Below are positions 1 through 29,431 of a stretch of 29,431 nt of DNA, piece after piece. The notes under the pieces were generated by a model. It was not told the origin of the DNA, made no database searches, and worked only from the letters and a program-made list of their open reading frames with translations. The position numbers and the translations under genes are program-made. How positions within the stretch are numbered: the stretch's first letter is position 1; the number at the start of each line of letters is the position of its first letter. This DNA comes from Candidatus Dadabacteria bacterium (GTDB taxonomy: Bacteria; Desulfobacterota_D; UBA1144; Nemesobacterales; JADFKM01): contig JADFKM010000022.1 in NCBI GenBank assembly GCA_022564935.1, positions 1 to 29,431 of the forward strand, given 5' to 3'.

Positions 1-318
1 CTGGTCGTTCCCGCCTCGATTGCCGTGTGGGTTGCGGTCACCTATCTGACAGCGCCCGAGCCCGCCGAGACATTGAAGGGTTTTTACGAGAAGATAAGGC
101 CGTGGGGCTGGTGGGGGCCAGTGAGGCGAGAGTGTCCCGGCGTGTCGCCGCCCCCGCTCGCAAGGGAGCTTATTAGCTGGGTGCTTGGGGTGAGCTTCGT
201 TTTCCTCGCTATGATGGGCATTGGCAAGCTCCTGCTGGGCCCCGCGCTTGAGGGGGGAATTATGGCTGCCCTAGCTGTTTTGGCAGGGGCTTTGCTGTAT
301 TGGAATCTGAGGCGCTGA
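1..318 (+). CDS. Sodium:solute symporter family protein, C-terminal part (5' end outside window)
   Basis: The reading frame is open from the first base and ends with TGA at 316-318, so only about the last 105 residues are here. The piece starts with a hydrophobic end (LVVPASIAVWVAVTYLT), then the hydrophilic stretch APEPAETLKGFYEKIRPWGW, then two hydrophobic segments (roughly LISWVLGVSFVFLAMMGIG and a final one ending LLYWNLRR). The 'LT.PE....L..FY.kiRP.G.WGPV' signature followed by two membrane segments is what I know from the C-terminus of SSS-family transporters, which import a solute with Na+ across the inner membrane. The substrate cannot be told. GTG at 25 is not taken as a start because the frame and the hydrophobicity continue upstream. 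Confidence 0.75.
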   Translation: MVVPASIAVWVAVTYLTAPEPAETLKGFYEKIRPWGWWGPVRRECPGVSPPPLARELISWVLGVSFVFLAMMGIGKLLLGPALEGGIMAALAVLAGALLYWNLRR

Positions 319-513
319 GCCGCTGGGGCTTGGCTCTATCGATCCGTCACTCACTTCCTGAACAGCCTGCTCGTTTTCCTCCCGATGAGCTTGTTTATCA
401 GCCGCTTGAGGATTTTCGACGGGTTTACTGAAAACAGCGTTGGGATGTCGTTCGCGATCCTTGCGGTTCTGTAAAGCCCCCTGACCGTTTTTCTCCCCTT
501 CCCATTTGCGCAT
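271..513 (-). CDS. Possible small hydrophilic protein, doubtful
   Basis: An 80-codon frame opens with ATG at 513-511. Its product is very hydrophilic, rich in Glu, Gln, Asn, Lys and Arg, with no membrane segment and no domain I recognise. In its favour: an ATG directly behind AAAGGGGGG, and a low-complexity composition like that of small disordered proteins. Against it: there is almost no gap between the G-run and the ATG, and it overlaps the 3' end of the symporter by 48 bases on the opposite strand. Without it, 319-599 contains no gene. It could equally be chance. Confidence 0.2.
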   Translation of the reverse strand: MRKWEGEKNGQGALQNRKDRERHPNAVFSKPVENPQAADKQAHREENEQAVQEVSDGSIEPSPSGSAPQIPIQQSPCQNS

Positions 514-547
514 CCCCCCTTTATGGTATTAATACATCATAGGGGGG
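514..547. repeat. 34-bp imperfect palindrome, possible operator
   Basis: Arms CCCCCC and GGGGGG enclose a core containing the perfect 10-bp palindrome GTATTAATAC; flanking TTATG and CATCATA are only partly symmetrical. There is no T-run on either side, so a Rho-independent terminator is unlikely. It lies directly upstream of the doubtful minus-strand small ORF and downstream of the symporter gene, so an operator or simply a DNA cruciform are the options. Confidence 0.4.
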
Positions 548-599
548 TGAAATCAAAGCGGATTCGGTCGGGCGGCGCTCCCTGTCTCTGCTGCGGTGC

Positions 600-635
600 A
601 AAAAAAAGGGTGGATACGCGTTGACATATCCACCC
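600..635 (-). terminator. Rho-independent terminator of korAB
   Basis: On the minus strand a perfect 9-bp stem, GGGTGGATA with TATCCACCC, closes a 10-base loop and is followed at once by eight T residues (complement of 600-607). It sits 37 bases past the korB stop codon. Confidence 0.9.
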
Positions 636-671
636 ATGGGTTTCATTGTTGTGTTCGGTGGTTGAAAGGGC

Positions 672-1562
672 CTACTGAAAGCGCTCGAGCAGGTCGTTCA
701 TTCTCGCCGTCGAGTCTATTTTCATAGCATAGCGGTCCTGAAGGCCGAGCTTGTCTTCGAGTGAGGGCTCTTCTATCTGGTAAAATAAGCCTAAGTGTAT
801 TTTATCTTTATCAAGTGCAAGCTCCATTGCCTTCATTCTATCAGTTATATCGTGGTCTTCGGGTATGTCTTCGACGAGCTGGCTGACGGACTTAAACGTG
901 ACGTTCTTGTTGAACACTGGACAGGGCGAGATGGCGTGTATAACTGCAAAGCCGTTGTGGCTCATTGCTTTGACTATGAGATCGGATACGGCCTTGTACT
1001 TTGCTGTATACCCCCGAGCAACAAACGTAGCTCCGTAGGCAAGCATGAGGAGCACTGGGTCAAGTGGTTTTTCAAAGCCGCCTGTGGGGGTAGTGCCCGT
1101 TTTCATAACTTCAGGGCTAGTAGGCGAGGCCTGACCCTTTGTGAGGCCGTAGATGGCGTTGTCCAGGATGACGTAGACCATCTTCAAGTTTCGCCTTGCC
1201 ATGTGGGGGATGTGTCCCCCTCCGATAGCCAGCGCATCGCCGTCGCCCGATATGCCGAAGACGTGCAGGTCGGGGTTTGCAACCTTCGTACCCATCGCTA
1301 TCGGCAGCACCCTGCCGTGTACTACATGAAAACCGTAGCTCTTAATGAAGTAGCCGAACCTTCCTGAGCATCCTATGCCGGAGATTATAGCCACGTCCTT
1401 GGTGTCTATTCCTACTTCGGCGAATGCGTTATAGAATGCCGTGAGGGCTCCGAAATCGCCGCATCCGGGGCACCATATCGGCTTAAGGTCGGTTTTGTAT
1501 TCCGTGGCCTTACGCTTGTCTACTCGTGTCTCTTCGGCTTGTACCGCTTCCACTTCTGCCAT
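672..1562 (-). CDS. korB: 2-oxoacid:ferredoxin oxidoreductase, beta subunit (KorB-type)
   Basis: Subunit carrying thiamine diphosphate and a [4Fe-4S] cluster in a CoA-dependent 2-oxoacid:ferredoxin oxidoreductase, most likely for 2-oxoglutarate, interconverting it with succinyl-CoA and reduced ferredoxin. Cluster-ligand motifs are visible: CPGCG (Cys31, Cys34), GIGCSGR and a later SPCPVFN. The TPP-binding signature starts GDGDALAIGGGH and ends with DNAIYGLTKGQ. At 296 residues it has the usual length for the beta subunit. ATG at 1562 is 3 bases after the korA stop, and its ribosome-binding site (GGAGGTAGG) lies within the last codons of korA, so the two are translationally coupled. Pyruvate or branched-chain oxoacid specificity cannot be excluded from sequence alone; the two-subunit layout favours KGOR. 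Confidence 0.9.
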   Translation of the reverse strand: MAEVEAVQAEETRVDKRKATEYKTDLKPIWCPGCGDFGALTAFYNAFAEVGIDTKDVAIISGIGCSGRFGYFIKSYGFHVVHGRVLPIAMGTKVANPDLHVFGISGDGDALAIGGGHIPHMARRNLKMVYVILDNAIYGLTKGQASPTSPEVMKTGTTPTGGFEKPLDPVLLMLAYGATFVARGYTAKYKAVSDLIVKAMSHNGFAVIHAISPCPVFNKNVTFKSVSQLVEDIPEDHDITDRMKAMELALDKDKIHLGLFYQIEEPSLEDKLGLQDRYAMKIDSTARMNDLLERFQ

Positions 1563-1565
1563 TGT

Positions 1566-3308
1566 TCATCCTACCTCCATGATGTTTTGGAACAGCTCTT
1601 CGGGCGTAAAGGGGATCCCTTCGAACTTGTTTATCTGTATCGGTTTTACGTCGTAATTTGCCTTTATGACCTCTGAGAGGTGCCCTAAGTAGTTCTCTTC
1701 GGGAATTATTACCTTGTCTACGGAGCTAATGAATTCTTTTATCTGCTTGTCCGGCAGCGGCCACAGCACCTTGGGGTGGAGATGGGCTATCTCGACCCCG
1801 GTTTCCTTTGCCATTTCCAACGCTTCCCTTATCGGGCCGAACGTGGCTCCCCAGGCGATGATCCCGATTTTGGCGCCCTTGGGTATGTCCATGAAGTAGT
1901 GTCCGTTCTGAGAGCCGCCGTTCTCGAGGTCGGCGGCGAGAGTGTCGAGCTTCTTGAAGCGCTTCAAGGTCATTGTGGAGTGCAGCTCGGGGGTGTAGCC
2001 CGGAGTGCAGTACTCGTCGTGCTCGAGGCCGGTGGCGATGAATGCCCCCCTGGGGTCGCCCGGTATGAGCATCGGGGAAACGCCCGTGTCGGTAAGCTTG
2101 TACCTTGCGTAAATATCGTTCTTCAAGTCTTCGTCAGAGGGCTGAATCCTGTTGTCGATGTGTATTTTGTTAAGATCGAATCTCTTCACCGTGGTGGTTC
2201 TGTTGGCAAGAGTCTGGTCGCTCAGGACCAGCACGGCCACCTGATATTTCTCAGCAATGTTGAACGCCCTTATCATCTCGAAGAAGCAGTCCCGGACGCT
2301 CGCCGGGGCGATAACGACTCTCGGGCACTCTCCCGGGCTCCCGTATAATGCGTACCGCAAATCGCCCTGCTCGGTTTTCGTGGGCATCCCAGTGCTTGGG
2401 CCTGACCTCTGGACATCCACCACCACAATGGGGGTTTCAGACATAAAAGCGAGGTTGAGCATCTCGGTCATGAGCGCAAGACCGGGCCCCGAGGTCGGGG
2501 TCATCGCCTTTGCTCCCGCAAAGGAGGCCCCCAAGCACGCCCCTATGGCCGAAATCTCGTCCTCGCACTGGATTACCGTCCCTCCGAATCCCGGAAGCTC
2601 CCTGGCCATGAACTCGAGCACCGAGCTTGCAGGGGTGATGGGGTAGCCTGTGCAGAACCTGCACCCGGCCGATATCGCCCCCAATGCCAGGGCTTCGTTG
2701 CCGGAGAGGATAAGCCAGTGCTCATCCTGACTCATCTCGGGCTCCCCTAGATCGATTTTTTGAATTGCCTTCTTCGAGTACTCGCAGGCGCCTTTAAGAG
2801 CCTTCTGGTTCGAGAGCACTACCTTTTCGCCTTTCCTTAAGAATATCTCTTCCACCAGTTTTGCTGAAGTATCGTACGGGATGCCGATCATCTCTCCGAT
2901 CGCTCCCACGGCCACGATGTTTTTACCCCTTGTGGTGCCTGAGCTGTCGAGTGATATCTGCTCAAGCTCCAGGGGTATGGATTTGTTCTTAAACGCCTTC
3001 GGAGGTGTGAAATATTTCGGGTCGTAAAGCACTATTCCGTCCGGTTTAAGCTCCTTCCAGTAGTTGTCGAAGGCTTCCTGGTTGAAGCACATCAACACGT
3101 CTAGGGCGGAGCCATGGGAAAGCACCTGCCGGCGGCTTATGCGCAGTTGGAACATTGCGAGACCGCCTTTTATCTCCGCGGGATATGTCCTGAAAGTAAA
3201 AAAGTGGAACTGTGAGCGCGCCGCTGCTCGTGAGAGTATCTCACCGGCGCTTATTACACCCTCTCCGCCTTCCCCTCCAATCCGTATAACAATATCCTGT
3301 TTGCTCAT
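1566..3308 (-). CDS. korA: 2-oxoacid:ferredoxin oxidoreductase, fused gamma-alpha subunit (KorA-type)
   Basis: Catalytic partner of the downstream beta subunit. Residues about 5-190 form the gamma domain (starts IGGEGGEGVISAGEIL). After a linker the alpha domain follows (GNEALALGAISAGCRFCTGY, PITPASS, QCEDEISAIGACLGASFAGA, TSGPG), and a C-terminal transketolase-like part ends near the stop. The gamma-alpha fusion without a separate delta ferredoxin subunit is the KorAB architecture. I place the start at ATG 3308 rather than the GTG at 3323 in the same frame, because GTGGAG, which contains that GTG, is the ribosome-binding site about 10 bases before the ATG. The gene has its own consensus promoter. 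No ferredoxin lies in the operon; the divergent NuoI-like protein is a candidate electron partner (inference). Confidence 0.9.
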   Translation of the reverse strand: MSKQDIVIRIGGEGGEGVISAGEILSRAAARSQFHFFTFRTYPAEIKGGLAMFQLRISRRQVLSHGSALDVLMCFNQEAFDNYWKELKPDGIVLYDPKYFTPPKAFKNKSIPLELEQISLDSSGTTRGKNIVAVGAIGEMIGIPYDTSAKLVEEIFLRKGEKVVLSNQKALKGACEYSKKAIQKIDLGEPEMSQDEHWLILSGNEALALGAISAGCRFCTGYPITPASSVLEFMARELPGFGGTVIQCEDEISAIGACLGASFAGAKAMTPTSGPGLALMTEMLNLAFMSETPIVVVDVQRSGPSTGMPTKTEQGDLRYALYGSPGECPRVVIAPASVRDCFFEMIRAFNIAEKYQVAVLVLSDQTLANRTTTVKRFDLNKIHIDNRIQPSDEDLKNDIYARYKLTDTGVSPMLIPGDPRGAFIATGLEHDEYCTPGYTPELHSTMTLKRFKKLDTLAADLENGGSQNGHYFMDIPKGAKIGIIAWGATFGPIREALEMAKETGVEIAHLHPKVLWPLPDKQIKEFISSVDKVIIPEENYLGHLSEVIKANYDVKPIQINKFEGIPFTPEELFQNIMEVG

Positions 3309-3386
3309 TACGCAAATCTCCACTAAGTACAGTATCTAAGCGTTATAAAAACTTTCTATAAAGCATCCTACCGTTCAGCACAATTA

Positions 3387-3414
3387 ATTATACAAACAAA
3401 TCCTTACTTGTCAA
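3387..3414 (-). promoter_or_regulatory. Sigma70-type promoter of korAB
   Basis: On the minus strand a perfect -35 box TTGACA (3414-3409) and a perfect -10 box TATAAT (3392-3387) are separated by 16 bases. Transcription would start near 3380, giving a leader of about 70 nt before the korA ATG. This is the best match to consensus in the window and suggests strong, largely constitutive expression. Confidence 0.85.
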
Positions 3415-3467
3415 GAAGAACGGAAATGCCTGAAACGCCATAACATACTGTAATAATTAGAATATAT

Positions 3468-3680
3468 TCACATAGTTAGGTTCGCTAAACAATAAGTTAG
3501 GAACCTTAAATTGACCCCTTGCTTAAACACTCCCGCCCTTCTCTTCAGCCTGTGGTCGTATGTAATGCGGATTGGCGTCCTGAGTTCCGTAATCGAGCCT
3601 AAATCTATTAAAATCGTGCCCTTAAGCACACTTATGTTTCCCCCTTCTACATCCGCGCCCTCACCTTTAAAGTGTAACAA
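3468..3680 (-). other. Intergenic region with an unassigned open frame, not called as a gene
   Basis: Between the korA start and the nuoI start (3309-3718) this open frame of about 70 codons is the only one of note. It opens with TTG, has no convincing ribosome-binding site and contains GGNISVLKGTILIDLGS and HRLKRRAGVFKQG. Codon choice looks coding-like, so it may be a remnant of a displaced gene, but I recognise no family. The rest of the interval is AT-rich and holds the korA promoter and a possible nuoI promoter. Confidence 0.2.
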
Positions 3681-3694
3681 TATTGTGTTAAAAT
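3666..3694 (+). promoter_or_regulatory. Possible promoter and palindromic operator of the nuoI-like gene
   Basis: TTTAAA (3666-3671) and TAAAAT (3689-3694), spaced by 17 bases, form a reasonable sigma70-like pair. The spacer carries an inverted repeat, TAACA-ATATTG-TGTTA (3675-3690), that reaches the first bases of the -10 box, as an operator would. The ATG follows at 3719. A regulator is not identified. Confidence 0.4.
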
Positions 3695-3718
3695 ATCTAG
3701 TGGGCGGTGAGAAAAGAT

Positions 3719-4297
3719 ATGGCCATAACCGTGAAAGTCATAAAGCCTCCGAAGCTGACCCTGCTCGAGAGGCTCTACATTCCGGAGATCCTGCGGGGAA
3801 TGTTCATTACTCTCAAACACTTAATCAGGTACAGGCCCATAACCATACAGTACCCTGAGGAGGTAAAGGAGCTTCCACCCCGTTACAGGGGACTCCACAT
3901 ACTGCCCGCAGACGACGAGGGGAAGATACGCTGCATAGCGTGCAAGCTGTGTGAGGTGGCGTGTCCCACTCAGGCTATTTCCATCGTGGCCATGGCCGCG
4001 GACGAATATGCGGTCGAGAGAAGTCCAAGTATATACAACATCGATTTTATGCGCTGCGTGTTCTGCGGTTTCTGTGTGGAAGCGTGCCCGTGCGACGCCC
4101 TCAGGATGGGTATGAAACACGAGCTCTCTTCATACAACAGGGCTGGCCTGGTGCACACAAAAGAGGTTTTCTTCGACCCGAACGTAAAGAGCGACGCCCC
4201 TAGGAACAACGCCAATTTCCTCTACTCCCACTCTATCGGAGACGTGCTTGACACCCCCGAAGACATTGCCAGCCTTGAGAGCGAGTCCGAGTATTAG
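3719..4297 (+). CDS. nuoI: NuoI-like protein with two [4Fe-4S] clusters (stand-alone)
   Basis: Matches the complex I subunit NuoI, which relays electrons through two [4Fe-4S] clusters from the peripheral arm toward quinone. Both ligand sets are intact: CIACKLCEVACP and CVFCGFCVEACP (CxxCxxCxxxCP). The N-terminal helix region (LLERLYIPEILRGMFITLKH) and the RYRGLHIL segment are typical of NuoI rather than a free bacterial ferredoxin. ATG 3719 is chosen over GTG 3707 because GGTGAG, which contains that GTG, sits about 7 bases upstream as the ribosome-binding site. The product is 192 residues, a little long because of an acidic C-terminal tail (DTPEDIASLESESEY). No other nuo gene is nearby; it is divergent from korAB. 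It may serve complex I from a distance or accept electrons from KorAB (inference). Confidence 0.85.
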   Translation: MAITVKVIKPPKLTLLERLYIPEILRGMFITLKHLIRYRPITIQYPEEVKELPPRYRGLHILPADDEGKIRCIACKLCEVACPTQAISIVAMAADEYAVERSPSIYNIDFMRCVFCGFCVEACPCDALRMGMKHELSSYNRAGLVHTKEVFFDPNVKSDAPRNNANFLYSHSIGDVLDTPEDIASLESESEY

Positions 4298-4396
4298 AAC
4301 GGCATCTGAATCCTGACTGCAGCACACACCCTTAATAACCCCATCTCTAAAAATGTAATGGGCGTATTAAAGACAGTTTCGAGGGGGTACATACCG

Positions 4397-5431
4397 ATGA
4401 AAGCTCTCGTGATTTACGAGCACGGCGGTGTTGACAAGCTTTGCTACGACGAGATCCCCGAGCCACCGATAAGGGACTCGGACGTGCTCGTCAAGGTGGA
4501 GGCCTGCGCAATGAACCACCTGGACGTGTGGGTGCGCAAGGGTCTGCCCCACCTGAAAATCGAATACCCCCATGTGCTCGGCTCGGATATCGCAGGCGTT
4601 GTCGAGAGAACCGGCAGGGACGTGCGGGGGATTGAGAAGGGGATGCGTGTCCTCGTGTCCCCGGGGGTCACGTGCGGGGTGTGCGAGCACTGCCTCGCCG
4701 GCAGGGACGACCTGTGCAGGGATTACAAGATCCTAGGCGAGAACATCCCCGGCGGGTGCGCGGAGTATGTAGCTGTGCCGAAGGAGAACATCCTGCCCAT
4801 GCCTGAGGGGCTCACCTCCGAAGAGGGAGCGGCAATCCCCCTCGTATACCTAACGGCGTGGCACATGGTGGTGGTGAGGGGGGGTATCAAGCCGGGCGAA
4901 ACTGTGCTCGTGCACGCAGCGGGGAGTGGTGTGGGGAGCGCGGCCATACAAATCGCCAAGCTGTACCACGCCATCGTCATCGCGACGGCCGGTACTAACA
5001 AGAAGGTCGAGAGGGCGAAGACGGAGCTCGGCGCAGACCACGGCATCAACTACAAGACACACGATTTCTCAAAGGAGATCCGGGCAATCACGGGCAAGAG
5101 AGGGGTGGACCTGATTATCGACCACACGGGTGAGGTGAACTGGCAGGGCAACATCCGCTCCCTTACGATGGGGGGCAGGCTCGTTATTTGCGGCGCCACC
5201 TCGGGGCATGAGGGGATGACCGACCTGAGGCATGTGTTCTTCAGGCGCCTCTCCATCCTCGGCTCCACCATGGGCAGCAAAGCCGACCTCCGCGAGGCGC
5301 TTAAGCATGTAAGCACGGGCAGGCTCAAGCCTGTGGTGTCGAAGGTGCTCGGCATGTCGGAGGCCGCTGAGGGGCACAGGCTGCTCGAGGAGCGCGACGT
5401 ATTCGGGAAAATTGTGCTCATACCGGACTGA
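4397..5431 (+). CDS. Zinc-containing alcohol dehydrogenase / quinone oxidoreductase-like (MDR superfamily)
   Basis: Medium-chain dehydrogenase/reductase of 344 residues that would oxidise an alcohol or reduce an enone with NAD(P)H in the cytoplasm. The N-terminal GroES-like domain has CAMNHLDVWVRKG and GSDIAGVVE. A structural-zinc lobe is present as C-x2-C-x2-C-x7-C (CGVCEHCLAGRDDLC preceded by Cys in GVTCG). The Rossmann fold follows with VLVHAAGSGVGSAAIQIAK. I start at ATG 4397 because GAGGGGG at 4381-4387 gives a ribosome-binding site about 9 bases away; an upstream in-frame ATG at 4358 would add 13 residues unlike the family N-terminus. It follows the nuoI-like gene by 99 bases in the same direction, so co-transcription is possible. 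Substrate unknown. Confidence 0.85.
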   Translation: MKALVIYEHGGVDKLCYDEIPEPPIRDSDVLVKVEACAMNHLDVWVRKGLPHLKIEYPHVLGSDIAGVVERTGRDVRGIEKGMRVLVSPGVTCGVCEHCLAGRDDLCRDYKILGENIPGGCAEYVAVPKENILPMPEGLTSEEGAAIPLVYLTAWHMVVVRGGIKPGETVLVHAAGSGVGSAAIQIAKLYHAIVIATAGTNKKVERAKTELGADHGINYKTHDFSKEIRAITGKRGVDLIIDHTGEVNWQGNIRSLTMGGRLVICGATSGHEGMTDLRHVFFRRLSILGSTMGSKADLREALKHVSTGRLKPVVSKVLGMSEAAEGHRLLEERDVFGKIVLIPD

Positions 5432-5560
5432 GATTGAAAGCCGTTGGTGTGATTTTTCCCACTCTTAACTTTTATCGACCTTTACTTAAGTAATTAAAAT
5501 CTTTGCTGAATTACTAGGTGTCATTGTAATAATTAATTAGCCAGAGGTAATCGACTAGAT

Positions 5561-6082
5561 ATGGGGAAAAACCCCAATCAACTTGGAAAACAATTGGCGG
5601 ACACAGCTGAGCGTCTATCTGCGGTGAGAATGAGCAATATAGATGAGATGGGAATCTACGGCCTACTTGTTGGTGCATTGTACGGTCTTAGCAAAGCAGT
5701 TGAGCTTGGCTATGTTGACCGCACAGGAACATCGTTACCTGTCGATTATTCCGGTGAGCTACGCCGAGTAGCCCAAGGACTTGTGACCTCAGACGAAGTT
5801 AATGATCGTGGCTGGCTCGCAGGATTCTACTTTAATTCAGCTCTTACAAGGCTCGCGCCTATATGTGAACGTCTTGGCAAGTACGCTGGAAAGCGTGAGG
5901 ATTTAATTCCGAGCATTCGGGAGGAGGTCAATCGCCTAAAACATGATACAAATGGAGTGCTCTGTGGCAGAACCGTTGGGTTGAGTGACGCGGTTGATGC
6001 AGCCTCAATGCTTGTGACAGCGGTAAGTATTGTGTTTATCTATCCAATTAAACCCCGAACCCCTCCTTGTACAACCCCCTAA
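5561..6082 (+). CDS. Hypothetical protein, AT-richer than its neighbours
   Basis: I do not recognise the family. The 173-residue product looks mainly helical and soluble, with a segment GLLVGALYGLSKAVELGYVD and, further on, GWLAGFYFNSALTRLAP and a charged REEVNRLKHD. Base and codon use are visibly AT-richer than the flanking genes, and the 130 bases upstream are also AT-rich, which suggests acquired DNA. The last 35 bases run tail-to-tail into the 3' end of the aldo/keto reductase gene, and the resulting C-terminus (YPIKPRTPPCTTP) looks unlike a natural protein end, so the original stop may have been lost. AGAGG lies about 13 bases before the ATG, a rather long spacing. A promoter such as TTGCTG-16-TGTAAT is possible upstream. 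Confidence 0.55.
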   Translation: MGKNPNQLGKQLADTAERLSAVRMSNIDEMGIYGLLVGALYGLSKAVELGYVDRTGTSLPVDYSGELRRVAQGLVTSDEVNDRGWLAGFYFNSALTRLAPICERLGKYAGKREDLIPSIREEVNRLKHDTNGVLCGRTVGLSDAVDAASMLVTAVSIVFIYPIKPRTPPCTTP

Positions 6083-6992
6083 GCTCCTCAAGCTCCTGCG
6101 CGCTCAGGCTCACCTCCGAGGCGGCTGTGTTCTCCTCAACCTGTGCCGTGGTCTTGGCGCCGGGTATCACCACCGATACCGCCGGGTGAGAGAGCGAAAA
6201 CCTGATTGCGGACTGAACCATCGTGCGTCCTGGCACTTCCAGGAACTTCACCCGCTCGTATTTCTTCACGCCACGCTCCAGATACTCCCTGCTCCAGCCG
6301 CGGCGGTGGTCTCTCTTGTGGAACGTGGAGTTTGCGCCGTATTTACCGGTGAGAAGCCCGCTCGCAAGCGGCTCACGAACTATAATTCCCACGTTGCGCT
6401 CAAGCGCCATGGGAAAAAGCTCCTCCTCCGGCTCCTGCTCGAAGATGCTGTAGGGAACCTGTATAGTGTCCGGCTCTACTCGTTTGAGTGCCTCAACGCC
6501 GTCGCCGCAATAGTTGGCAGAGATGCCCCAATACCTGATATACCCGCGGGATTTCAGCTCCTCCATGGTCTCAAACACGCCGTCGCTCTCAATGGCGTGG
6601 GGATTTGAGTTGTGAATCTGATAGATATCGATAGCGTCCCTGCGCAGACGCTTGAGGCTCTGCTCGACGGCGAAAAAGGCGTAGTCCCGGCTCATGTTCC
6701 CCCTCATCCCGCCCTCGCCGTAGAAGTCCCAGCCGAACTTCGTGGCTACGACGGTCTCAGTGTCTCCGCGCTCCTCAAGCACACTGCCTATAAGCTCCTC
6801 GCTGTGTCCGTCGCCGTAGGAGTCTGCGGTGTCGATGAAGTCGATGCCGAGGTCGAGGGCGAGGTGGAGCGCCGCCGTGGACTCCCCGTCTTTAGTCGGC
6901 CCGTATCCCCTGCCGCTTATGGCCCATGCGCCGAAACCGATCTCGGCGACTTCCAGGCCTGTTCTTCCAAGCGTGCGTTTCTTCATCCCCAT
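6048..6992 (-). CDS. Aldo/keto reductase
   Basis: Soluble NADPH-dependent TIM-barrel carbonyl reductase, 314 residues. The AKR catalytic tetrad is complete: Asp54 and Tyr59 in DTADSYG, Lys85 in ATKFGWD and His127 in YQIHNSN. The N-terminus (MKKRTLGRTGLEVAEIGFG) and the late cofactor-binding stretch VSVVIPGAKTTAQVEEN are typical of the YajO/'general stress protein 69'-like branch. Two closely spaced ATGs (6992 and 6986) are both possible. It lies in the same direction as the flavin oxidoreductase gene upstream but 156 bases apart. The physiological substrate is unknown. Confidence 0.9.
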   Translation of the reverse strand: MGMKKRTLGRTGLEVAEIGFGAWAISGRGYGPTKDGESTAALHLALDLGIDFIDTADSYGDGHSEELIGSVLEERGDTETVVATKFGWDFYGEGGMRGNMSRDYAFFAVEQSLKRLRRDAIDIYQIHNSNPHAIESDGVFETMEELKSRGYIRYWGISANYCGDGVEALKRVEPDTIQVPYSIFEQEPEEELFPMALERNVGIIVREPLASGLLTGKYGANSTFHKRDHRRGWSREYLERGVKKYERVKFLEVPGRTMVQSAIRFSLSHPAVSVVIPGAKTTAQVEENTAASEVSLSAQELEELRGLYKEGFGV

Positions 6993-7076
6993 CTCGGTAC
7001 GGATAAATTTTAGACGAATTCCCCGAAGGATTGAATCCCGGTATTAAGAGCATCCGCCTACAGCATTGGTATTGAA

Positions 7077-7131
7077 AAGGGACGCCCGGGGGGAATAGGG
7101 TTTGTTAGGCACATAAGAAGGGACGCCCGGG
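7077..7131. repeat. Pair of 14-bp direct repeats with a CCCGGG core
   Basis: AAGGGACGCCCGGG occurs at 7077-7090 and again at 7118-7131. The second copy extends to the palindrome ACGCCCGGGCGT followed by TTTG. The pair lies in the 156-base gap between two minus-strand genes. It could be a terminator-like structure or a regulator site; neither is clear. Confidence 0.45.
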
Positions 7132-7148
7132 CGTTTTGTGTGTAACCG

Positions 7149-8174
7149 TCACTTCACATGAGGCATGACTTCATCTGCGAAAAGGCGCATCGAGTCCATC
7201 GCCTCTTTGTGCGTTATGCCGGGGAACTTGAACCTGCATATGAACGGGTCTACGGGTACCGCCTCCTTGTAAGCGTTTATTGTTTCGATGCACTCCTCCG
7301 GCGAACCTATTACAGACTGCTTAAGCGCCAGGTCATACAGAATCGGGTCGTCCGGGTCGCTCAGCAGGTTTCCCTTCTCGTCCACCATGGAGCCCCATGA
7401 GGCGTACCCTTTGGCCGTATAGGTGACGCACTCCTTAATCTTCTCCCAAGTCTTCTTCCTGCCCTCGGGGCTCACGTATACCTCGCGTACGAGCGGGTGC
7501 TCGAACTGTGCTGGGTCGTAGCCGTAGTCTTTCAGGAATCCGTCGTGCATGTCCATCAGGAACTTGACTATGGGTATGGCCCCAATTGCCGGCACGTACA
7601 GCGGCGCTCCTATGCGCGCGGCGCGCTTTATGGCAGGCTCGGTGAACGCCCCTATCCAAATCGGTATGGGTCTCTGCACCGGCTTCGGGGTTACGTTAAG
7701 CTCTTCGTAGTTGTAGTATTTGCCCTCGTGGCTGAACCCTCTGTCGGTCCACGCCTTTGTGAGGATTTCCAGGCTTTCTTCCATCCTGCCCTTGCGCTGG
7801 GCAAGCGTCCTGCCGAACCCATCGAACTCCTCTGCCCTGTAGCCGAGACCTAGACCGAGGATGAACCTCCCGTTGGAGATGTTGTCCACTACGGCTGCGT
7901 CCTCGGCCACCTTGATGGGGTCGTAAAGGGGCATGAGCAATATACCCGTGCCGATGCGTACTTTCTTCGTGCGAGCGGCTATCGCCCCAGCCGCCACCAT
8001 TGGCGATGGGCAGTAGCCGTCTGCGAGGAAGTGATGCTCCGTGAGCCATGCGTTCTCGAACCCAAGCTCCTCGGCGGCTTCGATTTCATCCAGCATCTCG
8101 GCGTACAGCTCGTTGTGCCGCCTGGGGTCGTGGGGAGGGGATTGAAGACTAAAGTAGCCTATTCCAAATTTCAT
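7149..8174 (-). CDS. LLM-class (luciferase-like) flavin-dependent oxidoreductase
   Basis: Flavin-dependent monooxygenase or reductase of the bacterial luciferase-like TIM-barrel family, 341 residues, cytoplasmic. Family marks are MKFGIGYFSLQSPP at the start, EELGFENAWLTEHHF, the RIGTGILLMPLYDPIKVAED stretch, NGRFILGLGLGYRAEEF, and PIPIWIGAFTEPAIKRAARI. The flavin could be FMN or F420; the sequence does not settle this. ATG 8174 has an excellent ribosome-binding site (TAAGGAGGT) about 8 bases upstream and a clear promoter. It is probably a single-gene transcript. The substrate is unknown; relatives act on alkanals, sulfonates or diverse xenobiotics. Confidence 0.88.
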   Translation of the reverse strand: MKFGIGYFSLQSPPHDPRRHNELYAEMLDEIEAAEELGFENAWLTEHHFLADGYCPSPMVAAGAIAARTKKVRIGTGILLMPLYDPIKVAEDAAVVDNISNGRFILGLGLGYRAEEFDGFGRTLAQRKGRMEESLEILTKAWTDRGFSHEGKYYNYEELNVTPKPVQRPIPIWIGAFTEPAIKRAARIGAPLYVPAIGAIPIVKFLMDMHDGFLKDYGYDPAQFEHPLVREVYVSPEGRKKTWEKIKECVTYTAKGYASWGSMVDEKGNLLSDPDDPILYDLALKQSVIGSPEECIETINAYKEAVPVDPFICRFKFPGITHKEAMDSMRLFADEVMPHVK

Positions 8175-8216
8175 GGGATGGGTACCTCCTTAGGGGTTTG
8201 GGGGCGTGGATGTAGG

Positions 8217-8244
8217 ATTATAACACAGGGGTGAAGAGTTGTAA
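8217..8244 (-). promoter_or_regulatory. Sigma70-type promoter of the LLM-class oxidoreductase gene
   Basis: On the minus strand TTACAA (8244-8239) and a perfect TATAAT (8222-8217) are 16 bases apart. The predicted leader is about 35 nt and contains the AAGGAGGT ribosome-binding site. Confidence 0.7.
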
Positions 8245-8285
8245 CTGTACATTTAGAGGGCTTTAGGGAACGTGCGCAAAACGAT

Positions 8286-8320
8286 AAAAAAAGCTGGCGC
8301 TGCATTAATACAACGCCGGC
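8286..8320 (-). terminator. Probable Rho-independent terminator of the A-type Fe-S carrier gene
   Basis: On the minus strand a GC-rich stem, GCCGGCG with CGCCAGC (one C-A mismatch), encloses the near-palindrome TGTATTAATGCA and is followed by seven T residues. It lies 28 bases past the stop codon at 8348. Confidence 0.7.
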
Positions 8321-8347
8321 CTGTTAGTTTCTCTAGCTTTGCTAATA

Positions 8348-8671
8348 TTAAGCGGTGAAGGACGAGCCGCAGCCGCATGTGGCGGTCGCGTTGGGGTTGT
8401 TTATGCTGAAACCCTGGCCCTGCAGGCCGTCTTTGTAGTCCAGTACCGAGCCGTTGAGATAGGGGGCGCTCATCTGGTCGACCACCACGTTAAAGCCTTC
8501 GGACTCGAGAACGATGTCGGTTTCCTCGGTGACGTCATCGAACCCCATCTCGTATGAAAACCCCGAGCAGCCTCCGGGCACCACTCTCACCCTGAGCGCT
8601 CCGTTGGGCATGTTCTCTTTTGCAAGCAGCTTCTTTATCTCTACCGCGGCGATTTCTGTTACGCTAAGCAT
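8348..8671 (-). CDS. A-type iron-sulfur cluster carrier (IscA/ErpA/HesB family)
   Basis: Small scaffold/carrier that passes Fe-S clusters to apo-proteins. It has 107 residues, the family's usual length, and all three ligand cysteines: Cys35 in VPGGCSGFSYEM, and Cys99 and Cys101 in ATCGCGSSF. No isc or suf gene is adjacent, so it probably works as a stand-alone ErpA-like carrier. That fits a window rich in Fe-S proteins (KorAB, NuoI-like, CDGSH, IspH, an endonuclease III relative). GGAGGTAGAG lies about 7 bases before ATG 8671. The gene is followed by a terminator. I leave the symbol open because ErpA and IscA are not separable by eye. Confidence 0.9.
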   Translation of the reverse strand: MLSVTEIAAVEIKKLLAKENMPNGALRVRVVPGGCSGFSYEMGFDDVTEETDIVLESEGFNVVVDQMSAPYLNGSVLDYKDGLQGQGFSINNPNATATCGCGSSFTA

Positions 8672-8704
8672 ATGGTCTCTACCTCCTTCGATGACCCTGG
8701 TGTA

Positions 8705-9190
8705 TCAGTCCCTATAATTATATCCAGTAAAGAATACCAAGGCAATTCCTAAAATCAACACAGTGCCGTTAATCATGACGGAGCGTTTGTGCATGGAGCC
8801 GAACCTGGCGGAAAGCTCGGAGTGGCCGGGGGAGCCTTCGGCGAGAGTGCGCAGCTCCGTGCGCACTTCATGCGCCTGGGGCCGGAGCACATAGCCCGAA
8901 TAGAGCCAGAGCCCGAGCATGACGACCAGTAAGGCAGTCCTCAGTATATTAAACCATGAGGGGGTGGAAATCGAGATAGTCCACAGCGCTACGGCGCTTA
9001 GCAGCGCTCCGCCGCCGCATATTGCGCCGAGCAGGTAGTATTTCGGGAAGACGGCGGTTACCACGTCCCCTGCAAGCTGGCGCTCCAGGGTCTTGAAGAT
9101 TGCCGGCCCCCCAACTGAGGCGAAGAAAAACACCTCCCCTATCCACAGGGCTAAACCAAGCAGATAGATAAAGTTAAAAAAAGCGCTCAC
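8705..9190 (-). CDS. DUF4149-domain integral membrane protein
   Basis: The 161-residue product has four hydrophobic segments: about 5-27 (NFIYLLGLALWIGEVFFFAS), 50-72, 80-103 and 138-157. The pattern, with GEVFFFASVGGPAIF and a late RSVMINGTVLILGIALVF, is that of the DUF4149 / TMEM205-like family of inner-membrane proteins of unknown function. The start is GTG at 9190, since no ATG is available and the first membrane segment begins at once. It lies 33 bases upstream of the Fe-S carrier gene in the same direction, so the two may be co-transcribed. Confidence 0.8.
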   Translation of the reverse strand: MSAFFNFIYLLGLALWIGEVFFFASVGGPAIFKTLERQLAGDVVTAVFPKYYLLGAICGGGALLSAVALWTISISTPSWFNILRTALLVVMLGLWLYSGYVLRPQAHEVRTELRTLAEGSPGHSELSARFGSMHKRSVMINGTVLILGIALVFFTGYNYRD

Positions 9191-9225
9191 CGGCCTGCAC
9201 CCCCCCGCTCGATGATATTTGCCGT

Positions 9226-9253
9226 ATTATAACCCATGAGCGGAATAAATCAT
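9226..9253 (-). promoter_or_regulatory. Possible promoter of the DUF4149 / Fe-S carrier pair
   Basis: A perfect TATAAT (9231-9226, minus strand) preceded by GGT lies 35 bases before the GTG start. The -35 region (ATGATT, 16 bases away) matches consensus poorly. Confidence 0.45.
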
Positions 9254-9382
9254 TTTTCTGGCTCGTAAAGCAAACCGCTGCCTCTCATTACCTTGAAAAA
9301 GTTCAGATAGATGTAAGACAAAGGGGGGGAATAGCCGTATGAAGAGCCCCTCGGTGAGAGTATTCGGCATGGCAAAGGGTGT

Positions 9383-9988
9383 TTAAAACCCGCCCTCGAA
9401 CGCTATTTTAGACAGGCTTTTCCTCGATGACGGGTACTCCTTTTCCCTCAGGCTCTCGGGCAGGTCTTCTATGCGTCCGGGCTTGCCCACTGCGGCCATG
9501 GCGAGGACTTCAATATCGTCTGGGATGTTCAATACCACGCGCGCCCTGTTGTAGTCGAAACCCTGCATGCCGTGCACCACAAGGCCGTACATAGAGCCTA
9601 CGAGGGCGAAGTTCCCCCATGCAGCCCCGGTGTCGAAGGCGTGCGTTATGGAAGGCTTTCCGTTGTAATCAAAGGTAGTTTTTGAGGCTATTACCACGAG
9701 CGCCGCAGCATTCAGCGCCCATGCCCTGTTCCCTTCGACAAGCAGCTCCATGAACTTGTCCCAGTGCTCGGTGTCCCTCAATGCGTAGATGAACCTCCAG
9801 GGCTGGTTGTTATATGAGGACGGCGCCCATCTGGCAGCTTCCAACATGGTCATCAGGTCTTGCTTTTTGATCTTCTCCCCCGACATGGCCCTTGGCGACC
9901 ACCTCCTCACGATTATCTTGGGCACGTCGTACTCAGGCATACGGTGCTCATAAACGTCGATATCATATACGTTTTTATTTTGCGTCAT
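9383..9988 (-). CDS. Nitroreductase family protein (FMN-dependent NAD(P)H oxidoreductase)
   Basis: Small flavoenzyme of 202 residues, probably a homodimer that reduces quinones, nitro compounds or similar acceptors. Recognisable parts are the FMN-binding RRWSPRAMSGEKI near the N-terminus, the hallmark ARWAPSSYNNQPWRFIYA, the central AWGNFALVGSMYGLVVHGM and a C-terminal GKPGRIEDLPESLREKE. I place the start at ATG 9988, with AGGGTGG about 9 bases upstream. An in-frame TTG at 10030 would add 14 residues not expected in the family. Its true substrate is unknown. It is isolated: 192 bases of unremarkable sequence separate it from the DUF4149 gene. Confidence 0.88.
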   Translation of the reverse strand: MTQNKNVYDIDVYEHRMPEYDVPKIIVRRWSPRAMSGEKIKKQDLMTMLEAARWAPSSYNNQPWRFIYALRDTEHWDKFMELLVEGNRAWALNAAALVVIASKTTFDYNGKPSITHAFDTGAAWGNFALVGSMYGLVVHGMQGFDYNRARVVLNIPDDIEVLAMAAVGKPGRIEDLPESLREKEYPSSRKSLSKIAFEGGF

Positions 9989-10155
9989 TTGTATTGCCAC
10001 CCTGGGGATTGTTAAGATATATTGTAGCAATAAATTCTACTCGGACTCACGTTTGAATACCCTCTTCACAGCCCGGTTTCCCCGAATAGCGAAAGTGCCT
10101 TTCATAAACAAACGCTTAAACCTTGCGGCAATATCGCCCGCCCTCCGCCGCTCCC

Positions 10156-10395
10156 TCAATCAAGCTTGCTGTGGGTGCCGTCGCAAAAGGGCGATTTTGC
10201 GGTGTGCTTGCACCGGCACAGCGCATACTTTCTCTTCTTCTCCACGGTGAACTCAAGCGGCTCGAATCCGGTGCCGGCGTGGGAGCCGGCGCAGTAGGGC
10301 TGGTTCTTCGACCTTCCGCACACACACCACCAGTACGTGCCCGGCTCAAGCTCAATCACTGCGGGCATCCTTTCGGCTACAACGGGTTTGCTCAT
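10156..10395 (-). CDS. Dual CDGSH-type iron-sulfur protein
   Basis: A 79-residue protein with two CDGSH-like zinc-finger-type motifs, each binding a [2Fe-2S] cluster through three Cys and one His: Cys24, Cys26, Cys35, His39 (CVCGRSKNQPYCAGSH) and Cys60, Cys62, Cys71, His75 (CRCKHTAKSPFCDGTH). The tandem arrangement in about 80 residues matches small bacterial relatives of mitoNEET, thought to act in redox sensing or cluster transfer. There is no membrane anchor, so it is cytoplasmic. The ribosome-binding site (CCAGG) is short and close to ATG 10395. A weak -10-like TATAAA is visible upstream, without a clear -35. Confidence 0.92.
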   Translation of the reverse strand: MSKPVVAERMPAVIELEPGTYWWCVCGRSKNQPYCAGSHAGTGFEPLEFTVEKKRKYALCRCKHTAKSPFCDGTHSKLD

Positions 10396-10652
10396 TACCT
10401 GGTAATCCTTGCTGTGTTGGTATTTTTTAACCCCTAATTTCGTTTATATTACCAGATTATCTTGCCAAGGGAAGCGCTTGCGCACGGCGTGCTCTATAAA
10501 CGGTTTTTATGCATTTATTGCCGAACAAATCAAACCCGCAGGGTGGTATACTTAAGTGATTTCTGAGTACTGATTCAATGAATTACGTAATGAAGCTGCT
10601 TCGCTCGTGGTTCGTCTAGGGTAACGGCGAAGAGGGCTGGACCTATAGAATC

Positions 10653-10894
10653 GCGGTCGCAAAGAGCCTCTCCAGAATACTCATACCGGTTATGGTGGTG
10701 TTTGGGGTGCTGGAGTTTCGGGACGGCTCTCTCGTTTCGTCCTTCCTGAGGTTTGCAACGGCCGTCAGGTAATCGTGAGCTTCGGAGTGACCGACGAGAG
10801 GGGGGACGATACAATGCAAGGCCTTGTAAAAAGGGTGGATTCCGCGCTCTATAAGTCTAAGAACGGCAGCAGGAACAGGATCGAGGCGGTTTGA
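10653..10894 (+). pseudogene. Decayed GGDEF (diguanylate cyclase) domain gene
   Basis: The last 40 codons before TGA (10892-10894) read IVSFGVTDERGDD, then LVKRVDSALYKSKNGSRNR. This is the C-terminal signature of GGDEF domains (vSxGva.....d...ll.rAd.ALY.AK..GrNrv). Upstream in the same frame are a YGG, where RYGGDEF is expected, and FVLPEV, where the VLLPE strand belongs, but the DEF residues are gone. Further upstream AVAKSLSRI, matching the helix before the signature motif, is in a different frame. So the gene has at least one frameshift, lost its active site and lacks most of its 5' part. The stretch 10396-10652 holds no gene I can support. This remnant fills the gap between the CDGSH gene and coaBC. 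Confidence 0.7.
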
Positions 10895-10931
10895 TTACTT
10901 GCGGGAAAAATAAGCCGGTGTGAGGGGACGT

Positions 10932-12137
10932 TTAATTCTTCGAGCTTCTGAGCTCAAGAACCTTATCCAGGATCTGATCGGCCACCAGGGACTTGCTCAT
11001 CTCGGGAAGCTCTTCGGGTCGGCCGTCGGCGTATATCAAATGCACGGCGTTCGTATCGGCCCCGAACCCCGAGCCGGGTCGTGTGACATCGTTTGCTACG
11101 ATAAGGTCCGAGTTCTTTTCCCTGAGCTTCACCTTGGCGTTTTCGACCACGTTTTCGGTCTCTGCGGCAAAACCGACCACTATTTTACCGTCCTTGAGAC
11201 GTCCGAGCTCAGCGAGGATATCCCGGGTTCGCTTAAGCTCCACGATGAGGCTGTCCTTGCCCTTTTTTATCTTGCCCGAGGTGACTTTAGTGGGGGCGTA
11301 GTCTCCGACGGCTGCCGCTTTTATCACTACGGTGGCCCAGTCCAGGCGGCTCATCACGGCTTCGTACATATCGCCCGCGCTCACGACACGGACTACCTCC
11401 ACACCTGTAGGCGTAGGTAGTTCGGAGTGTCCCGAAACGAGCAGGACTTCGGCTCCCCTTAGCCATGCCCCGCGTGCGATAGCGTACCCCATCCTGCCGG
11501 TTGAAGAGTTTGAGATGAACCTTACAGAGTCCAGGTACTCCCTCGTAGCTCCCGCAGTGACCAGAATATTTTCTTTTGTCATGTCTTTAGGGCCCAGCGC
11601 CTTCTCGATATGCTCCACTACCGCCTCTATGGTCGGGAGCCTCCCCCTGCCGGTCCATCCGCACGCAAGCTCTCCCTCTTCGGGCTCAAGAACGATGTAG
11701 CCCCGCTTCAGGAGTCTTTCGATGTTTTCCTGTACCACGGGGTTTTCGTACATATTCACGTTCATCGCCGGACACACGATAACGGGGCTCGTTGCGGCGA
11801 GCAGAACTGTGGTCAATAAATCGTCGGCCATTCCGCACGAAGCCTTTGCCAGCAGGTTTGCCGTCGCCGGGGCTAATACGATGAGGTCGGCGTTGTCGGC
11901 GATGTTTATGTGCCCTATCTCGGACTCCATATCGAGATCGGACGCCTCCCCCGCCACGGGATTGCCCGAAAGGGTCTGGAACGTGAGCGGGGCGACAAAC
12001 TTCCGGGCGTTCTGGGTCATTACGACCCTGACATCCGCCCCTTCTCGCACTAGCTCCCTGACTAGCTGGCACGATTTGTATGCCGCAATGCCCCCGGATA
12101 CGCCTAACACTATGTTTTTGCCTTCAATCCTGGACAT
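10932..12137 (-). CDS. coaBC: Bifunctional phosphopantothenoylcysteine decarboxylase / phosphopantothenate-cysteine ligase
   Basis: Two consecutive steps of coenzyme A synthesis in one cytoplasmic protein. The N-terminal CoaC half (about residues 1-180) shows LGVSGGIAAYKSCQLVREL, His in GHINIADNADLIVLAPATAN, PAMNVNMYENP and the catalytic Cys in ACGWTGRGRLP. The C-terminal CoaB half starts near ENILVTAGATREYLD and carries SNSSTGRMGYAIA, AAVGDYAPTKV and a late GFAAET and ANDV. About 401 residues is the normal length. ATG 12137 is preferred over the in-frame GTG 12143 because that GTG is part of the ribosome-binding region (CAGGTG). It is transcribed divergently from aroA with 211 bases between. 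Confidence 0.95.
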   Translation of the reverse strand: MSRIEGKNIVLGVSGGIAAYKSCQLVRELVREGADVRVVMTQNARKFVAPLTFQTLSGNPVAGEASDLDMESEIGHINIADNADLIVLAPATANLLAKASCGMADDLLTTVLLAATSPVIVCPAMNVNMYENPVVQENIERLLKRGYIVLEPEEGELACGWTGRGRLPTIEAVVEHIEKALGPKDMTKENILVTAGATREYLDSVRFISNSSTGRMGYAIARGAWLRGAEVLLVSGHSELPTPTGVEVVRVVSAGDMYEAVMSRLDWATVVIKAAAVGDYAPTKVTSGKIKKGKDSLIVELKRTRDILAELGRLKDGKIVVGFAAETENVVENAKVKLREKNSDLIVANDVTRPGSGFGADTNAVHLIYADGRPEELPEMSKSLVADQILDKVLELRSSKN

Positions 12138-12348
12138 AGACACCTGACTTCTACTGTTCTCTCAAACTGCGTATATATCATAGGATATCATATTTATTCA
12201 CTTTATTCGATGTGTTGTGGGGTTGAGTAAATCCGAAATGTATTGTATGGATTTTTCCAATTAAGCCGTTTAATTGCGGCACATTGCGCAATCCTGCTTA
12301 TCCCCCCTTCCCTTGCCCACTTTCCGGTGAAATGGTAGTTTTAGCACT

Positions 12349-13650
12349 GTGGATAGCGGCGGCAAAGTAATAGAGGAAATTGAGGGCGGCGCCGGGCCCC
12401 TGAGGGGCGAGATCATCCCACCGAGCGATAAGTCCATATCCCACAGGGCGGCCATCCTGGGCGGCATAGCCACCGGAGAAACGCTTGTCGAGGATTTTCT
12501 ACTCTCAGACGATACTATTTCAACATTGAATGCGATGCGGATGATGGGGGTGAGTGCTCTGATGGATAGCAAAGGACTGCTGATAAAGGGAGTGGGTCTA
12601 CGCGGTCTCACGGAGCCCCCGGATGTAATTGACGCGGGCAATTCAGGGACGACCGCAAGGCTGCTTACCGGACTCCTATCCGCTCAGAGCTTCTTTTCCG
12701 CCCTTACGGGGGACGCTTATCTCCGCAAGCGCCCTATGCACAGGGTGGTCGAGCCGCTCAGAGCGATGGGGGCGGATATCCGGGGAAGGGAAAACGGGGC
12801 AAGGCTGCCCTTGGCCGTGATCGGCTCGGAGCTTCATGGGATAGAGTACTCTCCGCCCCAGGCCAGCGCGCAGGTAAAGACCGCACTTTTAATTGCCGGT
12901 CTGTATGCGGAGGGGGAAACGGTAATTATTGAGACGCTCCCTACCAGGGACCACACCGAGAGGATGCTGCGTTACCTCGGGGTTGAGGTGTTAAAGCAGG
13001 GCGGGGGAATCGGGCTGAGGGGAGGGGCCTCTCTCAAGGGCGGGGTGATATCTGTGCCCGCCGACATTTCGTCCGCTGCGTATTTTATAGTTGCCGCTCT
13101 AATAAACCCCGGCTCCGAGATATTGATAAAAAAGGTGGGCCTCAACCCGCTCAGGACGGGCGTGATAGACATTTTGAGAGAGATGGGCGGCGATATCGAT
13201 ATCGTAGAGAAAGGGGAGAGAAGCGGGGAGCCGGTGGGAGATATTGTAGTGAGATCAAGCTCCCTTACGGGCGTTGAGATAGGCGGGGCCATCATACCCC
13301 GCTCCATCGACGAGCTTCCGGTGGTGGCGGTGGCCGCCTGCTACGCCGAGGGCACCACCGTTATAAGGGATGCGGCTGAGCTGAGAGTTAAGGAGACGGA
13401 CAGGGTCAGGGCAATGGCCGCCGAGCTTGAGAAGATGGGTGCGTCGATTGAAGAGCGTGAAGACGGTATGGTCATAGGCGGCAAGGAGCGGCTCACCGGG
13501 GCAAGGTGCTCTAGCCGGGGAGACCACAGGGTTGCGATGGCCCTTGCGGTCGCCGGCACCGGGGCCTCCGGCGTTACGGAGATAGAGGGCGCCGGGTCGG
13601 TCTCCGTTTCGTTCCCCGATTTTTTTGCTGTTTTGAGAAATCTCAGATGA
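12349..13650 (+). CDS. aroA: 3-phosphoshikimate 1-carboxyvinyltransferase (EPSP synthase)
   Basis: Sixth step of the shikimate pathway: transfers enolpyruvyl from PEP to shikimate 3-phosphate. Motifs run in order: PPSDKSISHRAAILG (PEP/S3P-binding Lys and Ser), DAGNSGTTARLLTGLL, RKRPMHRVVEPL, a central SSAAYFIVAAL, the catalytic region around RSIDELPVVAVAA, RVKETDRVRAM and GDHRVAMALAVAG. 433 residues is the usual length. The start is uncertain: GTG 12349 is the first start codon after an in-frame TGA, but no good ribosome-binding site precedes it. It is the first gene of the aroA-cmk-ispH-rpsA-sppA run, and its end overlaps cmk by 4 bases. The 200 bases upstream are AT-rich and contain only a weak promoter-like TTGAGT-17-TATGGA. 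Confidence 0.93.
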   Translation: MDSGGKVIEEIEGGAGPLRGEIIPPSDKSISHRAAILGGIATGETLVEDFLLSDDTISTLNAMRMMGVSALMDSKGLLIKGVGLRGLTEPPDVIDAGNSGTTARLLTGLLSAQSFFSALTGDAYLRKRPMHRVVEPLRAMGADIRGRENGARLPLAVIGSELHGIEYSPPQASAQVKTALLIAGLYAEGETVIIETLPTRDHTERMLRYLGVEVLKQGGGIGLRGGASLKGGVISVPADISSAAYFIVAALINPGSEILIKKVGLNPLRTGVIDILREMGGDIDIVEKGERSGEPVGDIVVRSSSLTGVEIGGAIIPRSIDELPVVAVAACYAEGTTVIRDAAELRVKETDRVRAMAAELEKMGASIEEREDGMVIGGKERLTGARCSSRGDHRVAMALAVAGTGASGVTEIEGAGSVSVSFPDFFAVLRNLR

Positions 13651-14324
13651 AAAAGGGTGTTATAATAACTATAGACGGTCCCTCGGCCGCAGGTAAAGGC
13701 ACCGTTGCCAGAAAACTTTCAAAGAGGCTTAAAATCGGATATCTCGATACCGGCGCTATGTACAGGGCTATAGCCCTTCTCTCGAAGAGAAAAGACGTCT
13801 GCTCGGAAGACGATAGCGCAATGGAAGAGCTCCTGAGAGCTGTCCGCATCACTTTTTTTACAGGTGAGGATTTAACCCCGAGGGTGCTTTTAAACAACGA
13901 GGATGTGACCGAGGCTATAAGAGTCCCGGATATTTCTGCTCTTTCATCTGACGTGGCCCGTTGCGCTGCGGTCAGAGGCCGGCTGAGGGAAATGCAGCGC
14001 GAAATCGGGTCTTCGGGCGATATAGTGGCCGAGGGGAGGGATATGGGAACCTACGTGTTCCCCGAAGCGGAGCACAAGTTTTTCCTCGACGCCTCCGCCT
14101 CGGAAAGGGCTAGGAGGCGCTGGCTGGAGCTGAGAGAGAAGGGACAGGACATAGCACTCCAAGAGGTTGCCCTGCAGATGGAAAAAAGGGACAAACAGGA
14201 TACCGAGAGACGACTTGCCCCCTTGCATCCGGCCCCGGATGCTGTAATAATAGATACTAATACGCTCACTGCGGATGGAGTTGTAGACTATATTTTAAAG
14301 GCCATTCAAGGAGCGCACGGTTAA
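13647..14324 (+). CDS. cmk: Cytidylate kinase
   Basis: Phosphorylates CMP and dCMP with ATP in the cytoplasm. The P-loop GPSAAGKGTVARKLSKRL begins at residue 10; the substrate-binding LDTGAMYRAIAL and the later EGRDMGTYVFPEAEHKFFLD, followed by SERARRRWLE, are standard for bacterial Cmk. 225 residues is typical. The start overlaps the aroA stop (ATGA), which implies translational coupling, and it ends 1 base before ispH. The aroA-cmk-rpsA association is widespread in bacteria. Confidence 0.95.
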   Translation: MKKGVIITIDGPSAAGKGTVARKLSKRLKIGYLDTGAMYRAIALLSKRKDVCSEDDSAMEELLRAVRITFFTGEDLTPRVLLNNEDVTEAIRVPDISALSSDVARCAAVRGRLREMQREIGSSGDIVAEGRDMGTYVFPEAEHKFFLDASASERARRRWLELREKGQDIALQEVALQMEKRDKQDTERRLAPLHPAPDAVIIDTNTLTADGVVDYILKAIQGAHG

Positions 14325-14325
14325 C

Positions 14326-15183
14326 ATGGGAGCTAAGAAGATCATTCTGGCAGAAAGCGCTGGGGTATGCTTCGGCGTTGAAAGAGCGCTGGATAAGTCT
14401 CTTCAAATAGTTGAGGGAAAGGGAGACGGTGAGCAGGTCTATTCACTCGGGCCCATAATCCACAACCCCCAGGTAGTGAAACGGCTGGAAGAGAAGGGGG
14501 TAAAAGTGATCGGCAGGCTCCGGGAAGTCGATAAGGGCACCGTTATGATAAGGGCCCACGGCGTTCCGGTAAACACGCGCGCCGAAGCCAGGCGCAGGGG
14601 CCTTAGCGTCGTCGACCTAACATGTCCCATAGTCAAGAAGCTCCAGCACTCCGTAAAGAAGCTCACCGAGGAGGGTTATTTCGTTATCATCGTCGGTGAC
14701 AAGCACCACCCTGAGATTATAGGGGCCATAAGCTACGCCGACCATGAGAGCGTGGTCGTGGTATCGGGCGGCGATGAGCTAGCCCCCGAAGTGTTCGAGC
14801 ACAAGAGGGTCGGGGTCGTGGCGCAGACCACAATAGCTTTTGATAAGTTCAGGGAGGTTGTGGACGACCTGCTGATCCGAGAAGTGCCCGAGGTTAAGGT
14901 GTTCAACACCATCTGCGGCGACATATACAACAAGCAGAGAGAGGCGGTGGAGATTGCCGAAAAGGTCGATCTAATGTTTGTTATAGGGGGCAAGAACAGC
15001 TCCAACACCACAAAGATAGCTAAGCTGTGCAGTGAGGTAAACCTGCATACCTACCAGATCGAGACCCTGCATGAAATAAATGCACTAGGGCTTGACCTTG
15101 TTGATAAAACAATCGGCGTCACGGCTGGCGCGTCCACTCCGTCCTGGATAATAAACGAGATTTTAAACGGATTGAGCGGGTAG
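14326..15183 (+). CDS. ispH: 4-hydroxy-3-methylbut-2-enyl diphosphate reductase
   Basis: Last enzyme of the MEP isoprenoid pathway, making IPP and DMAPP. Its [4Fe-4S] cluster is held by three cysteines that are all present: AGVCFGVERALDKS near residue 15, VDLTCPIVKKL and NTICGDIYNKQREAV. Further marks are RAHGVP, the HPEIIG loop and GGKNSSNT. 285 residues is normal. ATG 14326 is 1 base after the cmk stop; the ribosome-binding site AAGGAG lies within the cmk end. Isoprenoids made here would feed quinones and the polyprenyl phosphate used by the mannosyl transfer pair at 23442-25359 (inference). Confidence 0.96.
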   Translation: MGAKKIILAESAGVCFGVERALDKSLQIVEGKGDGEQVYSLGPIIHNPQVVKRLEEKGVKVIGRLREVDKGTVMIRAHGVPVNTRAEARRRGLSVVDLTCPIVKKLQHSVKKLTEEGYFVIIVGDKHHPEIIGAISYADHESVVVVSGGDELAPEVFEHKRVGVVAQTTIAFDKFREVVDDLLIREVPEVKVFNTICGDIYNKQREAVEIAEKVDLMFVIGGKNSSNTTKIAKLCSEVNLHTYQIETLHEINALGLDLVDKTIGVTAGASTPSWIINEILNGLSG

Positions 15184-15257
15184 AGCACCGTAAGGAAGTG
15201 GGCTAAATCCAGGTATTGGTAATTCAACCCCTCATCTTAATTGTACAGGATTTTCAA

Positions 15258-16940
15258 ATGGAAGAAGAAAAGAGCTTTGCCGAACTTTATGAGGACAGCG
15301 TGAAGGAGCCCTCTAAGGGGGGAATACTAAAGGGAAGCGTGGTAAGGATTGACGAAAATGACGTCTTCATAGACTTCGGCTCCAAGTCTGAGGGAGTTGT
15401 GCCCTTGATCGACTTCACGGACAAGAGCGGTGAGGCGGACGTGAGCGTCGGCGATGAAGTAGAGGTCATGGTTGAGAACCTTCGGGGAGAGGGGGGAGTG
15501 CCCAAGCTCTCTAAGCGTAAGGCCGATTTTCAGAGGGAATATGAGATACTGGAGCGCTACTATAGGAGCGGCGAGCTCATCTCTGCCCAGGTCGAGCGCA
15601 AGGTAAAGGGCGGCCTTCTGGCTGAAGTGGGCGAGCACTATAGGATGAGGGCGTTCATCCCGGCCTCTCAGGTAGGCCTTGTGCCCCGCCCAAACCTGGA
15701 TGAGTACGTAGGTCAGACTGTAGAAGCAAGGATTATCCAGCTTTCGCCCGACGGTCTCGTACTATCCAGGAGGATATACCTCGAGGAGCGCAGGGAGGAG
15801 CAGAGGCAAAAGACCCTGTCGGAACTGCAGGAAGGCGGTGTAGTAAATGCCAAGGTGGTAAAAATTATAGATAAAGGGGTTTTTGTCGACCTTGGAGGCC
15901 TGGAAGGTTTTCTGCCCGCCGGAGAGCTGTCGTGGGGAAGGGTTGGCCACCCTTCGGATGTGGTGAGTGTGGATGAAGAGGTTCAACTCAAAGTCCTCAG
16001 TGTCGGGGAAAACTATAGGATTACCTTAAGCCTTAAACAGACTACGCCCGACCCGTGGACTAGGGTCGGGGACAAGTATAAGACTGGAGAGCGAGTGAGC
16101 GGTAAGGTTGTTTCGATTACCGATTTCGGTGTGTTCGTAGAGCTTGAGCCGGGCGTCGAGGGACTGGTCCATTCCTCAGAGCTTGCATGGACGAAAAGGT
16201 TCAGGCACCCCAAGGAAATCGCATCCGTAGGAAGTCCTGTGGAGGTGATTGTGCTTCAAACCGATGGGGAGAAAAAGAGGATTTCTCTCAGCCTCAGGCG
16301 GATTGAGCCCAGCCCATGGGAGGTGTTCAAAGAACTCAACTCTCCGGGAGCAAAGGTAAAAGGGGTCATCAGGAACATCAACGAGCTGGGCCTGTTCGTG
16401 GAGGTCGCCCCTGGCTTGGTGGGACTTGTTAGGCCCGGGGAGGTCGCCTGGGTCGGGAAGCCGGACTACGAAGGGCTCTACACTAAGGGTGATGAGATTG
16501 ACGTGGCTGTTATCAACGTGGACACTGCGCGCCAGAAAATAGCCTTGGGAATAAAGCAGCTCACCGAAGACCCCTGGAAAACGGCCCTCAGCACCTACAA
16601 ACCTAACTCCACCGTGGTTACAGGCAAGGTGCTCGAGGTGGTGTCGAAGAGGGGGGTGTTCATTGACCTAGAGGGTGGTATTGAAGGATTTATCAAGGCC
16701 TCGGAGCTGTCACGGGAAAGAAATGCAGACCCTTCGACCCTGGTTAATCCGGGAGATGAGGTAACTGCATTGGTCACAGGGTTCGACAGGTCGAAAAAGC
16801 AGGTTAACTTGAGCAGGAACCGTTACGAGCAGCTCCTTGAGCAAGAAAGGCTCTCGTCTTTTGTTTCTTCCCAGGGGGATGATTCCGTTACCCTTGGGGA
16901 CGTTTTTGGGGATAAACTTAAGGAACTTATAGAAGAATAA
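15258..16940 (+). CDS. rpsA: 30S ribosomal protein S1
   Basis: RNA-binding protein that helps mRNA dock on the 30S subunit. Six S1 (OB-fold) domains can be counted, with cores such as VVRIDENDVFIDFGSKSEG, AQVERKVKGGLLAEV, KVVKIIDKGVFVDLGGLEGF, KVVSITDFGVFVELEPGVEG, VIRNINELGLFVEVAPGL and KVLEVVSKRGVFIDLEGGIE. I start at ATG 15258 (MEEEKSFAELYEDS, 560 residues) with ACAGGA 7 bases upstream; the in-frame codon at 15216 would add an unlikely hydrophobic leader. The 74-base gap after ispH is the largest inside this operon, so rpsA may also have a promoter of its own. It is 17 bases from sppA. Confidence 0.95.
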   Translation: MEEEKSFAELYEDSVKEPSKGGILKGSVVRIDENDVFIDFGSKSEGVVPLIDFTDKSGEADVSVGDEVEVMVENLRGEGGVPKLSKRKADFQREYEILERYYRSGELISAQVERKVKGGLLAEVGEHYRMRAFIPASQVGLVPRPNLDEYVGQTVEARIIQLSPDGLVLSRRIYLEERREEQRQKTLSELQEGGVVNAKVVKIIDKGVFVDLGGLEGFLPAGELSWGRVGHPSDVVSVDEEVQLKVLSVGENYRITLSLKQTTPDPWTRVGDKYKTGERVSGKVVSITDFGVFVELEPGVEGLVHSSELAWTKRFRHPKEIASVGSPVEVIVLQTDGEKKRISLSLRRIEPSPWEVFKELNSPGAKVKGVIRNINELGLFVEVAPGLVGLVRPGEVAWVGKPDYEGLYTKGDEIDVAVINVDTARQKIALGIKQLTEDPWKTALSTYKPNSTVVTGKVLEVVSKRGVFIDLEGGIEGFIKASELSRERNADPSTLVNPGDEVTALVTGFDRSKKQVNLSRNRYEQLLEQERLSSFVSSQGDDSVTLGDVFGDKLKELIEE

Positions 16941-16956
16941 CCGGGGGAGCGGTTGC

Positions 16957-17838
16957 TTGCGTGCACTTTTAATCGCTTTAGTGGTATTAATCGTTGTATT
17001 TTTCGTCTTCGTCTTAGGAATCGGGGTAGGTTTTTTCCTTTCCGGAGATTCGGGTTTCGGTGTGGGCGAAAGGGTTGCCGTGCTTACCATTGAGGACTTG
17101 ATACTGGATTCCAAGGATTATCTGGAAAGCCTGTACAAGATCAGCAAAGACGATAGCATAAAAGCCGTGGTCATTCGGATAAATAGCCCCGGGGGAGCGG
17201 TGGGCCCTTCGCAGGAAATCTACAGCGAAATCAAGGACCTGAGCGAAATCAAGCCTGTGGTCGCCTCCATAGGCACCGTCGGCGCTTCCGGGGGCTATTA
17301 CATAGCGTGCGCCGCCGATAAGATCTTCGCCAATCCCGGCTCGATCACGGGAAGCATTGGGGTGGTTGCACAGTTCGTGAGTTATGAGAAGCTCCTCGAA
17401 TGGGCGAAGCTTGACGTTGAAGTGATAAAGAGCGGGGAGTATAAAGATGTAGGCTCGCCTTTGAGGAAAATGACCGCTCCGGAAAGAGACTATATACAGG
17501 GCTTGATTGACGATGTGCACATGCAGTTCATCGGTGCCGTCTCCCGGGAGAGAGAGCTAACAATAGAGGAAGTTAATAAGATCGCGGACGGTAGGATTTT
17601 TACCGGGGAGCAGGCAGCCAAGCTCAAGCTCATCGACGAGCTGGGCACCCTGAGCGACGCCATAGATGAGGCGGGCGCTCTGGGGGGAATAGAGGCCGAG
17701 CCGGAGGTGGAGTATTATCCCAAAGAGCGGTACAGGTTCTTTGACCTTTTTGCCGATAAAATCAACATCCCGGGCCTCAGCCGGATGCCGCAGAGAAAAG
17801 CCTTTGGACTTTTCTATCTGGTTGATATAATACAGTAG
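16957..17838 (+). CDS. sppA: Signal peptide peptidase SppA, short form
   Basis: Membrane-anchored serine protease that degrades released signal peptides. One N-terminal membrane segment (ALLIALVVLIVVFFVFVLG) is followed by a periplasmic ClpP-like S49 peptidase domain. The nucleophile is Ser111 in GTVGASGGYYIACA and the general base is probably Lys163 in SGEYKDVGSP. Their 52-residue spacing equals that of Bacillus subtilis SppA. At 294 residues it is the single-domain form. The start is TTG 16957, with GGGGGAG 7 bases upstream; no ATG or GTG serves the anchor. It lies in the operon between rpsA and the HIT gene. Confidence 0.93.
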   Translation: MRALLIALVVLIVVFFVFVLGIGVGFFLSGDSGFGVGERVAVLTIEDLILDSKDYLESLYKISKDDSIKAVVIRINSPGGAVGPSQEIYSEIKDLSEIKPVVASIGTVGASGGYYIACAADKIFANPGSITGSIGVVAQFVSYEKLLEWAKLDVEVIKSGEYKDVGSPLRKMTAPERDYIQGLIDDVHMQFIGAVSRERELTIEEVNKIADGRIFTGEQAAKLKLIDELGTLSDAIDEAGALGGIEAEPEVEYYPKERYRFFDLFADKINIPGLSRMPQRKAFGLFYLVDIIQ

Positions 17839-17840
17839 CT

Positions 17841-18344
17841 ATGAAAAAGCTCTGGGCTCCTTGGAGAATAGACTATATTAAGGGTGAAAGGGCGCAGGGC
17901 TGCGTGTTCTGCGACAAGCCGAAACTCTCAAGGGACAGGGAAAACCTCATCCTGTATCGCGGCGAGACCGGGTACATAATAATGAATAGGTACCCTTACG
18001 CAAACGGCCACCTTATAGCTCTTCCCTACAGGCATATAGACTCTTTCGGAGAGCTTGAAGAAAAAGAGAAGCTTGAGTTGATGAATTTGATAAACCTGGG
18101 CGTGGATGTTCTTCGGGCATTCGACCCCGACGGATACAACGTTGGAATGAACCTCGGCAGGGCTGCGGGGGCGGGCATAGAAGACCACCTCCATTTTCAC
18201 GTGGTACCCAGGTGGGTGGGGGACAGCAATTTCATGCCCGTCATAGCCGACGTGAAGGTGATACCGGAGTATCTCGAGGAGTCCTATGTTAAACTGGACG
18301 GTGCGCTGCAATCACTATTAAAAGAAAGAAGGGGACAGATATGA
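17841..18344 (+). CDS. HIT-family nucleotide hydrolase/phosphorylase
   Basis: Histidine-triad protein of 167 residues that probably cleaves or phosphorolyses dinucleoside polyphosphates such as Ap4A. The catalytic triad is His116, His118, His120 in DHLHFHVVPRW. An N-terminal CVFCDKP supplies the Cys pair that binds zinc in this branch. The start MKKLWAPWRIDYIKG is characteristic of bacterial Ap4A-phosphorylase-like HIT proteins. ATG 17841 is 2 bases after the sppA stop and the end overlaps the LapA-like gene by 4 bases (ATGA). No strong ribosome-binding site is seen, so coupling to sppA translation is likely. Confidence 0.92.
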   Translation: MKKLWAPWRIDYIKGERAQGCVFCDKPKLSRDRENLILYRGETGYIIMNRYPYANGHLIALPYRHIDSFGELEEKEKLELMNLINLGVDVLRAFDPDGYNVGMNLGRAAGAGIEDHLHFHVVPRWVGDSNFMPVIADVKVIPEYLEESYVKLDGALQSLLKERRGQI

Positions 18345-18727
18345 GAGCTGCAAAAATAATTGTCTTTTCCATAGTTTTTGTTTTGATCTATACCGTATTG
18401 ATCCAGAATCAGGACGTATTCATGCACAAGTTCTCTCTGAGTCTGAATCTTCAGATCAGCCAGCTGGGTCCGCGTGAAACATGGAATTTCGTGATGCTTG
18501 GAGCCGCCTTTTTAATCGGCGTTATCTTTGCAGTCGTTTCAGGAGCAATGAAAACGGGCACTTTAAAGAGGGATTTGAAAAACTCAAAGAAGCGGGTAAG
18601 AGAGCTCGAGAGCCAGCAGATAAGTACTGCCGCTCCCGAGACTGCGCGCCAGCCAAGCCCCTTTACCCCCACTCCGGCACCGTCTCCTTTCGGCTCCCCC
18701 ACATCGGAGACTGACGATGAGAAGTAG
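18341..18727 (+). CDS. LapA-domain (DUF1049) inner-membrane protein
   Basis: A 128-residue protein with two membrane segments (about residues 5-22, IIVFSIVFVLIYTVLIQN, and 50-70, NFVMLGAAFLIGVIFAVVSG), then a charged probable coiled coil (LKRDLKNSKKRVRELESQQ) and a Pro/Ser/Thr-rich tail. This is the lipopolysaccharide assembly protein A domain layout; in E. coli LapA works with LapB in controlling LPS synthesis. No lapB is adjacent. Last gene of the aroA operon. The 167 bases after it, up to the end of the convergent purC, hold no gene and no clear terminator, only short GC palindromes such as CCCCGCGGGG. Confidence 0.85.
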   Translation: MRAAKIIVFSIVFVLIYTVLIQNQDVFMHKFSLSLNLQISQLGPRETWNFVMLGAAFLIGVIFAVVSGAMKTGTLKRDLKNSKKRVRELESQQISTAAPETARQPSPFTPTPAPSPFGSPTSETDDEK

Positions 18728-18894
18728 CTCCTAATCCCCCGCGGGGCGCTCTCACCCCCGAAGCGACCCTTATTGCAGGCAATTGGACGGTTGTTTACAC
18801 AGCTTCGAGCTGAGACATACCGGATCACACACGTTTCTCACCCCCGCACACCCCGCCCTCACTCCGCGCAGCGCTGCTTGGGTATGTTGGTGTC

Positions 18895-19803
18895 TTAGTG
18901 CCCCCGAATCCTCTTAAGCGCTTCGGTGTACTTCTCCGAGGTTTTTAGTACAATTTCTTCGGGAAGGTCGGGCGCGGGGGGGTTCTTGTCCCATCCCACG
19001 GAGCTTAGATAGTCCCTTACGAACTGCTTGTCGAAGCTCTTCTGTCCCCTGCCGGGCTCGTATTCAACCAGAGACCAGAACCTTGAGGAGTCGGGGGTGA
19101 GGGCCTCGTCGATAAGAATTAGCTGTCCGCTTTTCCCTTCAACGCCGAACTCGAACTTGGTATCCGCTATTATTACCCCCCTCTCATAGGCAATGTCCCT
19201 TGCGCGGGAATACAGACGGACGCTGTAGTCCTTGACCTTTTCGGCAAGCTCGCTTCCAACCATCTCGGCCGCCCTCTGGAATGTGATGTTCTCGTCGTGC
19301 TCCCCCAGCTCGGCCTTAGTGGAGGGTGTGAATATAGGCTCCTCGAGCTTTGCCGACTCCAGGAGACCCTCGGGCAGCGTTATTCCGCACACAGAGCCGC
19401 TTCGTTGATACTCCTTCCATCCGGAGCCTGTGATGTATCCCCTTACGATGCACTCGATAGGAAGCGGCTTTGTTTTTTTCACTAGCATCGCTCTTCCCGC
19501 AAGCTCGCTCCCGTACGGTTGGAACACGTCGGGGAAATCCTCCAACTCTGTAGAGATCATGTGGTTCGGCACTATGTCATCGGTGTTCTTGAACCAGAAC
19601 CTTGAGATCTGATTCAACACTACGCCTTTCATCGGGATTCCCTGGTTGAGTATCACGTCGAAGGCTGAGATGCGGTCGGTGGTGACGATGAGGAGCCTGT
19701 CTCCGAGGTCGTAGATGTCGCGAACCTTCCCCCTAGAGGGGGCGCCTGCGCCTTCGAACCGGGTTTCTAGGACCACCTGCGTATTAAAGTTGTCTTCTGA
19801 TAT
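18895..19803 (-). CDS. purC: Phosphoribosylaminoimidazole-succinocarboxamide synthase
   Basis: Purine synthesis enzyme that joins CAIR and aspartate to SAICAR. Typical blocks are [51 protein letters not shown], and late [22 protein letters not shown]. The start is problematic. No ATG exists in frame at a sensible place. GTG 19776 would give MVLETRF but has no ribosome-binding site. ATA 19803 sits 8 bases behind GGAGAG and would add nine residues, closer to the usual N-terminus, so I use it tentatively. The frame stays open to a TTG at 20001, but that extension is unlike PurC. The gene converges on the aroA operon and is divergent from the tRNA. Confidence 0.88.
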
Positions 19804-20004
19804 GAGGCCCTCTCTCCTAATGATTTTTTCCGGGAACAGGTTTACAAATTTATTTAATAATCCGGCAGATGTCAAATGGGGAAATTCATGGGAAAGAGCA
19901 GTGAGTAACTGGCAGCGCGGGTTAAGCCGCCGGGCAGTGAGCTCGGCTTGATTCCGGTATGCTGCCGGCCCGCCTTGGGAATTTTGCTCCTTCCGGAGCA
20001 ATTC

Positions 20005-20034
20005 TTGACACCCGCCTCACGAGCAAAGTACAAT
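20005..20034 (+). promoter_or_regulatory. Promoter of tRNA-Val, possibly reading into thrS
   Basis: Perfect -35 TTGACA (20005-20010), spacer 18 bases, -10 TACAAT (20029-20034). The mature tRNA begins 21 bases downstream. No terminator is seen between the tRNA and thrS, so the translation operon may share this promoter. Confidence 0.8.
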
Positions 20035-20055
20035 ATTTCCTTGAGTTTCTGTTGA

Positions 20056-20130
20056 GAGCGCGTAGCTCAGGGGGAGAGCGCTTGCTTGACGCGCAAGAGG
20101 TCGCAGGTTCAAATCCTGCCGCGCTCACCA
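20056..20130 (+). tRNA. tRNA-Val (anticodon GAC)
   Basis: A complete cloverleaf can be folded. Acceptor GAGCGCG pairs with CGCGCTC; D-stem GCTC/GAGC; anticodon stem CTTGC/GCAAG with loop TTGACGC, so the anticodon is GAC (valine, GUC/GUU codons); T-stem GCAGG/CCTGC with loop TTCAAAT. The discriminator is A and CCA is encoded. Total 75 bases including CCA. Confidence 0.95.
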
Positions 20131-20195
20131 CTTAAAATGTACGGGGTTTCGCGTTTTCCCCAGAGAGGTTATGGAAAGCAGTTACGAGAGCAATT

Positions 20196-22118
20196 ATGGA
20201 AGAAGTGCAGATTCGGATAGGCGATAAGAAAGTGAAGCTCCCCAGGGGCACCACCGTGGGAGAGGCGCTCGGCGCCGCCGGGGACAGGGAGGGGGCCGTA
20301 GCGGCCCTTGCGGGGGGCAAGCTCGTCGATTTCTGGTATGAGCTTGAAGACGATGCTGTATTGACACCCCTGTCTGCCGGCTCCAAGGGGGGACTTGAGG
20401 TCATCCGCCACACGACGGCCCACGTCATGGCCGAAGCCGTCCAAAGCCTCTACCCGGAGGCCAAGGTCACCATCGGCCCCATAGTCGAGGACGGCTTCTA
20501 CTACGATTTCGACTACTCCAGGGGGTTTACCCCCGATGACCTGGAGAGTATAGAGGCCAGGATGCGCGAGATTATTAAGGAGAACAGGCCGCTTGTGAGG
20601 AAGGTGTGCTCCAGGGAAGAGGCCGTGGGGATTTTTGAGAAGGACGGCGAGACATACAAGGTCGAGATCATAAACGACCTTCCCGAGGACGAATTGATAA
20701 CGATCTACGACCAGGGGAAGTGGTACGACCTGTGCCGTGGCCCCCACGCTCCCTCCACAGGGTATATCAAGGCCTTCAAGCTCCTGAGTGCCGCCGGGGC
20801 GTACTGGAGGGGGGACGAGCACAACCCCATGCTCCAGAGGATTTACGGGACTTCCTTCGCCGACAAGAAAGCGCTTAGGACTTATCTCGTGAGGCTTGAG
20901 GAGGCGAAGAAGCGCGACCACCGGAGGCTCGGCAAGGAGCTCGACCTGTTCAGCATTCAGGAAGAAATCGGCCCGGGGCTCGTGCTGTGGCATCCCAAGG
21001 GCTCGCGTATAAGGAAGATAATCGAGGATTTCTGGCGCGAGGAGCACGAGCGGGCGGGCTACGAGCTGCTATACACACCGCACATAGCCAAGATAGACCT
21101 GTGGAAGACCAGCGGACACGTAGACTTCTACAAGGAGAATATGTTCGCTCCCATGGATGTGGAGAACTCGACCTATCAAATCAAGCCCATGAACTGCCCG
21201 TTTCACTGCATGATATACAAGACCAGGGTCAGGAGCTACCGTGAGCTTCCAATCAGGTGGGGAGAGATAGGGGCTGTTTACAGATTCGAGCGCTCCGGCG
21301 TGCTCCACGGCCTCCTGCGCGCGAGAGGGTTCTCGCAGGACGACGCCCACATCTTCTGCCGTCCAGAGCAGATCGAGTCCGAAGTGCTTGGAGTGCTCGA
21401 TCTGAGTGTTATGGTGCTACAGACATTCGGTTTCGACGACTATGAGGTTTTCATCTCGACCCGGCCCGAGAAATATGTGGGTACCGAAGAAAACTGGGAG
21501 AAGGCCCAGGCCGCGCTCGAAGCTGCGGTTCGCGAGAAGGGGCTGCCATACGAGATAGACGAAGGCGAGGGGACGTTTTACGGCCCCAAGATAGACCTGA
21601 AAATAAAAGATGTTCTCGGACGAGCTTGGCAGTGCTCGACTATTCAGGTAGATTTTAACTTGCCCGAGCGGTTCGGCCTGAGTTATGTTGGGGAGGATAA
21701 CGCCAGGCATACGCCTATAATGATCCACAGAGCTATCCTGGGCTCTTTCGAGAGGTTCTTCGGGATACTGATCGAGCACTATGGGGGTGCGTTCCCTCTG
21801 TGGTTAAGCCCCGTGCAGATCAAGGTGGCCACGATCTCTGAGGGGCATGTTCCTTATGCCGAGGGGGTTGTCGGGGTCCTTAAGGGCGGCAGTTTCAGGG
21901 TCGAGAGCGATTTCAGGAACGAGAAGCTCGGACTAAAAGTGAGGGAGGCTCAGATCGAGAAGGTACCCTACCTTTTGGTAATAGGAGATAAGGAAGTTGA
22001 GACGAACACAGTTTCACCGAGAGAGCGAGGAGGTAAAAAATTATCTCCAATGAGCGTTGAGGAATTCATTGGTACTATAGAGATGGAAAACGACAGGCGA
22101 AAGTGGAGGGAAGTGTAA
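20196..22118 (+). CDS. thrS: Threonyl-tRNA synthetase
   Basis: Full-length class II synthetase of 640 residues. Order of domains: N-terminal TGS (MEEVQIRIGDKKVKLPRGTT, about 1-62), the editing domain with HTTAHVMAEAV and the second-half motif DLCRGPHAPSTG, the catalytic core with MNCPFHCMIYK (zinc Cys), RYEL-type motif 2 region (GAVYRFERSGVLHGLLRARG) and motif 3 HRAILGSFERFFGILIEH, then the C-terminal anticodon-binding domain (LWLSPVQIKVATIS onward). ATG 20196 follows ACGAGAG. It is the first protein gene of thrS-infC-rpmI-rplT; its stop codon TAA shares its last base with the proposed infC start. No T-box leader is visible in the 65 bases after the tRNA. Confidence 0.97.
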   Translation: MEEVQIRIGDKKVKLPRGTTVGEALGAAGDREGAVAALAGGKLVDFWYELEDDAVLTPLSAGSKGGLEVIRHTTAHVMAEAVQSLYPEAKVTIGPIVEDGFYYDFDYSRGFTPDDLESIEARMREIIKENRPLVRKVCSREEAVGIFEKDGETYKVEIINDLPEDELITIYDQGKWYDLCRGPHAPSTGYIKAFKLLSAAGAYWRGDEHNPMLQRIYGTSFADKKALRTYLVRLEEAKKRDHRRLGKELDLFSIQEEIGPGLVLWHPKGSRIRKIIEDFWREEHERAGYELLYTPHIAKIDLWKTSGHVDFYKENMFAPMDVENSTYQIKPMNCPFHCMIYKTRVRSYRELPIRWGEIGAVYRFERSGVLHGLLRARGFSQDDAHIFCRPEQIESEVLGVLDLSVMVLQTFGFDDYEVFISTRPEKYVGTEENWEKAQAALEAAVREKGLPYEIDEGEGTFYGPKIDLKIKDVLGRAWQCSTIQVDFNLPERFGLSYVGEDNARHTPIMIHRAILGSFERFFGILIEHYGGAFPLWLSPVQIKVATISEGHVPYAEGVVGVLKGGSFRVESDFRNEKLGLKVREAQIEKVPYLLVIGDKEVETNTVSPRERGGKKLSPMSVEEFIGTIEMENDRRKWREV

Positions 22119-22654
22119 TAGCTATTAGACGGGATACAAGGGTCAGGACTCCCTCTGTACGTATTAATAGACGAATCAGGGCAAGAGAAGTAAGACTAGT
22201 CGACTTAGACGGCCAGCAGGTCGGCATTGTACCGACTGATGAGGCCCTGCGTATGGCCGAAGACCAGGGCATTGACCTGGTGGAAGTCGCTCCTAACGCA
22301 AAACCACCCGTCTGCAGGCTCATGGATTACGGGAAGTACAAATATGAGGCCAAGAAGCAGGCTGGAGGGAAGAAGCAGAAGGCTCAGCAGCTAAAGGAGG
22401 TCACGTTCAGACCCAACATAGGTGACCATGACCTCGTTTTTAAGGTCAACCATATAAGGGAGTTTTTGGAGAAGGGACATAAGACAAAGATAAGGATCTT
22501 TTTCAGGGGCAGGGAGATTACCCATCCCGAGAAGGGAAGGGACCTGGCGGCAAGGATAGCCGAGAGGGTCTCAGATGCTGGTTCTATCGACATCCCCCCA
22601 AAGATCGAAGGGAAAAATTTGACCATGATCCTTACTCCGAAGAAAAAAGTGTAG
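22118..22654 (+). CDS. infC: Translation initiation factor IF-3
   Basis: IF3 prevents premature subunit joining and proofreads the start codon. The N-terminal domain (SVRINRRIRAREVRLVDLDG, DEALRMAEDQGIDLVEVAP, PPVCRLMDYGKYKYE) and C-terminal domain (KEVTFRPNIGDHDLVFKVNH, KIRIFFRGREITHPEKG, LTMILTPKK) are both intact. I propose ATA 22118 as the start, giving (M)AIRRDTRVRTPSVRINRR of 178 residues. GGAGG at 22105-22109 is 8 bases before it, ideal spacing, and the ATA overlaps the thrS stop TAA by one base. ATT at 22124 is the next candidate. GTG 22103 lies on the ribosome-binding site itself, so it is improbable. infC is known to use rare non-AUG starts for autoregulation by IF3. Confidence 0.93.
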   Translation: MAIRRDTRVRTPSVRINRRIRAREVRLVDLDGQQVGIVPTDEALRMAEDQGIDLVEVAPNAKPPVCRLMDYGKYKYEAKKQAGGKKQKAQQLKEVTFRPNIGDHDLVFKVNHIREFLEKGHKTKIRIFFRGREITHPEKGRDLAARIAERVSDAGSIDIPPKIEGKNLTMILTPKKKV

Positions 22655-22666
22655 GAAACCCGAGTT

Positions 22667-22867
22667 ATGCCGAAGATGAAGACAAACAGGAGCGCGGCGA
22701 AACGGTTTTACAAGACGAGCGCCAGCGGCAAGGTAAAGAGGTTCAGAGGGGGCAAGAGCCACCTGAATCAGTATAAGTCCAGGAAAAGGGTCAACAGGCT
22801 CGCGTCTCCGGTATTTATTGGGGGCAAAGCAGCCATCAGGATTAAAAAGCAGGTGCCGTACCTATAG
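22667..22867 (+). CDS. rpmI: 50S ribosomal protein L35 (bL35)
   Basis: Very basic 66-residue protein of the large subunit. MPKMKTNRSAAKRFYKTSAS, then GKVKRFRGGKSHL and a final KKQVPYL are the standard bL35 sequence. ATG 22667 is 12 bases after the infC stop, with GTAGGA overlapping that stop region as ribosome-binding site. Part of the conserved infC-rpmI-rplT block. Confidence 0.96.
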   Translation: MPKMKTNRSAAKRFYKTSASGKVKRFRGGKSHLNQYKSRKRVNRLASPVFIGGKAAIRIKKQVPYL

Positions 22868-22923
22868 CTGTTATAGATGCGCATCTGTTGCTCAGGCCGC
22901 AGTTAAAAAGGAGAAAAGGGTAA

Positions 22924-23277
22924 ATGAGGGTAAAATGCTCGGTTGCATCGAGAAAAAGAAGGAAAAGACTGCTCAGACTCTCGAAGGGGTACTGGGGCAG
23001 GAGAAAGAACCTGATAAGGCAGGCCAAAGACACGGTCATGCGCGCCCTTGCCTATGCGTACAGGGATAGACGCACGCGGAAGCGGGATTTCAGGAGGCTG
23101 TGGATAACGAGAATAAACGCCGCCGTGAGGCCTTATGGGCTGTCGTACAGCAGGTTCATATCCGCCCTTAAAACCGCCGGGATTGAAATAGACAGGAAGA
23201 ACCTCTCCGAAATGGCGATAAGGGAGCCGGAAGTGTTCAAAGAGGTCGTGGAAGCGGCAAAAGCCCACGTAAACTGA
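22924..23277 (+). CDS. rplT: 50S ribosomal protein L20 (bL20)
   Basis: Large-subunit assembly protein, 117 residues, highly basic. Family blocks [38 protein letters not shown] and [17 protein letters not shown] are all present. A good ribosome-binding site (AAAAGGAG) precedes ATG 22924. In many bacteria L20 represses this operon through an mRNA structure; I see no clear structure of that kind in the 56-base gap. Unlike the common arrangement, pheST do not follow. The 164 bases after rplT hold no gene and no clear terminator. Confidence 0.96.
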
Positions 23278-23441
23278 TTTCCCTACAAAATATCTGCGGA
23301 TTACCGGGGCGTAAATCCTCCCCAACCACGCGCTGTTTAATGCGGTTTGTTTTCCCTGCCTGGTACAAACTCCCGTGGATTTTTGGAAAGCACGTTATAT
23401 CTCCCAATACCCCTATTTGCGCGGCCCGTTCTCCGCACGGG

Positions 23442-24665
23442 CTACCGGGTGATGCGTCGCTCGGTCTCGGGACTGGGTCGTGGAGTAGGTTTGGGCAGTC
23501 CACGCGCCTTTTCACTCGAAAATCTGCAGGTATAAAGGCATTTCTTCATTTTTTCGATATTTGACTGTCTCTCCCTTCCCCCGAAATGGTTTCCCGTGAT
23601 GATAAACATGCTGCGCGCGTCCTGAAGGAAATGGAGCACCAGGAGGATCATTACCAGTCTCTTGCTTCGAGCCAGGCAGAAATAAAAGCCGGGGGCGACT
23701 ATCGTGTACCAGGGAAGCGCCCATTTGAGACTCTTTAGAAGCTCCCAGAAGGCAACCCCCGGAGCGGCCTCGAAACACTTTTTGAGCTCAAAGCGGTTTA
23801 AGATGTAGTAGATCAGGACGACTATAGGAATTATCGAAAAGGCGAAGTACCAGAGACTGAGCCACATAGGATGCCAGTAAAACAACGCTCTGTTTGTGAT
23901 GTTCCACGCAAATGGGTTGAAAACATCGACCTGTGTCTGGAACGGGAGGAGCAGCAGATCGGGAGTCTCTATGTAAAACCCGGCGAATGGAATTATTCCA
24001 AGGATTGCGCCGGAAAGAAATTTCAGGAGCGGGGTTTTCCTTCCGTTTTTTGAGCCGTAGTAGAGCTGCGCCGCAAGGTAGGGCAGCAGGAGTAAGCCGA
24101 ATATCTTAGTCTGTACCGAAGCCGCCCACGCTATGCCCCCCAGGGTCCACATGCGCCTCTCCATCAGAGCTACGGTTGCTATTATGGTGAAGGTCTGGAG
24201 CGCTTCGAACTGACCCTCGTGGGACGTAAAAAAGATGGAGACCGGGGCCGAGAAGAACAGCAGTCCCGCCCACGGAGACACGGCTCTTGAGAACAACAGC
24301 GCGGAGAGCAGATCGAGCAGGGTCAAGACCAGCTTTACGTAGAAAATCCCGAGTCCCGTGGTGCCGAAGAGGGCAAAGAACACAAGGGTAAGCGGTGGGT
24401 ATATGTATCCCTGCTTGTACCACAGATTTGACCACGGCTCCGGGCGGAAATCCATTGCCTTTGTCTCGTAAATCGAAAACCCTTTATCTGTAAGGTGGCT
24501 GGAATATCCGATGTTCCTGTAGGCATCGGTTGATACCGTAGGAACATCGAAACATTGGTAGAGACGAAACCCCCCGACGAGAACGAAAAGGACGACTATC
24601 AGCGCGTGTTTTGAGTGCAGTATATTGAGAAGTTTATTTGCCGGGGGGGAGCTATTTTGAGACAT
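23442..24665 (-). CDS. GT-C fold membrane glycosyltransferase, polyprenyl-phosphate-sugar dependent (GT87/DUF2029-like)
   Basis: A 407-residue protein with about eight to ten hydrophobic segments, starting with ALIVVLFVLVGGFRLYQCF. The first periplasmic loop has VSTDAYRNIGYSSHL, where an acidic residue just after the first helix is the usual GT-C catalytic site. Later parts include YKQGYIYPPLTLVFFALFG and SPWAGLLFFSAPVSIFFTSH with GQFEALQTF, as in the DUF2029/mannosyltransferase group. ATG 24665 overlaps the end of the upstream GT2 gene by 14 bases, so the two are coupled and probably act in one pathway. The last 45 residues are polar, basic and Pro-rich (GLPKPTPRPSPETERRITR), which is odd for the family and may reflect a displaced stop. 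Confidence 0.75.
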   Translation of the reverse strand: MSQNSSPPANKLLNILHSKHALIVVLFVLVGGFRLYQCFDVPTVSTDAYRNIGYSSHLTDKGFSIYETKAMDFRPEPWSNLWYKQGYIYPPLTLVFFALFGTTGLGIFYVKLVLTLLDLLSALLFSRAVSPWAGLLFFSAPVSIFFTSHEGQFEALQTFTIIATVALMERRMWTLGGIAWAASVQTKIFGLLLLPYLAAQLYYGSKNGRKTPLLKFLSGAILGIIPFAGFYIETPDLLLLPFQTQVDVFNPFAWNITNRALFYWHPMWLSLWYFAFSIIPIVVLIYYILNRFELKKCFEAAPGVAFWELLKSLKWALPWYTIVAPGFYFCLARSKRLVMILLVLHFLQDARSMFIITGNHFGGRERQSNIEKMKKCLYTCRFSSEKARGLPKPTPRPSPETERRITR

Positions 24666-25359
24666 GGCTGAGAATACCCTTTATATACAATTTTATGAGG
24701 TTGAGAAGGTCCTCTTTTATCACATCCGCGCTCATTTTGCTTCTCCCATAACCCCTTTTTCCGAAGCTGATGGGAACCTCGGCGACTTTCCGGTATCTGC
24801 CCTTGACGAGTATGTCCAGCCCTATTTTGAAGCCCCGGGGCGAGAGCTCAATGCCGTCGATAACCCCTTTTCTGAAAAAGAAAAACCCCGACATCGGGTC
24901 TCTTACTCCGGTCAGGCCTCTCGCTGTGTGTGCGGCTATCCACGAAAAAACCCTCCGTAATGGCGGCATTTCGCCGGCGTCGCCCCCTTCTGTGAATCTG
25001 CTCCCGATGGCGATGTCACAGTCCCCGAACGTTATGGCGCCCACGAGCTCGGGTATGCTTTCAGGGTGGTGGCTCAAATCAGCGTCCATGAACCCGATTA
25101 TCTCCCCCCCTGCCGCTTCGATGCCGTCAATCACGGCGGACGAAAGCCCCCTTTTGCCTTTTCTGCATATTACAGTGAGGTTTTTGTAGCTGTCCTCAAG
25201 CCCCCTCGCAGATTCTGTAGTTCCGTCTGGTGAGTTGTCGTCCACAACTATCACCTCGCACTCAAAACCCTCAGGCTCGACGGCTCCGAATATGCGCTCT
25301 ATCAGCACGGGAATATTCTCGGCTTCGTTGTACGTCGGCACTATGATAGTCACGTCCAT
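24652..25359 (-). CDS. Polyprenol-phosphate mannose synthase-like glycosyltransferase (GT2, Dpm1-like)
   Basis: Cytoplasmic GT-A enzyme of 235 residues expected to move mannose (or another hexose) from a GDP-sugar to polyprenyl phosphate. Signature parts: VTIIVPTYNEAENIPVLI at the N-terminus, VIVVDDNSPDGT, the metal-binding FMDADLSHHPE, AIGSRFTEGGDAG and DPMSGFFFFRKGVIDG, which is close to Dpm1/Ppm1. There is no C-terminal membrane domain, so it is the soluble short form. The product would be flipped and used by the overlapping GT-C gene. Which acceptor is glycosylated (lipid, glycan or exported protein) cannot be told from here. Confidence 0.87.
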   Translation of the reverse strand: MDVTIIVPTYNEAENIPVLIERIFGAVEPEGFECEVIVVDDNSPDGTTESARGLEDSYKNLTVICRKGKRGLSSAVIDGIEAAGGEIIGFMDADLSHHPESIPELVGAITFGDCDIAIGSRFTEGGDAGEMPPLRRVFSWIAAHTARGLTGVRDPMSGFFFFRKGVIDGIELSPRGFKIGLDILVKGRYRKVAEVPISFGKRGYGRSKMSADVIKEDLLNLIKLYIKGILSHVSK

Positions 25360-25389
25360 TGGGTGTACCGCTCCGTTCTGTCTGAATGC

Positions 25390-26046
25390 CTACACGTTGT
25401 GTGGGTCGCCTTCGAGGGGGCAGCCCTCGCACACAGGCGAGCGCTTTTTGCAGCGCTCTTTTCCCACTCTAACGAGCAGTGCGTGGTATTCGTTGAACAG
25501 TTTCGGGTCTTCAGGGAGCGATGCAATAACTGCATCCTGCACTTCTTCATATGTAGTACTCTCCGGCACGAGGCCGTGCCTCTGCAGGATTCTCACCGTA
25601 TAGGCGTCTACTACGAAGGTGGGTTTGCCCCCCGCGTAAAGCAGGATACTGTCTGCCGTTTCGGGGCCTATGCCGTTAATGCCGAGCAGCTCCCGGCGTA
25701 GGGAAGCCGTGTCTTCACCGAACATCTCCTCCAGGCTGCCGTCGTAACGCTCTACGAGAAACGCGATGAAGTGCTTTATTTTTTTCGCCTTCTGGTTGAA
25801 GTAGCCCGAGGAGCGTATGAGGGGAGCGAGACGCCCGACCGGGGTCTCATGCAGCCTTTCTACCGAGATTAAACCCTCCCTTTTGAGGTTTGTGATTGCC
25901 TTTTCTACATTCGACCAGGCGGTGTTCTGCGTGAGAATCGCCCCTATTATGCACTCAAGCCCCGAGTCCCCCGGCCACCATCCCTGCGGGCCGAACCTGT
26001 CGAAAAGTGCTTCATACATGGCCCTTATCCGCTCTCCTTTCGTCAT
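25390..26046 (-). CDS. Endonuclease III-family DNA glycosylase, non-lyase type
   Basis: HhH-GPD base-excision repair protein, 218 residues. GAILTQNTAWSNVEKAI and the helix-hairpin-helix INGIGPETADSILLY are clear, and Asp147 in VVDAYTVRIL is the catalytic aspartate. The lysine that gives Nth its lyase activity is replaced by Glu129 (GIGPET), as in the MagIII/COG2231 branch, so a monofunctional glycosylase is expected. Three cluster cysteines are present (Cys199, Cys206, Cys209) but the fourth position is Pro215, so cluster binding is doubtful. A perfect TATAAT lies only 5 bases before ATG 26046, so this start would be leaderless. ATG 26019, preceded by AAAGGAGAG, is a serious alternative. It is 30 bases from the GT2 gene in the same direction. 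Confidence 0.85.
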   Translation of the reverse strand: MTKGERIRAMYEALFDRFGPQGWWPGDSGLECIIGAILTQNTAWSNVEKAITNLKREGLISVERLHETPVGRLAPLIRSSGYFNQKAKKIKHFIAFLVERYDGSLEEMFGEDTASLRRELLGINGIGPETADSILLYAGGKPTFVVDAYTVRILQRHGLVPESTTYEEVQDAVIASLPEDPKLFNEYHALLVRVGKERCKKRSPVCEGCPLEGDPHNV

Positions 26047-26113
26047 AGGCGATTATATTAACATAGATTCTGTATCCGCTTATTTGTTTACGGGCATTTC
26101 CGAGCAGCTACGG

Positions 26114-26143
26114 TTGACTTTGATGCGTGATTTGTGAGATAAT
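26114..26143 (+). promoter_or_regulatory. Promoter of the ZU5/peptidase lipoprotein gene
   Basis: -35 TTGACT (26114-26119), spacer 18 bases, -10 GATAAT (26138-26143). The same boxes and spacing recur in the second copy while several spacer bases differ, which supports function. The leader would be about 125 nt. Confidence 0.75.
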
Positions 26144-26154
26144 GTGCAATTAAG

Positions 26155-26196
26155 GGCACGGAATAAATTGCCACTTGGCAATTATTGTCACGTGCC
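26155..26196 (+). promoter_or_regulatory. 42-nt leader hairpin, copy A
   Basis: Outer stem GGCACG/CGTGCC and inner stem ATTGCC/GGCAAT around the loop ACTT, with AATA facing TATT between them. It begins about 11 bases after the -10 box, in the untranslated leader. There is no U-run, so it is not a terminator. It could stabilise the mRNA or bind a regulator. Confidence 0.65.
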
Positions 26197-26274
26197 AGGC
26201 TGGTTCCCCATTAAGAAGTAGGGTGTGGTACGGCTATTCGGGCAATTAATCTAATTTGCTGAGGAGGGGATGTC

Positions 26275-28242
26275 ATGAGAAAGGTTTTAACTGTTGCAGG
26301 AGTTGTCCTGGCGATGGGATTTTTCCTCATAGCATGTGACAGTGGCGGCGGCCCGGCGGCAGACACCCGTATTGGAAGCGAAGGCGGCGTCATTACCAGC
26401 CCCGAAGGCACATTGACAATAATCATCCCCGAGGGAGCGCTTGCCGAGAGTGACGGGGTATTTGCGTTTGCCGTTCAAAGGTCCGGGGATACCAGCGGCG
26501 ATCTCGGAGATAAATTTGAAGCAACGCCTTCGGGTGTTCTATTTCGCGAGCCTATAACCCTTATATACAGCTTCGAGGATATCGATCTCGGCCCCGAAGG
26601 TACGACAAATCTGACCGTTGCCTTCTTTGGGGACGGCGTTGCAATACCGCTTGCGAGCACAGTGGACGAATCAGCTCAAACAGTCACCGCCCAGGTCACC
26701 CATCTGAGCACCTTCGGACTTGCCCGCTCCGAGCCGCTGCCTACGCGAGAAGAGGTGGCCGATTTGATAGTCGAAGGCTTCGTTCCCGCCCTGTGGAGCC
26801 CTATCGTGTTCGTTATGGGCCCCCTCGATCTCCTTAGTGCCGGTGACACGGTTGCGGAGCCTTTCGGAAAGGTCGGCCCATTCGGGGAGGACGATTCCGA
26901 GCTCCCTACGCGCGAACCCCCGACCGTCCACACTATCGAAAAGGACACCTGGTTCTTTTGGGTAGACCTGCTCCCGACCTCGGCTTTCGTGCATCCCAAT
27001 ATCTTTCTCTTTGTCGACCCCGATACCGGCACCTTCCTGGAAGTCGTGTCATTTTGGTGGCCCATTGTGAATGGAGTTCCGTTTATAACCGAAGTGAGGG
27101 ACAAATTCGAATCGGAGCTCACGGTCTACAACGCCTCAGATTTTTTGGAAACGCTGATAATCCCGCCGATAGTGGGAGAAGGGGGTGGGCCGTCCGTGCT
27201 CGAAACGAGCAGTGCGTTGGCTGAGCTACACTCTGTTTCCATATCTAGGACAAACGGCGATCAGGCCCCCGGTACCGGGACGAGTATTCTCATCCTCCAG
27301 GGTTCCCAGGATATGGAGGCGTTCAGGTCGGGCGGCGTTGCGGTTGAGAACTATATGACGAGCAATATCGGAGCCGACTTTCCGGCAAGCGACGTGTCCA
27401 GAAGGTCCGTCGAGGGGACTTCGGAGCTGCAGAGCGCCCTTGTACCCCTCATTAACCACGGTCGCTGGAGTGAAGTTGTGATCTATATCACCACCCATGG
27501 AGACGAAGACGGGATTAGCTTCACGGACGCTCAAGGGAACACCGACCAAGGCCCGGAGGGCAGCATGTCATGGGGACAGCTTCTTAATGGGCTCAATAAA
27601 ATCAAGGCCGATAAGTTCACCCTCGTCTTGGATGTATGTGAAGCGGGTGCGCTGGTAGACCTTATAAATGATAGGCGCAATACATTTGCCGGATTGGAGT
27701 TCCTGAGTCCGATGGCGGAGAATATTTTCGGGCCGTACGTATGTGCCGATATGAATATAATTTTCGCGGCTAAAAAGGGCAGAACGGCTTTTCAAGGCAT
27801 TCCGGAGTTGGGAACAGTATTATTCGGGCAGACCGAGCCTTTGAACTTTACCGACGAATGGCTGAAAGCCCTCGGGGATTCTGAAGACAAGAGAGACTGG
27901 TCCGGCGCCACGGACGATGTTATCGACTTATCGGAGGGTCTATTCGGTTTCAGTATTTTCAATTCGCTTCTCGCATGGTCTTCACCCGGACAGTTCTCTT
28001 TTTCCAAGATACCTTTTGATTTCGGGCAGGTCGAGCCCCCGCCTGGAATTTCGCCCCCTGAGCAAGGAACGGAACAAGATTGCGGCGACGGCATAGACAA
28101 TGACGGCGATGGCCAGACTGATTGCGCAGATACCCAGGATTGCGAGAGGAAGGCGTGTAGCATACATGGAAGGGAAGGCGGCGTTTGTGTGGGTGGCCAA
28201 TGTAGAAGTCCGCAAGAAGATGGAGGATCGGAATCGGAATAA
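26275..28242 (+). CDS. Lipoprotein with ZU5-like domain, clan CD (caspase/legumain-like) cysteine peptidase domain and Cys-rich Ca-binding-like tail
   Basis: A 655-residue exported protein. A lipoprotein signal peptide ends LIAC, so Cys21 would be acylated; Asp22 at position +2 is an inner-membrane retention signal in E. coli. Residues about 32-150 look like a ZU5 domain (IGSEGGVITSPEGTLTIIIP, then EGAL and a final THLSTFGLA). Residues about 340-480 resemble a clan CD peptidase: strand ILILQGSQD, helix ELQSALVPLI, strand plus His408 (VVIYITTHGDEDG), helix MSWGQLLNGLNKI, strand plus Cys455 (FTLVLDVCEAGA). The 47-residue His-Cys spacing fits the clan. After PPPGISPPEQG comes CGDGIDNDGDGQTDCADTQD (603-622), a D-x-D-x-D-G acidic loop, and a further Cys-rich piece. 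ATG 26275 follows GGAGGGG. Peptidase activity is inferred, not shown. Confidence 0.75.
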   Translation: MRKVLTVAGVVLAMGFFLIACDSGGGPAADTRIGSEGGVITSPEGTLTIIIPEGALAESDGVFAFAVQRSGDTSGDLGDKFEATPSGVLFREPITLIYSFEDIDLGPEGTTNLTVAFFGDGVAIPLASTVDESAQTVTAQVTHLSTFGLARSEPLPTREEVADLIVEGFVPALWSPIVFVMGPLDLLSAGDTVAEPFGKVGPFGEDDSELPTREPPTVHTIEKDTWFFWVDLLPTSAFVHPNIFLFVDPDTGTFLEVVSFWWPIVNGVPFITEVRDKFESELTVYNASDFLETLIIPPIVGEGGGPSVLETSSALAELHSVSISRTNGDQAPGTGTSILILQGSQDMEAFRSGGVAVENYMTSNIGADFPASDVSRRSVEGTSELQSALVPLINHGRWSEVVIYITTHGDEDGISFTDAQGNTDQGPEGSMSWGQLLNGLNKIKADKFTLVLDVCEAGALVDLINDRRNTFAGLEFLSPMAENIFGPYVCADMNIIFAAKKGRTAFQGIPELGTVLFGQTEPLNFTDEWLKALGDSEDKRDWSGATDDVIDLSEGLFGFSIFNSLLAWSSPGQFSFSKIPFDFGQVEPPPGISPPEQGTEQDCGDGIDNDGDGQTDCADTQDCERKACSIHGREGGVCVGGQCRSPQEDGGSESE

Positions 28243-28307
28243 CGTAGACAGCCGTTTTTTGGGCGGCAGGCGACTGCAGTGCGCTATTAATGCTGTGACC
28301 TTGCCGG

Positions 28308-28337
28308 TTGACTTTGCTGCTTGAGTTATGAGATAAT
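28308..28337 (+). promoter_or_regulatory. Promoter of the second ZU5 lipoprotein gene
   Basis: -35 TTGACT (28308-28313) and -10 GATAAT (28332-28337), again 18 bases apart, identical to copy A in both boxes. The leader is about 145 nt because of the 20-base insertion. Confidence 0.75.
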
Positions 28338-28348
28338 AGGATATTAAT

Positions 28349-28390
28349 GGCACGAAATAAATTGTCACTTAGCAATTATTATCGCGTGCC
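28349..28390 (+). promoter_or_regulatory. 42-nt leader hairpin, copy B
   Basis: Same length as copy A. The outer stem GGCACG/CGTGCC is fully kept and ATTG/CAAT still pairs. The top of the inner stem is weakened (one T-G wobble, one C-A mismatch). Five bases differ from copy A, none in the outer stem. Confidence 0.6.
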
Positions 28391-28488
28391 AAGCTGGTTC
28401 CCAGTTAAGAAGTAGGGTGTGGTACGGCTATTAGGGCTGTCCCGGTACTTTCCGGGCAATTAATCTAATTAGCTGATGAGGGGAAGTC

Positions 28489-29427
28489 ATGAGAAAGGTT
28501 TTAACTGTAGCAGGAGTTTTACTTATATCGGCGCTTGTTCTAACTACGTGTGACGGCGGCGGGCCGGGTAATGAGGTCAGCGCGAGCATCGGCCCGGACG
28601 GGGGCACTATAACGAGCTCCGACGGGAAGCTCACGCTCACCTTCCCCGCGGGCGCGCTGGGCGAGGAGACAACCATTGTTATCAGAGTCCTCGACCCCGA
28701 TAATTTGCCGCCCGAATTTGCAGACTTAGAAGGGGACCTTGCGTATGAGCTTCTGCCCGACGGCCTTGAGTTCGCTGTGCCCGTGACGGCGACCGTCCCT
28801 CTCGATGACCCGCCCGTGCAGCCCGACGGCAGCTTGTCCACACAATTCGCACTTCTTCTCACTTCCATAGATGGGGTAATTGTACCCCTAGACAACCAGC
28901 TGGTTTTAGCTAACGCCGAAACCAATACGGCAACCGTTACGGGAGAGCTGAGCCATTTTTCTTTATTAGAAAGGATAACGACAAGTCTAGAGGTGACTCT
29001 CTTCAGGGTTCCTGAGTGTGTCGCCGTTGGGGAGCCCTTTATCATAATTGTCGAGCTTATCAATCCGAATCCTGGTTTTATTAATATTCTTAGTGTTGAA
29101 TATAATGATTTTTCAGATATACCCCCCATAAATATAATCGATGAAAAAAAGGGGGATTTAATCAACGAAACTGCTGACGAAATCGCTCCTGAAAAACAAT
29201 CTTTTTTCAAAACACTCGAGTACACTTGCGACCCGAGAGGTACCGGCGAGCTAACAGTTTTTTTAACTTTTTTCTTTGATATTAATTCTGATTTTGCGAA
29301 AAAAACAAACACGATGGTAAGTGTGACAGGACACACGGAAATAGTCACATGCCCCTGCCCACCTGATGTCCAACCTCCTCCCCCCCCCCCCCCCCCCCTT
29401 CCGTCGGACCTGCCCGCCGCACACTAG
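28489..29427 (+). CDS. Lipoprotein with ZU5-like domain, paralogue of the preceding gene, Pro-rich tail
   Basis: A 312-residue exported protein. The signal peptide shares MRKVLTVAGV with the upstream gene and ends LTTC (Cys21; Thr at -1 is not ideal for signal peptidase II), again with Asp at +2. Residues about 33-165 form a ZU5-like domain (SIGPDGGTITSSDGKLTLTF then PAGALGEETTI, ending ELSHFSLL). Residues about 170-285 look beta-rich and Ig/CARDB-like (LEVTLFRVPECVAVGEPFII) with few cysteines. There is no peptidase domain. The end is TCPCPPDVQ plus a run of prolines encoded by a 19-base C tract, then LPSDLPAAH and TAG. The second half is clearly AT-richer than the first. ATG 28489 follows GAGGGGAAG. 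The function is unknown; the end depends on the exact C-tract length. Confidence 0.75.
   Translation: MRKVLTVAGVLLISALVLTTCDGGGPGNEVSASIGPDGGTITSSDGKLTLTFPAGALGEETTIVIRVLDPDNLPPEFADLEGDLAYELLPDGLEFAVPVTATVPLDDPPVQPDGSLSTQFALLLTSIDGVIVPLDNQLVLANAETNTATVTGELSHFSLLERITTSLEVTLFRVPECVAVGEPFIIIVELINPNPGFINILSVEYNDFSDIPPINIIDEKKGDLINETADEIAPEKQSFFKTLEYTCDPRGTGELTVFLTFFFDINSDFAKKTNTMVSVTGHTEIVTCPCPPDVQPPPPPPPPLPSDLPAAH
29380..29398 (+). repeat. 19-base poly-C homopolymer inside a coding region
   Basis: An uninterrupted run of 19 C residues near the 3' end of the second lipoprotein gene, coding for prolines. In the present frame TAG follows at 29425. Both other frames are open from the tract to the window end. 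Such tracts slip readily during replication and are also prone to sequencing error. Confidence 0.9.
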
Positions 29428-29431
29428 CGGG

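Follow-up and report, generated by a model that had tools for sequence, protein, structure and literature searches.

P0001, a lipoprotein of 655 residues, is probably the precursor form of a legumain-like cysteine peptidase (C13, clan CD), exported and anchored by a lipid; the module at residues 156-275 would serve as a pro-domain, and the mature enzyme could be released from the precursor. This reading is drawn from sequence comparison and structure prediction. From its N-terminus, P0001 is made up of a lipidated Cys21, a ZU5-like domain, an undescribed module (about 115 residues), a peptidase, and a calcium-binding-type cysteine-rich tail (Table 1). The preliminary description knew of no described bacterial protein with this domain order, and we found the order in no other protein examined.

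The open reading frame, the lipobox (L18-I-A-C21), the ZU5-like block, the motifs T407-H408-G409 and D453-V454-C455-E456-A457-G458, and the acidic cysteine loop (CGDGIDNDGDGQTDC, from C603) all lie at the positions which that description gave, and the lipobox favors the membrane-tethered export that it proposed. It assigned no domain to residues 155-330, which proved to be the most informative part of P0001.

Table 1 Features of the P0001 gene, its product and the neighboring lipoprotein gene, in window coordinates.
Feature	Coordinates	Strand	Basis
P0001, 655-aa predicted lipoprotein peptidase	26275..28242	+	ORF and translation
Signal peptide and lipobox LIAC, Cys21	26275..26337	+	Sequence; Cys21 invariant in six ZU5-like lipoproteins of the order
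ZU5-like domain, residues 30-150	26362..26724	+	Sub-cut-off Pfam match and family profile
H143-L144-S145 tripeptide, end of ZU5-like domain	26701..26709	+	Family alignment; likened to HFS of PIDD/Nup98 (PMC3210808)
Undescribed module, residues 156-275	26740..27099	+	Profile searches and alignment of modules
Legumain-like (clan CD) peptidase core, about residues 334-520	27274..27834	+	Profile, conservation, fold model
Catalytic His408 (predicted)	27496..27498	+	Motif and conservation
Catalytic Cys455 (predicted)	27637..27639	+	Motif and conservation
Calcium-binding-type cysteine-rich repeat, residues 599-631	28069..28167	+	NF033662, teneurin-4 7plp, ligands from PMC9058538
Promoter-like site TTGACT-18-GATAAT, TG ahead of second hexamer	26114..26143	+	Consensus match only
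Leader, about 130 nt, with GGCACG...CGTGCC hairpin; duplicate upstream of neighboring lipoprotein gene	26144..26274	+	Alignment
Paralogous ZU5-like lipoprotein, no peptidase, tripeptide H-F-S	28489..29427	+	ORF, profile, alignment

The ZU5-like domain and its tripeptide

A ZU5-like block is present where the preliminary description placed it (about residues 30-150), but Pfam ZU5 (PF00791) matches residues 32-62 only and scores below its cut-off of 21, with 12.6 bits for the whole protein and 16.8 bits for the isolated domain. The paralogue at 28489-29427 is also below the cut-off (17.9 bits), and a domain from the same taxonomic order (L020) is above it (24.2 bits). Among the module proteins examined, the fusion to a ZU5-like domain is confined to P0001, and a search of the others for the full domain order with a ZU5 profile gave no convincing ZU5-like domain. 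Four further genomes of the order, each from another genus, encode one full-length ZU5-like lipoprotein apiece; in none of the four is a peptidase fused to it, and the flanks of these genes contain no such peptidase gene.

All six ZU5-like lipoproteins (the pair in the window and L024-L027) carry Asp, Asn or Glu directly after the lipidated Cys. In E. coli, Asp at position +2 after the lipidated Cys leads to retention in the inner membrane. By analogy, the Asp at +2 of P0001 suggests inner-membrane retention rather than surface exposure, although the E. coli rule is perhaps invalid here.

The domain ends in H-L-S, which has the form H/S-[F/L]-S seen in self-cleaving ZU5/GPS domains; GPS, too, has Leu at the middle position of its tripeptide. 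PIDD and Nup98 autocleave at HFS, which occupies the same end of the ZU5-like domain (PMC3210808), and toxins and surface proteins of bacteria were proposed by Zhang et al. to contain ZU5 autopeptidases (PMC3482391). Self-cleavage of the P0001 domain between L144 and S145 is accordingly put forward here as a tentative reading, somewhat on the doubtful side. A rival to this one step, that H-[FL]-S has a structural role, is left uncut and marks a passive stalk, has a chance not far short of even. Non-cleaving ZU5 domains are known, as in UNC5b with Leu677 at the Phe position (PMC3210808), and the weak Pfam coverage of the whole domain is consistent with a passive role. Furthermore, five more divergent bacterial ZU5-like domains have xLG in place of the tripeptide, so that the tripeptide may be structural or may have been lost. 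Conservation argues the other way. Despite only 24-32% identity to P0001, the six lipoproteins of the order (P0001, the paralogue and four others) keep H143 and S145 invariant, and H-[FL]-[ST] occurs in 13 of the 13 distinct domains that can be aligned to that point, other phyla included. Two more domains, read by eye, have HFT (L046) and HFS (L055).

The module at residues 156-275

Residues 25-595, searched against 386 diverse genomes, returned three matches, all confined to about residues 212-272. P0001 and the three matches have in common WF..(W/F/Y).D..P...(F/Y).H....F..(V/T)D...G........WP, and in two of the three matches the same protein includes a peptidase as well, marked by GHG and SCHSG. 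The wider consensus of the module is WFFWVD..P...F.HP..F.FVD..TG........WWP..NG, with a conserved core spanning W226-G267; over 20 aligned modules, His240 forms the single invariant column and Asp231 is nearly invariant.

The association with peptidases is no product of the query, since the searches that extended the family used the module alone. A contig scan gave six loci (two archaeal and one each from Bipolaricaulota, Deltaproteobacteria, Myxococcota and Thermodesulfobacteriota), and in each the module is followed within one protein by a clan CD-type domain; that of Bipolaricaulota is degenerate. A whole-genome search added twelve more sites, the weakest at E 0.005; at every one the module is followed by a His part and then a Cys motif, in one of them (L071) across a frame change. 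Counted in the same protein, or in the next gene for genome G128, the His...xCx(S/A/G)G signature is intact in 20 of 22 module proteins, with 0.95 expected from shuffled sequences; the non-greedy pattern used for the count took an earlier His in P0001 and a few others, and catalytic pairs were assigned separately. Two added module proteins, L097 and L100, also have the signature and bring the count to 22 of 24; the number of independent cases is slightly lower because L083 and L085 are near-identical. The exceptions are the degenerate L084 and the frame-split L071, whose open reading frame breaks just before the Cys strand, with DACHSG in another frame. The sensitive search covers about 390 genomes out of tens of thousands, with one genome for the phylum of G057, and the contig scan depends on short patterns.

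Wherever module and peptidase share one chain, the module is N-terminal. Residues 157-470 of P0001 are colinear with archaeal L085 across both the module and the peptidase core (BLASTP E 8e-14), indicating joint inheritance or transfer of the two. In G128, the module is a secreted protein of 156 residues with its own gene (L064:5236-5703), which is overlapped by 4 bp (GTGA) by the peptidase gene (L064:5703-7364); the product of the latter is secreted and has AHG, NSCYSG and TSP3 calcium repeats. This free-standing module, translationally coupled to a clan CD peptidase, provides a natural test pair.

Comparison of the module with Pfam and PDB sequences returned no family or structure that accounts for it, and no known inhibitor or propeptide; the role proposed for it is therefore drawn from its association with peptidases alone. 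The PepSY propeptide (PF03413) matched one of 20 modules weakly (E 0.33) and none of the other 19, and a PepSY identity for the module was set aside as unproven. A tblastn search of plasmids with the module region gave no match, nor did scans of viral contigs with the module and module-plus-peptidase alignments. The module and its tie to prokaryotic legumain-like peptidases are not described in the limited set of sources searched.

We regard the chance that the module inhibits the peptidase as about even. A rather unlikely alternative to the pro-domain is a module that only binds substrates or surfaces, as an exosite or docking domain, or only chaperones folding, next to a peptidase that is always active and breaks down extracellular or periplasmic protein as a nutrient source. 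Many homologues are indeed plain secreted proteins with adhesion-type C-termini (L072-L079), several have a long segment between module and peptidase (L048, L053 and L086-L088; GEVED-like in L066), and the lack of inhibitor homology fits this view as well. However, the N-terminal position, the invariant His, the near-invariant Asp and the coupled separate gene fit a partner that acts on the peptidase at least as well.

Peptidase core and cysteine-rich tail

The preliminary description called the peptidase caspase- or legumain-like. Its assignment to clan CD holds, but it missed that legumain (C13) is nearer than the caspases. A profile of the 13 aligned members matched human legumain at E 4.4e-12, and one built from the four nearest sequences reached human legumain at E 5.6e-5, against E 0.0037 for metacaspase-4. 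Peptidase_C13 (PF01650) was matched by 11 of the 13 members at E <= 0.5, the best at 3.3e-14. P0001 by itself scored 12.9-15.6 bits against PF01650 (14.9 on the isolated piece), below the curated cut-off of 22.8, and is for this reason called legumain-like and not a curated C13 member. The caspase family C14 (PF00656) gave no match for P0001 up to E 1 or for the 13 members up to E 0.5, and an NCBIfam search of P0001 returned the caspase family only as a trace. C11, C25 and C80 peptidases were absent from the sequence matches, which leaves room for similarity in fold. Judged by these profiles, the P0001 peptidase is closer to legumain than to caspases; it is a divergent legumain-like enzyme, of an already known kind.

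The first proposal, that P0001 has a clan CD peptidase whose His/Cys pair is intact, is borne out by conservation and by the fold model; neither of the two checks that the preliminary description named as able to refute it, one on fold and one on conservation, went against it. His408 and Cys455 are both invariant in the 13 aligned homologues, and together with G409 and G458 they make up the only invariant columns of that alignment, which leaves out the degenerate L084. Modeling with AlphaFold on nine aligned rows gave a caspase/haemoglobinase fold at moderate confidence (mean pLDDT 52.9, core blocks mostly 50-80). A single-sequence model of the whole of P0001 (pLDDT 35.7) was used for secondary structure only. 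Both models place a strand before His408 and another before Cys455, as expected of clan CD, in which the His ends beta-3 and the Cys ends beta-4. The best fold matches were Raptor (Z 10.8), caspase-1 (Z 9.6, rmsd 3.0 over 113 aligned positions, model residues 184-351) and legumain (Z 9.2; plant legumain 5obt, rmsd 3.5 over 138 aligned positions, model residues 182-377). Foldseek matches are dominated by MALT1 and caspases; its first-ranked hit, 8txr (ExoVII), was rejected as spurious (rmsd 44.5).

P0001 is very likely proteolytically active. That its clan CD domain is instead a pseudopeptidase or scaffold, kept for binding without catalysis, appears improbable: H408, G409, C455 and G458 are all intact, and E456 aligns in the profile with the Glu that follows the catalytic Cys of legumain. 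Loss of catalysis does occur in one homologue, the Bipolaricaulota protein L084, so that the family fold is not always catalytic. Its open reading frame (4044-6260) has CHAS for HG and DTGFGG for DxCxxG; the catalytic Cys and the HG glycine are gone, the module is kept, and the protein is a probable pseudopeptidase.

Searches with the peptidase alone yielded nothing in a pattern-seeded contig scan, whose patterns sat on unconserved stretches, and tblastn against plasmids and phages gave no match. In two other genera of the order, secreted proteins about 300 aa long (L013 in G029 and L016 in G015) lack the module but have a legumain/caspase-like signature, HGD...DACH(S/A)G.

The cysteine-rich tail matches the acidic double-disulfide repeat NF033662 of NCBIfam at residues 598-625 in one copy (30 bits, E 3.1e-7), short of the curated cut-off of 41. 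The calcium-binding tail of the preliminary description gains from homology to the C-rich domain of teneurin-4, to which residues 599-631 align without gaps (7plp, E 0.0018) and whose crystal structure contains three bound Ca2+ (PMC9058538). Seven of the eight acidic ligands of teneurin-4 are kept in P0001, plus the Asn (N844): the kept residues are E600, D605, D608, N609, D610, D612, D616 and D619, and Q621 replaces D856. Calcium binding by the tail is supported by this comparison, and control of the activity of P0001 by calcium is a possibility that we would put forward with reserve.

In seven homologues (L072, L074-L076, L078, L079 and L082) the Cys is followed by an EF-hand-like DxNxDGxxxxxE loop, and most of these peptidases have a DLDGDGDDD-type loop before the His; such loops are possible built-in calcium sites in this branch. 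Several acidic double-disulfide repeats also occur in a large surface protein of the source genome (L003; G000:C73:16546-19698, reverse strand), which ends in a sorting-signal-like GGCAIAS...hydrophobic...RRRE; a similar end is found in L005.

Genomic setting, mechanism and known systems

The window, the whole stretch of 29,431 nucleotides analyzed here, is one contig of a 2.0 Mb assembly in 104 contigs, and its source genome is the sole member of its family among the genomes searched. The genes upstream of P0001 look ordinary (thrS-, infC- and rplT-like genes, a glycosyltransferase and an endonuclease III-like gene, named by eye). About 190 bp upstream of both lipoprotein genes are 79-81% identical and occur nowhere else in the genome. 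These duplicates (26110-26280 and 28305-28494) each comprise a leader of about 130-150 nt with a conserved hairpin, and the TTGACT-18-GATAAT site recurs at 28308-28337, ahead of the neighboring lipoprotein gene. The duplicated upstream regions, with the same promoter-like site and the conserved hairpin, suggest that the two genes are co-regulated. Compensatory base changes in the hairpin were considered and rejected on the alignment, in which the tip pair is broken and the next pair changes to G-U. Rfam gave no convincing family for the shared leader.

This setting bears on the least probable of the alternatives, a caspase/PIDD-like effector of cell death or defense in which ZU5 processing triggers the protease. 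Bacterial conflict systems in which ZU5 and caspase-like domains occur together have been described (PMC3482391, PMC8195603), but no NTPase, death-like, toxin or immunity gene adjoins P0001, whose neighbors are housekeeping genes and the lipoprotein paralogue; moreover, P0001 is exported, its peptidase is nearer to legumain than to caspases, and the module-peptidase family is widespread without ZU5. We consider such a function highly improbable.

In the lipid-anchored precursor that we favor, P0001 would be exported as a zymogen and held in the membrane by its lipid. The module would act as a built-in pro-domain that aids folding of the peptidase and covers the active site until it is cleaved or displaced; it would do so in cis in most relatives and as a separate, co-expressed protein in G128. 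In the lineage of P0001, the module-peptidase unit would have become fused to a ZU5-like lipoprotein akin to the product of the next-door gene. Self-cleavage at L144/S145 could then leave the peptidase non-covalently on its anchor, making release possible, and calcium would stabilize the tail. The broadest form of this proposal, which we think rather less likely than otherwise to hold, is that residues 156-275 represent a family of dedicated pro-domains or inhibitors of bacterial and archaeal legumain-like peptidases, acting in cis and in trans, and that with a self-cleaving ZU5 stalk, release, unmasking and calcium would form separate switches.

Little is understood about the legumain- and caspase-type peptidases that uncultured bacteria and archaea secrete, including how these are silenced during export. 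The module is a small and specific candidate for such control, and its distribution suggests a putative shared on/off control across many bacteria and some archaea. The H-L-S stalk and its H-F-S paralogue furthermore offer a simple bacterial setting for asking whether ZU5 self-cleavage of the PIDD type also operates in lipoproteins.

Among known enzymes, legumain (C13, PF01650) shares with P0001 the His-Gly and Cys-Glu-x-Gly motifs in the same order and, in the model, the caspase/haemoglobinase fold. P0001 differs in being a prokaryotic lipoprotein with an N-terminal module and a cysteine-rich calcium-type tail, and no legumain-type C-terminal prodomain was recognized in it. Gingipain RgpB (C25), like P0001 an exported bacterial clan CD peptidase with a domain ahead of the catalytic one, has an inhibitory N-terminal prodomain and calcium sites (PMC4357240). 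This prodomain is the precedent for reading the module as an inhibitory pro-domain, although its 229 residues were not found by a profile search with the module. Bacterial metacaspases and orthocaspases (C14B), some with an N-terminal membrane or signal segment (PMC3501461), share the clan CD fold, whereas P0001 has no C14 Pfam match, and the profile of its nearest sequences matches metacaspase-4 more weakly than legumain.

The remaining domains can be compared in the same manner. The ZU5 domains of PIDD/FIIND, as well as GPS/GAIN, have H-[FL]-S at the C-terminus of a ZU5-like domain in common with P0001, the middle residue being Leu in P0001 as in GPS and Phe in its paralogues as in PIDD; the P0001 domain differs in being below the Pfam cut-off, and no UPA domain was recognized after it. 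The tail has the CGDxxDNDGDGxxDCxD core of the teneurin-4 C-rich domain and of NF033662, from which it differs in being a single copy and in the spacing of the later cysteines.
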